Both the position numbers and the translations under genes were made by a program. Of a stretch of 64,000 nt of DNA, positions 1 through 64,000 are shown one piece after another. Origin of the DNA: Blautia sp. (GTDB taxonomy: Bacteria; Bacillota; Clostridia; Lachnospirales; Lachnospiraceae); the NCBI GenBank assembly GCA_017475035.1, contig JAFVGK010000062.1:1-64000 (forward strand). The letters run 5' to 3'. Each line of letters opens with the position of its first letter. Position 1 is the first letter of the stretch. Under the pieces are notes generated by a model. It was not told the origin of the DNA. It worked only from the letters and a program-made list of their open reading frames with translations, and did not search any database.

Positions 1-126
1 AACTCCAAAGTAAAGTGTTCCATGTCCGTGCTTGTTCAACATGCTGGCGATGTTATCCATAGCTTTATCGACTTCACCTGTTGTCTTTTTGAACTCAAGT
101 GTCTCAGATTCAATCCCCAGATTCAT
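1..126 (-). CDS. AlbA_2 (Schlafen-like) domain protein, 5' part only
   Basis: The minus strand from 126 down to the window edge is open for 42 codons. It starts at an ATG at 126-124 preceded by GGGGATGGAGAAAG, a good ribosome site. The peptide has TLEFKKTTGEVDKAMDNIAS followed by MLNKHGHGTLYFGV, which matches the start of AlbA_2 domains (E-x-LEFK ... AMLNK-GG-GTLYFGV). Members of this family are putative nucleic-acid or ATP-binding regulators, often near mobile or defence genes. The rest of the gene lies outside the window, so its C-terminal domains are unknown. The family call rests on pattern recognition of 42 residues. Confidence 0.75.
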   Translation of the reverse strand, partial: MNLGIESETLEFKKTTGEVDKAMDNIASMLNKHGHGTLYFGV

Positions 127-183
127 CTTTCTCCATCCCCCGTTCAAATTTATGGAGACACCATATCACATTTATGATGAAAT

Positions 184-231
184 GTCACTATAAATTTCAT
201 TATAGATTTCACCATAAATGTCACCATAAAA
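184..231. repeat. Four tandem 12-bp units upstream of the AlbA_2 gene
   Basis: Units are GTCACTATAAAT, TTCATTATAGAT, TTCACCATAAAT and GTCACCATAAAA. They lie 58-105 bp upstream of the minus-strand AlbA_2 start, and one unit read on that strand contains TATAAT. The array may be an operator or promoter region, but no good -35 box was seen. It also produces a low-complexity open frame that is not a gene. Confidence 0.7.
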
Positions 232-258
232 CGCAATCTCAGAAATCGTGTCATGTAA

Positions 259-480
259 AGGGGGTGCAAAGTATTCATCTTACAAGATAACTCTTGCCCA
301 CCCATCATACCGAAAGAGATTTTTCTCCAGGTGCAGGAGGAGATTGGCAGAAGGAAGAAAGAAAAGATCCGCCATTTACATGGGAGTGCATTGTCCGGGC
401 GCATCATCTGCCCGGAGTGCGGAAACCCATACTGGATACGGAAAGACAAGCGATATGGGAGCAGAGAGAGGATCCTCAGC
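259..480 (+). pseudogene. Serine recombinase relic (zinc-ribbon region)
   Basis: An open stretch without a start codon reads CPPIIPKEIFLQVQEEIGRR and then ALSGRIICPECGNPYWIRK. This is the order seen in large serine recombinases: the recombinase-domain end (PAII-KE-FD-VQ-E--RR) and the recombinase zinc beta-ribbon with its first CxxC. It begins just after a stop at 256-258 and loses similarity after about 480, where the second Cys pair should be. No resolvase catalytic domain is in the window. I call it a remnant of an integrated element. A shared motif in a different family is possible but less likely given two matching segments in order. Confidence 0.55.
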
Positions 481-591
481 CCCTCCTTTTTTTATGGCTG
501 CAAGCCAACCGTGCCAATTTGCATCCTATACCTTGATTTCCTTTTTTCTGGACGGTATAATAAAACCAAGTCGGAAAGGGGTACATTTTGT

Positions 592-1413
592 ATGACAGAA
601 CTTGAGCTTCAGAAACAACGGGATCATGAAGAGGACTTGCAGCGGCTCCGTGGGTTCCGTCCGATAGACGACACTTTTATGAGAGTTCTTTTCTGGGATA
701 ACCTCCCGCTTGCTGAGTATGTGCTGCGGATTATCACAAATAAACCCGATCTGCATTTGACAGAGAAGTCGCAGACACAGAAGGATCTCGTAAGACTTGT
801 GGGTGCAAGGGGACTTTGCCTTGATTATCATGGAATCGATGATGGGAACCAGCATTATGATCTCGAAGTTCAAAGAGCTTCATCTGGTGCAAGGCCGGAA
901 AGGGCCAGGTACCATGCAGGAGCTCTTGATGTGGAAAACCTTGACGCCGGGCAGGAATTTGAAAAACTACCGACAACGTACATCATTTTTATCACAGAAA
1001 ACGATATCTGGAAAGGCGGGAAGGCGATTTATCCCATCAATAAGACTGTTGGAGGCACGAATTTTGATGGAACAGAGACGTTTTTTAACGACCGCCAGCA
1101 TATCCTTTATGTGAACGCAAGTTACAAGGGGGAGGGGCCTTTAGCTGATCTTCTTCACGATTTCTTGTGTTCAGACCCGGATGAGATGAAATCGGAACTG
1201 ATGGCAGAGAAGGCGCGGTATTTGAAAAGTGATCCGAAGGGGGTGAAAACCATGTGTGCTGAGATGGAAAAAATGCGTGAAGACGTGGAGCAGAGGACAA
1301 CGCTGAAGGCAATCAAGAATATTATGGAAGGCCTGAGATACACAGCGCAACAGGCTATGGATCTATTGAAAATCCCTTTGGCTGATCAGCCGAAGTACAT
1401 GGCGAAGCTTTAA
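592..1413 (+). CDS. Rpn/PDDEXK_2 family putative transposase-nuclease
   Basis: The 273-residue product belongs to the PD-(D/E)XK nuclease family transposase group (PDDEXK_2, Rpn-like), thought to promote recombination. The N-terminal FRPIDDTFMRVLF segment and the nuclease core, with an Asp in GLCLDYHGIDDGNQ and the E-x-Q of YDLEVQRA about 18 residues later, are visible. The C-terminal part is helical, as is usual. The open frame extends upstream to 331, but that part is recombinase relic. The ATG at 592 has AAAGGGG 10-15 bp ahead and fits family starts. It is the intact member of a pair with the broken copy directly downstream. Confidence 0.85.
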   Translation: MTELELQKQRDHEEDLQRLRGFRPIDDTFMRVLFWDNLPLAEYVLRIITNKPDLHLTEKSQTQKDLVRLVGARGLCLDYHGIDDGNQHYDLEVQRASSGARPERARYHAGALDVENLDAGQEFEKLPTTYIIFITENDIWKGGKAIYPINKTVGGTNFDGTETFFNDRQHILYVNASYKGEGPLADLLHDFLCSDPDEMKSELMAEKARYLKSDPKGVKTMCAEMEKMREDVEQRTTLKAIKNIMEGLRYTAQQAMDLLKIPLADQPKYMAKL

Positions 1414-2091
1414 TAGACTATGGAACCCACGGCATCCGTCTTGACCTGTATGTACAGGATGATAAGAGACGCGTCTTCAATGTGGAAGTCCAGACCTCAT
1501 CAAAGAAAAACCTGCCAAAGCGGATGCGGTATTACCAGTCCGTGATAGACATTAATGTCCTGGCGCCGGGAGTAGACTATTCAAAACTGAAACGTTCTTT
1601 TGTGATTTTTATCTGCAGCTATGATCCGTTTGGAAAAGGCAGGTATATCTATACATTCGAAAACAGGTGCATGGAAGAAGCGGATCTGCTTTTCGGCGAT
1701 GAGACACAGAAGGTTGTCGTAAACACAAAAGGCAATGTGGGAGAGATCAGCAGGGAACTGAAGGAAGTTCTTGTATATCTTGATGAAGGAAGAGCCACAG
1801 GCTCTTACACACAGCAATTAGATGACGCGGTCAGGACGATAAAGTCCAGTGAGGAAAGGGAGGCATGAGTACATGGTAATGATGATCCGGGATATGGAAA
1901 AGATAGAAGAGGGAAAAGAAATCGGAAAAGAAATCGGAAAAAAAATCGGGAAGATAATCGGTTTTGTGGATGCATGCCGTGATGATGGTAAAGACGACCA
2001 GACGATTATCTCCAGGCTGGTCAGTAAATATGGTTTGACCCAGGAGGAAGCAGAGGAGTACGTCTTTTCAGCTATAGGTGCCACTGTTTAA
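1414..2091 (+). pseudogene. Broken second PDDEXK_2 transposase-nuclease copy
   Basis: Immediately after the stop of the upstream gene, the next frame reads GTHGIRLDLYVQDD, then FNVEVQTSSKKNLPKRMRYY, then a DPFGKGRYIYTF segment. This is the classic PDDEXK_2 core but without its N-terminal ~40-60 residues or a start codon. The frame stops at 1868. The usual C-terminal tail, HEYMVMMIRDMEKIEEGKEI and the helical end, continues in another frame (1849-2091), so there is a frameshift around 1850-1868. A 5' truncation plus a frameshift makes a functional product unlikely. A 240-nt open frame at the end could still be translated. Confidence 0.8.
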
Positions 2092-2435
2092 GGGCTATAT
2101 CGTCAACTGGAAAAGAAGATGGCTTATAGATGATGCGGTCAGGACGATAAATAACGGTGCCAGGCACTTTGTAGAAAGAACCAGAAAACCATAGATGAGA
2201 TATTTAGAATCTGTCGTGATAAGGATTGAGTCAGAAATTACTGTCCCGAATCAATTGTCTTTTTGTCCGGGAGCATACCTCAAAAATCAGTTACATAGTA
2301 AGAATGTCTTGCGGGAATATTTGAAGCAAGAGAAGGTATCTTGCAGTCATGTATAAATTTATGGATCGGGAAACCGCTATGAAGAAGGAAATCAGGCTTT
2401 TGCTTATGTAATTATACGATATCCGGAGGTATACA
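2092..2435. other. Non-coding stretch with a PDDEXK fragment
   Basis: No gene is seen here. Positions 2128-2151 repeat, with one mismatch, a 24-bp piece from inside the broken transposase gene (1820-1843, ending GGTCAGGACGATAAA), so another scrap of the same family lies here. A short GTGCC-GGCAC inverted repeat is near 2158. The start site GGAGG at the end belongs to the next gene. Confidence 0.5.
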
Positions 2436-4073
2436 ATGTCATATTTTGAAATGGTTTCACCTGAATCTGTCGGGATTCCCTCGGCTGCGATCCGGCAGTT
2501 TCTTACGGAGGCGGCAAAGAAGGGACTGGAGCTGCACAGGATGATGATCCTGCGTTCAGGCAAATGCTGTGCCAGAATAACCTGGGCGCCTTATGATTCC
2601 GAGGATCTGCATCCGGTCTATTCTTTCAGCAAATCACTGACTGCAACTGCTGTCGGCTTTGCCTGGCAGGAAGGAATTCTATCTCTGGATGAACGGATCA
2701 TGGATATTTTTCCCGAGGACATACCGGACCATCCCTCGGAAAACCTGAAAGCCTGTACCATCCACCACCTGCTGTGCATGAGCTGCGGACAGGAAACGGA
2801 GGCGGCGGATGGGGGTCCGGAATGGAGAAAGGCTTTCTTTGCGCATCCTTTTTTACATCAGCCCGGGACCTTCTATAAATATAATACGCAGGGAACGAAT
2901 CTTTTGGCTGCCATCATACGCAAAAAGACCGGACAGAACGTGACGGAATATCTGCGCAGCCGACTTTTTGATCCCCTGGGCATGGGAGAAGTATGGTGCT
3001 GGCATTTTCCGGATGAGCAGCAGACCGAACACGGCGGCGGAGGAATGAAGCTGCGGCTGGACGACATGGCAAAATTTACGCAGTTTATGCTTCAGGACGG
3101 GACATGGGAAGGAAAGTCGCTTCTTAAAGACTGGTTCTACGCCCGCGCAGGGCGGATACAGATTCCTACGGCAGGCGACAGCGAAGGGCATATCAAAGAC
3201 TGGGCTCAAGGCTATGGCTATCAGTGCTGGATGGGGATTCCGGATGCCTCGTTCCGTGCAGACGGTGCTTATGGACAGTTTGGCCTGGTTTTTCCCCGAC
3301 AGGATCTATGCGTGATATTGAACGCCGCTACCGAACAGACCCAGTCCATTCTGGATCTTATCAATGAATATATTGTTCCATCTGTGGGCGATGCGCTGAT
3401 GGAGAATATAGACAATCTGCCTGAGCAAAAAGCACAGAACAGCGGAGCAATAGAGCTTTCTCTTTCCCTGCCCGTTCTGATCTCCTGCAGGAATCCTTCC
3501 TTTGAAAACTTTCTTCAAAAGGCCGTATACAGTGCTGAGGACATGAAAAGCAGCCGAGAAGATATGGAAGGCAGCGCAGAGTACGCGAAAAGCTGTGCGG
3601 GCCTGCAGACTCTTGTGGGCGGAGCAGGTCTGTTTGATCTGAAAGATGACGGCCCCATCACCGGGATTCGCTTCCATTTCGGAGAAACAGACGTAGAGCT
3701 GTATTTTTCCGAAGCAGGGAGAGAAAAAAAGATTACGGCAGCTTTGGATGGACGCTTTGTGTTTTCCGATATCGACGGAGTCCGGTATGCCTCTACAGCA
3801 AGATGGAGAAGCAAACGACGGCTGGAGCTTGAGATACGCCGCAAGGACGCAATGAGCGGTGTCCGATTGATTTTGAGCTTTGAAAGAGAAAGACTGACAA
3901 TACAGGCAGATGAAACACTGATGTCGGATGGCAATCTGGGTATGACAGACCGAAGGATTCCGGCCTTTTACCTGACACAGGATTCTCTGTCAGCCCTGAA
4001 GAAAAATTCCGGAGATTCAGACCCCTTTACCCCTAAAGGCCAATCTGGGAACAACCCGGCTGTTCCAAAGTAA
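2436..4073 (+). CDS. Beta-lactamase-fold serine hydrolase
   Basis: The 545-residue protein of the class C beta-lactamase/penicillin-binding-like family (Beta-lactamase, PF00144 type) probably hydrolyses an ester or amide. The catalytic S-x-x-K is SFSK at residues 63-66 and a Tyr of the second motif is near residue 149 (KYNTQGTN). The usual third motif is replaced by a GAYGQFG segment around residue 280. The last ~190 residues form a separate beta-rich region. No signal peptide is seen, so it is probably cytoplasmic. The ATG has GGAGG seven bases upstream. The substrate cannot be read from the sequence. Confidence 0.88.
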   Translation: MSYFEMVSPESVGIPSAAIRQFLTEAAKKGLELHRMMILRSGKCCARITWAPYDSEDLHPVYSFSKSLTATAVGFAWQEGILSLDERIMDIFPEDIPDHPSENLKACTIHHLLCMSCGQETEAADGGPEWRKAFFAHPFLHQPGTFYKYNTQGTNLLAAIIRKKTGQNVTEYLRSRLFDPLGMGEVWCWHFPDEQQTEHGGGGMKLRLDDMAKFTQFMLQDGTWEGKSLLKDWFYARAGRIQIPTAGDSEGHIKDWAQGYGYQCWMGIPDASFRADGAYGQFGLVFPRQDLCVILNAATEQTQSILDLINEYIVPSVGDALMENIDNLPEQKAQNSGAIELSLSLPVLISCRNPSFENFLQKAVYSAEDMKSSREDMEGSAEYAKSCAGLQTLVGGAGLFDLKDDGPITGIRFHFGETDVELYFSEAGREKKITAALDGRFVFSDIDGVRYASTARWRSKRRLELEIRRKDAMSGVRLILSFERERLTIQADETLMSDGNLGMTDRRIPAFYLTQDSLSALKKNSGDSDPFTPKGQSGNNPAVPK

Positions 4074-4080
4074 CAGGGTG

Positions 4081-4163
4081 CTGCGGCGACTGACAACAAC
4101 GCAGCCTGGGCGGATTCTGATGCGCCAGATGTAAAGGTTATTTATGTACAGATCCTTAGCGGA
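4081..4163. repeat. R1 dispersed repeat, copy a
   Basis: Contains GGCGACTGACAACAACGCAG and TGTAAAGGTTATTTATGTAC followed by AGATCCTTAGCGG. It closely matches 7309-7394 and in part 14042-14080 and 46516-46567. All four lie just upstream of a start codon. It ends 32 bp before the oxidoreductase start. Confidence 0.75.
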
Positions 4164-4195
4164 TGTATCCAAAATCGTTATGGAGGGGAACGGAT

Positions 4196-5197
4196 ATGCT
4201 GTCATATTTAATTGTAGGCTCCGGATATCGCGCTGAGTATTATGCGAGAATTTCTCAGAAATTTCCCACATTATTCCGCGCCATGTTTCTGTGCCGCTCG
4301 GAAGAAAAAGCCAGACTGGTAAAGGAACATACAGGAGCAGACGCCACAACATCAAGAGACCAGGCTCTTTTGTTCAACCCGGATTTCATTGTTGTCGCGG
4401 TAGACCGGGAGCATGTGGGCAGCGTGACGGAAGAATGGGCCTTGCAGGGCTTTCCGGTTCTTGCGGAAACACCGGTCGGTTCAGACGTGGAGCAATTGGA
4501 AAAAATCAGACAATTGCATGACCAAAAAGGAGCCAGGATCGTATGTGCGGAACAATATCACAGATACCCTGTTCTGGCGGCAGGTCTTGAGATGATAGAA
4601 AAAGGAATCATCGGCAGACCGATTTCGGCATATATTTCCCTGGCTCATGAATATCACGGCTTCAGCCTCCTCTGCCGCATGCTGCAAACCTGCGGTGAAA
4701 AATATACTCTGCAGGTCATAAAACAGAAACAGGATATCGTCGCAACAGATTCCCGCTATTACGCATTTACCGACGGAAGGATGATCAAAGAAGAACGGGA
4801 TATGGCTTTTATCCAATTCGAATCAGGAAAAACAGCGATTTACGACTTCTCATCTGTCCAATATCGCTCCTTTATCCGCTCACGGCACGTGACCGTACGT
4901 GGAGAAAAAGGAGAGTGGAGCGACAGGATTATCAGCTATGTGGATGAAGAAAACCAGCCCCAGAGAATCTTTCTGATGCCCAAAATCCCGGAACGCTATC
5001 GGAAACTGGATACTCAGGGACTTCGCGACGGACGAAAAACCTGGACAGCAGAATTGTTCTTAGACACAGAACAAGATGAATTCGCGATCGCCTCTATGCT
5101 TCTGGACATGGGAGAATACCTCGCCGGCGGAGAAGAACCCTATCCCCTCCGGGACGCATTGGAAGACGCACTTTTTTGCATCTCGCTTCAAGGCTAA
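4196..5197 (+). CDS. Gfo/Idh/MocA-like NAD(P)-dependent oxidoreductase
   Basis: The 333-residue protein begins MLSYLIVGSGYRAEYYARI, a Rossmann-fold dinucleotide site near residues 4-14. It continues with the AVDREHVGSVTEEWALQGFP segment typical of Gfo/Idh/MocA enzymes, which oxidise or reduce sugars, inositols and similar polyols. The usual catalytic EKP motif is altered: it reads AETPVGSD, so a TP replaces KP, and activity on a classic sugar substrate is uncertain. I chose the ATG at 4196 because GGAGGGG lies eight bases upstream. The in-frame ATG at 4163 falls inside the R1 repeat without a ribosome site. It follows the serine hydrolase in the same direction and may act with it. Confidence 0.8.
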   Translation: MLSYLIVGSGYRAEYYARISQKFPTLFRAMFLCRSEEKARLVKEHTGADATTSRDQALLFNPDFIVVAVDREHVGSVTEEWALQGFPVLAETPVGSDVEQLEKIRQLHDQKGARIVCAEQYHRYPVLAAGLEMIEKGIIGRPISAYISLAHEYHGFSLLCRMLQTCGEKYTLQVIKQKQDIVATDSRYYAFTDGRMIKEERDMAFIQFESGKTAIYDFSSVQYRSFIRSRHVTVRGEKGEWSDRIISYVDEENQPQRIFLMPKIPERYRKLDTQGLRDGRKTWTAELFLDTEQDEFAIASMLLDMGEYLAGGEEPYPLRDALEDALFCISLQG

Positions 5198-5615
5198 GGC
5201 ATCTTCTCCTGGCTCTTCTCAAAGAAGCCTCAAACGTCAAACCTCAGACTTATATCCTTCTGCGGAGATAGCCTGGCTGTTATTATCTGTCAGAGTTATA
5301 GTAAACGACATGGAAGTTCTTCCTCTGATCCATTATGATGAAAGATTTTTTCGGTAACATAGAACATAAAAGGAAAGGTATTTTTGACGTTTACTCTGAA
5401 AGTCGGCCCACCCCGCAAGGGGTGCGGCCATAATGGGATGCACCCATGCCCTCACTTTCATTCATGGTGGTGCCAAGCATAGCGGGGTATGGGGGTTTAC
5501 TATAATTTGACACCGATCCGGGAAATAGTGAAAGCCATAAAGCCGGGCTTCATATTTTCGCTTGTCAAATAAAATATTGGCCTGCCATAACCAGCTCGGC
5601 GCATAACCTTGGGAC
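5198..5615. other. Non-coding stretch before the nested hairpin element
   Basis: No gene was recognised. It holds a small GCAA-loop hairpin (CACCCC-GCAA-GGGGTG, 5410-5425) and a 33-bp segment at 5435-5467 whose reverse complement recurs at 21327-21359, 5' of the second nested hairpin element. Confidence 0.5.
5435..5467 (+). repeat. 33-bp repeat, inverted partner at 21327-21359
   Basis: It contains CCCATGCCCTCACTTTCATT; the reverse complement of 21327-21359 contains CCCATGCCCTCGCTTTCAAT. About 28 of 33 positions agree. Both copies lie upstream of a nested hairpin element but in opposite orientation. Confidence 0.6.
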
Positions 5616-5803
5616 GGCTCCCGGATCGATGTCACAATGAGCGACGCATTAGAAAAATAATTGACGAGACTGAAACCGATGGGAGACTTGAGGCCTGAGG
5701 TGGCTCCGGTTCATCCGGAGACGCCTCAGACCTATAGTCTCCCACGGGAGATGGCTCGGCTGTTATTTTTCTGCAGAGCGAATGTGACACCGATCCGGGA
5801 GCC
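5616..5803. repeat. Nested-hairpin element H, copy 1
   Basis: A ~188-nt element built from three nested inverted repeats. The outer stem is 5616-5635 with 5784-5803 (GGCTCCCGGATCGATGTCAC, 19 of 20 paired). The middle stem GAAAAATAA (5652-5660) pairs with TTATTTTTC (5763-5771). The inner stem 5681-5700 pairs with 5724-5743 (17 of 20), capped by CTCCGG/CCGGAG. Flanking CAGCTCGGC and GCCGAGCG can pair outside it. It aligns without gaps to 21471-21648. It may be a structured RNA or a MITE-like element; no coding sense is seen. Confidence 0.75.
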
Positions 5804-5911
5804 CATGCAAGCCTGGAAGCCGAGCGTCAGGCAATCATTTTACCCTGAAATATTTATACCCTGAACAATTGCAGATCCTTACATTAACTCCTTTACACCA
5901 CAGGCAGACAG

Positions 5912-5952
5912 AAAAAGGATAGCCCCCGCGCACACCCGCGCAGGGGCTATCC
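5912..5952 (-). terminator. Terminator of the lactonase gene
   Basis: Inverted repeat GGATAGCCCC (5917-5926) with GGGGCTATCC (5943-5952). Read on the minus strand it is followed by TTTTT (5916-5912), about 50 bp past the lactonase stop. Confidence 0.85.
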
Positions 5953-6005
5953 TTCCCTAAACAACCAATATCAGGTAAACATCGACCTGAATCCCCGACG
6001 CCGTC

Positions 6006-7112
6006 TTAATTATGCTCCTTCTCATCCGTATCATCATCCCCCTGAGGCGCCGACCAGATGTTGATACAGTTCGGCATACTCACGCGGATGGGCTTCCCCT
6101 TCATCAAAAGGAGATTCTTCTCATAATCAATGGTATAAGTTGTAACCGTATTGCTCGCCTGATTAACAGTAGCCAGATGCTTCCCATCCGGGAAAATCAC
6201 AAGATCCTTCGGGTAATCACCGCTCACAGGAAGCGTGAACTTTTTGGTGAGCCTGCCGGTCTCCTTATCCACCTCATACATGCTGACGGTATTTTCACCT
6301 GCGGTGGTGCAGAACAGATGCGTGCCGTCGGGAGAAAGAGCCAGACCTGACGCGGCATTATGTACGGCGTCCGCGTCGTTCGGCTTCGTCAGTGTGGAGA
6401 TCGCCTGGATCAGCTCGAACTCCGGCGTCTTGCCGCTGCCGTCATAGCTGTAAACCTTAATCTCATTGCTCAGCTCAAAAATGATATAAGCGAAACGGCC
6501 GTCCTTGGAGAAACGGATAATCCTCGGCCCGCTTTCCCTCGGGCAGCGCAGGACATCAACCAGTTCCAGCTTTGCGGTCCGCTTATTGATCCGATAAAGC
6601 TTAACCTGGTCAATCCCGTTGTCGACGGCACAAAGGTATTTATTATCCGGCGTGGGCCGAACACAGTTGACATGGGGGCGGAAATTACGCTCCGCAACAC
6701 TGCCGAGGCCTGTGTGGAAGACGCCGTCCATCAGGCTTCCCAGACGTCCGTCCTGATGGGTATGCACGACGGTAACCTTTCCGTCGTGGTACCCGGCGAC
6801 ATAGAGATACTTTCCGTCGACATCTGTGGCGAGAAAGCAGCCGCGCATGCCGTCAATATCAACACTGTTGATACGCGTAAGGTCTCCGTTGCTGTCCCGC
6901 GAAAAAACAGCTACGCCCTCATCCTCTATAGAATACAGATACTTACGGTTCTTAGAGCAGGCGACATAGGAGGCATTGCTTACAGGAACCTCACTTCGTT
7001 CTACCAGGATGCCGTTTTCCTGATCCACGTCGAATACCTGGATCCCTTTGCTGGAACCGTGAGTATAGGAACCGACATAAGCTACATATCTTTTTTGCTT
7101 ACCTTCTGCCAT
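6006..7112 (-). CDS. Beta-propeller lactonase (6-phosphogluconolactonase type)
   Basis: The 368-residue protein of the lactonase family (PF10282, YbhE/Pgl-like) has repeated blades of a seven-bladed propeller. It begins KRYVAYVGSYTHGSSKGIQV, and later blades contain RPHVNCVRPTPDNKYLCAVD, ASGLALSPDGTHLFC and YPKDLVIFPDGKHLATVN. Family members hydrolyse 6-phosphogluconolactone or related lactones in the pentose phosphate route. The physiological substrate here is inferred only. The ATG at 7112-7110 has AGGAGG five bases upstream. It stands alone, facing away from ftsH, with its own terminator. Confidence 0.88.
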   Translation of the reverse strand: MAEGKQKRYVAYVGSYTHGSSKGIQVFDVDQENGILVERSEVPVSNASYVACSKNRKYLYSIEDEGVAVFSRDSNGDLTRINSVDIDGMRGCFLATDVDGKYLYVAGYHDGKVTVVHTHQDGRLGSLMDGVFHTGLGSVAERNFRPHVNCVRPTPDNKYLCAVDNGIDQVKLYRINKRTAKLELVDVLRCPRESGPRIIRFSKDGRFAYIIFELSNEIKVYSYDGSGKTPEFELIQAISTLTKPNDADAVHNAASGLALSPDGTHLFCTTAGENTVSMYEVDKETGRLTKKFTLPVSGDYPKDLVIFPDGKHLATVNQASNTVTTYTIDYEKNLLLMKGKPIRVSMPNCINIWSAPQGDDDTDEKEHN

Positions 7113-7211
7113 ACGATCCTCCTTAGATTTCTTACCAAAATCTTTTCGATGATGATTCTGCTGAAATTATACCATAGAGTTTTTTTTCTCACAAGCATAA
7201 AGTCACGAATC

Positions 7212-7241
7212 GGGTTCTTTACTTTTGGGTTCTTTACTTTT
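7212..7241. repeat. Two tandem 15-bp units
   Basis: GGGTTCTTTACTTTT occurs twice head to tail, between the divergent lactonase and ftsH genes. The position suggests a possible regulatory role, but no factor site is recognised. Confidence 0.7.
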
Positions 7242-7308
7242 GAATAGAAGAAGTGTACACTATAACAGATACTTTTCCGGCAGGTATACGCAGCGCACAG
7301 AGTACTGA

Positions 7309-7394
7309 CTACGGCGGCTGACAACAGCGCAGCCTGGCGGATTCATTAGGCGCAGGATGTAAAGGTTATTCATGCACACATCCTTAGCGGGGAA
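7309..7394. repeat. R1 dispersed repeat, copy b
   Basis: Matches copy a at 4081-4163: GGCGGCTGACAACAGCGCAG, then GGATGTAAAGGTTATTCATG and ACATCCTTAGCGGGG. It ends 37 bp before the ftsH start and lies in its 5' untranslated region. Confidence 0.75.
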
Positions 7395-7431
7395 AGTATC
7401 AGCAAAACATCTCGATGAAGGAGGTATACGG

Positions 7432-9363
7432 ATGAATTTTGATAACTTTAGAAATAACCTTCGGGATGACAAACCGGGGAAACGCCCGATTTACGTTTAC
7501 TATATTATCGCAGTGGTCATCATCATTTTGCTGAACGTGCTTGTGCTGCCTGCATTGCAGGAGAAAAGCGTGATTCAGAAAGACTATACGTCATTCCTTC
7601 GAAGTGTAGATGCCGGCAATGTCACCCGCGCTCAGGTACAGAATAACTACATTTTTTATGTGGAAGAAATCGACGGGAAAGAGATCATGTGCAAGACAGT
7701 CCGGATGCATGATGAAGATCTCGTCAACCGGCTTTATGACGCCGGAGTCGTCATGGAGGCGATCAACACGGAAGGGCAGTCCCTTCTGCTGAGCATAATC
7801 GCGGGTTATATTATTCCGATTGTGATTTTCATTTTTGTCGGAAGATGGCTGAGCAAAAAAATGATGGATTCCATGGGCGGAGAAGGCGGTTTTATGTCCT
7901 TCGGCAAGTCAAACGCCAAGGTTTACGTCAAGTCCTCCACCGGCATCAAGTTTTCTGACGTGGCAGGCGAGGATGAGGCAAAAGAGCTTCTGACGGAAAT
8001 CGTGGATTTTCTGCATAATCCTCAGAAATACGCGGATATCGGCGCTTCCATGCCGAAAGGAGCCCTTCTGGTCGGGCCTCCCGGTACCGGTAAGACCCTG
8101 CTGGCAAAGGCGGTTGCCGGAGAAGCCAATGTCCCGTTCTTTTCGATTTCCGGGTCTGAGTTTGTGGAAATGTTTGTAGGCATGGGTGCGGCAAAGGTCA
8201 GGGATCTGTTCAAACAGGCAAATGAGAAAGCGCCGTGCATCGTTTTCATCGATGAGATCGATACGGTAGGCAAAAAGAGGGATGGCGGCGGTTTTGGAGG
8301 CAATGATGAAAGAGAGCAGACCCTGAATCAGCTGCTTGCTGAAATGGATGGTTTCGACGGTTCGAAGGGCGTCGTGATCCTTGCGGCAACGAACCGCCCG
8401 GATTCCCTCGACCCGGCTTTGCTGCGTCCGGGACGTTTTGACCGGCGTATTCCGGTAGAGCTGCCTGATCTGAAGGGCCGTGAAGATATCCTGAAGGTAC
8501 ATGCAAAGAAGATCAAGATTGCCGACAGCGTTCATTTTGATGAGATCGCAAAGGCAGCTGCCGGCGCTTCCGGCGCGGAGCTCGCGAATATTGTGAATGA
8601 AGCGGCTCTCCGTGCTGTGAGAGACGGCAGGAAATTCGCCACACAGGCTGATTTTGAGGAAAGCATAGAGGTGGTCATCGCCGGATATCAGAAGAAAAAC
8701 CGTGTTCTTTCCAATAAAGAAAAGCTGATTGTCGCGTACCATGAAATCGGGCATGCCCTGGTAGCCGCGAAACAGACGAACTCGGCTCCGGTGCATAAGA
8801 TCACCATTATCCCGCGTACGTCAGGCGCTCTGGGCTATACGATGCAGGTGGATGAGCAGGAGCACTTCCTGATGTCCAAGGAGGAGCTGGAAAACAAAAT
8901 TGCTACCCTCACAGGCGGACGCGCCGCGGAGGAACTGATTTTCCACAGCATCACGACCGGGGCTTCGAATGATATCGAACAGGCGACAAAGATTGCCAGG
9001 GCGATGATTACCCGTTACGGCATGAGCGAGGACTTTGACATGGTGGCGATGGAAAGCGTCACAAACCAGTATCTGGGCGGAGACGCCAGCCTCACTTGTT
9101 CCATGGATACCCAGACCCTGTTGGACCAGAAGGTGGTTGAACTGGTTAAAACCCAGCATGCAAAGGCATCCGGGATTCTGAATGAAAATATCGGAAAACT
9201 GCATGAACTGGCGAAATACCTTTTCGAGCACGAGACGATCACCGGTGATGAATTTATGAATATATTAAGCGCGAATGTCGCGATCGGCACAGCGGGAGAG
9301 GCTTTGCCGGATACTACGGAATCTGTTTCTGGAGGAGAACATGAAGAAACTTCTGCTGATTGA
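7432..9363 (+). CDS. ftsH: ATP-dependent zinc metalloprotease FtsH
   Basis: Membrane-anchored AAA+ protease of 643 residues that degrades misfolded membrane and regulatory proteins. Two membrane helices lie at about residues 21-43 and 117-140 and flank the small outer domain. Walker A is GPPGTGKT at 215-222, Walker B is CIVFIDEID, the second region of homology reads [18 protein letters not shown], and the zinc site is H437-E438-I-G-H441. The zinc motif reads HEIGH rather than the common HEAGH; the ligands are kept. I start at 7432 because AGGAGG sits eight bases upstream; the frame is open further upstream only through the R1 repeat. It overlaps polA by 23 bp. Confidence 0.96.
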
Positions 9364-11977
9364 CGGACACAGCATGCTGAACCGGGCTTTCTACGGTCTG
9401 CCTGACCTGACAAATGACGAGGGAGTGCATACCGGGGCGGTCTACGGTTTTTTGAATATCATGCTCAAGACGATTGAGGAAGAAAAGCCGGACGGACTTG
9501 CGGTTGCCTTTGACGTGCATGCGCCGACATTCCGGCACAGGCTTTTTGCCGACTATAAGGGAACGAGAAAGCCTATGCCGGAGGAATTGCGGCAGCAGGT
9601 TCCGCTGATTCAGGAAACCCTGGAAACAATGGGGATTGTCCTGCTGACCAGGGAAGGATACGAAGCAGACGATATCCTGGGAACAATGGCAAGGCGCGGG
9701 GAAGAAATGGGAATGGAGGTTACGATCCTTTCCGGGGACCGCGATCTTTTGCAGCTGGCTACGGAAAAGGTCAAAATCCGCATGCCAAAGACCGCCAAAG
9801 GGAAAACGATTGTCGAAGATTACCATGCCGCGGACGTTCTGGAAAAGTATCAGGTAACGCCTGCCCAGATTATTGAACTGAAGGCTCTGATGGGAGATGC
9901 TTCCGATAATATTCCCGGGCTTCCCGGCGTGGGTGAGAAGACGGCGACGAAAATTCTGCTTTCCTACGGGACGATTGAAAACGCGCATGAGCATCTCGAG
10001 GAAATCAAGCCAAATAAGGCGAAAGAAGCGATGCGGGATCATTATGATCTGGCAGTGCTGTCGAAAACACTCGCGACGATCAATACAGATAGTCCCATCG
10101 ACGTACAGCCTGATGAGCTGGTTATGGGTGATTTGTTTACGGACGCCGCGTATGCCCAGTTCCAGCGCCTGAATTTCAAAAACCTGCTCGGCAGATTTGG
10201 AGAAAGAACCCGCGAGACCCTGCCCCTGGAGGATTCTTTTTATGCAATCGAGGAGAGGGAGGGCATGGAAGCCCTTCTGGATAAGCTGGAACAAAAGGAA
10301 GCCTTCCAGGTGGGGCTCAGCCTGGTTGGTGAAAGCCCAAAGGCCTTTCTTGCAGGACTTGCCGTGGCGGGGGATGAAATCTACACATATGTCGTCACGG
10401 AGGAAGACGCGGAATGGTTTTCGGACAGAATGAAGGCTTTTTCACAGAAGGTATGCATCAGTGCCATGGATCTCAAAGCAGTTTTGAAACTGCTTTCCCT
10501 GCCCGAGTCGGCAAAGGTATTTGATGTCGGGATTGCTTCTTATTTATTAAATCCTTTAAAAGGCGATTACCCATACCAGGAAATCGCGAAAGCGCAGGGA
10601 CTGGGTACTCTTCCGTCCAGGGAAGAACTGACCGGAAAGGCAGGCGCTGCAAAGCTCCTGACAGACAGTCCGGGGACAGCAGCCCGCCTGGCCGGATATG
10701 AAGCCTATGTTTCCTATGCCTGCCGGGTTGATCTTGAGGAGACGCTGCTCTCACAGGACATGTGGGATGTATATCAGAAGATCGAGCTGCCTTTGGTATT
10801 TGTTCTTGACGCGATGGAAAAGGCCGGGATCCGGGTAAAGGGAGAGGAATTAAAAGCCTACGGGGAAAAACTCTGTGTACGGATGGAGGAATTGGAAACC
10901 GCCATCTATGCAGCGGCCGGAGAAGCATTTAATCTGAATTCTCCCAAACAGCTCGGCGTGATTTTATTTGAAAAGCTCGGACTTCCCGGCGGAAAAAAGA
11001 CCAAGACAGGGTATTCCACAGCTGCGGATGTTCTGGAAAAGCTTGCGGCGGACCAGCCGATTGTGAAGGATATCCTGGAATACAGGCAGCTCGCTAAGCT
11101 GAAATCGACCTATGCGGACGGTCTTGTGGAGGAGATTGCTTCCGATGGAAGAATTCATTCTACCTTCAACCAGACGATTACCGCCACGGGGAGGATCAGC
11201 TCCACCGAGCCGAATTTACAGAATATACCCGTCCGCATGGAGCTGGGAAGGCTGATTCGAAAGGTCTTCGTTCCGGATCCGGGCTATGTTTTTCTGGACG
11301 CGGATTATTCGCAGATTGAACTGAGGGTACTGGCGCATTTGTCAGGGGATGAAAAACTGATCCAGGCATACAGGGAAGCACAGGACATCCACAGCCTGAC
11401 GGCTTCCCAGGTATTTCATGTGCCCATCGACGAGGTGACCCCTCTGATGCGCCGAAATGCCAAGGCGGTAAATTTCGGCATCGTGTACGGAATCAGTTCC
11501 TTTGGGCTGAGCCAGGATCTGAGCATCACAAGAAAAGAAGCCCAGGAATATATAGAAGGCTATTTCCGGACGTATCCGGGCATCAAAAATTATCTGGACG
11601 GACTTGTGGCAAAAGGAAAAGCAGACGGATACGTGACGACGATGTTTGGAAGAAGGCGCCCGATCCCGGAGCTCTCCTCCGGCAATTTTATGACGAGATC
11701 CTTCGGAGAACGTGTCGCGATGAATTCCCCGATCCAGGGAACCGCGGCAGACATCATAAAAATCGCGATGATCAGGGTGTACCAGAGACTGAAAGAAGAG
11801 GGGCTATCCTCACGGCTGATCCTGCAGGTTCATGACGAGCTGCTGATAGAGACGAAAACCGGGGAAGTGGAAACGGTGCGCCGCATTCTGCGGGAAGAGA
11901 TGATGGGAGCCGCCGATCTGGCTGTCGAGCTTGTTGTGGATATGAACCAGGGTGAAAACTGGTATGAGGCAAAATAA
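9341..11977 (+). CDS. polA: DNA polymerase I
   Basis: The 878-residue repair and Okazaki-fragment polymerase. The N-terminal 5'-nuclease domain shows YEADDILGTMARRGE, SGDRDLLQL and GDASDNIPGLPGVGEKTATK. The central 3'-5' exonuclease-like domain lacks the acidic DxE residues where proofreading would be, as in many Bacillota PolA proteins. The polymerase domain has motif A DYSQIELR, motif B RRNAKAVNFGIVYG and motif C QVHDELLIE. The ATG at 9341 follows GGAGGAGAAC and starts [10 protein letters not shown], the family norm. Its start lies within the end of ftsH, implying translational coupling. coaE follows with no gap. Confidence 0.97.
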   Translation: MKKLLLIDGHSMLNRAFYGLPDLTNDEGVHTGAVYGFLNIMLKTIEEEKPDGLAVAFDVHAPTFRHRLFADYKGTRKPMPEELRQQVPLIQETLETMGIVLLTREGYEADDILGTMARRGEEMGMEVTILSGDRDLLQLATEKVKIRMPKTAKGKTIVEDYHAADVLEKYQVTPAQIIELKALMGDASDNIPGLPGVGEKTATKILLSYGTIENAHEHLEEIKPNKAKEAMRDHYDLAVLSKTLATINTDSPIDVQPDELVMGDLFTDAAYAQFQRLNFKNLLGRFGERTRETLPLEDSFYAIEEREGMEALLDKLEQKEAFQVGLSLVGESPKAFLAGLAVAGDEIYTYVVTEEDAEWFSDRMKAFSQKVCISAMDLKAVLKLLSLPESAKVFDVGIASYLLNPLKGDYPYQEIAKAQGLGTLPSREELTGKAGAAKLLTDSPGTAARLAGYEAYVSYACRVDLEETLLSQDMWDVYQKIELPLVFVLDAMEKAGIRVKGEELKAYGEKLCVRMEELETAIYAAAGEAFNLNSPKQLGVILFEKLGLPGGKKTKTGYSTAADVLEKLAADQPIVKDILEYRQLAKLKSTYADGLVEEIASDGRIHSTFNQTITATGRISSTEPNLQNIPVRMELGRLIRKVFVPDPGYVFLDADYSQIELRVLAHLSGDEKLIQAYREAQDIHSLTASQVFHVPIDEVTPLMRRNAKAVNFGIVYGISSFGLSQDLSITRKEAQEYIEGYFRTYPGIKNYLDGLVAKGKADGYVTTMFGRRRPIPELSSGNFMTRSFGERVAMNSPIQGTAADIIKIAMIRVYQRLKEEGLSSRLILQVHDELLIETKTGEVETVRRILREEMMGAADLAVELVVDMNQGENWYEAK

Positions 11978-12571
11978 ATGAAGGTCATTGGGATTACCGG
12001 CGGGATCGGTTCGGGAAAAAGTACGGTTCTGGAATATCTGAGGATGGTACATCAGGCAAGAGTGATTCAGGCTGATGAAATCGGACACCAGGTCATGGAA
12101 CCGGGCGAAGAGTGTTATGCCGCAATCTGCAGCCTTTTTGGCCCCGGTATTTTGAATCCGGACGGACAGATCAACCGAAAAGAACTGGCAGGCATCGTTT
12201 TTAACGATAAAGCCAGGCTGGAACAATTAAACGCGATCGTTCATCCTGCCGTAAAAAAAAGGACGCGGGAGCTTGTCGAAGAAATGCGAAAAGAAGGGGC
12301 GGCGCTCTGCCTCGTCGAAGCAGCTCTTTTATTGGAAGCGGGGTTTGACGAATTTTGTGATGAGACCTGGTATATCTATGCGGATCCCGAGGTCAGAATA
12401 CAAAGACTGATGGAATACCGGCATGAAACCAGGCAGAAAGCGCTGCGTGTAATGAAGCAGCAGCTTTCCGACGAATATTTCAGAAGGCATACGGATTTTA
12501 CCATAGATAATTCGGATAACTTTGACATCACAAAAATGCAGATCGAGAACAGGTTAGAAACGCTTCATTGA
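11978..12571 (+). CDS. coaE: Dephospho-CoA kinase
   Basis: Last enzyme of coenzyme A synthesis; it phosphorylates the 3'-hydroxyl of dephospho-CoA. The 197 residues start MKVIGITGGIGSGKSTVLEY with the P-loop at residues 8-16, followed by IQADEIGHQV and the VHPAVKKR segment typical of CoaE. The ATG follows the polA stop directly (TAAATG), so expression probably depends on polA translation. Its own stop codon overlaps the first unit of a 17-bp tandem array. Confidence 0.95.
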   Translation: MKVIGITGGIGSGKSTVLEYLRMVHQARVIQADEIGHQVMEPGEECYAAICSLFGPGILNPDGQINRKELAGIVFNDKARLEQLNAIVHPAVKKRTRELVEEMRKEGAALCLVEAALLLEAGFDEFCDETWYIYADPEVRIQRLMEYRHETRQKALRVMKQQLSDEYFRRHTDFTIDNSDNFDITKMQIENRLETLH

Positions 12572-12654
12572 AAAGGTTCATGCAAAGAAAAGGTTCATGA
12601 AAAGAAAAGGTTCATGCAAAGAAAAGGTTCATGCAAAGAAAAGGTTCATGCAAA
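12570..12654. repeat. Five tandem 17-bp units over the coaE stop
   Basis: GAAAAGGTTCATGCAAA occurs at 12570, 12604, 12621 and 12638, with the variant GAAAAGGTTCATGAAAA at 12587. The first unit begins at the G of the coaE TGA. The core GGTTCATGCAAA resembles the GGTCATGCAAAA part of the M elements, so the array may be an expansion of it. Confidence 0.9.
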
Positions 12655-12684
12655 AAGGGGCATGTTCCTTTTGCATGACTTTTT
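12646..12684 (+). terminator. Terminator after coaE, built from an M-type hairpin
   Basis: TCATGCAAAAAGG (12646-12658) pairs with CCTTTTGCATGA (12667-12678) and is followed by CTTTTT. Immediately downstream, TGTCGCCTGAATCG is the reverse complement of the left end of the M element, so the terminator seems to be a reused mobile-element hairpin. Confidence 0.75.
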
Positions 12685-12715
12685 GTCGCCTGAATCGTCG
12701 TAAACAGAATATAAA

Positions 12716-12912
12716 AGGAGATTGATTTTGTTTTCGGCAGCCCAACTGCCGAAGCAATAAAATCATTATCCGAAGACATTGGGTCAACGGAAAAACTTCG
12801 TTATAAGATATAAGAGGAGACCGATTTTGTTTTTGGCAGCTCAATTGCCGAAGCGGCAAAATCGTCGTCTTTGTAAATTGAGTCAACGGACTGAATTTTC
12901 ATTTTGGGAGGA
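12716..12912 (+). repeat. R3 dispersed repeat, two tandem copies
   Basis: Copy A starts GGAGATTGATTTTGTTTTCG (12716) and copy B starts GGAGACCGATTTTGTTTTTG (12816). Each forms a stem in which TTCGGCAG pairs with CTGCCGAA (or its variant) inside GATTTT...AAAATC, then runs to GGGTCAACGGA or GAGTCAACGGA. Copy B ends TTCATTTTGGGAGGAG at 12912, which supplies the ribosome site of the next gene. Other copies lie at 43305, 48591 and (minus strand) 55322. Confidence 0.8.
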
Positions 12913-12926
12913 GTGGGCAGTTTAAT

Positions 12927-13724
12927 ATGAGAATGTGCAGCATCGCCAGCGGAAGCAGCGGAAACTGCATTTACGTAGGTACGTCAGATACTCATGTACT
13001 GATCGATGCCGGTATCAGCGGCAAGCGGGTAGATGAGGGATTAAAAAAGCTTCAGATATCTGGTGGAGATCTGGACGGTATTCTGGTGACGCATGAACAT
13101 GCGGATCATATTCAGGGGCTGGGCGTTTTGTCCAGGAAATACCATGTGCCTCTTTATATGACCGGAGGTACCGCGGACTGGATCTGGCGGAACGCCGCGA
13201 TCGGCAAGGTAGATAAGGAAAGCTTTGTGGAAATCCGGGAGGATGAGCCGTTTCGGATCAAAGACCTGGAGATTGAAGCCTTCGAGATACCCCATGACGC
13301 TTCCCAGCCCGTGGGCTACAGGCTGACGGACGGTAAAAAATCCACCGCCGTGGCGACCGATATGGGAAGATACAGCGAATACATTATTGACCATCTCAAA
13401 GGGCTGGACGCCATGCTGATCGAATCCAATCATGATATGAACATGCTGATGGTGGGGAGGTACCCGTATCCGCTGAAGCTGCGTATTATGGGAGACAGGG
13501 GACATCTTTCCAATGAAAGTGCCGGAAAGCTGCTGTGTGAATTGCTGCATGACCGGGTCAGATATGTGCTTCTGGGTCATCTCAGCAAAGACAATAATTA
13601 TGAGGAACTGGCATTGGAAACGGTAAGACAGGAAGTAACAATGGGAGACAACCCTTATCAGGCAAAGGACTTTGACATCCGGATCGCAAAACGTGACTGT
13701 ATATCGGAGATCTTAGAGTTTTAA
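12927..13724 (+). CDS. WalJ/YycJ-like metallo-beta-lactamase-fold hydrolase
   Basis: The 265-residue MBL-fold protein begins MRMCSIASGSSGNCIYVG, as YycJ/WalJ proteins do, and carries the metal motif THEHADH with H56, H58, D60 and H61. Later ligands include the His of IESNHDMNML and VLLGHLSKDNN. The family is linked to cell-wall and DNA-repair control in Bacillota, with exonuclease activity reported for some members; its role here is not certain. No walRK genes are near. The ribosome site GGGAGGAG comes from the R3 repeat, 14 bases before the ATG. Confidence 0.88.
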   Translation: MRMCSIASGSSGNCIYVGTSDTHVLIDAGISGKRVDEGLKKLQISGGDLDGILVTHEHADHIQGLGVLSRKYHVPLYMTGGTADWIWRNAAIGKVDKESFVEIREDEPFRIKDLEIEAFEIPHDASQPVGYRLTDGKKSTAVATDMGRYSEYIIDHLKGLDAMLIESNHDMNMLMVGRYPYPLKLRIMGDRGHLSNESAGKLLCELLHDRVRYVLLGHLSKDNNYEELALETVRQEVTMGDNPYQAKDFDIRIAKRDCISEILEF

Positions 13725-13769
13725 GCGCGGGTGGAATCTGTCAGCGAAAACGAAAGGCAGCAGGAAAAT

Positions 13770-14042
13770 ATGAAAAAGACAATTATAACGGTCGTTGGAA
13801 ACGATAAAGTCGGGATCATAGCGAAAGTATGCACATATCTGGCGGAAAACCAGGTCAATATTCTGGATATATCCCAGACCATCATTCAGGGATACTTCAG
13901 TATGATGATGGTGGCGGATACTTCCGGAGCCACAAAGGACATCGGGGCGATTTCCAGAGAACTGACCAGCCTTGGAGAGGAAATCGGAGTGGTGATCTCC
14001 TGCCAGCATGAAGATATTTTTAATATGATGCACAGGATTTAG
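13770..14042 (+). CDS. ACT domain protein (UPF0237)
   Basis: The 90-residue ACT-domain protein begins MKKTIITVVGNDKVGIIAKV, the start of the UPF0237 family. ACT domains bind small ligands, often amino acids. It precedes the UPF0210 gene, and the two families are usually neighbours. An in-frame GTG at 13731 would add 13 residues without family support. The chosen ATG has AGGAAA seven bases upstream, a weak site. Confidence 0.9.
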   Translation: MKKTIITVVGNDKVGIIAKVCTYLAENQVNILDISQTIIQGYFSMMMVADTSGATKDIGAISRELTSLGEEIGVVISCQHEDIFNMMHRI

Positions 14043-14080
14043 ATGCGCCAGAGGTAAAGATTATTTTGTGCATATCCTTA
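14042..14080. repeat. R1 dispersed repeat, partial copy c
   Basis: GATGCGCCAGAGGTAAAGAT and TATTTTGTGCATATCCTTAA match the right half of copies a and b. It begins at the ACT gene stop. Confidence 0.6.
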
Positions 14081-14083
14081 ATA

Positions 14084-14175
14084 TGATTCAGGCGGCAAAA
14101 GGTCATGTGAAATTGAGTGTGTTTCTTTTTTTCATGAGATCGGGCCGCAGAATCAGGCTTCTGTCGATGCAATCA
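14084..14175. repeat. MITE-like M element, short copy
   Basis: It starts TGATTCAGGCGGCAAAAGG and ends CTTCTGTCGATGCAATCA. These ends are imperfect inverted repeats. Inside is a TCATG...CATGA hairpin, flanked by GCGGC and GCCGC which can also pair. Related copies: 16932-17063, 57493-57710, and fragments at 12646-12700, 38217-38236 and 48355-48425. It lies between the ACT and UPF0210 genes. Confidence 0.7.
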
Positions 14176-14204
14176 TTATTATAGAAAGAGAGCATCCATA
14201 CTTT

Positions 14205-15569
14205 ATGATTAACATATATGAAGTGTATGAGACGAATAAAATGATCCGGCAGGAAAATCTGGATGTCCGTACAATCACGATGGGAATCAGTCTACTGGAC
14301 TGCATCAGCGAGAATCTGGAGCAGACCAGGATTCAAATCTACGATAAAATCACAAAAAAGGCGGAGCATCTGGTAGATGTCGGTGAAGAAATTGCGATGG
14401 AATATGGGATTCCGATCGTGAACAAAAGAATTTCCGTGACGCCGATCTCGCTGATCGGCGGAAGCTGCTGCAGGCGGGCTGAGGATTTTGTGTCTCTCGC
14501 TCAGACTCTGGATACGGCGGCAAAGACCGTCGGCGTCAATTTCCTGGGCGGTTACAGCGCGCTTGTGAGCAAGGGAATGACAGCCTCTGACGAGCTTCTG
14601 ATCCAATCGATCCCGCAGGCTCTGGCGTCTACCGAGAGAGTCTGCTCCTCGGTGAATGTAGGCTCTACGCGGACGGGAATTGATATGGACGCGGTGCGCC
14701 TTCTGGGAGAAATCATTAAAAAAACCGCGCAGGAAACCAAAGAGCAGGATTCCCTCGGTTGTGCCAAGCTGGTCGTTTTTTGCAATGCACCGGATGACAA
14801 TCCTTTTATGGCCGGCGCGTTCCACGGGGTTACAGAAGGCGACGCGGTGATTAACGTTGGCGTCAGCGGCCCCGGCGTGGTCAAAACAGCCTTGGAAGAA
14901 GCACGTGGCGCGGATTTCCAGACAGTATGTGAGATCATCAAAAAGACGGCCTTTAAGGTGACCCGTATCGGCCAGCTGGTTGCCATGGAAGCCTCCAGAC
15001 GACTCGACACCCCCTTTGGCATCGTGGATCTTTCCCTGGCTCCGACGCCTGCCATTGGCGATTCGGTGGCTGAAATTCTGGAAGAGCTGGGGCTGGAACG
15101 AACCGGTGCCCCGGGTACGACGGCTGCCCTGGCACTGCTGAACGATTCCGTAAAAAAAGGCGGCGTCATGGCCTCAACTTCCGTAGGCGGGTTAAGCGGA
15201 GCGTTTATTCCGGTCAGCGAGGACCAGGGCATGATCGATGCGGTAGAGCAGGGAGCCTTGTCCATCGAAAAGCTGGAAGCCATGACCTGTGTCTGCTCGG
15301 TAGGCCTCGATATGATTACTATCCCGGGAGATACCCCGGCATCGACCATATCAGGCATCATCGCGGATGAGGCAGCCATCGGCATGATCAATCAAAAGAC
15401 GACTGCGGTACGTGTGATCCCTGTCATAGGAAAGGGCGTAGGCGAACAGGTGGAATTTGGCGGACTGCTTGGACATGCCCCGATTATGCCTGTCAACAGG
15501 TTTTCCTGTGAAAAATTCGTCGCCCGCGGCGGCAGGATACCCGCGCCGATTCACAGCTTCAAAAACTGA
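14205..15569 (+). CDS. PFL family protein (UPF0210/DUF711)
   Basis: The 454-residue UPF0210 protein contains [32 protein letters not shown] and the Gly/Ala-rich [11 protein letters not shown] segment. The family is distantly related to pyruvate formate-lyase-like folds, but no reaction is established and no glycyl-radical loop is evident. It typically follows a UPF0237 ACT gene, as here. The ribosome site (GAAAGAGAG, 13 bases upstream) is weak, and an M element sits in the leader. Confidence 0.9.
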
Positions 15570-15629
15570 CGATGCTTTCGTTTGGGTAGGAGAAGAGGAT
15601 CCCGGCAGGCCGGGCAGGTAAGAGAGAAT

Positions 15630-16931
15630 ATGAAAGAAAAACGCTTTCCGGATGCAACTGCGTCACCCGCGCAAAAGCCAGATGAGGATCTGCATGGAAG
15701 CAGCATCAAAGCAGCAGGCGTCATTGCCGAATTTAATCCTTTTCATCAAGGCCATGCTTTTCTGATGGATGAGATCCGCCGCAGGGTGGGAGCGGACTAC
15801 ATCATTGTGGTTATGAGCGGGGATTTCGTGCAGAGAGGCGCGCCGGCGATTCTGCCGAAAAGGCTTCGGGCAGCAATGGCTCTGGCAGCCGGAGCGGATC
15901 TGGTTCTGGAGCTTCCTGTTGAGGTCAGCACCGGAAGCGCGGAATACTTTGCAAGAGGCGGCGTAAGGCTTTTGGACAGTCTGGGAGTTGCGGAATGGCT
16001 TTGCTTCGGCGTTGAGACCTGCGATCCCGAGGGGATGAGGTATCTGGCGGATTTACTTGGCAATGAGCCGGAAGCTTTAAGTAAGGAGATTGCGGCAGGC
16101 GTAAAAAATGGCCGGCCCTTTCCGATCGCCCGTCGGAATGCCATTCGCTCCTGGCTGCATGCGGAAGGGAGAGACGCAGAAGAGTCGGCGGCGTTTCTTA
16201 TGGACACTCCCAATAATCTGCTTGGGATCGAATATATGAAAGCCATCCGATACTATGACAGCCCGATTGTGCCGATCTGTATCCGCAGACAGGGAGCGGG
16301 CTATCATGAAACCGGGCTGACTCCATCCGGCCTTCCTTCCGCCACTGCGCTTCGGGCAAAGATGGAGACAAATCCTGCTCTTTCCGAGCTGGCGGGCTAT
16401 CTGCCGGAAAGCGCCTGTTTAGTACTTTCAGAATTCATACAACAAGGCGGCTGCTATATCAGCCCTTCCGATTTCGATACGCTCTTAGGATACCGACTGC
16501 TCTGCGAAAGTGAAGAAACACTGCAGAGCTATTTTGATGTTGCGCCAGGTCTGGCAAACCGCATAGAGAAATATAAATTTGATTACCGTGGTTTTTCCTC
16601 CTTCGCAGCGAATCTGAAGAGCCGGGAACTGACTCTGACAAGAGTACAGCGGGCCTTGCTCCATATCCTGCTGGGGATCGAAAGACCATTGGAAGAAACA
16701 TGCTTTGCCAGAGTCCTGGGGATCGGAAATCGCAGCGGCCCGCTTCTGCATGCGATCGGGCAAAAAGCAAGGATTCCTTTGGAAACCCGGCCCAAAACAC
16801 CTGAACAGAGGAAAGAATTTGAAAAAAGCTGCTTCGCCTCCAATCTGTATCAGCAGATCTTATGCCGGAAAACCCATGCCGGAAAAATGCGGCATGATTA
16901 TGAAATTCCGCTGGTGAAGCAAAGAACATGA
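15630..16931 (+). CDS. tmcAL: tRNA(Met) cytidine acetate ligase TmcAL
   Basis: TmcAL (YlbM family, nucleotidyltransferase fold) uses acetate and ATP to acetylate the wobble cytidine of elongator tRNA-Met. The HxGH site is NPFHQGH with H39 and H42, followed by SGDFVQRGAPAILPK, a family hallmark. The 433 residues include an N-terminal extension of about 28 residues before the usual IKAAGVIAEFNPF start. No in-frame start lies closer, so the extension seems real or the start is non-standard. GGTAAGAGAG precedes the ATG. Position near pta-ackA, which handle acetyl-phosphate and acetate, is common in Clostridia. Confidence 0.93.
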   Translation: MKEKRFPDATASPAQKPDEDLHGSSIKAAGVIAEFNPFHQGHAFLMDEIRRRVGADYIIVVMSGDFVQRGAPAILPKRLRAAMALAAGADLVLELPVEVSTGSAEYFARGGVRLLDSLGVAEWLCFGVETCDPEGMRYLADLLGNEPEALSKEIAAGVKNGRPFPIARRNAIRSWLHAEGRDAEESAAFLMDTPNNLLGIEYMKAIRYYDSPIVPICIRRQGAGYHETGLTPSGLPSATALRAKMETNPALSELAGYLPESACLVLSEFIQQGGCYISPSDFDTLLGYRLLCESEETLQSYFDVAPGLANRIEKYKFDYRGFSSFAANLKSRELTLTRVQRALLHILLGIERPLEETCFARVLGIGNRSGPLLHAIGQKARIPLETRPKTPEQRKEFEKSCFASNLYQQILCRKTHAGKMRHDYEIPLVKQRT

Positions 16932-17063
16932 TGATTCCGGAGACAGAAAATCATACATATCTGCGCAAAATGAGCGGATTCGCGAATCCTGAATGGCTGC
17001 TGAATTCCCGAAAGCGGCTCCTCTGCGAAGAGAAGCGCAGAATCGGATTTTTGCCGATGCAAT
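16932..17063. repeat. MITE-like M element, diverged copy
   Basis: It starts TGATTCCGGAGACAGAAAA right after the tmcAL stop and ends GATTTTTGCCGATGCAATA. The interior GCAAAATGAGCG and CTGCGAAGAGAAGCGCAGAA match 57618-57690. The ends are imperfect inverted repeats like those of the other M copies. Confidence 0.6.
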
Positions 17064-17119
17064 AAAGAACCCTGCAATCAAGAATGTAAAGAACGAATAA
17101 AAATCCCATGGAGGTCTGA

Positions 17120-18475
17120 ATGCCCAGAGAAGAAAATAAGATGGGAGTCCTTCCCGTCAAAAAACTGATTATCTCAATGTCATTGCCTATGATGATATCC
17201 ATGCTGGTGCAGGCTTTGTATAACGTGGTTGACAGTATCTACGTCGCCCGTTTAAGTGAAGCCGCGCTGACATCCGTCACGATGGCGTTTCCATTACAGA
17301 ACCTGATGATTGCCCTGGGATCCGGCACAGGCGTCGGCATCAACGCCTTGCTTTCCAGATCCCTGGGAGAAAAAAGATTTGAACGGTCAGATGCTGCCGC
17401 AAATAATGGGCTGTTCCTCACCGTAATCAATTATCTGATCTTCCTTCTGACGGGTCTGTTTGCTTCCAAGGCTTTTATCCGTACACAGACAGTCAGCCCC
17501 GAGCTGATTTCCTACGGAACCACATACCTGCGGATTGTCTGCTGCATGAGCTTCGGCCTGTTTTTCCAGATGACCTTTGAACGCCTTCTGCAGTCCACGG
17601 GACGGACTTTATACAGTATGATCTCTCAGACGGTGGGAGCTGTCATAAATATTATTCTCGATCCGATCATGATCTTCGGTCTGTTAGGCTGCCCGAAATT
17701 CGGCGTCGCCGGAGCAGCCTACGCCACCGTTATCGGCCAGTGCTGCGCCGCCCTGATCGGGCTGTCATTCAATCTGAAGAAAAATACGGACATCCGTTTT
17801 TCCGTAAACAGTATCCTGAAACCACAGGCAGATATCATAAAGGAAATCTATTTTGTAGGCGTGCCGTCCATCCTGATGATGTCCATCGGTTCTCTTATGA
17901 CGTATATGATGAACCTGATTCTGAAAACCTTTTCAGAGACGGCAATTGCGGTATTCGGAGTATATTTCAAGCTCCAGAGCTTTTTCTTTATGCCGGTTTT
18001 CGGCCTGAACAACGGCCTTATCCCGGTGCTTGCCTACAATTACGGGGCAAGGAGGAAAGACAGAATCCGGGAAGCCCTGCGCTTTGCGATTATTCTGGCG
18101 ATGTCCATCATGGCTGTCGGAACCCTTGTGTTCGAACTGTTCCCGGCTGCATTGTTAAGAATGTTTGATGCTTCCGAAGATATGATTCTGATCGGCGTTC
18201 CCGCTCTTCGGATTATCTGTACCTCCTTTACGGTCGCCGGCGCATGTATCGCCATGGGATCCATCTTCCAGGCGTTTTCCCAGAGCTTCTATTCCCTGAT
18301 TATTTCAGTCGGAAGACAGCTGCTCGTCCTCATTCCGGTGGCCTTCCTCCTTTCCAGACTGGGAAATGTAAAACTGGTGTGGCTGGCCTTCCCCATCGCA
18401 GAAGTGGTATCCTTTGTGCTGTCTCTCTATTTCTTCCGTAAGCTATATCGGAATACGGTAGAAAAAATGGCCTGA
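17120..18475 (+). CDS. MATE family efflux transporter
   Basis: The 451-residue polytopic inner-membrane protein has about 12 helices. The N-terminal GVLPVKKLIISMSLPMMISM and LVQALYNVVDSIYVARLSE segments and the repeated half around residue 230 are typical of MATE exporters, which expel drugs or cationic metabolites using Na+ or H+ gradients. The substrate is unknown. The ATG follows GGAGGT at 17110. It separates tmcAL from pta and is in the same direction. Confidence 0.93.
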   Translation: MPREENKMGVLPVKKLIISMSLPMMISMLVQALYNVVDSIYVARLSEAALTSVTMAFPLQNLMIALGSGTGVGINALLSRSLGEKRFERSDAAANNGLFLTVINYLIFLLTGLFASKAFIRTQTVSPELISYGTTYLRIVCCMSFGLFFQMTFERLLQSTGRTLYSMISQTVGAVINIILDPIMIFGLLGCPKFGVAGAAYATVIGQCCAALIGLSFNLKKNTDIRFSVNSILKPQADIIKEIYFVGVPSILMMSIGSLMTYMMNLILKTFSETAIAVFGVYFKLQSFFFMPVFGLNNGLIPVLAYNYGARRKDRIREALRFAIILAMSIMAVGTLVFELFPAALLRMFDASEDMILIGVPALRIICTSFTVAGACIAMGSIFQAFSQSFYSLIISVGRQLLVLIPVAFLLSRLGNVKLVWLAFPIAEVVSFVLSLYFFRKLYRNTVEKMA

Positions 18476-18535
18476 CTCTTGCACTCATCCTTCGTCCGGC
18501 AGAGCAGCTTAAGGAGGCTCAGACGATACCTTATA

Positions 18536-18631
18536 TCCGGAACCGTAAACGTTGATCGGTCAACTCAACGTTTAACGAGGAACGCGCTTCCCTTCCGATC
18601 CGTAACGCCAGTTCATTGTGTTTACAGGTAT
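18536..18631. repeat. R4 dispersed repeat, copy 1
   Basis: A ~95-bp sequence including GGTCAACTCAACGTTTAACG, GCTTCCCTTCCGATCCG and CAGTTCATTGTGTTTACAGG. A near copy is at 43434-43531 in the same orientation. It lies between the MATE gene and the pta promoter. Confidence 0.75.
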
Positions 18632-18671
18632 ACGTCGACCGTATTCCCCTGCCCAACATGAAAGGAAATGC

Positions 18672-18700
18672 TTGAAATACACGAATCTCCTTGTTATAAT
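18672..18700 (+). promoter_or_regulatory. Sigma-A promoter of pta
   Basis: TTGAAA (18672-18677), a 17-bp spacer and TATAAT (18695-18700). It would start transcription near 18707, leaving a ~183-nt leader before pta. Confidence 0.85.
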
Positions 18701-18706
18701 AAACTT

Positions 18707-19894
<1,188 letters not shown>

Positions 19895-20043
19895 AGCCAT
19901 CGTAAATCCGCATGTATATGCGGAGAAGTTATAGCGGATTTGATCGTATATGGTATAGAAGTTATATAGTTATAGTAGATGTTAAGTATATACGATACAG
20001 AAACTATAGTAAATTAATATGTAAACGATAAGACAATAATAAA

Positions 20044-20079
20044 GCCATGAAAAAATGAGATTCCTCATTTTTTCATGGC
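20044..20079 (+). terminator. Strong hairpin between pta and ackA
   Basis: GCCATGAAAAAATGAG (20044-20059) pairs perfectly with CTCATTTTTTCATGGC (20064-20079) around an ATTC loop. The U-rich part is inside the 3' arm rather than after it, so it could be a weak terminator or an mRNA stabiliser or processing site. Confidence 0.5.
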
Positions 20080-20110
20080 AATTATAACAGTGCAATAGGA
20101 GATATATATT

Positions 20111-21301
20111 ATGAATGTATTAGTTATCAACTGCGGCAGCTCTTCCCTGAAATATCAGCTGATCAACTCTGATACCGAGGAAGTCCTTGCAAAAGGTCTT
20201 TGCGAGAGGATCGGCATCGACGGAAGGCTCGTTTATCAGAAGGCAGGCCTGGATAAAGAGACCACCGAGGCTCCGATGCCCACACATAAAGAAGCCATCC
20301 AGCTCGTTCTCGATGCTCTGACAAACCCGGCTACAGGCGCGATCAAGAGCCTTGCCGAGGTAGAAGCAGTCGGACACCGTGTCGTCCATGGCGGAGAGAA
20401 ATTCACCCAGTCCGTCATCATCAACGACGAGGTCATCCAGGCGATTGAAGAATGCAACGACCTTGCTCCTCTTCACAACCCGGCCAATCTCATCGGTATC
20501 CGTGTCTGCATGGAGCTGATGCCATCCGTTAAACAGGTTGCCGTTTTTGATACCGCTTTCCATCAGACAATGCCTGCAAAGGCTTATCTCTATGGCCTTC
20601 CGATTGATTATTATAAGAACTACAAGGTTCGCCGCTACGGCTTCCATGGCACATCCCATCGCTTCGTATCCTCTCACGCAGTAGAATTCCTTGGCCTGAA
20701 TCCGGCTGACAGCAAAGTGATCGTCTGCCATCTTGGCAACGGCTCCTCCATCAGCGCGGTAGTCGGCGGCAAATGCGTAGATACGACCATGGGTCTTACC
20801 CCACTCGAAGGCGTCGTTATGGGAACCCGCTCCGGAAATATTGATCCGGCGATCATCGAATATGTCGCGAAAAAGGAAAACCTTGATATTCCCGGCATCA
20901 TGAACGTCCTGAACAAGAAATCCGGCCTTCAGGGCATGTCCGGCGTATCCAGCGACATGCGTGACCTGGAAGCGGCAGCAGACGGCGGCAACGAAGACGC
21001 GAAAAACGCCATCGAAGTTCTCTGCTACGGCATTGCCAAATTTGTCGGCGGTTATGCTGCGGCAATGAACGGTGTAGACGCAATCATTTTCACAGCCGGT
21101 ATCGGAGAGAATGACGGTCATGTCCGCAAAAAAGTCTGCTCCTACCTTGGCTATCTCGGCATCGAGATCGACGATGCAGCAAACGCAAAACGCGGAGAAG
21201 ACATGGTCATCTCAACTCCCGACTCCAAAGTTAAAGTAGCAGTTCTTCCGACCAACGAAGAACTCGCAATCTGCCGCGATACTGTCGCGCTTGTAAAATA
21301 A
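20111..21301 (+). CDS. ackA: Acetate kinase
   Basis: Makes ATP and acetate from acetyl-phosphate. The 396 residues start with the signature MNVLVINCGSSSLKYQLINS and carry the second signature around RRYGFHGTSHRFVS, the phosphate-binding VCHLGNGSSISAV, and IIFTAGIGEND near the C-terminus. Length and motifs are normal. AGGAG lies ten bases before the ATG. It follows pta and is followed by the second nested hairpin element. Confidence 0.97.
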   Translation: MNVLVINCGSSSLKYQLINSDTEEVLAKGLCERIGIDGRLVYQKAGLDKETTEAPMPTHKEAIQLVLDALTNPATGAIKSLAEVEAVGHRVVHGGEKFTQSVIINDEVIQAIEECNDLAPLHNPANLIGIRVCMELMPSVKQVAVFDTAFHQTMPAKAYLYGLPIDYYKNYKVRRYGFHGTSHRFVSSHAVEFLGLNPADSKVIVCHLGNGSSISAVVGGKCVDTTMGLTPLEGVVMGTRSGNIDPAIIEYVAKKENLDIPGIMNVLNKKSGLQGMSGVSSDMRDLEAAADGGNEDAKNAIEVLCYGIAKFVGGYAAAMNGVDAIIFTAGIGENDGHVRKKVCSYLGYLGIEIDDAANAKRGEDMVISTPDSKVKVAVLPTNEELAICRDTVALVK

Positions 21302-21326
21302 ACCTCCATGCCCGGAAAACCTGGAG

Positions 21327-21359
21327 CCATGATTGAAAGCGAGGGCATGGGCATATCCC
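21327..21359 (-). repeat. 33-bp repeat, inverted copy of 5435-5467
   Basis: On the minus strand it reads like 5435-5467. It includes GGGCATGG (21343-21350), which can pair with CCATGCCC at 21306-21313 just after the ackA stop. Confidence 0.6.
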
Positions 21360-21470
21360 AAAACAGCCATACCTATCGTGGGGCAGGCCAACTTTCAAAA
21401 TAATCAGAGCGATCTATGATTCCTGTCAGTTATCACAAAACAGCTCGGCTCATAACCCTTCAGACGGCGG

Positions 21471-21648
21471 ACGGATCCATGTCACAATGAGCGGCGCATC
21501 AGAAAAATAATTGACGAGACTGAAACCGATGGGAGACTAAAGGTCTGAGGTGGCTCCGGTTCATCCGGAGACGCCTCAGACCTTTAGTCTCCCACGGGAG
21601 ATGGCTTGGCTGTTATTTTTCGGCAGAGCGAATGTGACATGGATCCGT
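21471..21648. repeat. Nested-hairpin element H, copy 2
   Basis: Outer stem ACGGATCCATGTCAC (21471-21485) pairs perfectly with 21634-21648. Middle stem GAAAAATAA (21502-21510) pairs with TTATTTTTC (21613-21621). The inner 20-bp stem 21531-21550 pairs perfectly with 21574-21593, around CTCCGG/CCGGAG. It aligns gap-free with 5621-5798; the inner part is nearly identical while the outer stem differs by compensating changes. It lies between the ackA stop and the yceD promoter. Confidence 0.78.
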
Positions 21649-21790
21649 AAGCCGGCGCAAGCCTTCAAGCCGAGCGTCAAGAAAACCATAAAACCTCTCG
21701 AAGCCAAGCGTCAAGAAGCGACAGAACTTCTCGAAGCCGAGCTCCGGATAATCATTTGAAACACAGAATCAGTTTGTCAAGAAAAAATGG

Positions 21791-21819
21791 TTGACAAACG
21801 ATTCCCCCCTATGTATAAT
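21791..21819 (+). promoter_or_regulatory. Consensus promoter of the yceD-rpmF-plsX-rnc-smc run
   Basis: TTGACA (21791-21796), a 17-bp spacer and TATAAT (21814-21819), a perfect sigma-A match. The start point would be close to 21826, about 28 nt before yceD. Confidence 0.92.
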
Positions 21820-21853
21820 TGACCGAGTGTGACAAAGGAACAAAGGAGTTATC

Positions 21854-22381
21854 ATGCAGATCAGTTTGCTGGAAACCGCAACAACAGACGGACGGACAGA
21901 CCAGATCAACGTACCCTTCGAGATGGACGCCATAGCCCATGGCGGGAACACATACCCCGTTCTGGGGCAGCCCATGATAAAGGTACGCCTTGAAAACGTC
22001 GGAAAAAAAGTCATCGACATATACGCCGATACCGAGGTAAAGGTCAGCATACCCTGTGACCGGTGCCTGACCCCGACACAGGTGATCATCCCCGTACACG
22101 CCTTCCAGAGACTCGACACCAGGCAGGACGCCGCGGAACGGATCGCAGATCTGGATGAATGCGCCTTTGTCACTGGAATGGATCTCGATCCGGACCTCTT
22201 CGTCTACTTCGAACTGCTGATGAACTGGCCGGATAAAATCCTGTGCAGACAAGACTGCCTGGGATTATGCAGCCGATGTGGGAAGAATCTCAATGAAGGC
22301 TCCTGCGATTGCGCGGACGAGCCAAAAGACCCGCGCATGGCAGCCATCAGTGACATATTCAAAAAATATAAGGAGGTGTAA
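21854..22381 (+). CDS. YceD family (DUF177) protein
   Basis: The 175-residue DUF177/YceD protein is almost always encoded just before rpmF, as here (4 bp apart). It has been linked to 23S rRNA or large-subunit biogenesis in other organisms. The C-terminal half has a cysteine group, CRQDCLGLCSRCGKNL then CDCADEPKDPR, characteristic of the family. AAAGGAG precedes the ATG by six bases. It is the first gene after a perfect promoter. Confidence 0.93.
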   Translation: MQISLLETATTDGRTDQINVPFEMDAIAHGGNTYPVLGQPMIKVRLENVGKKVIDIYADTEVKVSIPCDRCLTPTQVIIPVHAFQRLDTRQDAAERIADLDECAFVTGMDLDPDLFVYFELLMNWPDKILCRQDCLGLCSRCGKNLNEGSCDCADEPKDPRMAAISDIFKKYKEV

Positions 22382-22385
22382 ACTT

Positions 22386-22571
22386 ATGTCTATCTGCCCG
22401 AAAAATAAAACCAGCAAAGCAAGACGCGACAAGAGAAGAGCACAGTGGAAAATGACCGCTCCGAATCTTGTAAAGTGCAGCAAGTGCGGCACGCTGATGA
22501 TGCCCCACAGAGTATGCAAGGCATGCGGCAGCTACAACAAAAAAGAGATCATCAAGATCGAAGAAGCATGA
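22386..22571 (+). CDS. rpmF: Ribosomal protein bL32
   Basis: The 61-residue large-subunit protein begins MSICPKNKTSKARRDKRRAQ. It has the zinc-ribbon cysteines CSKCG and CKACG, so this is the zinc-binding (C+) form. AAGGAGGTG overlaps the end of yceD, consistent with coupled translation. A terminator-like hairpin follows before plsX. Confidence 0.96.
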   Translation: MSICPKNKTSKARRDKRRAQWKMTAPNLVKCSKCGTLMMPHRVCKACGSYNKKEIIKIEEA

Positions 22572-22581
22572 TGAGATAAAG

Positions 22582-22612
22582 GCAGGGGTTCAGTAGAATC
22601 ACCTGCTTTTTT
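22582..22612 (+). terminator. Attenuator-like terminator between rpmF and plsX
   Basis: GCAGGGGTT (22582-22590) pairs with AATC-CCTGC (22597-22606, one bulged A) and is followed by TTTTTT. It would reduce read-through into plsX and favour the ribosomal protein gene. Confidence 0.7.
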
Positions 22613-22629
22613 CGTAGGAGGAAATGACA

Positions 22630-23643
22630 TTGGCAGAGATGATTAAAGTTGTAGTAGATGCGATGGGCGGGGATCATGCGCCGGCAGAACCGGTCAAAGG
22701 AGCCTGCGCTGCCTTAAAAGAAAGAAATGATGTATCCCTCATTCTTACAGGAGATCAGGAAAAGATAGAAGCAGAGCTCGCAAAATATCCTGATGTTCCC
22801 AGAGACAGAATCCGGATTGTGCACACGACAGAAGTGATTGAGACCGCAGAGCCTCCTGTAAACGCTATTCGCAAGAAAAAGAATTCCTCCATTGTCGTAG
22901 GCCTGAACCTGGTGAAAAACGGCGAGGCAGACGCAATCGTCTCTTCAGGAAGCACCGGCGCCCTGCTGGTAGGCGGAACGGTATTAATCGGCAGGATCAA
23001 AGGCGTGGAACGGGCGCCGATCGCCGTGCTGATACCGACAGTCAAAGGAGTATCCCTTCTGATAGACGGCGGGGCAAACGTGGATGCAAGACCATCCCAC
23101 CTGGTACAGTTCGCGCAGATGGGTTCCATATATATGGAAAATATCCTGGGCATTAAGTCCCCGAAGGTAGGCATCGTCAACAACGGAGCGGAAGAAGACA
23201 AAGGAAACGCCCTTGTAAAGGAAACCTTCCCTCTTCTCAAAGAAACAGAAGGAATCAATTTTACAGGAAGCGTGGAAGCCAGGGAAATCCCCTTTGGTGA
23301 GACAGACGTGATCGTCTGTGACGCTTTTGTGGGAAATGCGATTCTGAAATTATACGAAGGTACGGCAGCAGCCCTTCTTTCCATTGTAAAGAAAAGCATG
23401 ATGAGCTCCCTTCGCAGCAAAATCGGAGCATTACTGGTAAAGCCTGCGCTGAAAAGCGCTTTAAAGGACTTTGACGCATCCCAATACGGCGGAGCGCCTT
23501 TGCTGGGAATCAAAGGACTGGTCGTAAAAACACACGGAAGCGCCAAAGCGATCGAATTCCAGCACGCAATCGGACAATGCGCAGATTTTACCGCATCAAA
23601 AATTCAGGAAAAGATTGCAGAGAGGCTAGTGGTATCAGAATGA
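22630..23643 (+). CDS. plsX: Phosphate acyltransferase PlsX
   Basis: Makes acyl-phosphate from acyl-ACP, the first step of phospholipid synthesis with PlsY. The 337-residue product shows VVVDAMGGDHAPAEPVKGA and SSGSTGALLVGGTVLIGRIK. The start is a choice: TTG at 22630 lies eight bases after AGGAGG. The ATG at 22624 is only two bases from it, and the ATG at 22639 is 17 away. The gene ends overlapping rnc (ATGA). The acyl carrier protein gene usually found between plsX and rnc is absent. Confidence 0.93.
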   Translation: MAEMIKVVVDAMGGDHAPAEPVKGACAALKERNDVSLILTGDQEKIEAELAKYPDVPRDRIRIVHTTEVIETAEPPVNAIRKKKNSSIVVGLNLVKNGEADAIVSSGSTGALLVGGTVLIGRIKGVERAPIAVLIPTVKGVSLLIDGGANVDARPSHLVQFAQMGSIYMENILGIKSPKVGIVNNGAEEDKGNALVKETFPLLKETEGINFTGSVEAREIPFGETDVIVCDAFVGNAILKLYEGTAAALLSIVKKSMMSSLRSKIGALLVKPALKSALKDFDASQYGGAPLLGIKGLVVKTHGSAKAIEFQHAIGQCADFTASKIQEKIAERLVVSE

Positions 23644-24332
23644 AGGTAGATATGAAAAAGCTGATGGGGCTGGAACGCAAAATCGGTTATCGCTTTAAAG
23701 ACCGAAATCTGCTGATCCGGGCCATGGCACACAGTTCATTTGCCAATGAATCGCGGCTTGGACATCTGGGGAGCAACGAGAGACTGGAATTTCTCGGCGA
23801 CGCTGTGCTGGAGGTCGTGAGCAGTGAATTTTTGTATCAGCATTTTCCGAACCTTCCCGAAGGAGAATTGACCAAGAAACGGGCAAGCCTTGTATGCGAG
23901 CCTGCCCTTGCTATGCAGGCAAGGGCTTTTGGCCTTCCTTCCTATCTGCTTTTAGGGAAGGGCGAAGAGATGACCGGCGGCAGAGACCGGGATTCCATCA
24001 TCTCTGACGCGGCGGAAGCACTGCTTGGCGCGATTTATCTGGACGGTGGTTTTGCTAATGCAAAGGAGTTTGTCTTAAAGTTTTTATTAAACGACATTGA
24101 GCATGCGCGGCTCTTTTATGATAGCAAGACCATCCTGCAGGAATTTATACAGGATCGGGGGCAATCCGTAGAATACGAGCTGATCAGCGAAGAAGGCCCG
24201 GATCACGACAAGAATTTTGTAGTCGAAGTAAGCGTAGACGGCAGACTGTTGGGAAAGGGCAACGGACATACAAAAAAATCAGCCGAACAGGCTGCAGCGT
24301 ATGAAGCGCTTCGATTGCTGAAAGAAGAATGA
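23640..24332 (+). CDS. rnc: Ribonuclease III
   Basis: Cuts double-stranded RNA in rRNA and mRNA processing. The 230 residues include the signature NERLEFLGDAVLEVV, the second acidic site in SDAAEALLGAIYLDGG, and a C-terminal dsRNA-binding domain ending KKSAEQAAAYEALRLL. The ATG at 23640 overlaps the plsX TGA. A second ATG at 23652 with GAAGGT just upstream is a plausible alternative that would drop four residues. Confidence 0.96.
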   Translation: MKVDMKKLMGLERKIGYRFKDRNLLIRAMAHSSFANESRLGHLGSNERLEFLGDAVLEVVSSEFLYQHFPNLPEGELTKKRASLVCEPALAMQARAFGLPSYLLLGKGEEMTGGRDRDSIISDAAEALLGAIYLDGGFANAKEFVLKFLLNDIEHARLFYDSKTILQEFIQDRGQSVEYELISEEGPDHDKNFVVEVSVDGRLLGKGNGHTKKSAEQAAAYEALRLLKEE

Positions 24333-24344
24333 TAAAAGAAAATT

Positions 24345-27300
24345 ATGTATTTGAAAAGTATTGAAGTGCAAGGATTCAAATCCTTCGCGCAGAAAATCCT
24401 GTTTGAATTTCATCCGGGGATCACTGGCATCGTAGGACCGAACGGAAGCGGCAAGAGCAACGTAGCCGACGCAGTCCGCTGGGTTCTGGGAGAGCAGAGC
24501 GCGAAGCAGCTGCGCGGCGGGAATATGCAGGATGTCATTTTTTCCGGTACACAGGCGAGAAAGCCGCTGAGCTTTGCCCAGGTAGCCATTACACTGGATA
24601 ATGCAGACCATAAGCTTCCGGTTGATTATGAAGAGGTTACTGTCGCCCGAAGGCTGTATCGTTCCGGGGAAAGCGAATACCTCTTAAACGGGGTTTCCTG
24701 CAGGCTCCGGGATATCAACGAGCTGTTTTATGATACAGGCATCGGAAAAGAAGGGTACTCCATTATCGGTCAGGGCCAGATTGACCGGATTCTGAGCAGC
24801 AAACCGGAAGAGCGCAGAGAACTGTTTGACGAGGCGGCAGGTATCGTAAAGTTTAAACGCCGTAAGGCCGCGACACTGAAGAAACTGTCGGACGAGGAAG
24901 CAAATCTGGTTCGCGTAAGCGACATTTTAAGCGAGCTGGAGCGGCAGGTCAGACCATTGGAACGGCAGGCAGAAGCAGCCAAAAAATATCTTGCGTACAG
25001 AGACCGGCAGCGCCTTCTGGATGTGAATATTTTTCTTCATGAGAGTGAAAAGCTTCGCCTTGACCTGGAGAGCCTCCGGACAAAGCTTTCGGATGCGTCT
25101 GCGCAGCTGGCTGAAGCAAACGGCCAATATGAGGAGACCAAGCGGGCATATGAAGAGATTCAGGCCAGGCTGGAGGAACTGGATACGCAGTTGTCCGATG
25201 TAAGGGCGAGGACGCAGGAGTGTTCACAGAGGCGGCAGCAGCTGGAAGGCCAGATAGGCGTGTGCAGGGAACAGATTGCCGCGGGAGTAAAAAACTCCGC
25301 TCTTTATAAAGAAAAGCTCATATCCCTGGCACAGGAAATTCAGGAACACAAAGATCAGATCCGGACACTGACACAGCAGAAAAGTACCCTGATAAAAGAA
25401 GCAGAAAGCCTTGCGGCAAAATTGTCCGGCAAGGAAGAGGAACTGGCTCACCTGAATGAAGAGATCACAGCCTGTGAAGAAGAGATTTCCAGGGGAAAAG
25501 CAGAGCTGATTGAAATTATAAACGCACGGTCCACCACGAAAGGAAACGCGGAACGTTTCACTGTTCTTGCGGAGCAGATCAGTATCCGCAAAGCGGAAGT
25601 CAGCCAGAGGCTTTTGCATATCAAAACAGAGGAACAAAGTCTTTGTCAGCAGACCGAAGAGGTGGAAAAAGAACTCGCAGGTTTAGGTGAAAAACTGGAC
25701 AGGCTTTCGAAGGAAAAGTCCGCGACAGACAGCGAGGAACAGGAACTCTCAGGGCGTATTCACAGACAAAACGACGAGATGCAGCTGCTTCAGGCATCCT
25801 TTCACCGTGAAAATTCCCGCCTGGATTCGATGAAGAATATAGCCGAACGCTATGACGGATACGGGCAGAGCATACGCAGGGTGATGGAACAGAAGGAAAA
25901 GGTCACCGGCCTGCGGGGAGTCGTCGCGGATCTGATTCAGACAGACAGGAAGTTTGAACAGGCCATAGAGACAGCCCTCGGGGGCAGTATCCAGAATATT
26001 GTTACGGATACCGAGCAGACGGCAAAAGAGATGATCGGGTTCCTGAAAAAGAACAGGTACGGCCGGGCTACTTTTCTGCCATTGGATGCCGTCAATGGAA
26101 GAGGCGCATTCTCACCTGCCGAAGCTCTTGCGGAAACCGGTGTGATCGGCGTGGCGGACACGCTCATTTCCACCGCGGAAGAATTCCGGGGACTGGCATC
26201 CTATCTGCTGGGAAGCGTGCTGGTCGTAGATACGATTGATCACGCGATTGCCCTGGCAGGTAAATATCGCCACCGTCTCCGGCTGGTTACCCTGGATGGA
26301 GAGTCTCTCAGCCCCGGCGGTTCCATGACGGGCGGCGCTTTTAAAAACAGCAGCAATCTCCTCGGCCGAAGACGTGAGATCGAGGAGCTGGAAAAAAAGG
26401 TGGAAAAGCTTCGCTCGGATGGAGAACATCTGGCCGGGCAGATCGGGAAGCTCCGGGAAAAGAGGAATGAAAAAAGAGTTGCCTCCGCGGAGCTTTCCAG
26501 GAAAATACAGAGTCTCCTGGTGGATCAGAATACCGCGCAGATCCGGCATGAATCGTTGAAAGAGAAAGCGGGAGAGCTTGCCGCTGAGCTATCCTCCGTG
26601 AAAGCAGCCCAGGAAGAAATCCGCGCGGATCAGGCCGGACTCGACAAAGAAAAAAGCCGGATCGATCAGGAACTGGTTACTTCCAGTCAAGACGAAGAGG
26701 AGTGCAGCACCTTCGTCCGGGAGCAGGAGGAAGAGCTGAGCAGACTGCGTCAGGACCAGGCAGAGCTTATGGAAGAGCTGGGAAGCCTGCGGCTGTCCGA
26801 ACAGACGGTTCATCAGCAGGAGGGCTTTGTCCGGGAAAATCTGACACGAATTACACAGGAACTGGAAGCGGGAGAAAAAGAGCACCAGGAGACCGAAAAG
26901 AACCTGGAGCAGGGCATGGCTTCCGGAAAAGAAAAACAAAGTGAAATCGAACAGCTTATGCAGGAGATTGCAAAGCTCGGAGCAGAAGAGCAGGCAGGGG
27001 AAGCGGAAATCCGCGAAAAAGAAGCGGAGCGAACCAGACTGAATGGTGAACATAAGACGTTTTTTACCAGACGGGATGAACTGTCAGGACAGATCAATCT
27101 TCTGGACAAGGAGTGCCTCCGTCTGAAGAGCCAGGCGGACCGCCTTGAGGAAAACCGGGACGCTCAGATAGCCTACCTTTGGGATGAATATCAGCTCAGC
27201 CCTCATCACGCAGCGGATCAGCGTTTTTCCGAAGGAGAGGAAATGTCTCTCCGGGAAATGAAAAAAGAATTGTCCGGGATCAGGGAAAAGATCAAAAACC

Positions 27301-27911
27301 TGGGACCGGTGAATGTACAGGCCATTGAGGAATACAGGGATCTGTCAGAAAGACATGCCTTCCTCTCCGGGCAGGTAGCCGATCTGAAAAAGGCAAAGGA
27401 AACGCTGGAAAAGATTATTACAGAGCTCGATGACGGCATGCGCAGACAGTTTACCGAGAAATTCCGGGAGATAGAGGCGCAGTTTGACAAGACCTTCAAG
27501 GAACTCTTCGGAGGCGGAAAAGGCTCTCTCGCGCTGGAAGAGGATGTGGATATCCTGGAAGCCGGGATCTATATCATCTCACAGCCTCCGGGCAAAAAGC
27601 TGCAGAACATGATGCAGCTTTCCGGCGGGGAAAAGGCTTTGACGGCCATCGCCCTGCTGTTTGCGATCCAGAGCCTGAAGCCGTCGCCCTTCTGCCTTCT
27701 GGATGAGATAGAGGCGGCGCTGGATGATTCGAATGTCGGCCGTTTTGCCGGATATCTGCAGAAGCTTACGAAGGATACACAGTTTATTATCATTACCCAC
27801 AGGCGCGGCACAATGAATGCGGCGGATCGATTATACGGGATCACGATGCAGGAGAAGGGTGTCTCTGCCCTGGTGTCGGTGGATCTGGTGGAGAATCAGC
27901 TCAGCGCTTAA
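24345..27911 (+). CDS. smc: Chromosome segregation protein SMC
   Basis: The 1188-residue condensin ATPase compacts and separates chromosomes with ScpA/ScpB. Walker A is GPNGSGKS at 31-38. Long coiled coils flank a hinge at about residues 520-670, and the C-terminal head has the signature LSGGEKA at 1092-1098 and Walker B FCLLDEIEAALDD. Length and layout are normal. The ribosome site is weak. It starts 12 bp after rnc and is followed by ftsY 60 bp later. Confidence 0.97.
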   Translation: MYLKSIEVQGFKSFAQKILFEFHPGITGIVGPNGSGKSNVADAVRWVLGEQSAKQLRGGNMQDVIFSGTQARKPLSFAQVAITLDNADHKLPVDYEEVTVARRLYRSGESEYLLNGVSCRLRDINELFYDTGIGKEGYSIIGQGQIDRILSSKPEERRELFDEAAGIVKFKRRKAATLKKLSDEEANLVRVSDILSELERQVRPLERQAEAAKKYLAYRDRQRLLDVNIFLHESEKLRLDLESLRTKLSDASAQLAEANGQYEETKRAYEEIQARLEELDTQLSDVRARTQECSQRRQQLEGQIGVCREQIAAGVKNSALYKEKLISLAQEIQEHKDQIRTLTQQKSTLIKEAESLAAKLSGKEEELAHLNEEITACEEEISRGKAELIEIINARSTTKGNAERFTVLAEQISIRKAEVSQRLLHIKTEEQSLCQQTEEVEKELAGLGEKLDRLSKEKSATDSEEQELSGRIHRQNDEMQLLQASFHRENSRLDSMKNIAERYDGYGQSIRRVMEQKEKVTGLRGVVADLIQTDRKFEQAIETALGGSIQNIVTDTEQTAKEMIGFLKKNRYGRATFLPLDAVNGRGAFSPAEALAETGVIGVADTLISTAEEFRGLASYLLGSVLVVDTIDHAIALAGKYRHRLRLVTLDGESLSPGGSMTGGAFKNSSNLLGRRREIEELEKKVEKLRSDGEHLAGQIGKLREKRNEKRVASAELSRKIQSLLVDQNTAQIRHESLKEKAGELAAELSSVKAAQEEIRADQAGLDKEKSRIDQELVTSSQDEEECSTFVREQEEELSRLRQDQAELMEELGSLRLSEQTVHQQEGFVRENLTRITQELEAGEKEHQETEKNLEQGMASGKEKQSEIEQLMQEIAKLGAEEQAGEAEIREKEAERTRLNGEHKTFFTRRDELSGQINLLDKECLRLKSQADRLEENRDAQIAYLWDEYQLSPHHAADQRFSEGEEMSLREMKKELSGIREKIKNLGPVNVQAIEEYRDLSERHAFLSGQVADLKKAKETLEKIITELDDGMRRQFTEKFREIEAQFDKTFKELFGGGKGSLALEEDVDILEAGIYIISQPPGKKLQNMMQLSGGEKALTAIALLFAIQSLKPSPFCLLDEIEAALDDSNVGRFAGYLQKLTKDTQFIIITHRRGTMNAADRLYGITMQEKGVSALVSVDLVENQLSA

Positions 27912-27971
27912 AAGACTTTTGCTGTAAGACATAAAAGACCGTAAAAATACTATACAGGAACAGGTGAGGAT

Positions 27972-28925
27972 ATGGCGGGAGAGAAAAAAGGTTTTTTTAA
28001 ACGTCTGGTCAGCGGACTGACCAAGACCAGAGACAATATTGTATCAGGCTTTGACGCACTGTTTTCCGGGTTCTCCAGCATTGACGACGAGTTCTACGAG
28101 GAACTGGAGGAAATCCTGATTATGGGAGATCTCGGTATTAATGCTACGACCTCGATCCTGGATAAACTAAAGTCGGAGGTTTCCGAAAAGCATATCAAGG
28201 AGCCGAAGCAGTGTAAGGAGCTGTTGATCAGCAGCATCAAAGAAACCATGCGGGTGGATAAGACGGAATATGCTTTTGAAGACCGGAAATCGGTTTTGCT
28301 GATTATCGGTGTGAACGGTGTGGGAAAGACGACTTCCGTAGGGAAACTCGCGGGCATTTTTAAAAGCCAGGGCAAAAAAGTGGTGCTTGCGGCAGCGGAT
28401 ACCTTCCGCGCGGCAGCCTCTGAGCAATTAACCATGTGGGCCGAAAGGGCAGGCGTGGAGCTGATCGGCGGTCAGGAAGGCGCGGATCCGGCGTCCGTCG
28501 TATATGACGCGGTTGCCGCCGCAAAATCCAGAAATGCGGATATACTGATCTGTGATACGGCCGGCAGGCTGCATAATAAGAAAAATCTGATGGAGGAGCT
28601 CCGCAAGATTTACCGGATCCTGGAGAAAAATTATCCGGAAGCGTATCTGGAAACACTGGTCGTACTTGACGGGACCACCGGACAGAATGCGCTTGCGCAG
28701 GCAAGGGAGTTTTCTTCTGTCGCAAATGTCAACGGGATTATCCTGACAAAGCTGGACGGAACGGCAAAGGGCGGGATCGCCATTGCCATCCAGTCGGAGC
28801 TGGACATTCCGGTGAAATATATCGGTGTCGGCGAAAAGATAGATGATTTGCAGAAATTTGACGCGGATGCATTTGTTGACGCGCTTTTCCATACGGAAGA
28901 AACCCGGAATCAGGATAAGGCCTGA
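27972..28925 (+). CDS. ftsY: Signal recognition particle receptor FtsY
   Basis: The SRP receptor GTPase docks ribosome-SRP complexes at the membrane. The 317 residues form the short version (a brief basic N-terminus, then the NG domain) without the long acidic A domain of enterobacteria. G1 is GVNGVGKTT at 113-121, followed by DTFRAAASEQL, DTAGRLHNK and TKLDGTAKGG. AGGTGAGG precedes the ATG. Its partner gene ffh is 1.7 kb downstream, separated by a threonine ammonia-lyase gene and ylxM. Confidence 0.96.
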   Translation: MAGEKKGFFKRLVSGLTKTRDNIVSGFDALFSGFSSIDDEFYEELEEILIMGDLGINATTSILDKLKSEVSEKHIKEPKQCKELLISSIKETMRVDKTEYAFEDRKSVLLIIGVNGVGKTTSVGKLAGIFKSQGKKVVLAAADTFRAAASEQLTMWAERAGVELIGGQEGADPASVVYDAVAAAKSRNADILICDTAGRLHNKKNLMEELRKIYRILEKNYPEAYLETLVVLDGTTGQNALAQAREFSSVANVNGIILTKLDGTAKGGIAIAIQSELDIPVKYIGVGEKIDDLQKFDADAFVDALFHTEETRNQDKA

Positions 28926-28998
28926 TGCAGCGGACCGCTTTGGAGCGGAGCCGCTTCGGCGATTCGGAATCATAAAATACGAAAAAATGAGGTGAACC

Positions 28999-30210
28999 AT
29001 GCTTACGTTAGAGAGCTTCGAACAGGCATCGGAGATCGTAAAGAAAATTACACAGGAAACGAAACTGATCAAAAGCAATTATTTCTCTGAAATGACGGGA
29101 AACCGGGTCTACTTCAAACCGGAAAATATGCAGCGCACGGGAGCGTATAAGGTCAGAGGCGCCTATTATAAGATCAGTACGCTTTCCAGGGAGGAAAGAG
29201 ACAGAGGCCTGATTGCCGCTTCGGCGGGAAACCATGCGCAGGGCGTGGCGTATGCCGCGTCGAAATTCAAAGCAAAGGCGATTATTGTAATGCCCACCAC
29301 AACGCCGCTGATCAAGGTGGAGAGAACGAAGAATTATGGGGCGGAAGTGATTCTGAAGGGAGACACTTACGACGAATCCTGTATCTACGCAGAGGAACTG
29401 GCGGAAAAGGAAGGATATACCTTCATCCATCCCTTTGATGATCTGGCAGTAGCCACCGGACAGGGAACCATCGCCATGGAAATCATCCAGGAGCTTCCAC
29501 TTGTAGATTATATCCTGGTGCCGGTCGGAGGCGGCGGCCTCGCCACCGGCGTATCCACGCTGGCAAGGATGCTCAACCCGCACATTAAAGTAATCGGCGT
29601 CGAGCCTGCCGGAGCCGCGTGCCTGAGCGCGTCTCTGGGGAGAGGCGAAGTCACGCAGATTCCTGTGGTCAATACGATCGCGGACGGCACCGCTGTCCAG
29701 AAACCGGGCGAAAAGATTTTTCCCTATCTTCAGGAAAATCTTGATCGGGTGATTCTGGTAGAGGACGACGAATTGATTGTAGCCTTTCTTGATATGGTGG
29801 AAAACCACAAGATGATCGTGGAAAACGCCGGGCTTTTGACCGTAGCGGCTTTACGCCATCTTGACTTCAGGGATAAAAAAGTCGTGTCGGTACTCAGCGG
29901 CGGAAATATGGATGTCATCACGATGTCTTCTGTTGTACAGCATGGTCTGATCCAGAGAGACCGTATTTTTACGGTTTCCGTCCTGATTCCCGATAAGCCG
30001 GGTGAACTTGTACGCGTAGCGACTTTGATCGCGGATAAACAGGGCAACGTCGTCAAGCTGGAGCATAACCAGTTTGTGACCACAAACCGAAATGCCGCCG
30101 TGGAACTGCGGATAACCCTGGAGGCTTTTGGGACCGAACACAAGAACCAGATTGTGAGGGCACTCGAAGAAGCCGGCTGCAGGCCAAAAGTCATCCGCAC
30201 CAGTTTATAA
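28999..30210 (+). CDS. ilvA: Threonine ammonia-lyase with C-terminal ACT domain
   Basis: PLP enzyme that converts threonine to 2-oxobutanoate and ammonia. The 403 residues show the PLP lysine K51 in RTGAYKVRGA, the phosphate-binding GGGGLATGV and AAGNHAQGVAYAASKF. An ACT domain starts at about residue 328 (VSVLIPDKPGELVRVATLIA). The size fits the short TdcB/IlvA form used by many Clostridia; biosynthetic and catabolic roles cannot be told apart here. AATGAGGTG precedes the ATG. Its position between ftsY and ylxM is unusual for this otherwise standard secretion cluster. Confidence 0.92.
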   Translation: MLTLESFEQASEIVKKITQETKLIKSNYFSEMTGNRVYFKPENMQRTGAYKVRGAYYKISTLSREERDRGLIAASAGNHAQGVAYAASKFKAKAIIVMPTTTPLIKVERTKNYGAEVILKGDTYDESCIYAEELAEKEGYTFIHPFDDLAVATGQGTIAMEIIQELPLVDYILVPVGGGGLATGVSTLARMLNPHIKVIGVEPAGAACLSASLGRGEVTQIPVVNTIADGTAVQKPGEKIFPYLQENLDRVILVEDDELIVAFLDMVENHKMIVENAGLLTVAALRHLDFRDKKVVSVLSGGNMDVITMSSVVQHGLIQRDRIFTVSVLIPDKPGELVRVATLIADKQGNVVKLEHNQFVTTNRNAAVELRITLEAFGTEHKNQIVRALEEAGCRPKVIRTSL

Positions 30211-30231
30211 AAAGATGTCAAGAAAAAATAC

Positions 30232-30260
30232 TTGACAGACCGTATAAGATAAGATAATAT
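30232..30260 (+). promoter_or_regulatory. Sigma-A promoter of ylxM-ffh
   Basis: TTGACA (30232-30237), a 17-bp spacer and TAATAT (30255-30260), 19 bp before the ylxM start. It shows that ylxM-ffh can be transcribed apart from smc-ftsY-ilvA. Confidence 0.8.
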
Positions 30261-30278
30261 AGGCGAGGTGTCGTAAGG

Positions 30279-30602
30279 ATGGAGAGATTTGTCGAGCGGA
30301 CACTGCTCTATGATTTTTACGGAGAGCTGTTGACCAAAAGGCAGCAGGAGATTTACTCCAGTGTCGTTCTGGATGATTATTCTCTGAGCGAGGTCGCTTT
30401 GGACCAGGGAGTCAGCCGCCAGAGCATCCATGATATGATCAGGCGCTGCGACGGCATCCTGAAACGATATGAGGAGAAGCTTCATCTCGTTGAGAAATTT
30501 GTTTCCATTCGGGATCAGGTCCGGCAGATTGACCGGATCGCCAGGGAACAGGGCCTGGATGAGATTTCAAAGATTTGCGGCGAGATTGCGGGAGAGTTAT
30601 AG
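30279..30602 (+). CDS. ylxM: YlxM/p13-like DNA-binding protein
   Basis: The 107-residue helix-turn-helix protein matches YlxM, whose gene normally precedes ffh and whose protein has been tied to SRP function. The segment LLTKRQQEIYSSVVLDDYSL then EVALDQGVSRQSIHDMIRRC is a sigma-70 region-4-like HTH. The start is 18 bp after a good -10 box, so the leader is very short. ffh starts three bases after its stop. Confidence 0.93.
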   Translation: MERFVERTLLYDFYGELLTKRQQEIYSSVVLDDYSLSEVALDQGVSRQSIHDMIRRCDGILKRYEEKLHLVEKFVSIRDQVRQIDRIAREQGLDEISKICGEIAGEL

Positions 30603-30605
30603 CTT

Positions 30606-31958
30606 ATGGCATTTGAGAGCTTATCAGAGAAGCTTCAGAATGTATTTAAGAAGCTTCGGAGCAAAGGTCTGCTGACGGAAGAGGACGTCAAGACTGCCCT
30701 GAAGGAAGTCAAGATGGCACTGCTGGAAGCAGATGTAAATTTTAAAGTAGTAAAAAACTTTACCAGATCCATTCAGGAAAAAGCCATCGGACAGGACGTA
30801 ATGAGCGGCTTGAATCCGGGTCAGACCGTGATTAAGCTGGTTCATGACGAACTGGTCGAGACCATGGGGAAAGAGATTACGGAGCTGCCTTTAAAGCCGG
30901 GCAATGAGATCACGGTACTCATGATGGTCGGCCTGCAGGGCGCCGGTAAAACGACGACGACGGCAAAGCTGGCGGGAAAGCTGAAATCCGCGGGAAGACG
31001 GCCGTTGTGCGTGGCCTGCGACGTATATCGTCCGGCTGCGATCAGGCAGCTGCAGGTCGTCGGTGAAAAGGTCGGCGTGGAAGTCTTTTCCATGGGAGAC
31101 AAGGCAAAGCCCGTGGACATTGCAAAAGCAGCGGTTTCCCATGCGAAATCCCAGGGACTGAATGTAGTCCTGCTGGATACGGCAGGCCGGCTTCATATCG
31201 ATGAAGGGATGATGGGAGAGCTTTCCGAGATTAAGCAGAACGTCAATGTCGACCGGACGATCCTTGTGGCAGATGCCATGACCGGGCAGGACGCCGTTAA
31301 CGTTGCAAAAGCCTTTACAGAGAAGGTCGGGATCGACGGGATCATTTTGACGAAGCTGGACGGCGACAGCAGAGGCGGCGCCGCATTGTCGATCCGTGAC
31401 GTGACCGGCAAGCCGATCTACTACGCCGGTATGGGCGAAAAGCTTGACGATCTCGAGCCGTTCCATCCGGACCGTATGGCTTCCCGTATCCTGGGCATGG
31501 GCGACGTGCTGAGCCTGATTGAAAAAGCGGAAGCCTCGATCGATAAGGAGAAAGCAGAAGAACTGTCCAGGAAGTTCAAAAAGATGGACTTCGATTTCAA
31601 TGATTATCTGACAAGCTTTGACCAGATGAATAATATGGGCGGTATCGGCAGCATCCTTAAGATGCTTCCCGGGGTCAATGCCAAGGGCATGGACCTGGAT
31701 GAGATGGTTGACGAAAAGGCGATGGAACGGACAAAAGCGATTATTCTTTCCATGACAGAGCAGGAAAGAAGGAACCCGGGTCTTTTGAATCCTTCACGGA
31801 AAGCCCGCATCGCGAGAGGCGCCGGAGTGGATATTTCCGAAGTCAATCGTCTGGTCAAGCAGTTTGAACAGACCAAAAAGATGATGAAGCAGATGCCCGG
31901 ACTTGCCGGAGGCAAGGCTGGGAAGCGCGGGAGGTTTTCCCTTCCGTTCGGACTTTAA
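30606..31958 (+). CDS. ffh: Signal recognition particle protein Ffh
   Basis: GTPase subunit of SRP that binds signal sequences and 4.5S-type RNA. The 450 residues have the N domain, G domain with GLQGAGKTTT from residue 109, DTAGRLHIDEGM and TKLDGDSRGG, and a methionine-rich M domain at the end with KKMMKQMPG. Size and order are standard. GGGAG lies about ten bases upstream within the end of ylxM. Confidence 0.97.
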   Translation: MAFESLSEKLQNVFKKLRSKGLLTEEDVKTALKEVKMALLEADVNFKVVKNFTRSIQEKAIGQDVMSGLNPGQTVIKLVHDELVETMGKEITELPLKPGNEITVLMMVGLQGAGKTTTTAKLAGKLKSAGRRPLCVACDVYRPAAIRQLQVVGEKVGVEVFSMGDKAKPVDIAKAAVSHAKSQGLNVVLLDTAGRLHIDEGMMGELSEIKQNVNVDRTILVADAMTGQDAVNVAKAFTEKVGIDGIILTKLDGDSRGGAALSIRDVTGKPIYYAGMGEKLDDLEPFHPDRMASRILGMGDVLSLIEKAEASIDKEKAEELSRKFKKMDFDFNDYLTSFDQMNNMGGIGSILKMLPGVNAKGMDLDEMVDEKAMERTKAIILSMTEQERRNPGLLNPSRKARIARGAGVDISEVNRLVKQFEQTKKMMKQMPGLAGGKAGKRGRFSLPFGL

Positions 31959-31980
31959 ACAATATTCCCTTCCGGATCGG

Positions 31981-32010
31981 GGGAGCGGCTCTGCCGCGAA
32001 GCGATCCGCA
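31981..32010. repeat. Fragment of the M element interior
   Basis: GGAGCGGCTCTGCCGCGAAG followed by CGATCCGCA matches the GAGCAGCTCCGCTGCGAAGCGATCC interior of the M copies at 48371 and 57656 with paired changes (GCGGC-tct-GCCGC versus GCAGC-tcc-GCTGC). Confidence 0.45.
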
Positions 32011-32076
32011 TGTTTCCGGTATATGAAGTCATATTCATTATAAATTATTATTTTACATTTCAGGAGGAAAAATCAC

Positions 32077-32322
32077 ATGGCTGTTAAGATCAGACTTAGA
32101 AGAATGGGTAAGAAGAAAGCACCTTTTTACAGAATCGTTGTAGCTGATTCCCGCGATAAGAGAGATGGAAGATTCATCGAGGAGATCGGTACCTATGATC
32201 CGAACCAGGAGCCGAGCGCATATAAGATCGATGAGGAAGCTGCAAAGAAGTGGCTCCAGGTTGGCGCTCAGCCGACAGATGTAGTCTCCAGACTGTTCAA
32301 ACAGGCCGGGATTGAGAAATAA
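32077..32322 (+). CDS. rpsP: Ribosomal protein bS16
   Basis: The 81-residue small-subunit protein begins [20 protein letters not shown] and contains [19 protein letters not shown], as expected. AGGAGG is eight bases before the ATG. It heads the conserved rpsP-khpA-rimM-trmD string that supplies ribosome assembly factors. Confidence 0.98.
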
Positions 32323-32407
32323 CAGCACTGTTCGATTCATCTGAACCGGGTGGAGATATGGAGAGGATCGCCTGCCGTATTTTTCGGACCGGACAGGGAG
32401 GTATTTC

Positions 32408-32635
32408 ATGAAGGAACTGGTTGAAGTGCTTGCGAAATCTCTTGTGGACAATCCGGATGGGGTTGTTGTAACCGAAACGGAAAAGGAAGATGAAATCATC
32501 CTTGAACTGAAGGTTGATGCAAGTGATATGGGCAAAGTGATCGGTCGCCAGGGAAGGATTGCCAAGGCTATCCGCACGGTAGTAAAGGCGGCTACGTCCA
32601 AGAGCAGCAAGAGGGTCGTAGTGGATATCGCCTGA
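32408..32635 (+). CDS. khpA: KH-domain RNA-binding protein KhpA
   Basis: The 75-residue single KH-domain protein has the GxxG loop in VIGRQGRIAKAIR. KhpA (YlqC) pairs with KhpB/EloR in Bacillota and affects RNA metabolism and cell elongation. GGGAGGT precedes the ATG by six bases. Its place between rpsP and rimM is conserved. Confidence 0.95.
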   Translation: MKELVEVLAKSLVDNPDGVVVTETEKEDEIILELKVDASDMGKVIGRQGRIAKAIRTVVKAATSKSSKRVVVDIA

Positions 32636-33003
32636 CAGGGTTGACTGCGCAGCTATGCGGGGCAAACGAGAGCGATGAACCACGGAGCCGCAAAGAAGGT
32701 GTCAGGTGAAGCTGACACACTGCGGGCAGAAAACAGTATAAGTCCTGTTCTCTGCTTGAATGAATGGTAGGGGAGCTATGGTGACATGGCTCCCTTTTGC
32801 TGTTCTGCCTTCATCTGTCCCGATGCTTTTTTCGCAGAGCCGCCAAAAGGAACGATATAGTGAGGAAGTTAAAAACAATGAAATGGAATTATTCCATTTT
32901 TGTGCCGCGGTATACGCGGAAGTACTAAAATATCCGTTCCGGATATGAATGAATTCGAGTGCATATGGTAAAGCCGCATGGCGGAAAGGAAAATACAGAC
33001 TAC
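32636..33003. other. Gap between khpA and rimM with structured RNA signals
   Basis: Contains GGGGCAAACGAGAGCG and GCCGCAAAG (about 32659-32694), a GTGTCA/TGACAC hairpin near 32699, GCAGA-AACAG pairing with CTGTT-TCTGC near 32727-32757, and a clear terminator at 32771. Further on is a 19-bp palindrome AAATGGAATTATTCCATTT (32881-32899). Together this suggests a regulatory leader or small RNA, not a gene. The known class, if any, was not identified. Confidence 0.45.
32771..32798 (+). terminator. Terminator in the khpA-rimM gap
   Basis: GGGAGCTATG pairs with CATGGCTCCC around GTGA (32771-32794) and is followed by TTTT. Confidence 0.75.
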
Positions 33004-33510
33004 ATGGAAAATTTGCTGAAGGTAGGCACGATTACGACAACCCATGGGATCCGGGGGGAAGTAAAGGTCTTTCCGACGACGGACGAGGGACGTTTTGAGG
33101 AACTGGATTTTGTTTTCCTTGACACGGGCAGGGAAAAAATCAGGCTGGAGATTGAAAACGTAAGGTATATGAAAAACCTGGTTCTGCTGAAATTCAAGGG
33201 CTTCGATCAAATCAATGATGTGGAGAAATATAAAGGAAAAGATCTGTGGATTCCCAGAGAAGAAGCGCAGCCCCTTGCGGATGATGAGTACTATGTCGCC
33301 GATCTGATCGATATGGAAGTGCTGACAGAGGACGGAGCCTTTTTCGGCCGGATACGGGATGTCCTTCATACCGGCGCGAATGATGTTTATACGGTGATTC
33401 GGGAAACAGGTGAAGAAGTGCTGCTGCCGGCGATTCATGATTGTGTAAAAAAGGTAGATGTGGAAAATAAAAAAATGTGGGTTCATCTGATGAAAGGGCT
33501 TTTGTCATGA
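33004..33510 (+). CDS. rimM: 16S rRNA processing protein RimM
   Basis: The 168-residue 30S assembly factor binds bS16's neighbour uS19. It begins MENLLKVGTITTTHGIRGEV, exactly where the family starts; the PRC-barrel second half follows after about residue 95 (YYVADLIDMEVLTEDGAFFG). In-frame GTG 32959 and ATG 32965 would add 13-15 residues unlike the family and lack a good ribosome site. GGAAAGGA lies upstream of 33004. Its end overlaps trmD (ATGA). Confidence 0.93.
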   Translation: MENLLKVGTITTTHGIRGEVKVFPTTDEGRFEELDFVFLDTGREKIRLEIENVRYMKNLVLLKFKGFDQINDVEKYKGKDLWIPREEAQPLADDEYYVADLIDMEVLTEDGAFFGRIRDVLHTGANDVYTVIRETGEEVLLPAIHDCVKKVDVENKKMWVHLMKGLLS

Positions 33511-34268
33511 GGTTTCATGTTCTGACGCTGTTTCCCGAAATGATCGAAAACGGCATGAATACCAGTATCATCGGCCGTGCCATGGAAAGCGGCTTGCTGG
33601 AGATCGATGCGGTGGATATCCGCTCCTTTGCCTTTAATAAACATCAGAAGGTGGATGATTACCCATACGGCGGAGGAGCGGGGATGCTGATGCAGGCAGA
33701 GCCTGTATATCTGTCCTGGGCGTCTGTTCTGCAGAAATATCCCGGATGCCGGAGAACGATTTATCTCACACCCCAGGGAAAAACCTTCAGTCAGCAGATG
33801 GCGAGGGAGTTCGCGAAGGAGGAAGACCTGATTTTCCTGTGCGGGCATTATGAGGGAATTGATGAACGGGTGATCGAGGAGATTGTGACGGATCCTGTTT
33901 CGATCGGTGATTATGTATTAACCGGCGGGGAGCTTGCCGCTATGGTGATGATGGACGCGGTTTCCAGAATGGTGCCCGGGGTTCTGACCAATGAGGACTC
34001 CGGGGAGACAGAATCCTTTTCCGATGGCCTGCTGGAATATCCTCAGTACAGCAGACCGCAGGTCTGGCACGGGAAGGAGGTGCCGGAGGTGCTGATGTCC
34101 GGACATCACGGCAAGGTGGATGCCTGGAGACGGCAGCAGCAGATTTTGCGGACGCTGCAGGCCAGGCCTGATCTGCTTCGCACGGCAAACCTGACAGGGA
34201 AAGAATGGCAGCTGGTACATGAATGGAAGAAAGAAATGGCGGATAGTGAAAAGAGGGAGGAACCGTGA
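33507..34268 (+). CDS. trmD: tRNA (guanine-37-N1) methyltransferase TrmD
   Basis: SPOUT methyltransferase that makes m1G37 and prevents frameshifting. The 253 residues show [32 protein letters not shown] and the knot segment [15 protein letters not shown]. The start overlaps the rimM stop; the next gene begins at a GTG that overlaps the trmD stop, so the three are translationally coupled. Confidence 0.96.
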
Positions 34269-35290
34269 AAACATCTGATTTTTATTATGACCTGCCTGAG
34301 GAACTGATTGCGCAGGATCCCCTGGAGGACCGCAGCGCCTCACGGCTGATGCATCTGGACCGCCGGACAGGAGAGATTGAGCACAGGCAGTTCAGGGATA
34401 TTGTTGACTACCTGAGAAAAGGTGACTGCCTGGTGATCAACGACACCAAGGTGATCCCGGCCAGACTGATCGGAAACAGAGAAGAAACCGGCGGCGTAGT
34501 CGAAATACTCCTGCTGACACGTCTGGGGGAGAACGTCTGGGAATGTCTGACCAGACCGGGAAAAAAAGCAAGGGAAGGCGCCAGGCTGGTTTTCGGAGAA
34601 GGACTGCTTAAGGGCGAAATCATTGAGGTTATGGAAGACGGGAACAGGAAAATCCGGTTTTCCTATGAAGGGATATTTGAGGAAATACTGGATCAGCTGG
34701 GTCAGATGCCCCTCCCTCCCTATATTACCCATCAACTGAAGGATAAGAACAGATATCAGACCGTATATGCCACACATGAAGGCTCGGCAGCCGCTCCTAC
34801 CGCCGGTCTGCATTTTACCCTGCCCCTTTTGAAACAGATTGAAGGGATGGGCGTATCCGTGGCAAGAATCACGCTGCATGTGGGCCTGGGAACCTTCCGG
34901 CCGGTAAAGGCAGAGAATATTGAAGATCATCTGATGCACAGCGAGTATTACGTGGTGCCCGAAGAGGCGGCGGCCGCGATCAACACCGCGAAACAGAACC
35001 ACGGGAGAATCATCTGCGTGGGGACAACGAGCTGCCGTACTCTGGAATCAGCAGCTGCAGAAGATGGAAGTATCGCGGCATGCAGCGGCTGGACACAGAT
35101 TTTCATATATCCGGGTTATCATTTTCGCATTATGGATGCGCTGATCACTAATTTCCACCTTCCCGAATCAACCCTGCTTATGCTGGTCTCCGCATTTGCG
35201 GGAAGAGAACATGTGCTTGCAGCCTATGAACAGGCAGTGAAGGAACGATATCGCTTTTTCTCCTTTGGAGATGCCATGATGATAGAGTAG
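34265..35290 (+). CDS. queA: S-adenosylmethionine:tRNA ribosyltransferase-isomerase
   Basis: QueA transfers and rearranges the ribosyl part of SAM to form epoxyqueuosine in tRNA. The 341 residues begin [20 protein letters not shown] and contain [12 protein letters not shown] and GLHFTLPLL. It uses a GTG start overlapping the trmD TGA (GTGA) with GGGAGG just upstream. No tgt or queG gene is visible in the window. A promoter for the next unit starts right after its stop. Confidence 0.96.
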
Positions 35291-35306
35291 CCTCCCGGGT
35301 TCCCTC

Positions 35307-35336
35307 TTGACAGGGCGGCAAAGAACCGACTATAAT
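35307..35336 (+). promoter_or_regulatory. Consensus promoter of the envelope block
   Basis: TTGACA (35307-35312), an 18-bp spacer and TATAAT (35331-35336). It would drive the CapA-like gene and perhaps the barnase-barstar genes. Confidence 0.85.
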
Positions 35337-35409
35337 GGGCATAAGTTGTTGGAATGGCTGCGTGACGGCGGCGGTTCCGGGATGGGTGAGAACAAAGAGG
35401 AAGAGCAAA

Positions 35410-37068
35410 ATGCCTAGAAATACAGATGATCCGAATGGGAAAAAATCCCAGTCCTTTAAGGAATTTTCTGCTCAGAGGCGGCAGGCAAGATCTGCGACAG
35501 TAGATGATGCCAGGAGGCAGCGCAGAGAGCAGAGAGAACAGGAAGAACGGGAGAAGCAGGAAGTAAAAGCCCGCAGAGAGGCGGCCGCAGAGAGAAGAGA
35601 ATCTGCGGCAAGGGAAAGAGCTGCCGCTTCGGCAGAGAAAAAGGTTGTGACCGCTCAAAAAAGAGAGGCCGCTGCACAGCAGAGACGTCAGGAAACAAGA
35701 CCTTCCGGAATGAAAGGAAGACTTCTGAACCAGCGGGCAAACATGGATGCAAGGGAAAAGGGCGAGATCAGGGAAGAGAGGATCAGGAGAAATCCGAGTC
35801 CCTACCGGGGTTCCGCTCAGAAAGCTTCAGAGACCGAGACCAGAAGGAAAAGGCTGTATCTGATCGGGGCGTCTGCCGCCGCAATGGCAGTCCTGATTAT
35901 TTTTGTGTTCGGCGCCAGCCGGATCGGCTATATCCTGAATCAGAAAAAGCAGGCTGTCACACATACCTCCGCAGCGGTCAGTCAGGAAGGAAATAAAGCC
36001 GAGACAAAAACAGAGACGGCAAAGCCGGCTGTCGGCAAACCCGGAGGCTCCGCCGCAAAGTCTGCGCTCAGCATGAGTACCTCTCAGCAGGGATCAGCCG
36101 CCGCAGCCACTCCTGCTCCTGATCAGGCCCAGAGCGGGGCGGCAAGGAGCTACAGTAAAGACACGCCGACAACGATTAAACTGACCTGCTTTGGAGATAA
36201 TACTCTCGGGACGGATGAAAATTTCGATTATTCGACGAGCCTTAATACGTATTACGAGATGTATGGAGCGGATTACTTCCTGGAGAATGTCCGTGACATT
36301 TTTGAGGCGGATGATCTGACGATCACAAACTTTGAGGGAACACTCACGTATTCCGAGGATCGTGAGGACAAGCTGTTTGCTTTTAAGGGAGATCCGGAAT
36401 TTGCGCATATTCTTTCGGACAGCAGCGTGGAGACCTGCAATACGGCAAATAACCACAGTCATGACTATGGCGAACAGAGCTATACGGACACTTTGAAAAA
36501 TCTTAAGGCTGTGGGGATCGTGCCCTTCGGGTATGACGAAGTTGCTTTTATCGATGTCAAAGGGATCAAGGTAGGCCTGCTCGGTATTTATGAACTGGAT
36601 GATCATCTTGCCCGGGAGCCGCAGCTGCGGGCAAATATGCAGAAGCTCAAGGACGGCGGCGCAGATCTGATTGTTGCGGTATTCCACTGGGGCAATGAGC
36701 TGGAATATGAACCGGATTCCAATGAGCGGTATCTGGGGCATCTTGCCGTAGATCTTGGAGCGGATCTGGTCTGGGGAAGCCATTCTCATTGTCTGCAGGG
36801 CATAGAAACCTATAAAGGAGTACAGATCCTGTACAGCCTGGCTAATTTCTGCTTTGGAGGCAACACCCATCCGACGGATATGGATACCATGATATTCCAG
36901 CAGGAATTTACGGTAAGCAAAGACGGGGTGACGAGAGGGGAAACCACGATCATTCCGGCATGTGTCTCTTCTGACTGGGATTATAACGATTATCGTCCGA
37001 CGCCTATGGAAGGGGAAGAGTATGATCGGATTATGAATAAGATTGAAGAGCTGAGTGCGCTGATCTGA
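35410..37068 (+). CDS. Membrane CapA-type phosphoesterase with charged cytoplasmic tail
   Basis: The 552 residues have three parts. Residues 1 to about 150 are extremely rich in Arg, Glu, Ala and Gln (predicted coiled coil). A single membrane helix follows (LYLIGASAAAMAVLIIFVFG), then a low-complexity linker. An external PGA_cap/CapA metallophosphatase domain runs from about residue 256: TCFGDNTLGTD, TNFEGTLT, NNHSHDYG, VFHWGNE and WGSHSHCLQG. The family takes part in polyglutamate capsule synthesis or related wall-polymer chemistry; no capBC genes are near, so another role is likely. The ATG has AGAGGAAG upstream and a promoter at 35307. Confidence 0.88.
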   Translation: MPRNTDDPNGKKSQSFKEFSAQRRQARSATVDDARRQRREQREQEEREKQEVKARREAAAERRESAARERAAASAEKKVVTAQKREAAAQQRRQETRPSGMKGRLLNQRANMDAREKGEIREERIRRNPSPYRGSAQKASETETRRKRLYLIGASAAAMAVLIIFVFGASRIGYILNQKKQAVTHTSAAVSQEGNKAETKTETAKPAVGKPGGSAAKSALSMSTSQQGSAAAATPAPDQAQSGAARSYSKDTPTTIKLTCFGDNTLGTDENFDYSTSLNTYYEMYGADYFLENVRDIFEADDLTITNFEGTLTYSEDREDKLFAFKGDPEFAHILSDSSVETCNTANNHSHDYGEQSYTDTLKNLKAVGIVPFGYDEVAFIDVKGIKVGLLGIYELDDHLAREPQLRANMQKLKDGGADLIVAVFHWGNELEYEPDSNERYLGHLAVDLGADLVWGSHSHCLQGIETYKGVQILYSLANFCFGGNTHPTDMDTMIFQQEFTVSKDGVTRGETTIIPACVSSDWDYNDYRPTPMEGEEYDRIMNKIEELSALI

Positions 37069-37123
37069 CAGACCAGGATCTGTTCAGGAAACGGCAGATC
37101 AGCAGAAACAGGGGGGATATAAT

Positions 37124-37864
37124 ATGAAAAAGCTGCTGCATAACAGTAAATGGATGCGCGCATGGATCGTTCTGATGGCTGCTATTGTGCTGGTCATGAC
37201 CGGCTGCGGCAAGGACGAAGGCGATATTACGAACGCCAAGGTATTTGAGGAGGAATTGTATTCCCTTTCCGAAGAAGAACTCGCCGCACTGGAAGGCGAT
37301 GAGTCAGATGGCGAGTTTACGCCGTTGTCTGACAAAGAAATGGAAGACCTGGGCTTATCCGGGGATAACGGGGAAGAGATAGAAGATCCTTATGCGTCTG
37401 AGATGGACGACATCATTGTGGATGATGAAGTCGTTGAAGTAGCAAAAAAGAATAAAAATAAGAAAAAGACAACGCCCACTCCTGCGGAAGAAACCGGAAA
37501 TGCCGCAAAGCAGGATCTGATCGTTGAAGAGGATGGCACGTACACCGGGAAGGATGAGGTTGCCCTGTACATCCATACATATGGCCATCTTCCTTCCAAT
37601 TTCATTACCAAAAAAGAGGCAAAAGCGCTGGGCTGGGAAAGCAGCAAGGGGAACCTTGAGGATGTTGCCCCCGGAAAGAGCATCGGGGGAGACCGCTTTG
37701 GAAATTACGAGGGTCAGCTTCCCCAGAAAGAGGGACGGACCTATACGGAGTGCGACATAGAATTTGAAGGCGGTTATCGCGATGCGAAGCGGATCATTTT
37801 CTCCAACGACGGTCTGATTTTCTATACGGAAGACCATTATCAGAGCTTTGAACAGTTGTATTGA
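37124..37864 (+). CDS. Lipid-anchored barnase-type ribonuclease
   Basis: The 246-residue protein has a signal sequence ending at a lipobox (VMTGC, Cys28), an acidic spacer, a KKNKNKKKTTPTP linker, and a C-terminal domain of ~110 residues close to Bacillus barnase. Shared stretches include LPSNFITKKEAKALGW and EDVAPGKSIGGDRFGN. The catalytic set is kept: E209 (barnase E73), R219 (R83), R223 (R87) and H238 (H102). It should cleave RNA outside the cell or in a target. The barstar gene 41 bp downstream would protect the producer. Barnases are usually freely secreted; a lipoprotein form is uncommon. Confidence 0.93.
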   Translation: MKKLLHNSKWMRAWIVLMAAIVLVMTGCGKDEGDITNAKVFEEELYSLSEEELAALEGDESDGEFTPLSDKEMEDLGLSGDNGEEIEDPYASEMDDIIVDDEVVEVAKKNKNKKKTTPTPAEETGNAAKQDLIVEEDGTYTGKDEVALYIHTYGHLPSNFITKKEAKALGWESSKGNLEDVAPGKSIGGDRFGNYEGQLPQKEGRTYTECDIEFEGGYRDAKRIIFSNDGLIFYTEDHYQSFEQLY

Positions 37865-37905
37865 TAAATTGTGCGAACGCTATTAAAACGATGAGGGAGA
37901 TTGTT

Positions 37906-38181
37906 ATGCATAGTGTTGTGATTTATGGAGCGGATTACGACAGTGTGGAGGATATCCATCAGACACTGGCTGAGGCTCTTGATTTTCCGGGCTATTATGG
38001 AAAAAATCTTGATGCGCTGTATGATGTATTGACTGATATCGATCAGCCGGTTTCCATTACGATTGATCTGTGTGATATTTCAAATGATGAAATGCTGCGT
38101 TACCTGGAACGGATGATCGAGGTAATCAGCGACGCCGTTAATGAAAATGAAAACATTGAATTGGAAATAATTGAGCCTTAA
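37906..38181 (+). CDS. Barstar-family ribonuclease inhibitor
   Basis: The 91-residue cytoplasmic inhibitor matches barstar: HQTLAEALDFPGYYGKNLDAL, with the two aspartates that block the barnase active site (D35 and D39 in barstar) kept in NLDALYDVL; barstar Trp38 is Tyr here. The ATG at 37906 has GGGAG six bases upstream and fits the family start. It follows the barnase gene in the same transcript, an effector-immunity order. Confidence 0.93.
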   Translation: MHSVVIYGADYDSVEDIHQTLAEALDFPGYYGKNLDALYDVLTDIDQPVSITIDLCDISNDEMLRYLERMIEVISDAVNENENIELEIIEP

Positions 38182-38357
38182 AGGCAAATTTTTTAACGCA
38201 GAGCCGTCCAAAGGAATTGCCGCCTGAATCATGATATTTTATGACGTGTGAACGTTTTTTTTCTGCCGTTTCAGTCCGGCGGTTAAAAGCGTTCATGCGT
38301 TCTGCATTGAGCGGATCGGCAAACGTTGCTGCTGCCGGGAATAATAAGGAAATTACG

Positions 38358-39488
38358 ATGGATAAGAACCAGATCTTTATGATCGCCGGAACGGATTATC
38401 CTGCGATGACGAAAACCCTGCTTACAGAGAGCGGGCTGGCTGAACAGATCAAGGATCCGGACACCAGGATTGTCATCAAACCTAACCTGGTGAACGCGTC
38501 ATATGCCAGTGAAGGGGCTACGACGCATCCGAAGATTGTTTCCGGGATAGTGGAATATTTAAAGGAGCATGGATTTCACCATATTACGCTGATGGAAAGC
38601 TCGTGGGTGGGGGCATCTACCGACGAAGCTTTTTTTCTATGCGGCTATGCGGATCTGTGCCGGACTTATGATATTCCGTTTGTGGATATTCAGAAAGAAA
38701 AATCCTTTGCCTGTGATTGCGCCGGTCTCAGGCTGAACCTGAGCCGCGCGGTCAAGGATATCGATTTTCTGATTAATGTCCCGGTGCTCAAGGGACATTG
38801 TCAGACGAAGATTACCTGTGCCTTAAAAAACCTGAAGGGCCTTCTTCCCAATCCGGAAAAGAGACGCTTTCATTCCATGGGTCTTCACAAGCCGATCGCG
38901 CATTTAAACGCGGCGATACGACAGGATTTTATTGTCGCAGATAATATCTGCGGCGACCTTGATTTTGAAGACGGAGGAAATCCCGTCGTGATGAACAGGA
39001 TCCTGGCTGCGCGTGATCCTGTGCTGATCGATGCTTATGTCTGTCATCTGATGCATTATGATATCTCAGATGTTCCGTACATAGAGATGGCGCAGGCACT
39101 GGGCGTGGGGTCTGCAGACATCTCCGGGGCGGATATCCGCGTTTGCGCAGGAGACTGCATACAGGACATTCCGGTTTCCCGCAAGGTAGTTGAAGTAGAG
39201 GACATTGTCAGCGAAGTGGAATCCTGCAGCGCGTGCTACGGTTACCTTCTTCCCGCATTGGACCGGTTAAAGGAACAGCTTGAGGAAAGAGGGGAAAAAA
39301 TGGATCTGACCACATTTCGCGGAAACCGTGTCTGCATAGGGCAAGGCTATCGTGGAAAGAGCGGAGAGCTGGGAGTGGGTAACTGTACCAGACTGTTCCG
39401 CCATCATCTGGACGGATGTCCTCCGACGGAAGATCAGATTTTCTTATTCCTGAAAGAATATATTGACCGGGAATCTCCCGGATCATGA
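38358..39488 (+). CDS. DUF362 domain protein
   Basis: The 376 residues carry a DUF362 domain (IVIKPNLVNASYASEGATTH, VPVLKGHCQTKITCALKNLK). Proteins with this domain are often joined to 4Fe-4S ferredoxin modules; here no CxxCxxC cluster motif is seen, though six or more cysteines cluster near the C-terminus (SCSACYGYLLPA, NRVCIGQG, GVGNCTRL, GCPPTEDQ). The reaction is unknown. The ATG at 38358 follows AAGGAAA. An open frame reaches 38241, but that part covers a repeat fragment at 38217-38236. Confidence 0.85.
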   Translation: MDKNQIFMIAGTDYPAMTKTLLTESGLAEQIKDPDTRIVIKPNLVNASYASEGATTHPKIVSGIVEYLKEHGFHHITLMESSWVGASTDEAFFLCGYADLCRTYDIPFVDIQKEKSFACDCAGLRLNLSRAVKDIDFLINVPVLKGHCQTKITCALKNLKGLLPNPEKRRFHSMGLHKPIAHLNAAIRQDFIVADNICGDLDFEDGGNPVVMNRILAARDPVLIDAYVCHLMHYDISDVPYIEMAQALGVGSADISGADIRVCAGDCIQDIPVSRKVVEVEDIVSEVESCSACYGYLLPALDRLKEQLEERGEKMDLTTFRGNRVCIGQGYRGKSGELGVGNCTRLFRHHLDGCPPTEDQIFLFLKEYIDRESPGS

Positions 39489-39570
39489 TGCTCCGGGTTT
39501 TCGACCCTCATATTCTTATGACTGCATCGACAAAAGCCTGACAGCTTGTCCAAAAAGGGGGTAAAAAGAT

Positions 39571-40950
39571 ATGGCTCGACCAGAGTCAAAAATGAGTAAG
39601 GGACTCTTGTTATTATGTTTGTTTCTCTTTGCGCTGATCTCTGTGCTTCTGACCTCTTCTTCCCCGGATTTTGCTGAATTGGAAGAAGCCAGACAAGAGG
39701 CGGCCACAGGTCATAACCAGGGTTCTCTGGAAGCCGTGATGAATCTTCTGTCTTCACCGACGCCGGCTCCCGCAAAAGAAAATGTACAGGTTGAGGCAGC
39801 CGCATCCAATTACTTTGCTGCTCCTACTCCGGCGGTTACTCCCTATGCCCTTCGCGAGCCATCCCCGTATGCGCCTTCAGAAGAGGCAGGAAAGGGCAGC
39901 TGGGTTTCGTATGGCAGCGGCTGGATGTATCTGATCGATGGAGTGCCTTTTACCGGCTGGCTTACCGACACAGACGGGAAAAGATATTATCTGGATGTAG
40001 ACGGGTACCTCTATTCTGGCTGGCTGACCTTGGACGGAAAGAGCTACTACCTGGATGATGATGGAATTATGCAGACCGGCGAGGTTGTGATCGGCAAAGA
40101 AACCTATACCTTCCTGCCGGACGGAACGTTAGCCGACAATGCGGCGGAAGAAGAGCCGGAGGCCGATGCGTCAGACGGCGCGGATGAGGATGAAGCGGTC
40201 GACGCGGAATCAAAAGAAGGGCAGGAAATAGCAGAGAAGGCTGAAAAAAAAGCGAAAGAAGGCAATAAGGAGGAGCCGGAAAAAGAAACCGAGGATGATT
40301 CCGCAGCCGAGGAGACTCAGGCGGTTGCGTCCAGAAAGAAAAAAGCACAGAATACAGGATATCTGGCTCTGACCTTTGACGATGGACCGAGTGATTTTAC
40401 GGGGGAGCTGCTGGACTGCCTTCATGAGAATGGAGCTAAAGCGACCTTTTTTGTGGCAGGCAATCAGGTTGAATACTTCGGCGAAGAAGTAGCCCGTATG
40501 GAAGCCCTTGGGTTTGAGGTGGGGAATCATTCTTATTCACATGCGGATCTTTCCACGCTTTCGGACGAAGAATTATATGAAGAACTGGAGACGACACGAA
40601 GCCTTATTGCGGAGCAGACCGGGCATGACCCGGATCTGCTCCGTCCGCCATATGGGGCGGTAAGCGACAGCCTCCGGCAGATGGCAGGGGTTCCTATGAT
40701 TTTGTGGACGGCGGATACGGACGACTGGGAGTCTCAGGACACAGAGCAGATTACAAAAGCGATCCTCAGCCTTGCGGAAGACGGAGGGATTATCCTGATG
40801 CATGATATTTTTGAAGAATCCGTAGAAGCTGCCAAAAAAGCAATTCCTCTGCTGATTGCTGAAGGCTATAAGCTGGTGACGATCAGTGAGCTGGCCGAGG
40901 TAAAAGGGGTTGCCTTAGAACCCGGAGAAGTGTATGATTCTTTTTACTGA
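39571..40950 (+). CDS. Membrane-anchored polysaccharide deacetylase (NodB family)
   Basis: The 459 residues start with an uncleaved-looking membrane helix (LLLLCLFLFALISVLLTSS). Residues ~110-190 hold cell-wall/choline-binding-like repeats (GWLTDTDGKRYYLDVDGYLY, GWLTLDGKSYYLDDDGIMQT). A Glu/Ala-rich linker follows, then a NodB domain from about residue 265. The catalytic motifs are complete: TFDDGP, HSYSH, RPPYG, a WTADTDDW segment and ILMHD. It probably deacetylates peptidoglycan or a wall polysaccharide on the outer face. GGGGG precedes the ATG by eight bases. Confidence 0.92.
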   Translation: MARPESKMSKGLLLLCLFLFALISVLLTSSSPDFAELEEARQEAATGHNQGSLEAVMNLLSSPTPAPAKENVQVEAAASNYFAAPTPAVTPYALREPSPYAPSEEAGKGSWVSYGSGWMYLIDGVPFTGWLTDTDGKRYYLDVDGYLYSGWLTLDGKSYYLDDDGIMQTGEVVIGKETYTFLPDGTLADNAAEEEPEADASDGADEDEAVDAESKEGQEIAEKAEKKAKEGNKEEPEKETEDDSAAEETQAVASRKKKAQNTGYLALTFDDGPSDFTGELLDCLHENGAKATFFVAGNQVEYFGEEVARMEALGFEVGNHSYSHADLSTLSDEELYEELETTRSLIAEQTGHDPDLLRPPYGAVSDSLRQMAGVPMILWTADTDDWESQDTEQITKAILSLAEDGGIILMHDIFEESVEAAKKAIPLLIAEGYKLVTISELAEVKGVALEPGEVYDSFY

Positions 40951-41067
40951 TAAAGGAAAGCCGGTATGCGCCTGATTATATACCCGATAATGTAAACTGC
41001 AGAAAAATCTTTCTTATGCTGCGTAAATTCATCGCGCAGAAGAATCAGGATATAGGAGAGGGGAAAA

Positions 41068-42117
41068 ATGATGGAATTGATCCTGGAAGCCTTTTTATCC
41101 GGTTTCTGGTTGCTTTTGATTCCGCTGCTGATCAGCGCGGATCTTGTACACGGATATCTTATCATGTTTGCGGTGATGGAAATCCTTGCTTTACCGATGC
41201 TGTTTTCGGGAGCCACCCTGCATATGCTGGTCATAAGCTACGGGGGGCTTCTTTGCGTATTGGCGGTCATTGGGATGATCAGGAATCATGGCAGACTTTT
41301 AAGGATGCCCGGGGATATTCTGAAGCAGGTCAGAAAAGGCGGTTTTTTTCTGGGCATTGCGATTGTGCTGATTCTTTTCCAGCTGGTTTTTGTTTCATTT
41401 ATGGCGCATATGGATGCGGATGACGCGTTTTATGTCGGTCAGGCGGTTACGGATGCTTATGAAGACAGCCTCTATCAGATCAATCCGTATACAGGCTTTG
41501 CTTACAATTCCCTTCCCAAACGTTATGCTCTTTCGCCGTTTCCGGCGTTTCTTGCCGTAATCAGTAAGCTGTGCGCCGGCGTACATCCGGCTGTTATCGC
41601 CCACAGGGTTCTGCCTTCAGTATTTCTTCTGCTGATCTATCTTGTGCTCATGAAATACGGGGAATGGCTTTTCCCGGAAGATCATAAAGCAAAGGGATGC
41701 TTTCTTTTCTTTTGCGCTTTATTTTTTCAATTCAGTTCCTGGACGATTTATAATGCGGGTAATTTCCTGATGATCCGGTTATGGCAGGGGAAAGCGCTGC
41801 TTGCGGGCTTTGGGCTGCCTGTGCTGATATTGCTGACGAAGAAAGCATGGGAAAGCGGGAATCATCTCCTGAGCTGGCTGCCCTGCTTTCTGGGAATCCT
41901 GTCCTGCTGTCTCATGTCTTCCATGGGTATTGTGCTTGGACCGGTCATGGTCTGTACAGCTTCCGCAGCTATGTTGCTGATGGGAGACACGACAAGAGAA
42001 GAAGGCTCAGACGTAAAAAGAAGGGTGCGCATACTCGCTGAAAAAGTGGGATATATGCTCCTGAGCCTGGTTCCCTGCCTGATTCTGGGCCTGATTTATC
42101 TGAGGTATCTTTTATAA
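41068..42117 (+). CDS. Polytopic membrane protein, GT-C-like, N-terminal part
   Basis: The 349 residues have about eight to nine membrane helices. After the third or fourth helix comes MAHMDADDAFYVGQAVTDAY with an acidic DADD group in the place where GT-C glycosyltransferases keep catalytic acids, then NPYTGFAYNSLPKRYALSPF. It resembles Lachnospiraceae membrane proteins annotated as DUF6077 (recollection, not a search). It ends abruptly after a helix, and the next gene looks like the missing C-terminal part. GGAGAGGGG precedes the start. Confidence 0.7.
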   Translation: MMELILEAFLSGFWLLLIPLLISADLVHGYLIMFAVMEILALPMLFSGATLHMLVISYGGLLCVLAVIGMIRNHGRLLRMPGDILKQVRKGGFFLGIAIVLILFQLVFVSFMAHMDADDAFYVGQAVTDAYEDSLYQINPYTGFAYNSLPKRYALSPFPAFLAVISKLCAGVHPAVIAHRVLPSVFLLLIYLVLMKYGEWLFPEDHKAKGCFLFFCALFFQFSSWTIYNAGNFLMIRLWQGKALLAGFGLPVLILLTKKAWESGNHLLSWLPCFLGILSCCLMSSMGIVLGPVMVCTASAAMLLMGDTTREEGSDVKRRVRILAEKVGYMLLSLVPCLILGLIYLRYLL

Positions 42118-42134
42118 TGGGGAGGCGGTGAGAC

Positions 42135-42911
42135 ATGAAGCATTGTTTGGACATCGGCATACAGGCGTTTGGACAGTATTGGGGCAATAAGGCCGTGCTG
42201 GTTTTGTTTGGCCTGTGCTGCGCATGGCTTTTGGTTAAGAGGCGAAAAGATCCGAGGGCAAGATTCCTGCTTATTCTTACGGCGGTAAGCTTTACAGTTT
42301 ATTTTTTTCCGGTTTCGGCAAAAATCATACAGACCTGTGTCGGTGAGACGGTATATTGGCGCACCTTCTGGATCCTCCCCCTGTTTCCTGTAATGGCCTA
42401 TACATTTACAATCTGGGTAAATATGCTGCATCAACCGGCGCCGAAGAGCATTCTTGTTCTCCTTCTGACTGCAGTGATCGTATTGACGGGACGGAATGCT
42501 TTTTCCAAAGAGAATTACCGGTTCGTCCGAAATATGCAGCAGGTGCCGGAGGAAGCCGCGGTCCTGGGAAACATGCTGTCGGAGAAAGGATTCATCACGG
42601 ACCGGCTCATAGCCGTGGATGATTATCTGGCGAGTTATCTCAGGGTTTATGATCCCTCTGTTCATATGCCGTACGGAAGATGGCGCCGCGGCTATCTTTC
42701 GCGTGAAGCGGTGTGGGTTTACAAAATGATCAGTGCCTGGCCGGATACCGACTACCGTATATTGCTCCGGAAAGCGCAAAAAGTCGGCGTAGACGTGATC
42801 ATCATCCAGAAGCCGGACAGAAAAGGTTATCGAAGGCTGAGGGCGGCGGGGTATAGAAAAAGAGGACGTGTACTGAATTACTTTATATTTGTAAAAAAGA
42901 AAAAAGGCTGA
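42135..42911 (+). CDS. Polytopic membrane protein, likely C-terminal partner of the preceding one
   Basis: The 258 residues have about four membrane helices followed by a soluble tail (ISAWPDTDYRILLRKAQKVG then VDVIIIQKPD), as at the end of GT-C-type membrane proteins. VGETVYWRTFWILPLFPVMA is typical of their late helices. It starts 17 bp after the preceding stop, in another frame, but has its own strong site GGGGAGGCGG. It may therefore be a true two-gene version, or an old split later repaired by a start site. Confidence 0.65.
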   Translation: MKHCLDIGIQAFGQYWGNKAVLVLFGLCCAWLLVKRRKDPRARFLLILTAVSFTVYFFPVSAKIIQTCVGETVYWRTFWILPLFPVMAYTFTIWVNMLHQPAPKSILVLLLTAVIVLTGRNAFSKENYRFVRNMQQVPEEAAVLGNMLSEKGFITDRLIAVDDYLASYLRVYDPSVHMPYGRWRRGYLSREAVWVYKMISAWPDTDYRILLRKAQKVGVDVIIIQKPDRKGYRRLRAAGYRKRGRVLNYFIFVKKKKG

Positions 42912-43090
42912 GAAGACCAAAGATCTGTATTTCCCGGGCGGCATAAAATTGATTTTGCCTTTGACAGCGGAACGGGTTATGTGATTGATTTCTGAGATAT
43001 GCTCCCGGACTAAAAGACAAGTAATTCAGGACAGTAATTATTGACTCAATTCTTAGAAGAAACAAAACCGTTATCCGGAGATCAGACTGC

Positions 43091-43123
43091 GAAAAAGAAA
43101 AGGCATCTGCAAAAGCAGATGCC
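43091..43123 (-). terminator. Terminator of tRNA-Arg
   Basis: On the minus strand GGCATCTGC pairs with GCAGATGCC around TTTT (43102-43123) and is followed by TTTTCTTTTTC. Confidence 0.85.
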
Positions 43124-43128
43124 CGAAA

Positions 43129-43200
43129 CACGCCTGAAGGGAATCGAACCCCCGCGCATGGAACCGGAGTCCATCGCTCTATCCACTGAGCTACAGGCGC
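43129..43200 (-). tRNA. tRNA-Arg (anticodon CCG)
   Basis: 72-nt cloverleaf. Acceptor GCGCCTG pairs with CAGGCGT (one G-T pair), D arm GCTC...GAGC, anticodon stem ATGGA/TCCAT with loop CTCCGGT giving CCG, T arm with TTCGATT loop. The CCA end is not encoded. It stands alone with its own terminator. Confidence 0.92.
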
Positions 43201-43304
43201 ATGTCGTTTAACGACAAAGGGTATTATAACACAAATCAATAAGAGTGTAAACAGATTTTTTAAACTTCATTATCCCGTTATGGGAGACATATTTTGTCCC
43301 GGGC

Positions 43305-43373
43305 GTGACAGACAGCAAAACCGTCATCCGAAGACACTGGGTCAACGTATAAAACTTCGTTTCGGGAGGAAGA
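43305..43373 (+). repeat. R3 dispersed repeat, partial copy
   Basis: AAAACCGTCATCCGAAGACA, GGGTCAACGTATAAAACTTC and GTTTCGGGAGGAAG match the right half of R3. Unlike the other copies, no start codon follows its GGGAGGA. Confidence 0.7.
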
Positions 43374-43433
43374 CGCGGAGAGATAAAAGGTTACAGAAAC
43401 CTTGAAATAATCAGATGATTGCGTTAATATATA

Positions 43434-43531
43434 ATCGGTAATGTAAACGTTTGCCGGTCAACTCAACGTATAACGAATGAACGCGGTTCCCTTCCATTCC
43501 GAAAAGGCAGTACATTGCGTTCACAAGTATA
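43434..43531. repeat. R4 dispersed repeat, copy 2
   Basis: CGGTAATGTAAACGTTTGCC, GGTCAACTCAACGTATAACG and GGTTCCCTTCCATTCCG match 18536-18631 in the same orientation. It sits upstream of the SH3-like repeat protein gene. Confidence 0.75.
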
Positions 43532-43624
43532 ATTCTGAGAGATCATTCTTTCGGATTGTTTTTATGACCGCAGCGCAGGCGTGCGCAGGTCACGGACCGG
43601 GAAAAGTGTAAAGGAGGGAAAGTG

Positions 43625-44716
43625 ATGAAGAAACGGAATATCTGGATTCTGGCAATGTTCTTAACGGTCTGCGCATTGGGGTTTGCCCTGAACTGCCAGG
43701 CAAATGCGGCAGACAACAGCAAGGCTTACAGTTATGATCCCCACACACTGTCAGATTTCGGCTACCGTACAGTGAAAACGGGCGGACGGGGAAATCTGGT
43801 ATTTCAGAGCGAGCCGGGAGGATCCGTGATCAGCGGATATTCTTATCCTGACGGTTCCAGAATATATGTAAATCTGTATTGGTGTGAGAAGGGATATACC
43901 CTTGCTTACGAAAACGGTGTATATGGTTTTGTTGACGCGGGATATATTGACTGGTCCAATGGAGATTCTTCCGGATCGAAATATGACCCGCATACCCTTT
44001 CTGATTATGGTTACAGGACGGTAACGACGGGAGGCAGGGGAAATCTGGTATTCCAGGTGTCACCGGGAGGATCCGTGATGAGCGGGCATTCTTATCCTGA
44101 CGGCTCCAGAATTTATGTGAATCTGTACTGGCGGGAGAATGGCTATGCGATGGCTTATGACAACGGCGTATATGGTTATGTCGACGCAGGCTATATCAAC
44201 TGGTCCGGCTCAGTCACACCGACGCCGGCTTATGATCCCCACAAGCTTTCCGATTTCGGTTATCGTAAGGTAGCTACCGGAGGCAGAGGAAATCTGGTAT
44301 TTCAGACAGAGCCGGGAGGAGCCGCGATGGATGGTTATTCCTATCCGAACGGTTCCACGATTTATGTAAATCTGTATTGGCGTGAGAAAGGGTATACCCT
44401 TGCCTATGAGAACGGCGTATACGGATTTGTTGACGCCGGCTACATTGACTGGTCAGGCTCAGGCTCGTCCGGCAGCACCAATAATACCGCCTATGATCCC
44501 CATGATCTGTCCGCATATGTCTACCGTCCCGTAAAAACAAACGGCAGAGGCGCCCTCGTATTCCAGGCGGAGCCGGGAGGAGCATTCATGTCTGACCATT
44601 CCTTTAATGAAGGCGCATGGATTTATGTCCATCCGTATTGGAGGGAAAAGGGCTACGCCATCGCTTACGACGCCGGCACCTTTGGATTTGTTGACGCCGG
44701 ATATATCCAATGGTAA
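43625..44716 (+). CDS. Secreted protein with four SH3-like repeats
   Basis: The 363 residues begin with a signal peptide (cleavage likely after NCQANA). Four tandem units of 83-87 residues start near residues 37, 120, 203 and 290, each beginning YDPHxLS and containing GGRGNLVFQ, a YVNLYW-type strand and NGVYGFVDAGYIDW. Spacers are Ser/Gly/Thr-Pro rich. The units look like bacterial SH3-type wall-binding modules; no catalytic domain is present, so it is probably a binding or matrix protein. The fourth unit is the most diverged. GGAGGG is seven bases before the ATG; a GTG one codon earlier is possible. Confidence 0.85.
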   Translation: MKKRNIWILAMFLTVCALGFALNCQANAADNSKAYSYDPHTLSDFGYRTVKTGGRGNLVFQSEPGGSVISGYSYPDGSRIYVNLYWCEKGYTLAYENGVYGFVDAGYIDWSNGDSSGSKYDPHTLSDYGYRTVTTGGRGNLVFQVSPGGSVMSGHSYPDGSRIYVNLYWRENGYAMAYDNGVYGYVDAGYINWSGSVTPTPAYDPHKLSDFGYRKVATGGRGNLVFQTEPGGAAMDGYSYPNGSTIYVNLYWREKGYTLAYENGVYGFVDAGYIDWSGSGSSGSTNNTAYDPHDLSAYVYRPVKTNGRGALVFQAEPGGAFMSDHSFNEGAWIYVHPYWREKGYAIAYDAGTFGFVDAGYIQW

Positions 44717-44751
44717 CAGACATTGTTTGATGAAGAATACAAAAATAAAAA

Positions 44752-44780
44752 TTGACAAAGGCAGGACTGTGCATTATAAT
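44752..44780 (+). promoter_or_regulatory. Consensus promoter of rplM-rpsI
   Basis: TTGACA (44752-44757), a 17-bp spacer and TATAAT (44775-44780), a perfect match, giving a leader of about 280 nt. Confidence 0.92.
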
Positions 44781-44786
44781 AGCTCA

Positions 44787-45057
44787 GTACGGCATTTACC
44801 GGGGCAGAAAACGAAAGCCCCGGTAAATCTATAAAAGAGCGGTTTCGGACATTTCCGCATATTGTTATGCCGTCATTATTTTGCCTTTTGGGTGACCGTC
44901 ATTCTGCGGGATGCAGATTGACGGCATTTAATGATGTCCATCCCGATTATGGATAAAGTCCGGGTTTCCCACCGGATCATGATCCAGCCGCGGTTTGATT
45001 CATCCTTCTCCAGATGGATCGGATCCGCACTCGGATGGCGGACAATGTTTAGGAGGA
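44787..45057 (+). promoter_or_regulatory. Structured leader of rplM, probable L13 autoregulatory region
   Basis: The leader begins with a perfect 11-bp stem, TTTACCGGGGC (44795-44805) with GCCCCGGTAAA (44817-44827). TGCCGTCA (44868-44875) can pair with TGACGGCA (44919-44926). A long leader with a basal hairpin in front of rplM fits the known Firmicutes L13 leader, by which L13 controls its own operon. Membership is inferred from position and structure; I did not match the consensus base by base. Confidence 0.55.
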
Positions 45058-45067
45058 AATGATATCC

Positions 45068-45499
45068 ATGCAACAGACATATATGGCTAACCCTGATAAG
45101 ATCGAAAGAAAGTGGTATGTTGTAGATGCGGAAGGCTGCACATTAGGACGCCTTTCCAGCAACATCGCCAGCATCCTTCGCGGAAAAAATAAACCGCAGT
45201 TTACGCCATTCGTAGACACGGGTGATTATGTTATCGTTATCAATGCGGAAAAGATCGCTGTTACAGGAAAAAAACTCGATCAGAAGATCTACTATAAGCA
45301 TTCAAAGTATGTAGGCGGCATGAAGCAGACAACTCTTCGTGAGAAGCTGGCAAAGAAGCCTGAACAGGTAGTTGAGCTCGCTGTCAGAGGGATGCTTCCG
45401 AAAGGACCTCTTGGAAACAAGATGTACAAGAAGCTTTTTGTATATGCTGGACCGGAGCATAAGCATGCTGCGCAGCAGCCGGAAGTCCTGACATTTTGA
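45068..45499 (+). CDS. rplM: Ribosomal protein uL13
   Basis: The 143-residue large-subunit protein begins [20 protein letters not shown], the family start. AGGAGG at 45051-45056 is 11 bases before this ATG; the ATG at 45059 is only two bases away and unlikely. [20 protein letters not shown] is conserved. rpsI follows 18 bp later, the standard pair. Confidence 0.97.
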
Positions 45500-45517
45500 T
45501 TGAGGAGGTAATTAAAA

Positions 45518-45910
45518 TTGGCTAGCGTTAAGTTCTACGGTACTGGAAGAAGAAAATCATCTGTTGCCAGAGTTTATCTGGCTCCGGGTACAGGCAAGAT
45601 CGTGATTAATAAGAGAGATATCGATGATTACTTTGGTCTTGAGACATTGAAGGTTGTTGTCAGACAGCCGCTTGTCGCTACGCAGACAGAAGGCAAATTC
45701 GATATTCTGGTTAATGTTCATGGCGGCGGCTTTACAGGCCAGGCAGGCGCGATCCGTCATGGTGTTTCCAGAGCCCTTTGCGAGGCAGACGCAGAGTATC
45801 GCCCGATTCTCAAGGCTGCTGGTTTCCTTACCAGAGATCCGCGTATGAAAGAGCGTAAGAAATACGGTCTCAAAGCAGCCCGCCGCGCTCCGCAGTTCTC
45901 CAAGCGTTAA
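45518..45910 (+). CDS. rpsI: Ribosomal protein uS9
   Basis: The 130-residue small-subunit protein starts with TTG ([20 protein letters not shown]) eight bases after GAGGAGG. The C-terminus [12 protein letters not shown] reaches the decoding site as in all uS9 proteins. It is the second gene of the rplM-rpsI operon. A short GCCGC/GCGGC hairpin near 45989 follows, but without a T run. Confidence 0.97.
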
Positions 45911-46082
45911 GCTCCGGCTTTTGCGTATGGCTTTGTTGGCCGGATTCAAAGACGTATGGTATTCGCGCGGATTTACTGCAGAAGGATGCCGCTTGTGCGG
46001 CGTTGATCCGGCGCGGTAAACGAATCAGAATGCAGGAATTTTGTACGTTTATCAGTAAATATTTATCCTATATGATCCAAAT

Positions 46083-46373
46083 CGATGAAGAGAAGAGTAC
46101 GATAGCCTGACGGCTTCAGAGAGGGATGAGGGCTGGCACATGGTCAGTCCATGCTGAAAACATCCTGCCGCTCATCTATCGGAAGACCGCCTCCGAGAGA
46201 CCTGTAAACAGGTACGGTGACTCCGTTATCGTCATGAATGAAGCGGTCCTGTTTTTACAGGACAACGAGGGTGGAACCGCGCTTGTTTTTCCGCGTCAAA
46301 GAGGTTTTTCTCTGTGGATAGGAGATATGCGTCCCTTGCATGATGGCTGCTGCCATGATGCAGGGGATTTTTT
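46083..46373 (+). promoter_or_regulatory. T-box leader of thrS
   Basis: A T-box riboswitch senses uncharged tRNA-Thr. Stem I starts near 46083 (GAAGAGAAGAGTACG). ACC at 46186-46188 is a likely threonine specifier codon. The T-box AGGGTGGAACCGCG is at 46268-46281. A terminator, TCCC-TGCAT-ATGGC paired with GCCAT-ATGCA-GGGA (46332-46367), is followed by TTTTTT. Threonine starvation would favour read-through into thrS. Confidence 0.92.
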
Positions 46374-46515
46374 ATATCCCGGAGCCGCCCAAAAAAAGAC
46401 GTCACCTGCCGGTAACGTGTGCCTGGCAGCGGCCGGTTCCGGTGTACGGTGGGTACCGCCTGGAAACGTAAGGCTATGTTAAAAAACGATCAGGAGCTGT
46501 GCAAAAACAACCTGT

Positions 46516-46567
46516 TCAGATGGCGCAGGATGTAAAGATCAATTATGCACAGATCCTTAGAAAGGGA
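46516..46567. repeat. R1 dispersed repeat, copy d
   Basis: GATGGCGCAGGATGTAAAGA then TTATGCACAGATCCTTAGAA match copies a and b. It lies between the T-box terminator and thrS and runs into the ribosome site AAAGGGAG. Confidence 0.7.
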
Positions 46568-46572
46568 GAACA

Positions 46573-48354
46573 ATGAATAAAGAAGAGTACGCTGAGTATT
46601 ATAAGAGTGTTTATCGCCATTCTCTTGCTCATATTCTTGCAAAGGCAGTGATTGAGATGTTTGGCGCGGAAAATGTGCAGTATGCGATCGGTCCGCAGAT
46701 CGCGGACGGATTTTACTATGATTTCCTTCTTCCGAGAAATCTGTCAAACGAAGATTTTAAGGAGATCGAGGACCGCATGTCACAGATCCTTAAAAGAAAA
46801 GAAGCCTGGACCAGGAAAGAGATTTCCCGGGCGGATGCGCTTGAACTGTTTAAGGACCAGAAGTTTAAAACAGAGCTGATTTCGGATCTTCCGGAGGATG
46901 AGACCATTACCGTGTATTATACCGGAGAGGACTTCGTGGATCTTTGCCGCGGACCCCATGTAGAGAATTCCCAGGAGCTCTTAAGCGCTGCATTCCAGGT
47001 GAAGTCAGTTTCCGGCGCTTACTGGAGAGGCGACGAAAAGCGGGATATGCTGCAGAGAATTTATGTCTACGCCTTCCCGGATAAGAAAGAGCTGAAAGAG
47101 CATCTGCAGATGATAAAAGAGGCTCTGGAGAGAGACCACAAAAAACTCGGTAAGGAACAGGAGCTGTTCATGATGGATGAAACCGCTCCCGGCATGCCGT
47201 ATTTCCTTCCGAGAGGCTGGGCTATGTTTAATGCCATTCTTTCCTTCTGGAGGAAAGAGCATGTAAAACATGGTTATCAGGAAATTTCCGGCCCGATTAT
47301 CAACTCAAAACAGCTTTGGCAGACAAGCGGCCATTGGGGACATTATCAGAACAATATGTTTCTGATTCATCCGGATGAGGGAGAAGAAGTCGGCTATGCC
47401 TGCAAACCCATGAACTGCCCGAACGCGATCAAGGTTTATCAGAGCCAGCTGCGCAGCTACAAGGAGCTGCCTCTGCGCTTCTCGGAGACGGATGTGATTC
47501 ACCGTAAAGAAAAGTCCGGTGAACTGAATGGTCTGTTCCGCGTACAGATGTTCCGTCAGGACGACGACCATACGCTCCTGATGGAAAGTCAGATTGAAGA
47601 AGAAATCGGGGATATCATGGATATCGCCGGAAAAATCTACGAAACCTTCGGTTTAACCTATACCGCCGAGCTTTCCACCAGACCCGAAGACTTCATGGGA
47701 GATATCGAGCTTTGGAATCAGGCAGAGGCTTCCTTAAAGAGCATTCTCGATAAGAGATACGGGGAAGGAAACTATGAGATTAATGAGGGAGACGGCGCCT
47801 TCTACGGACCTAAGATTGACTTAAAGATGAAAGACTGCATCGGACGGGAATGGCAGATGGGTACGATTCAGCTGGATTTCCAGCTTCCTCTGAACTTTGA
47901 CCTGAAATATCAGGCACAGGACGGTACACTGAAACGTCCGGTTATGATCCACAGAGCGATCCTGGGATCCTTTGAGCGGTTCATCGGTATCCTGATTGAG
48001 AACTTTAAAGCCTCTTTCCCGTTCTGGATGTCGCCGATGCAGGTGGCGATCGTGCCGATCCGGCCGGAGCATAACGCTTTTGCGAAGGAAATTGAGGCTC
48101 TTCTCATTGATCATGACATTCGTGTGGAAGCGGATTACGAAGATAAGAACATGAAAGAGAAGATCAAGAATTTCCGCAAATACAAGGATCCGTATATCAT
48201 CGTAATCGGCGACAAAGAAGCCGCGCAGCGTACCGTTTCCGTAAATATCAGAGGAAACAAAGCGATGAATGACGTGCCGCTGGAGCGCTTCCTGGAAATT
48301 TGCCTGAAAATGAACCGCGAGCACAGCCTGGAGCTGATTGACAGCGCGGAATAA
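46573..48354 (+). CDS. thrS: Threonine-tRNA ligase lacking the TGS domain
   Basis: Charges tRNA-Thr. At 593 residues it is shorter than the usual ~640 because it begins directly at the editing domain (RHSLAHILAKAVIEMFG near residue 14), with no N-terminal TGS domain. The editing site HSLAH and the CRGPH motif are present, as are motif 2 (RFSETDVIHRKEKSGELNGL then RVQMFRQDDDH), motif 3 (IHRAILGSFERFIGILIENF) and the C-terminal anticodon-binding domain. GGGAG is five bases before the ATG, and no longer start exists upstream in frame. It is controlled by the T-box. Confidence 0.95.
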   Translation: MNKEEYAEYYKSVYRHSLAHILAKAVIEMFGAENVQYAIGPQIADGFYYDFLLPRNLSNEDFKEIEDRMSQILKRKEAWTRKEISRADALELFKDQKFKTELISDLPEDETITVYYTGEDFVDLCRGPHVENSQELLSAAFQVKSVSGAYWRGDEKRDMLQRIYVYAFPDKKELKEHLQMIKEALERDHKKLGKEQELFMMDETAPGMPYFLPRGWAMFNAILSFWRKEHVKHGYQEISGPIINSKQLWQTSGHWGHYQNNMFLIHPDEGEEVGYACKPMNCPNAIKVYQSQLRSYKELPLRFSETDVIHRKEKSGELNGLFRVQMFRQDDDHTLLMESQIEEEIGDIMDIAGKIYETFGLTYTAELSTRPEDFMGDIELWNQAEASLKSILDKRYGEGNYEINEGDGAFYGPKIDLKMKDCIGREWQMGTIQLDFQLPLNFDLKYQAQDGTLKRPVMIHRAILGSFERFIGILIENFKASFPFWMSPMQVAIVPIRPEHNAFAKEIEALLIDHDIRVEADYEDKNMKEKIKNFRKYKDPYIIVIGDKEAAQRTVSVNIRGNKAMNDVPLERFLEICLKMNREHSLELIDSAE

Positions 48355-48425
48355 CGCCCACAGACACGAGAGCAGCTCCGCTGCGAACCGATCCGCAGAA
48401 TCAGGCTTTTGTCGATGCAATCATA
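48355..48425. repeat. M element, right-end fragment
   Basis: CGCCCACAGACACGAG, then AGCAGCTCCGCTGCGAACCG and AGGCTTTTGTCGATGCAATC match 57554-57710 with an internal stretch missing. It begins at the thrS stop codon. Confidence 0.65.
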
Positions 48426-48437
48426 TAATACAGTTAA

Positions 48438-48488
48438 AATATTTACGGCGCAGCCATCAGACATCTGGTGTATGCGCCGTAAAATATT
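48438..48488 (+). terminator. Long hairpin after thrS
   Basis: AATATTTACGGCGCA pairs with TGCGCCGTAAAATATT, with an inner CATCAGA/TCTGGTG stem (48438-48488). There is no downstream T run, so it may be an imperfect terminator. Confidence 0.5.
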
Positions 48489-48590
48489 GTTACAAAAAAA
48501 TTACAAAACCATGTAGATTTTTTTTCTTTTCCGTAGTATAATGAACCAGAGATTATTCGAAGAGGATAAGGTATTTGTTGTTGTGCGGAA

Positions 48591-48687
48591 AGGAGACTGG
48601 TTTTGTCTTCGACAGTCCGGCTGCCGAAGCAGCAGAATCGTCATCCGAAGACATTGACTCAACGTATAAAGCTGCTTTTGGGGAGGA
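48591..48687 (+). repeat. R3 dispersed repeat, copy upstream of the LysM gene
   Basis: GGAGACTGGTTTTGTCTTCG, TCATCCGAAGACATTGACTC and GCTTTTGGGGAGGAG match 12816-12912 and 55322-55400. Its GGGAGGAG end is ten bases before the LysM protein start. Confidence 0.8.
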
Positions 48688-48697
48688 GCACGGAACG

Positions 48698-50686
48698 ATG
48701 AAAGATCTTAGCCGGGAAAAGAACAAAGATTTCTCTTTTCAGAGCAAGAAAAATAAAAAGAAGCTTCGATCGCAGCTGCTTTTGGGGACTGCAGGAACAG
48801 TGGCGCTTGCTGTTTTTTCCGGCAGCACAGGCATGGCATTCGGCAGCGGCAGGTCTATGGTTCAGATCAGTGGCAGCACGGCTGCGTCACAGGAACAGAT
48901 GGAAACCACAGCGGATACGGCATATTCTGCCGATGTGAATCAGGTAAAGCTCGTCTCCGGCAATCAGAGCGCAGAGCCGCCTGTTGCTTACCTTTCGGAA
49001 ACTCTTGCCGCGAAAGCGGATGAACCGGAAGAAAATGATTCTGCAAAGGAAGACGCTCCCAGATCCTCACATTCTGTAGATGATTCTCGCAAGCTGGATT
49101 CGATTGCGATGAAGCTGATACAGATGGATGAGAGACAGGGAACCTTTGGCGAACAGCTTGCAAAGCTGATGGCTGTCTTTACGGTACAGAACCAATCATC
49201 CTCAGATTCCTCTGATCTGGATGAAAAGCTTGCGGCGATAGCAGAGAATTATCTGGCTCTTTCCGAAAAAATCGATGGTCTCGCTCTTTCTTTTTCTGCC
49301 GGCCAGAGTGCCGAAGCAGAGTCAGAGTCTCCGCAGGCTTCTGAGGAAACCAGGTCAAAGCTTGACGTACTCTCAGAGGGGATTACTACGAACTTTGAAG
49401 AGCTGTTTACTCAGATTGAAGAGCTGAAAACAGCCCTGGATACCCGGGAGAGCGACAGCCCTGCAGCAGATTCTGCAAGTCAGGATGAAAAGCTTGACAG
49501 CCTGACGGAACAGGTTCAGGCAATCGGCGAGAAGCTGGATCAGATGGGAACTGCCGAAACGCAGACGGAACCGGAAGCGGTTCCGGAGGGAGAGGATGTC
49601 AGTAAGCTGTTTGCGGCTTTGGACAAAAAGCTCTCCGCTTTGACAGAAAGTCTGGAGTCGGGAAAAGACCTGTCACAGGTGACAGAGGAGATACAAAGTG
49701 TCGGAGCCCAGGTTGGGACACTTGGTGAAAAGCTGGATACGCTTGGAGAGACCTTGGATACGCTGGATGCGACAGAGGAAATCACGGCGCTCGGTGAAAA
49801 GCTGGATACGCTTGGAGAGACCCTGGGTACGCTGGATTCGACAGAGGAAATCACAGCCTTAGGTGAAAAGCTGGATACGCTTGGAGAGACCTTGGGTACG
49901 CTGGATGCGACAGAGGAAATCACGGCGCTCGGTGAAAAGCTGGATACGCTTGGAGAGACGCTGGATAGTCTGGATACGACAGAGGAAATTACAGCGTTAG
50001 GCGAAAAGCTGGATACCTTAGGAGAGTCTCTGGCTACGGGAGAGGATCTTACAGCGCTGGGAGAGAAGGTTGACAATGCCTCCTCGGAAAATCAGGAAAT
50101 GGGAGCTTCCTTATCGACGAAGCTGGATGAGGTTTTTGAAAAGCTTACGGCATTGGAAGAAACGTTAGAGGAAAAGGCAGCGGCAATTGATACCCGCTTT
50201 GATTCGCTGGAAAGCACGATCAGTCAGACAGCTGAGAAACTGGATTCCTCCACGAAGGATGAAGAGCTTCAGGCCTCCCTCGATGAGCTCGGCCAGCTGT
50301 CAGGGATAAGCGAAAGTCTTGCGTCCATCGCAGAAGAACTGGAGGACAGCACCGGGACGAATACCATTAAGGAACAGCTTGATTCGGTGACGGAACAGCT
50401 TGATGATCTTATGGAAGTGTATTCGGAGATGGATACAAAGGTGAGCTCTATTGCTGATACGATCGTACCGATCGAGCCTGAGACCGACTATATCGACTAT
50501 ACGGTTGCGGACGGAGATACAATGGTTCAGATTTGCATGGATCATGGCGTGAATTATTATGAAATAAAAGAAGAGCTAAAGGAGCTGAATCATCTGTCTG
50601 ATCTGGGGAGGCTGTCGATAGGTCAGGTTGTCCGTATTCCTGTGGTGAAGAATCAGGCAGAGATTGATGCGCAAAAAAAGGAATAA
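48698..50686 (+). CDS. LysM protein with long coiled-coil repeat region
   Basis: The 662 residues start with a basic cytoplasmic stretch, a membrane helix near residues 28-50 (LLLGTAGTVALAVFSGSTGM), and a long Glu/Lys/Leu/Ser coiled-coil region. About five units of 23 residues (EEITALGEKLDTLGETLGTL) lie at residues ~340-445. A C-terminal LysM domain (YTVADGDTMVQICMDHGV, ending IGQVVRIPVVKN) should bind peptidoglycan. It probably links membrane and wall. I start at 48698, where the R3-derived GGGAGGAG is ten bases upstream; an open frame from 48575 would translate the repeat itself. Confidence 0.85.
   Translation: MKDLSREKNKDFSFQSKKNKKKLRSQLLLGTAGTVALAVFSGSTGMAFGSGRSMVQISGSTAASQEQMETTADTAYSADVNQVKLVSGNQSAEPPVAYLSETLAAKADEPEENDSAKEDAPRSSHSVDDSRKLDSIAMKLIQMDERQGTFGEQLAKLMAVFTVQNQSSSDSSDLDEKLAAIAENYLALSEKIDGLALSFSAGQSAEAESESPQASEETRSKLDVLSEGITTNFEELFTQIEELKTALDTRESDSPAADSASQDEKLDSLTEQVQAIGEKLDQMGTAETQTEPEAVPEGEDVSKLFAALDKKLSALTESLESGKDLSQVTEEIQSVGAQVGTLGEKLDTLGETLDTLDATEEITALGEKLDTLGETLGTLDSTEEITALGEKLDTLGETLGTLDATEEITALGEKLDTLGETLDSLDTTEEITALGEKLDTLGESLATGEDLTALGEKVDNASSENQEMGASLSTKLDEVFEKLTALEETLEEKAAAIDTRFDSLESTISQTAEKLDSSTKDEELQASLDELGQLSGISESLASIAEELEDSTGTNTIKEQLDSVTEQLDDLMEVYSEMDTKVSSIADTIVPIEPETDYIDYTVADGDTMVQICMDHGVNYYEIKEELKELNHLSDLGRLSIGQVVRIPVVKNQAEIDAQKKE
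49706..50035 (+). repeat. 69-bp tandem repeats inside the LysM gene
   Basis: Units start GAGGAAATCACGGCGCTCGG at 49775 and recur at 49844, 49913 and 49982, with a partial unit before. They differ mainly at silent or conservative positions. Near-identity at the DNA level predicts length variation between strains. Confidence 0.9.
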
Positions 50687-50720
50687 CCCATTAAACAACT
50701 GATTTTTGACGAGATTATAA

Positions 50721-50767
50721 AGCCCTGTTCCTTCTGCGGACATCTGCAGAAGGAACAGGGCTTTTTT
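50721..50767 (+). terminator. Terminator of the LysM gene
   Basis: AGCCCTGTTCCTTCTGC (50721-50737) pairs with GCAGAAGGAACAGGGCT (50746-50762), followed by TTTTT. It separates the converging LysM and NYN genes. Confidence 0.93.
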
Positions 50768-50808
50768 CAAATTCATGCAATTCATGCATATCCTGATTCA
50801 TGCATATC

Positions 50809-51582
50809 CTATAAACAACGGTAAGACATAATAGCCGAAGAACCATGCGTGGTTTCTTTGATCAGCTTGTACTTCTTCGGAAAAGCTTCAATCAGCTGGG
50901 TAAGCTTAACATAGCCATAGGTTCTGGAATCAAAATCAGGCTTGGCTCTACGGATAAAAGAACCGGCTGCGCTGACCTTGGCGAGACCGTCCTCATCCTG
51001 ATATTTATCATATGCGATTCTTAAAAGCCTGTGAATTTCGTTCAGGCTTCTGCCGGGCTTGTTTTCCGCGGCGGCTCCTGCGTCGAGCCGATCAGGTATG
51101 CTGGAAGCGGCGACAGGCAAATCGCTCAATTTCTTGTCATTGTCGTCCTCAATATTTTCCAGATAGACAAACTCATCGCAGGCATTGCGAAATGCCTCAG
51201 GCGTTTTCTGCTCGCCGACACCCATAACAAAAACCCCGGACTCATGCAATTTGATCGCAAGAGGCGTATAATCACTGTCGCTCGCGACAATGACAAAGCC
51301 ATCGTAAATATGACGATACTGCAGCTCCATCGCATCAATCACAAGTGCCATATCCGTAGCATTTTTACCTGCAACATAGTCAAACTGCTGAATCGCATTG
51401 ATTGCCAATCTTTTCAGTTCATCCTCCCAGTTTTTGAGATTATCCTTTTTCCAATTTCCATAAGCACGTTTTACAACGATACGGCCGAGAGCGGAAACCT
51501 CCCGGATGATAGCCTCAATTTTTCCAGGCTTGGTATTATCTGCATCGATCAGCATAACGATGCTTTTCAAACTGCTATCCAT
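50809..51582 (-). CDS. NYN-domain RNase with C-terminal LOTUS/OST-HTH domain
   Basis: The 257 residues have an N-terminal NYN (PIN-like) nuclease domain with the acidic residues SIVMLIDADNT, NATDMALVIDAM and IVASDSDYTPLA. A linker at ~150-175 leads to a C-terminal OST-HTH/LOTUS domain (LNEIHRLLRIAYDKYQDEDG, YVKLTQLIEAFPKKYKLI). NYN proteins cleave RNA and LOTUS domains bind RNA (G-rich or structured), so a role in RNA decay is inferred. AAAGGA lies upstream of the ATG at 51582, and a promoter is at 51748-51776. It is a single-gene unit. Confidence 0.9.
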   Translation of the reverse strand: MDSSLKSIVMLIDADNTKPGKIEAIIREVSALGRIVVKRAYGNWKKDNLKNWEDELKRLAINAIQQFDYVAGKNATDMALVIDAMELQYRHIYDGFVIVASDSDYTPLAIKLHESGVFVMGVGEQKTPEAFRNACDEFVYLENIEDDNDKKLSDLPVAASSIPDRLDAGAAAENKPGRSLNEIHRLLRIAYDKYQDEDGLAKVSAAGSFIRRAKPDFDSRTYGYVKLTQLIEAFPKKYKLIKETTHGSSAIMSYRCL

Positions 51583-51905
51583 GCTTCATCCTTTCCACGA
51601 TGATGCCCCGCCAGGATGGACGGAGGCTATAGAGAGTGTCATGAAAGCCTAAGGAAAAAACCTAAGGAAATTTAAGCGATCCCTGTTCATGACTTTTTGT
51701 CCGGTTTCGTGTTCAACAGATCTCAATTCAAGTACGATTACAAGTACATTATACAATTGATCGGTGGTAATGTAAAGGTTCAGGCGGTAAAAGATCAGGT
51801 AAAACTGCGAAAAAGACGCCGATGATACGGCTGGTTTTATGCTTGTATGAATCATTTCTTAGTGTTACAATAAGCCGGTGAACGCAAAATAGGAGGATTT
51901 TGTAG
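51583..51905. other. Divergent spacer between NYN and CmpB-like genes
   Basis: Holds the minus-strand NYN promoter and, at about 51637-51700, a TCATGAA...TTCATGA hairpin followed by CTTTTTGTCCGG, which resembles the left part of an M element in reverse. The AGGAGG at its right end serves the CmpB-like gene. Confidence 0.5.
51748..51776 (-). promoter_or_regulatory. Promoter of the NYN-LOTUS gene
   Basis: On the minus strand TTTACA (51776-51771), a 17-bp spacer and TATAAT (51753-51748). The leader is about 160 nt. Confidence 0.75.
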
Positions 51906-53093
51906 ATGCTGTTTGGTATGACGTATTATCAGGTTTGCTTATATTTCATCCTGTACTCATTTCTGGGATGGTCAGTAGAAGTGGTATTTCATGCGATCAA
52001 GGTGCATCGGGTAATTAATCGGGGCTTTTTCAACGGACCGGTATGTCCTGTTTACGGATTCGGCGTCCTGGCTGTTTTTGCGGTGCTCAATACCGCAGAC
52101 AGAGCTTTGGAAAACTCAGAGACGGATTTAAATCTGTTTGTCCTGTATCTTATCGGAGTGGTTCTGGCTACCGGCGTAGAGCTGATCGGTGGAGCAGCGC
52201 TGGATAAATGTTTTCATGCCAGATGGTGGGATTACAGCGACAAAATATGCAATTTTCACGGTTATATCTGCCTTCAGTTCAGTCTGTTGTGGGGGCTTGG
52301 GATTGTGGCGGTTGTAAAGCTTGTGCATCCTTTTTTGACGAAGTATGTATCTGCCGGCTTTCCTCCGAGGATTGGCTGGTGGTTTCTTCTTGGAGCTTAC
52401 ATTTTATATCTGGCTGACCTCATTGTCTCCGTTTTGACAATACTGAAATTCAACAGAGATCTGAAGGAACTGGATGAAATAAGAAAATCTATGCGCACGG
52501 TCTCGGATTCCATGAGTATGGTTCTGGGAGAAGGAGCATTTTTAACGGAAGACCTCATGAAGGACAGTCATACAGCCGCGATGCTGAAAGAAAAAGCGCA
52601 GGGGGTAAGCGTAAAAGTATCCAGGGCAGGAAACGCAGCCGTAAGAATGGTAAAAGTACAGGAGCTGGTTTCTGTATTTTCAGATAAAGGAGAGCCGGAG
52701 CCTGATAAAACAATCGAAAATGTGAAGCCGAAACAAGAGGAAACCGAGATTTTGGAGAAGCAGACTCCTGCGCCGGTCGAGTATAAGAATACATTGGAGA
52801 CGAGAGTAGAGTATGAACAGAAAAAGCAGGCATTTATGGAGCGCAGCGGTGAAAAAATGACCGAAATCAAAGAAGGGATCGGCCGTCGTAAAGAGGTGCT
52901 GTTGGAAAAAAAAGAGCTGCTTCAGAGGAAGCTTGCCGGGCTGGAAGAAACCAGGGACGCATGGTACGCAAGATTTCTCGGGGCAGGCCATGCCTTCGCC
53001 CGTTTCATGCTCCGGAACCATCCGGATCTGAAACACATGCAATACCCGGAAGCCCTGACGGAACTGCTTGCGCGTCTGCGCGGCGAGTCATAA
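51906..53093 (+). CDS. ABC-transporter-permease-like membrane protein (CmpB family)
   Basis: The 395 residues carry an N-terminal membrane domain of about five or six helices matching the ABC_trans_CmpB family (putative ABC transporter permease): FILYSFLGWSVEVVFHAIKV, RGFFNGPVCPVYGFGV and WWDYSDKICNFHGYICLQFS. A long soluble, helical C-terminal tail from about residue 195 follows, ending HPDLKHMQYPEALTELLARL. No ATPase or binding protein gene is near, so transport is not shown. AGGAGG is nine bases before the ATG. A bidirectional terminator follows. Confidence 0.85.
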   Translation: MLFGMTYYQVCLYFILYSFLGWSVEVVFHAIKVHRVINRGFFNGPVCPVYGFGVLAVFAVLNTADRALENSETDLNLFVLYLIGVVLATGVELIGGAALDKCFHARWWDYSDKICNFHGYICLQFSLLWGLGIVAVVKLVHPFLTKYVSAGFPPRIGWWFLLGAYILYLADLIVSVLTILKFNRDLKELDEIRKSMRTVSDSMSMVLGEGAFLTEDLMKDSHTAAMLKEKAQGVSVKVSRAGNAAVRMVKVQELVSVFSDKGEPEPDKTIENVKPKQEETEILEKQTPAPVEYKNTLETRVEYEQKKQAFMERSGEKMTEIKEGIGRRKEVLLEKKELLQRKLAGLEETRDAWYARFLGAGHAFARFMLRNHPDLKHMQYPEALTELLARLRGES

Positions 53094-53200
53094 ATGTTTC
53101 GACCTGTGCGGTGACCGTAAGTATGCGGCGTTATGACCGGATTTATCCAGGCAGAACAGCACAGACTTTCGAGGCACCCACCAACGGAATCCGCAAAAAA

Positions 53201-53248
53201 GTTCCGCCCCCACAGCAGGCTTGCCTGCAGGGGGGCGGAACTTTTTTT
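53201..53248 (+). terminator. Terminator between CmpB-like and hicB genes, usable both ways
   Basis: GTTCCGCCCCC (53201-53211) pairs with GGGGGCGGAAC (53231-53241), followed by TTTTTTT. The AAAAAA before it would serve as the T run for the converging hicB transcript. Confidence 0.92.
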
Positions 53249-53324
53249 GCTCCGGAGTCATTCACAAGGAAGATGCTGTGATCAGAATCATGACAGACGG
53301 ATGCCTCTGAGGAAACCGGATCTT

Positions 53325-53603
53325 TTATTCATCCCACCCGTCGTAAAACCGAATGTTGATGGAAATATTTCTTGCTGTTTCTCCGGGAGCCAGGATAAGA
53401 TCCTCCAGGTCTGTTACGGGAGGAAGGGCAGGCTCGTCTTCGGAAAGCTCAAGGCTGATCCAGTCGTTGGCTGCCTCATTTGCCCGTTCGATCGCCTCGT
53501 CAAGGGTTTCTCCTTCGGCTTCGCACATAACCAGATCCGGAAAACGGGCGATGAAGCCGCCGCCGTCCTTAGGAGAGATGACAGCAGGATAAATGAATTT
53601 CAT
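53325..53603 (-). CDS. HicB-like protein without HicA partner
   Basis: The 92-residue protein has the HicB RNase-H-like fold: MKFIYPAVISPKDGGGFIAR, FPDLVMCEAEGETLDEAIER, ANEAANDWI. The C-terminus ETARNISINIRFYDGWDE contains no clear ribbon-helix-helix or HTH DNA-binding domain. No hicA gene (short dsRNA-binding toxin) lies next to it: fhs ends 28 bp upstream. It is probably an orphan that works as a HicB-fold regulator or is a remnant. AAGGAG is upstream of the ATG at 53603. It may be co-transcribed with fhs. Confidence 0.85.
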   Translation of the reverse strand: MKFIYPAVISPKDGGGFIARFPDLVMCEAEGETLDEAIERANEAANDWISLELSEDEPALPPVTDLEDLILAPGETARNISINIRFYDGWDE

Positions 53604-53631
53604 GGAAAGAAGCTCCTTTCAAAACCGACTG

Positions 53632-55317
53632 TTAAAACAGTCCGGTAATCCTTCCGTTTTCGTCTACGTCAATTCTTTCGGCGGCGGGTACCTTCGGGAG
53701 TCCCGGCATCGTCATGATTTCACCGGTCAAAGCGACGATGAAGCCCGCGCCTGCGGATACCTTCAGGTTACGCACCGTAATTTCAAAATCTGCAGGAGCC
53801 CCCAGCCTGGTCTGGTCATCCGTCAGGCTGTACTGGGTCTTGGCGACACAGATCGGGTAATTGGAAAAGCCAAGAGCCTTCAGTTCTTTTGCCTGCTTCT
53901 GCGCCTGCGCGGTCAGAACGGCACGGCTTCCGCCGTAAATCTTCTGTACGATCTGGTTCAGCTTGTCTTCGATGCTGCCTTCCAGCTCATAGGAATAAGA
54001 GAAATCATTCGGCTGATCGGCGAGCCGTATCACTTCTTCCGCCAGTGCCTTGCCGCCTTCTCCGCCTTTTGCCCAGACCTCGGAGAGCGCAACATTGACG
54101 CCAAGCTCGCGGCACTTCGCCTGCACAAGCTCAAGCTCTGCCGGCGTATCTGTCGGGAAGGCATTTACAGCGACGACACAGGGAAGCCGGAAGACATTCT
54201 TGATGTTGCTGACATGCCTGAGCAGGTTGGGAAGACCTTTTTCCAAAGCTTCCAGGTTTTCCTGGCTGAGATCGGCCCTGGGCACGCCGCCATTATATTT
54301 CAGTGCGCGTACAGTACAGACGATAACGACGGCGTTTGGCTTCAGGCCTGCCATACGGCATTTGATATCCAGGAACTTTTCAGCGCCGAGATCAGCGCCG
54401 AAGCCTGCCTCGGTAATCGTATAATCAGACAGCTTCAGAGCCATGCGGGTAGCGGTGACAGAATTGCAGCCATGGGCGATGTTCGCAAAAGGACCGCCGT
54501 GCACAATGGCAGGGGTATGCTCTAAGGTCTGAACCAGATTCGGCTTTAAGGCATCCTTTAAGAGAGCCGCCATAGCTCCTTCCGCATGGAGATCTCCGGC
54601 TGTGACCGGCTTTTGCTCGGAAGCCTTACCATAGGTATACCCGATGATTATGCGGGAAAGTCTTGCCTTCAGGTCCAGAATATCAGAAGCAAGGCACAGA
54701 ACAGCCATGATTTCCGAAGCGACGGTAATGTCATAGCCGTCTTCTCTCGGCGTGCCGTTGGTACGTCCGCCGAGACCGTCAATGACATTGCGAAGCTGTC
54801 TGTCGTTCATATCGACACAGCGCCGCCAGGTAATCTTCCGCGGATCAATATTCAGCTCATTCCCCTGGAAAATATGATTGTCAATCATAGCTGCCAGAAG
54901 ATTGTTTGCCGCGCCGATGGCATGAAAATCACCGGTGAAATGAAGGTTGATATCCTCCATCGGTACAACCTGGGAATAACCGCCGCCGGCGGCGCCGCCC
55001 TTGATGCCGAAGACCGGGCCTAAGGAAGGCTCGCGCAGAGCCACACAGACCTTCTTGCCGAGTCTCTGCATCGCATCTCCCAGGCCGACTGTCGTTGTGG
55101 TTTTTCCTTCTCCTGCAGGCGTAGGATTGATTGCTGTCACAAGAACGAGCTTACCGTCCGGGCGGTCCGTTTCCTTTAAAAGATTATAGTCGATCTTTGC
55201 TTTGTATTTTCCGTATTGTTCCAGATATCTGTCGTCAATACCTGCTTTTTCAGCGATTCGGGTGATTGGCAGCAGTTCGGTTTCCTGTGCGATTTCGATA
55301 TCGGATTTAAATCCCAT
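53632..55317 (-). CDS. fhs: Formate-tetrahydrofolate ligase
   Basis: Makes 10-formyl-THF from formate, THF and ATP, feeding purine synthesis and the methyl branch of acetogenesis. The 561 residues have the P-loop [20 protein letters not shown], the [20 protein letters not shown] segment and [20 protein letters not shown]. Length is normal (~556-560). I start at [11 protein letters not shown] (55317) because GGGAGGAG, part of an R3 repeat, is seven to eight bases upstream. A promoter lies at 55572-55601 and a probable ZTP riboswitch at 55431-55560. Confidence 0.96.
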
Positions 55318-55321
55318 GAAC

Positions 55322-55400
55322 ACTCTCCTCCCAAAATGAAGTTTTGAACGTTGACTCAATGGCCACGGATGACTATTTTGCAGTCACGCCTGCAAAAAAA
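55322..55400 (-). repeat. R3 dispersed repeat in the fhs leader
   Basis: On the minus strand it reads CAAAATAGTCATCCGTGGCC, ATTGAGTCAACGTTCAAAAC, then TTCATTTTGGGAGGAG. This is the same right half as 12840-12912 and 48620-48687. It supplies the fhs ribosome site and lies between the riboswitch terminator and the start codon. Confidence 0.8.
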
Positions 55401-55430
55401 CGCAGCCGTGGGCAAAATATGTCTCCTTTG

Positions 55431-55560
55431 ATAAAAAAAGAGCAGCATTTGAAATGGTGCAGCGCACACTCAAATACTGCCCAGACGGTCGGCTTTGAAC
55501 GAAACCTGCAAATACCCTGCGGTTATCCGCTTTCTCCGTCAGCATCTGCAAGTTCATTTA
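55431..55560 (-). promoter_or_regulatory. Probable ZTP (pfl) riboswitch of fhs with terminator
   Basis: In the minus-strand leader, GCAGAT (55549-55544) pairs with ATTTGC (55513-55508), enclosing TGACGGAG and a GCGG-ATAA-CCGC hairpin. After a linker comes CCGTCTGGGCA (55488-55478), the counterpart of the conserved pfl segment CCGCCTGGGCA. Its CCGTC can form the expected pseudoknot with GACGG (55540-55536). The next arm, GCAGTATTTGA, pairs with TCAAATGCTGC and is followed by TTTTTTT: a terminator overlapping the conserved segment. ZTP riboswitches commonly control fhs. Purine/folate shortage would then switch fhs on. Confidence 0.75.
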
Positions 55561-55571
55561 TTTGTCTGCTC

Positions 55572-55601
55572 AATATAGCATAAATAATCTCTTTTTGTCA
55601 A
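55572..55601 (-). promoter_or_regulatory. Promoter of fhs
   Basis: On the minus strand TTGACA (55601-55596), an 18-bp spacer and TATATT (55577-55572). The start point is about 245 nt before the fhs start, just ahead of the riboswitch. Confidence 0.8.
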
Positions 55602-55622
55602 TTCGGTAATCTCATGTATTTC

Positions 55623-55651
55623 TTGCAATCATCCATAAGAAACGTTATAAT
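55623..55651 (+). promoter_or_regulatory. Promoter of the FGGY kinase gene
   Basis: TTGCAA (55623-55628), a 17-bp spacer and TATAAT (55646-55651), back to back with the fhs promoter. The leader is ~105 nt. Confidence 0.75.
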
Positions 55652-55763
55652 ATATAACAGCAGAAATTGACAAAGAAAAGGGTTTTCCTGTCAAAACTGA
55701 CATGAGGAAACAGTTTTCGCCTCTGAAGCAGATAACACAAAAGAATTTACGAAAGGGGAAAGA

Positions 55764-57362
55764 ATGGACGCAAAAGAAAAGATATTATCCGGACAGACAG
55801 CATTAGGGATTGAATTCGGCTCAACCAGGATCAAGGCAGTGTTGATTGACCTGGACGGAAACGTGCTGGCTATCGGTGTCTACGACTGGGAAAATTCCCT
55901 TGTCAATGGCGTATGGACCTATAGCCTGGAGGAGATTGACCGGGGCGTGAAGGGATGCTATGGCTCCCTTCGCAAAGAGGTCGAGGAAAAGTATGGCGTA
56001 ACCCTGTCCACGACCGGCTCCATCGGTATCAGCGCGATGATGCATGGTTATATTGCCCAGGATAAGGATGATGTGCTTCTTGCGCCGTTCCAGACCTGGA
56101 GAAATACGAACACGCAGGAATCGGCAGATATCCTTACGGAGCTGTTTGATTTCAACATTCCGCTTCGCTGGAGCATTGCGCATCTGTATCAGCGGATTCT
56201 GGACAAGGAAGAGCATGTAAACCATCTTGCGTATGTGGCGACTCTTTCCGCCTATATGCATCGCAAGCTGACAGGAAAACATGTCATCGGGATCGGTGAC
56301 GCGTCGGGCATGTTCCCCATCGATTCCGAAAAACTGGATTACGACCAGAGAATGGTTGAACAGTTTGAAGAGCTGATCAAGGATAAAGGATATGCCTGGA
56401 AGCTGAGAGAGATCTTCCCGAAGGTTCTGGTTGCGGGAGATGACGCCGGTTCTCTGACAGAAGAAGGCGCCGCTTACCTTGATGAAACCGGTAATCTGAA
56501 AGCAGGGATTCCTTTCTGCGCACCGGAAGGAGATGCCGGTACAGGCATGGTGGCAACCAATTCCGTCGGCCCCCGCACGGGCAATGTTTCCGCCGGCACG
56601 AGCACATTTGCGATGCTGGTTATGGAGAAATCACTTTCCAGGATGTACCGTGAGATTGACATGGTAACGACCCCGTCAGGATATCCGGTTGCCATGTCCC
56701 ACGCAAATAACGGTACGTCGGATCTGAACGCCTGGGTGAAGCTCTTTGCGGAATACTCCGAGCTGATGGGCCAGCCGGTCGATATCGGCAGGATATATGA
56801 AGCTCTCTATACCAACAGCCTGGACGGAGATCCGGACTGCGGCGGATTATTGGCCTATGGATACTATTCCGGAGAGAATATTACCATGATCAATGAAGGC
56901 CGTCTGGCATTCCTGCGTACGCCGAACAGCAAATTCAATTTAAAGAACTTTATGAGAGTGAACCTCTTCACTTCCCTTGGGGCGGTTAAGATGGGCATGG
57001 ACATCCTGATGAAGGATGAAAAGATGAAAGTGGACCGTATCATGGGCCACGGCGGATTCTTCAAGACCAAGGGCGTCGGCCAGAGGTATCTTGCGGCTGC
57101 GGTAAATGCGCCTGTCACGGTAATGGATACGGCAAGCGAGGGCGGAGCCTGGGGTATTGCTCTTCTGGCAGCATTTTTGCTGAGAGAAGACAAAGCCCAG
57201 ACACTGGAGGATTATCTGGAGAAAAAGATCTTCTCGAACCTTTCCGGCAGCACCATTGCTCCGACCCAGGAAGAAGTGGATGGCTTTGAGGATTTCATGG
57301 TTCGCTATAAAGCCGGCCTTGAGATTGAAAAGAAAGCAATCGAAGTGATGGACTGGGAATAA
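55764..57362 (+). CDS. FGGY family carbohydrate kinase
   Basis: The 532-residue sugar kinase has the ASKHA fold: N-terminal ALGIEFGSTRIKAVLIDLDG (phosphate 1), the hinge/adenosine region GNVSAGTSTFAMLV, and the C-terminal VDRIMGHGGFFKTKGVGQRY then NAPVTVMDTASEGGAWGIAL (FGGY-C). It is close in layout to ribulokinase/xylulokinase-like enzymes, but the substrate cannot be fixed: no isomerase, epimerase or transporter gene is adjacent. AAAGGGG precedes the ATG by seven bases. It has its own promoter and terminator. Confidence 0.92.
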   Translation: MDAKEKILSGQTALGIEFGSTRIKAVLIDLDGNVLAIGVYDWENSLVNGVWTYSLEEIDRGVKGCYGSLRKEVEEKYGVTLSTTGSIGISAMMHGYIAQDKDDVLLAPFQTWRNTNTQESADILTELFDFNIPLRWSIAHLYQRILDKEEHVNHLAYVATLSAYMHRKLTGKHVIGIGDASGMFPIDSEKLDYDQRMVEQFEELIKDKGYAWKLREIFPKVLVAGDDAGSLTEEGAAYLDETGNLKAGIPFCAPEGDAGTGMVATNSVGPRTGNVSAGTSTFAMLVMEKSLSRMYREIDMVTTPSGYPVAMSHANNGTSDLNAWVKLFAEYSELMGQPVDIGRIYEALYTNSLDGDPDCGGLLAYGYYSGENITMINEGRLAFLRTPNSKFNLKNFMRVNLFTSLGAVKMGMDILMKDEKMKVDRIMGHGGFFKTKGVGQRYLAAAVNAPVTVMDTASEGGAWGIALLAAFLLREDKAQTLEDYLEKKIFSNLSGSTIAPTQEEVDGFEDFMVRYKAGLEIEKKAIEVMDWE

Positions 57363-57428
57363 AAACGGGCCGTGCAGGAACGTTGCTGAGTGAAAACACC
57401 CGGACAAAAATAAGAGAATAAAATGATA

Positions 57429-57469
57429 AAAAAGAGACAGAGCATTTATTGTGCACTGTCTCTTTTTTT
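57429..57469 (+). terminator. Terminator of the FGGY kinase gene
   Basis: AAAAAAGAGACAG pairs with CTGTCTCTTTTTTT around a 15-nt loop (stem 57431-57465), with the T run as part of and after the 3' arm. Confidence 0.88.
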
Positions 57470-57492
57470 ATGGCAGGAACGATGTAATGATA

Positions 57493-57710
57493 TGATTCAG
57501 GCGACAAAAGGTCATGCAAAAATGAGCTCGCTCATTTTTGCATGAGATTGGGTCGCCCACAGACACGAGGAAGTAGCCATTTTGCACTATTTACACTTGA
57601 TTTCGCAAATCTTTCTGTGCAAAATGAGCGAATTCCGAGTGGCTGTAGGATCGCGAGAGCAGCTCCGCTGCGAAGCGATCCGTAGAATCAGGCTTTTGTC
57701 GATGCAATCA
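57493..57710. repeat. MITE-like M element, longest copy
   Basis: It starts TGATTCAGGCGACAAAAGG and ends GCTTTTGTCGATGCAATCA, imperfect inverted ends. Inside, TCATGCAAAAATGAGC (57512-57527) pairs with 57530-57545, enclosed by GGCGAC/GTCGCC. A second part holds GCAAAATGAGCG and GAGCAGCTCCGCTGCGAAGC. TGATA flanks both sides (57488-57492 and 57711-57715), a possible 5-bp target duplication. It lies between the FGGY kinase and secreted protein genes. Confidence 0.75.
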
Positions 57711-57879
57711 TGATATATTACGCCTGTCGGCGAACGCCGCCCTGTTGCTCTGTTTGCGCAACTGCCCGAAATCAGTTCGAACAGAGTAAGAGAACGGCTC
57801 AAAACGAAGGCAGGAGACAGGAATAATTCCTGCCTCCTGCCCGATTATCAACGAAAAATCAGTTTACAGAGCAAAGGAA

Positions 57880-59448
57880 TCAGGCAGCATCGTCGCCTGC
57901 ATAAGCCTCTTCTCCCATCATCATGCCTAAGATTCCATTGATGAAGTCTTCCGGTACCCCTGCATCGAGGAGGGACTGGATAATGGCTCCGATATCAATG
58001 CTGCTCATGTATTCTGCCATTGCCTCTCCGTCAATCATATCCAGAGCCGGCTCAGCGGAAGCAATATCAAGAACTTCCGCGCCATCACCATAACCGGCGG
58101 TCATGGTTACAGTGGCAAGAGGAGCTCCGTTACTGTCAAGTGTCAATGCGATGGTGCCGCCATAAACATTGCTGGTATTAACATTAACCGTCAGGCCGAA
58201 AGCTGAGAAGAATGCCATTTCCTCATCATCTGATGCGAGAGTGATGCGGTATGTACCGATGAAGCTTCCTTCTTCTGCGGCGGCGGCATCATAATTGATG
58301 ACTTCGATATTTGCAATGGGCTCGTCTCCTGCACAGAGAAGATAATTGCCGGAAAGAAGGCCGTCTGTGATTTCGCCTTTTCCGTCAAGGATAAAGTCGC
58401 TCTCACCAACCTCAAGGTGCAGGGCAGACTGGTTGTCCGCGCTCGGAACAAAGCAGCTCATGAAGACTTCTTCCTCTCCATAAGAGGTTATGGCGGACTG
58501 GCTGCCGATTACCTCGTCGTCATCATTGACATAGAGACGGCAGATGACATATTCTTCGCTTTCCGGATCGGGAGCCTCTTCAGCGAGGTCATTAAGGAGT
58601 TTATCTATAGCTGCAACAAATTCGGCATAGGACTCTTCTGCATTGTCTCCGCCATAGGAAAGAAGGATATCTTTAATATCCGCATCATCCTTTGCAGTCT
58701 TGAGAACGTCGGTAACTATATTATATGCAGCAATCTCTGTGAGTTTGCCGGTAACCATCGTGGCGTTTTCGGTGATGTCACCTGCTGTAACAACAGCTTC
58801 TTCAGCGCCGAGATCTTCGAAAGAGTCAAGAACCATGGATGCATAGCGATCCATGATTCCGGTGATAGCCTCAGAGGAAAGCGGATTCTGCAGGAAAGAG
58901 AACAACGATTTCATCATAAAGTTGTACATTTCCGGAGTGAAAGGAATCTCTTCGGCGGCGGCAGGATCCTCTGCCAGAGCTGTTTCCATGATCTGCGTAT
59001 AGTTTCCTTTTAAATAAGTGGGAGAAATCTGCGGAACCTGTACCAGCATATCCATGGTATCAATATCCATCTGGAACAGCATGGAAAGAATCGTCGCGCC
59101 GTTGATCAGAAGATCCATCTTGCCGGCTTCGCTGAAATCAGCAATTGTAGCATCCATACTAAGCGTTGCGCCATTCAGCCAGGAAAGATCCATTGGAGCA
59201 ACAAGGCCTAAAAAAGCTTTTCCGGAGTCTTCTAAGGATACGTCAAGCGTAGCATTGACACCCTTCATTGCTTCCTCGTAAGAGCCGACTCCTGCGTCAT
59301 AGACTTCTGCGTACTGATCCAGACTCTCCTGAAGGCCTTTGTGTGCTGCGTCCTGAAATCCTGCAGGCGCGGCGGAAGCCGGAGCTGCAAGAGCGCTGAT
59401 GCTGATGGCAACAGCTGTGCTGATGGCCAGAAAACGTTTGTTTTTCAT
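57880..59448 (-). CDS. Secreted protein of unknown function
   Basis: The 522 residues begin with a clear signal peptide (MKNKRFLAISTAVAISISAL, cleavage after APASA). The mature protein is strongly acidic and rich in Ala, Asp, Glu and Met, with alternating helical and beta segments. Repeated motifs such as MDLSWLNGATLSMDATIADF and IALTLDSNGAPLATVTMTAG suggest a beta-rich scaffold like that of LolA/LppX-type proteins, but this is only an impression. No sorting signal or catalytic motif is seen. GGAGGG is seven bases before the ATG at 59448. I do not recognise the family. Confidence 0.8.
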   Translation of the reverse strand: MKNKRFLAISTAVAISISALAAPASAAPAGFQDAAHKGLQESLDQYAEVYDAGVGSYEEAMKGVNATLDVSLEDSGKAFLGLVAPMDLSWLNGATLSMDATIADFSEAGKMDLLINGATILSMLFQMDIDTMDMLVQVPQISPTYLKGNYTQIMETALAEDPAAAEEIPFTPEMYNFMMKSLFSFLQNPLSSEAITGIMDRYASMVLDSFEDLGAEEAVVTAGDITENATMVTGKLTEIAAYNIVTDVLKTAKDDADIKDILLSYGGDNAEESYAEFVAAIDKLLNDLAEEAPDPESEEYVICRLYVNDDDEVIGSQSAITSYGEEEVFMSCFVPSADNQSALHLEVGESDFILDGKGEITDGLLSGNYLLCAGDEPIANIEVINYDAAAAEEGSFIGTYRITLASDDEEMAFFSAFGLTVNVNTSNVYGGTIALTLDSNGAPLATVTMTAGYGDGAEVLDIASAEPALDMIDGEAMAEYMSSIDIGAIIQSLLDAGVPEDFINGILGMMMGEEAYAGDDAA

Positions 59449-60138
59449 CTGGTAACCCTCCTTCTTTGAAAAAACAACATGGTTGCAGCAGTTTAAAAGT
59501 TGAAACAACATGTTTTTTCATCGCAGAATCTTTGAAAAGACACATGTTTCTAAGCGGTATCATATCATAGTAATTGTCAAAATGCTAGTACAAACAAAAA
59601 GCTTCGTGATGCAATTTGTTAAAACACACTGTAATCAATCCCGTATCCTTTGTATGATACTTAACTGCTGTATTAGACAAGTAATACAATAATACAAAAG
59701 ATATCTTTTGTCAAGCTTTATTTATATGAAAAAACAAGTTCATGGTTACAGTTCATGGGTTGTACTTGCAAGAGGAGGAAAAGTATAGTAAAGTAGGGAA
59801 AACCATCAACCGATGACTTCCATGCTTTGACAACAGTCTGTCGGGATGTTTACCTTGCAGAATAATTACAAATTTTTTACAAAATTATGACTTCTCGGGG
59901 AAGGCAGGCAGATCAATTTCCTGTTGTAAGACGAAGCAGAAAGAACCATGTATTTTAGATGTGATAAAAAATGAAATGCCCGACAGGGGAGCTGCCGGAC
60001 ATTTCGAGGGGAGTATAAATAATTAAATAAGGGGTCTAAGTAAGAAGGAAATATGAAGGGTAAATCCTTCTTACGAAAATAGATGATAACACAAGCTGAA
60101 TAGAAATGCAACAGAAATTTCACATTTGAGGCATAAAA
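59449..60138. other. Long gap with palindromes, no gene seen
   Basis: Contains a perfect 18-bp palindrome ACAAAAGATATCTTTTGT (59694-59711), a hairpin of GAAATG-CCG-CAG with CTG-CGG-CATTTC (about 59969-60007), and GTAAGAAGGA (60040-60049) pairing with TCCTTCTTAC (60065-60074). Base composition is AT-rich. These may be regulatory sites of the flanking divergent genes or an untranslated RNA. Confidence 0.45.
59564..59593 (-). promoter_or_regulatory. Possible promoter of the secreted protein gene
   Basis: On the minus strand TTGTAC (59593-59588), an 18-bp spacer and TATGAT (59569-59564), about 115 bp before the start codon. It is a moderate match only. Confidence 0.4.
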
Positions 60139-61320
60139 ATGCAAAAAAAATTTTCAGGAAAACCTATGGAGTTGATGGCCCCATGTCATTTTGGACTGGA
60201 AGCTGTTTTAAAACGGGAACTCATGGATCTGGGGCTGGAAATTCTTAAAACAGAGGATGGAAGGATTACATTCGGCGGCGGAGAAGATGCCATAGTAAAA
60301 GCAAATATTCATTTACGGACAACGGAACGTATCTTATTAAAGGTGGGAGAGTTTCAGGCAGAGAGCTTTGAAGAACTGTTTGAGAAAACGCTGGACCTGC
60401 CCTGGGAAGATTTTATTCCGAAAGACGGTAAATTCTGGGTAGCAAAGGCCGCCTCAGTCAAAAGCAAGCTTTTCAGTCCTTCGGATATTCAGTCGATCAT
60501 GAAAAAAGCGATTGTTGAGCGCCTGAAACGGGTGTACCATCTTTCCTGGTTTCCAGAGACAGGATCTTCCTATCCCATCCGGGTATCTTTGATGAAAGAC
60601 ATCGTCACGGTGGGAATTGATACATCGGGCGTGTCTTTACACAAACGGGGATACCGGCAGATGACGGTGAAGGCACCGATTACGGAGACCCTCGCCAGCG
60701 CCCTTTTGCTTCTGACCCCATGGCATGCGGATCGTATCCTGGTGGATCCCTTTTGCGGGAGCGGTACGTTTCCGATCGAGGCTGCAATGATTGCGGCAAA
60801 TATGGCTCCGGGCATGAACCGTGAATTCCTTGCTCAGAAATGGGAAAATCTGATTCCTTTCGATTTATGGAAGCGGGCAAGGGAACAGGCCAGGGATGAA
60901 GTAAAGATGCCGGAAAAAACGGATATTCAGGGATATGACATTGACGCCGAAGCACTCAAGGCAGCAAGGGCTAACGCAAAGCTTGCGGGCGTAGAGAATC
61001 TGATTCACCTGCAGCAGCGTCCGGTGAAGGAGCTGCGGCATGCCAGGCCTTACGGCTTTATCATTGCGAACCCTCCATACGGAGAACGCCTGGAGGAAAA
61101 AGAAAATTTACGGGTCATCTATCGGGAACTGGGAGAAAGCTTCGCAAGGCTGGATCGATGGTCGATGTATCTGATTACCTCCTATGAGGAAGCGGAAAAA
61201 GATATCGGAAGAAAAGCGGATAAGAACCGTAAGATCTACAATGGGATGATCAAAGCCTACTATTACCAGTTTTTAGGACCCAAACCACCCAGGAGAGCAG
61301 CTGCAGAGACGACAGACTGA
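60139..61320 (+). CDS. THUMP-domain 23S rRNA methyltransferase (RlmL/YpsC-like)
   Basis: The 393-residue class I SAM-dependent RNA methyltransferase has an N-terminal THUMP region (MELMAPCHFGLEAVLKRELM, LRTTERILLKVGEFQAESFE) and a methyltransferase domain with DPFCGSGTFPIEAA as SAM-binding motif I, DIQGYDIDAEALKAARAN and the catalytic NPPYGERL. The family member YpsC/RlmL makes m2G in 23S rRNA. The start has only TGAGG upstream. rdgB and yfcE follow in the same direction, 24 bp and then overlapping. Confidence 0.93.
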   Translation: MQKKFSGKPMELMAPCHFGLEAVLKRELMDLGLEILKTEDGRITFGGGEDAIVKANIHLRTTERILLKVGEFQAESFEELFEKTLDLPWEDFIPKDGKFWVAKAASVKSKLFSPSDIQSIMKKAIVERLKRVYHLSWFPETGSSYPIRVSLMKDIVTVGIDTSGVSLHKRGYRQMTVKAPITETLASALLLLTPWHADRILVDPFCGSGTFPIEAAMIAANMAPGMNREFLAQKWENLIPFDLWKRAREQARDEVKMPEKTDIQGYDIDAEALKAARANAKLAGVENLIHLQQRPVKELRHARPYGFIIANPPYGERLEEKENLRVIYRELGESFARLDRWSMYLITSYEEAEKDIGRKADKNRKIYNGMIKAYYYQFLGPKPPRRAAAETTD

Positions 61321-61344
61321 TGAAATTCTGAGAAAGAGGAGAAC

Positions 61345-61929
61345 ATGAAAAGGATTATTTTTGCGACAAACAATAAAGATAAGCTGCGTGAGATCAGGGA
61401 GATTCTCGCCGATACGGATTATGAAGTGGTTTCGATGAAGGAAGCAGGTCTCGATATGGATATTGTGGAAGACGGAGAGACCTTTGAAGAGAATGCGGTC
61501 ATCAAGGCCAGGGCTGTGTGTGAAGCAGCTCATGAGATTGTGCTTGCGGATGACTCAGGGCTTGAGATTGATTATCTGAATAAGGAACCGGGTGTTTATT
61601 CTGCCCGTTATCTGGGTGAGAAGACAGATTATCATACGAAGAATCATATCCTGATCGAGAGGCTTGCCGGAGTTCCGGACGAAAAAAGAACAGCGCGGTT
61701 TGTCTGCGCGATTTGCGCGGCTTTTCCTGACGGAACCGTCAAAGTTGTGCGGGAGACCATGGAAGGCAGGATCGGATATGAGGAGAGGGGAGAAAACGGC
61801 TTCGGCTATGACCCGATCTTTTTCCTGCCTGAGTACGGGAAAACCTCAGCGGAAATTCCCAGGGAAGAAAAAAACAGAATCAGTCATCGAGGCAAAGCTC
61901 TTCGAGCCATGAAAAAGGAGCTTTTATGA
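61345..61929 (+). CDS. rdgB: XTP/dITP diphosphatase
   Basis: Removes deaminated purine nucleotides (ITP, XTP, dITP) from the pool. The 194 residues show RIIFATNNKDKLREIREIL, LADDSGLEIDYLNKEPGVYS and GENGFGYDPIFFLPEYGKTS, all family hallmarks. AGAGGAG is five bases before the ATG. It overlaps the downstream phosphodiesterase gene by four bases (ATGA). Confidence 0.96.
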   Translation: MKRIIFATNNKDKLREIREILADTDYEVVSMKEAGLDMDIVEDGETFEENAVIKARAVCEAAHEIVLADDSGLEIDYLNKEPGVYSARYLGEKTDYHTKNHILIERLAGVPDEKRTARFVCAICAAFPDGTVKVVRETMEGRIGYEERGENGFGYDPIFFLPEYGKTSAEIPREEKNRISHRGKALRAMKKELL

Positions 61930-62417
61930 AAATTTTGCTGGTAAGTGATACCCACGGAAATGATCGACATCTGGAAGAAGCAATTTTGAAGGAATATCCC
62001 TATGATTATCTGATTCATTGCGGCGACGTGGAAGGAAGCGCAGACTATATTGAGGAAATCTCGGATGCGCCTACAACCATCGTAGCCGGGAATATGGATT
62101 ATTATGATGATCTTCCCAAAGAGGAGGTATTGAAGCTGCAGGGACACCGCATTCTTGTGACCCATGGTCACCTTTACAGTGTTTCTTCATACCTTGGGGA
62201 ACTGTATAGTGCAGCAAGACGCCGCCATTGCGAAGCGGTATTTTTCGGCCACACACATCAACCGACCATAGATGAGCAGGACGGTATTCTTGCCGTGAAT
62301 CCGGGGAGCCTTACACTTCCCCGTCAACCGGGGCGTAAACCAAGCTATATGGTGATTGAAGCCGTGATCGACCGTCCTTTGGAGATCGAGACGAAATATC
62401 TTTCCAAAAACGAGTAG
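61926..62417 (+). CDS. YfcE/MJ0936-type metallophosphoesterase
   Basis: The 163-residue phosphodiesterase has all five metal motifs: SDTHGN, HCGDVEG, AGNMD, THGHLY and GHTHQP. YfcE-like enzymes hydrolyse phosphodiesters in vitro; the natural substrate is unknown. The rdgB-yfcE pair is common in Clostridia, suggesting a nucleotide clean-up role. Its start overlaps rdgB. Confidence 0.93.
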   Translation: MKILLVSDTHGNDRHLEEAILKEYPYDYLIHCGDVEGSADYIEEISDAPTTIVAGNMDYYDDLPKEEVLKLQGHRILVTHGHLYSVSSYLGELYSAARRRHCEAVFFGHTHQPTIDEQDGILAVNPGSLTLPRQPGRKPSYMVIEAVIDRPLEIETKYLSKNE

Positions 62418-62480
62418 ATCTGCCTTCTGGCAGGGCGGCGTTCACCAACGGGCGAAAATTTCAATATGCCGCCTCTGCCA

Positions 62481-62513
62481 TAAAAAAAGAGCACTGTCTC
62501 TCAACAGTGCTCT
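62481..62513 (-). terminator. Terminator of the six-tRNA operon
   Basis: AGAGCACTGT (62488-62497) pairs with ACAGTGCTCT (62504-62513); on the minus strand it is followed by a TTTTTTT run. It lies just past tRNA-Lys. Confidence 0.92.
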
Positions 62514-62517
62514 GAAA

Positions 62518-62590
62518 TGAAGCATCGGGGATTCGAACCCCGGACAACTTGATTAAAAGTCAAGTGCTCTACCACCTGAGCTAATGCTCC
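62518..62590 (-). tRNA. tRNA-Lys (anticodon TTT)
   Basis: 73-nt cloverleaf starting GGAGCATTAGCTCAGG; anticodon loop CTTTTAA gives TTT; T arm with TTCGAAT loop; CCA not encoded. Last gene of the minus-strand tRNA operon. Confidence 0.95.
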
Positions 62591-62649
62591 ATATGAAATT
62601 AACCAGCCTTGCGGCAAGTAGAATGCTCTGAAACGAGCTTTCATACTGA

Positions 62650-62721
62650 CTGGGCTAGCTGGATTCGAACCAGCGAATGCAGCAGTCAAAGTGCTGTGCC
62701 TTACCGCTTGGCGATAGCCCA
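62650..62721 (-). tRNA. tRNA-Gln (anticodon TTG)
   Basis: 72-nt cloverleaf starting TGGGCTATCGCCAAG; anticodon stem CAGCA/TGCTG with loop CTTTGAC giving TTG; acceptor TGGGCTA/TAGCCCA. CCA not encoded. Confidence 0.95.
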
Positions 62722-62730
62722 AGGGCAAAG

Positions 62731-62805
62731 GGTGGGTACAGGGACTCGAACCCTGGGCCTCCAGAGCCACAATCTGGCGCGCTAACCAACTGCGCCATAC
62801 CCACC
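62731..62805 (-). tRNA. tRNA-His (anticodon GTG)
   Basis: Acceptor GTGGGTA/TACCCAC with the extra 5' G(-1) opposite C73, the His identity feature. Anticodon loop TTGTGGC gives GTG. Coordinates include G(-1). Confidence 0.95.
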
Positions 62806-62809
62806 ACAA

Positions 62810-62883
<74 letters not shown>

Positions 62884-62905
62884 AGACTCTCAAAGGTAAG
62901 AGAGA

Positions 62906-62976
62906 AGCAGGTGATGGGAATCGAACCCACGTATCCAGCTTGGAAGGCTAGTGTTCTACCATTGAACCACACCTGC
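62906..62976 (-). tRNA. tRNA-Gly (anticodon TCC)
   Basis: 71-nt cloverleaf starting GCAGGTGTGGTTCAAT; anticodon loop CTTCCAA gives TCC; acceptor GCAGGTG/CACCTGC; T-arm loop TTCGATT. Confidence 0.95.
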
Positions 62977-63015
62977 ATATTGGAAAAAGCTAAGTCGGCG
63001 AATCATCCGGCAAAA

Positions 63016-63090
63016 TCGGGGTGACAAGATTCGAACTTGCGGCCTCCTGGTCCCAAACCAGGCGCTCTAGCCAAACTGAGCCACACCCCG
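63016..63090 (-). tRNA. tRNA-Pro (anticodon TGG)
   Basis: 75-nt cloverleaf starting CGGGGTGTGGCTCAGT; anticodon stem CCTGG/CCAGG with loop TTTGGGA giving TGG; acceptor CGGGGTG/CACCCCG. First gene of the operon. Confidence 0.95.
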
Positions 63091-63137
63091 TCAAACAATT
63101 CTCCTCGGAAGAACCGTCTTGACTTGACGCAGAGGTT

Positions 63138-63166
63138 ATTATATGACAACATTCCTTCCTTGTCAA
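63138..63166 (-). promoter_or_regulatory. Consensus promoter of the tRNA operon
   Basis: On the minus strand TTGACA (63166-63161), a 17-bp spacer and TATAAT (63143-63138), 48 bp before tRNA-Pro: a perfect sigma-A match. Confidence 0.93.
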
Positions 63167-63198
63167 CACTTTTTTTCTTTATAATTAAATTTTTTTTC

Positions 63199-63227
63199 TT
63201 GACGCTCCGGAGAAAAAGTAATAAGAT
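63199..63227 (+). promoter_or_regulatory. Promoter of tRNA-Leu
   Basis: TTGACG (63199-63204), a 17-bp spacer and TAAGAT (63222-63227), 20 bp before tRNA-Leu. It is divergent from the tRNA operon promoter. Confidence 0.75.
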
Positions 63228-63246
63228 TAAAAACGGATGTGCAGAA

Positions 63247-63327
63247 GCGGCTATGGCGAAATTGGCAGACGCGCCAGATTTAGGTTCTGGTGTCTCAGAC
63301 GTGCAGGTTCAAGTCCTGTTAGCCGCA
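63247..63327 (+). tRNA. tRNA-Leu (anticodon TAG)
   Basis: 81-nt class II tRNA with long variable arm (TGTCTCAGACG region). Acceptor GCGGCTA/TAGCCGC, anticodon stem CCAGA/TCTGG with loop TTTAGGT giving TAG; discriminator A. Confidence 0.95.
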
Positions 63328-63330
63328 TCA

Positions 63331-63382
63331 AAACCGGACCGGTAACTGATTTAATATATCAGCTTCCGGTCCGGTTTTTTTT
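63331..63382 (+). terminator. Terminator of tRNA-Leu
   Basis: AAACCGGACCGG (63331-63342) pairs with CCGGTCCGGTTT (63366-63377), with an inner CTGAT/ATCAG stem, followed by a run of eight T. Confidence 0.93.
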
Positions 63383-63555
63383 GTTTTCTTTGCCGCCGAT
63401 CGGGGAAGCATTGCCTTAGCAACAAAGATGAAGCATATCTGCAGCGCACATAGAAATATCCTCGCATTTTGAACAGCTGTATGTTATAGTTTTCCTAAGA
63501 AACTGTGCATAATAAACCTTAAACAGAATGCATACGCATAACGGAGGAATAACGG

Positions 63556-64000
63556 ATGAAAAGAAGCATTTTTGTTATCATTAGCTTTCTGCTGGTGTAC
63601 AGTACCCTGTTCTGTACAGGAACTGCCGTTTTCGCGGAAGGTGAGGCGGATCCCGAAGCACTGAAAACGGTGCTGGAGGAGGATTCCTTCTACGTTCAGG
63701 AAGGAGTCTACCGTGAACTGGACACAGTGAAAGAGGCCTCGGCAGGGCGGCTTCTGAGCTGCTTTGGCAATAATGCGGGCTCTGCCTACATCGTTTTCAG
63801 CCTTCCCGCAGCACCGGAGCAGGACACCTCTCTGGGTTCCGAAAAGCTGGGATGGCCGGACGAGATCGCTGCCGTCTATGACGATCCGGCAATCGAGAAT
63901 GCCCCCGCCAACCCTTACTTTGCTCCGGGAGGCTGGGAGTACAAGCTGCGTCAGGATGAGGTGATCGTGCTGATCGTTCCCCTGCCCGGCGAGTGCAAAT
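63556..64000 (+). CDS. Secreted protein, 5' part only
   Basis: An ATG at 63556 with CGGAGGA nine bases upstream opens a frame that runs off the window (148 codons seen). It starts with a signal peptide (MKRSIFVIISFLLVYSTLFC, then TGTAVFA with cleavage before EGEADPE). The visible mature part (VLEEDSFYVQEGVYRELDTV, LGWPDEIAAVYDDPAIENAP) matches no family I recognise. Confidence 0.75.
   Translation, partial: MKRSIFVIISFLLVYSTLFCTGTAVFAEGEADPEALKTVLEEDSFYVQEGVYRELDTVKEASAGRLLSCFGNNAGSAYIVFSLPAAPEQDTSLGSEKLGWPDEIAAVYDDPAIENAPANPYFAPGGWEYKLRQDEVIVLIVPLPGECK

Follow-up and report, generated by a model that had tools for sequence, protein, structure and literature searches.

The two nested hairpins in the window, a stretch of 64,000 nucleotides of Blautia DNA, belong to a dispersed family of non-coding palindromes, which we regard, with a probability of roughly 60%, as a MITE-like repeat restricted to the genus, mobilised in trans, with selection and copying between its arms each playing a part in keeping the fold. 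Of the two readings offered in the original prediction, a structured RNA or a palindromic mobile DNA, a palindromic dispersed element is thus the better one. As far as our searches show, the repeat family is undescribed but of a known general kind.

An alignment of 26 full copies gives an element of about 237 bp (230–239 bp from end to end) whose limits are sharp (left, CAGCTCGGC; right, GCCGAGCGT(CA)) and beyond which conservation is weak; as a pair the ends are written CAGCTCGGC / GAGCGTCA. Both copies lie where they had been placed, and both are longer than originally described (Table 1). Each folds over its whole length as one long nested hairpin (z of -12.1 and -12.8 for copies 1 and 2), far beyond chance, with none of 200 shuffles of either copy as stable as the native fold. 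Terminal inverted repeats are present: in the fold, GCTCGGC close to the left end is base-paired to GCCGAGC close to the right. The core of copy 1 consists of a CGAGAC / GGCTCG base, a purine-rich internal loop, a long stem and a tip of the form TGGCTCCGG-loop-CCGGAGAC. The gap-free homology claimed for the two copies holds for 5621–5798 against 21471–21648 but not for 5616–5803, where 188 bases face 178. As predicted, the element is non-coding: no listed ORF of at least 90 aa overlaps either window copy, and a mechanically called ORF overlaps three of the 26 full copies (C31, C90:128662 and C118:31182). Short repeats of the form CTCGAAGCC(A/G)AGC at 21684–21745, directly after copy 2, resemble pieces of its right end.

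Table 1. Parts of the repeat element in the window and the basis on which each was delimited.
Feature	Position	Strand	Basis
Copy 1, full element (CAGCTCGGC ... GCCGAGCGTC)	5592..5828	+	Ends are the conservation limit over 26 full copies; fold
Copy 2, full element	21441..21678	+	Conservation limits over 26 full copies; fold; alignment to copy 1
98-base core of copy 1	5663..5760	+	Alignment with two other species
98-base core of copy 2	21513..21610	+	Same cross-species core alignment
Outer left arm of copy 1 (GGCTCCCGGATCGATGTCACA)	5616..5636	+	
Outer right arm of copy 1 (TGTGACACCGATCCGGGAGCC)	5783..5803	+	
Middle stem of copy 1, left side (GAAAAATAA)	5652..5660	+	Direct reading; pairs with TTATTTTTC in the fold
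Middle stem of copy 1, right side (TTATTTTTC)	5763..5771	+	Direct reading; fold
Weak right-end fragment of another copy	5504..5560	+	Profile match of 23.0 bits, 23 bases ahead of the copy 1 profile match

Instead of two copies, the host genome contains at least 65 whole or partial ones, namely 26 full copies, 18 shortened copies that keep both ends, 19 that keep the right end alone and two inner fragments. They were classed by scanning the fetched loci with a profile made from 16 full copies (threshold of at least 20 bits), and their total is a lower bound because the genome searches scored part of the first-look candidates (40 of 59 for blastn, 40 of 45 for the left arm and 40 of 68 for the right arm). 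The 94 matching pieces returned by blastn of the host genome include many that hit the same copies on the reverse strand or in part, and a weak model match at C139:34699-34783 was left out of the 65. The right end is retained in 63 of the 65 classed copies and none has the left end only, the left-arm and right-arm searches having been run separately. Since one of the 19 right-end-only copies (C29) has a left end further out and two others (C31 and C78) may have one, truly left-truncated copies number 16–18.

Pairwise identity among the full copies is 84–98% (mean 89%). Compared with a single full query, some left-truncated copies are 79–97% identical versus 85–93% for full copies. Shortened copies have lost the inner hairpin at differing positions; our reading of four of them (C94:84298, C128:56.9k, C41 and C167:43.9k), which have a common junction, is that the left arm carries GAAAAATAACAGCCGAGC, the reverse complement of the full right arm, or a near variant of it. 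Several copies are arranged in tandem, many truncated ones directly preceding a full copy, and C136:50089 has right-flank sequence in common with its neighbour C136:50305. Several left-truncated copies, among them C15:19027, C97:24341, C128:31825, C136:99175 and C186:6849, start, as we read them, soon after a terminator-like hairpin and T run. A further copy, C118:15252-15507, as read, has in its core a sequence like the short repeat found at 12714–12894 of the window.

Covariation among the genome-wide copies, which had been suggested as a check, was tested on the RNAalifold structure of the same 26 full copies with lone pairs dropped. Over its 76 pairs, 21 cells are changed on both sides and still paired, as against 2.6 expected from shuffling, and the highest value in 2000 shuffles was 9. 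One cell changed on both sides broke its pair, and two further cells with changes on both sides, at pairs mismatched in the consensus, are unpaired. Of the 79 one-sided changes at paired positions, 27 disrupt pairing. The middle stem, said to be unchanged, is indeed identical in the two window copies but varies in others, for example in C31, where two of its pairs are changed on both sides.

Between species, the comparison covers the 98-base core. In the three species that carry it, 98.1% of 1184 cells are paired, and 13 pairs and 56 cells are changed on both sides compared with 6.5 and 9.3 after shuffling, the structure being derived from the same sequences on which it was tested. A value of 13 pairs was reached in one of 500 shuffles, and controls in which the partners were slid by 1–3 columns gave 2–5 pairs and 2–10 cells. 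The core of G446 is 67% identical to that of the host and aligns without gaps against most copies. The core base (CGAG/CTCG) and tip (CTCCGG/CCGGAG) are almost invariant across species, and invariant pairs argue neither for nor against a fold. Exceptions within the core are pair 40/65, unpaired in five sequences, and pair 33/72, unpaired in eight. The fold of the element is conserved across the three species. From species to species the core stems vary on both sides, yet CGAGAC, GGCTCG and the tip remain almost constant; we therefore consider the core to be selected for its fold and its loop letters, and it is here that the case for such selection is strongest.

The original prediction rested its case for selection on two pairs whose letters we confirm: C-G at 5621/5798 versus A-T at 21471/21648, and G-C at 5628/5791 versus C-G at 21478/21641. 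The latter is a true two-sided change, G-C being the state of the family and C-G that of copy 2. At 5621/5798, however, the family majority is an unpaired A facing G, here assumed to be the older state; copy 1 changed on the left side, where TCC at 5619–5621 replaces the majority GGA, and copy 2 on the right, each reaching a pair alone. The two copies thus changed opposite sides of this position, which is not a compensating pair. Selection on the fold stands as a claim insofar as paired changes do keep the fold, but it loses one of its two showcase pairs, and copying between the arms yields paired changes as well.

Such copying is apparent in the outer stem at its GGA/GGA loop, where 18 of the 21 cells that changed are complementary to the base opposite in the same copy. 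The loop is paired at all three positions in four copies (counted as copies, not events), in three by a change of GGA to TCC on the left and in one by changes on both sides. Of the 61 cells changed at mismatched facing positions outside the loop, 13 gained complementarity (about one in five, versus one in three by chance), and we therefore dismiss copying between arms as a general process. In the parts of PMC8794818 consulted, template switching is described as making and keeping hairpins, and the joint repair of several neighbouring mismatches is a pattern ascribed to it. Copying between arms is probably part of the account of the paired changes, which can arise in this way without selection on an RNA. 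The 26 full copies together with the two further species represent a natural experiment on pairing in a long hairpin, in which selection on the fold can be set against copying between arms. They also advise caution in that "compensating changes" in just two copies of a palindrome may be two separate one-sided changes.

The family appears in few genomes. A covariance model built from 27 sequences (the 26 host copies and L073) was used for the search of relatives that had been proposed, and matched three of 64 Blautia genomes, with at most the best 46 candidates per genome scored: the host, G038 and G446. The G038 copy is the one already in the model; G446 has six places, none of them in the model. 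A degenerate pattern scan of genome contigs gave a single match, in a metagenome-assembled genome (MAG) of Blautia sp. from sheep duodenum (L073), and this stretch is identical to that of G038. Among 98 relatives searched by blastn two matched, the host genome and G038. A family-wide model search with the best 10 candidates per genome scored matched one of 397 genomes. Pattern searches added chance matches: an order-wide pattern matched two of 392 genomes, the host and G349, the second arm being absent by eye in the latter, and a family-wide tip pattern matched four of 397, the three outside the host lying in stretches that look coding by eye. These order- and family-wide samples, which contain few Blautia genomes and include neither G038 nor G446, are of little use for judging the rest of the genus, and distant members may be missed by them. 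Neighbours of the G446 elements (L102, L104, L108 and L110) carry, as read from the sequence, a repeated hairpin TGAGTCAAGGAACCTGTCCCC..TGACTCA.

Viral contigs gave no match to three exact patterns of the element and phage and plasmid records no blastn match to it, on which grounds we set aside a phage or plasmid origin. In agreement with the prediction that it fits no named family, the element is matched by no Rfam family above the gathering threshold; scores below it came mostly from animal miRNA models, and also, at E 1.6–2.7, from snoRNA, twister-sister, lncRNA and S10-Clostridia leader models. Within the literature searched, the text accessible to us names no such repeat in the genus Blautia.

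An oxidoreductase-like gene and a lactonase-like gene, convergent in order, flank copy 1, and copy 2 is set between an acetate kinase gene and a YceD-family gene. That each copy follows the end of a gene is true of these two but not of the family at large: by simple ORF calling, in which some ORFs are shorter than 100 aa, the left ORF is directed into the element in 16 of the 25 full copies that have one called, divergent ORFs flank four of these 25, and the right ORF points away from the element in 15 of 26. A scan for promoters and terminators found no promoter around copy 1 and one terminator-like site, outside the element. After copy 2 there is a perfect consensus promoter (12/12) at 21791–21819, and three minus-strand promoter matches (9–10 of 12) near this copy are likewise all outside the element. 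Another repeat is located upstream of both copies in opposite orientations, at 5391–5467 (minus strand) and 21327–21404 (plus strand), 74% identical.

A site without the element, which the original prediction had advised looking for, was found for copy 2 in G038, the nearest relative examined and the only genome in which this site was read. Here the ackA stop codon is followed by the yceD promoter region after about 10 bp, as compared with about 470 bp in the window, including the element and another repeat. G038 is another species and its ackA is only 80% identical, so the element may instead have been lost there. A search with the copy-2 region matched 57 of 60 Blautia genomes (best five candidates per genome scored), and the element itself was matched in the host genome and, at another place, in G038, and in no others. 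Many intergenic places in the host document dispersal, and the single element-free site, in another species, may point to polymorphic insertion.

Whether the family belongs to the MITEs depends on the feature considered. Its size (within 70–300 bp), non-coding nature and terminal inverted repeats fit; a target-site duplication does not, as no direct repeat at the element ends stands out over the 26 copies. The best offset tried reached 3.6 standard units among several thousand combinations and was taken as chance. As to a partner enzyme, matches to Y1 transposases were limited to one truncated, ordinary IS200-type gene in the host and one in G446, both at contig starts and both without element sequence in their fetched flanks, and none turned up in G038, the three genomes all being incomplete. 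We therefore rejected these genes as an IS200/RAYT partner, and among the Y1/IS200-type matches in these three genomes no dedicated transposase with matching ends was found. The family works like a MITE, but it is at the target duplication that membership fails.

Taking these data together, we propose that non-coding, imperfect palindromes spread into intergenic DNA by means of machinery encoded elsewhere. Single-strand (HUH) enzymes read hairpins and leave no target duplication, and we infer that the element moves as DNA by an enzyme supplied in trans which reads its hairpin in this manner. A copy in a transcribed gap would add a very stable hairpin to that transcript. Selection on the fold and loop letters would account for the paired changes in the core, and the outer arms have probably at least partly been made alike by template switching between them during replication.

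A simple MITE model does not predict loss of the left arm in up to 19 copies with no left-end-only copy among them. This asymmetry is what a spread from the right end via RNA or another one-ended intermediate would leave behind, with 16–19 copies lacking the left arm, the right end kept in 63 of 65, and some truncated copies as well preserved as full ones. We nonetheless judge such a route to be very unlikely. Many truncated copies stand directly before a full copy in tandem, and such positions, together with the right flank common to C136:50089 and C136:50305, indicate that local duplication and deletion explain part of the pattern; moreover, the arm searches were unequal in the share of candidates scored. 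Yet more remote is a mobile structured RNA that would be transcribed, bound at its conserved core by a host or partner protein and rewritten into the genome from its right end, although by analogy with eukaryotic short retroposons it might yield left-truncated copies and no fixed target duplication.

A structured RNA made from the plus strand, trans-acting or part of mRNA ends and with the repeats as functional copies, appears improbable rather than far-fetched, for it would explain why the core stems vary on both sides in three species with loop letters nearly fixed. Were the plus strand to function as RNA, one would expect single changes to produce more G-U than C-A. Within the inner part of the element G-U occurs at 11 pair columns (73 cells) and C-A at four (4 cells), but the excess is not significant over the whole element (18 versus 10 columns, p = 0.18) and absent from the outer arms (7 versus 6 columns, 11 versus 9 cells); the cell counts are inflated by shared ancestry, and 22 cells are other mismatches. 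The bias hints at RNA-level selection that may act on the core only, a hint weakened by the shared ancestry. In addition, the promoter and terminator signals around the window copies all lie outside the element, and its orientation to neighbouring genes is mixed. An intergenic, GC-rich hairpin flanked on either strand by an A tract and a T tract could also be a bidirectional terminator or insulator spread by selection. We hold out little hope for this explanation and rejected the terminator reading for the window, since the scan calls neither copy a terminator; several truncated copies, as we read them, follow a terminator-like hairpin of their own, and in G446 the T tract is just TTTT. The MITE-like repeat mobilised in trans remains the reading that we prefer.

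The window holds other repeats and structured RNAs. Clostridiales-1 RNA (RF01699), a structured RNA of Clostridiales according to the sections of PMC2864571 consulted, is found at 57493–57690, with partial relatives at 14081–14176, 17009–17066 and 48367–48424; our element does not match it. Further short repeat families occur at 12714–12894, 43313–43476, 48589–48692 and 18532–18578, another family of about 46–82 bp at 4081–4162, 7309–7390 and 46515–46560, and a ZMP/ZTP riboswitch at 55472–55556 on the minus strand.

Compared by description only, and with sources represented by extracts, three groups of bacterial repeats come closest. CGTC-tagged REPs have a terminal CGTC and are without a known dedicated transposase, and our element has CGTC(A) at one end, as have most G446 copies; the REPs measure 20–40 bp, have stems of 8–9 bp and a CCA-like tail and occur mostly in alphaproteobacteria (PMC3733652), so that despite the CGTC end neither size nor stem of our element (about 237 bp) fits this identity. 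The MITEs listed in the same source, namely RUP, NEMIS, bcr1, ERIC, YPAL, Nezha and EFAR, resemble it in being non-coding, intergenic and strongly folded, 70–300 bp long, with inverted ends and many copies (PMC3733652). Our element differs from them in that no target duplication was seen and no transposase with matching ends found, and also in being palindromic throughout, with a conserved asymmetric core and left-truncated copies. The repeats bcr1–bcr18 belong to a different lineage, the Bacillus cereus group, and are similarly lineage-restricted and intergenic; in the extract consulted some of them are MITE-like and some have a conserved RNA fold, and 40.0% and 50.9% of the copies in two strains are present in mRNA (PMC3446304).
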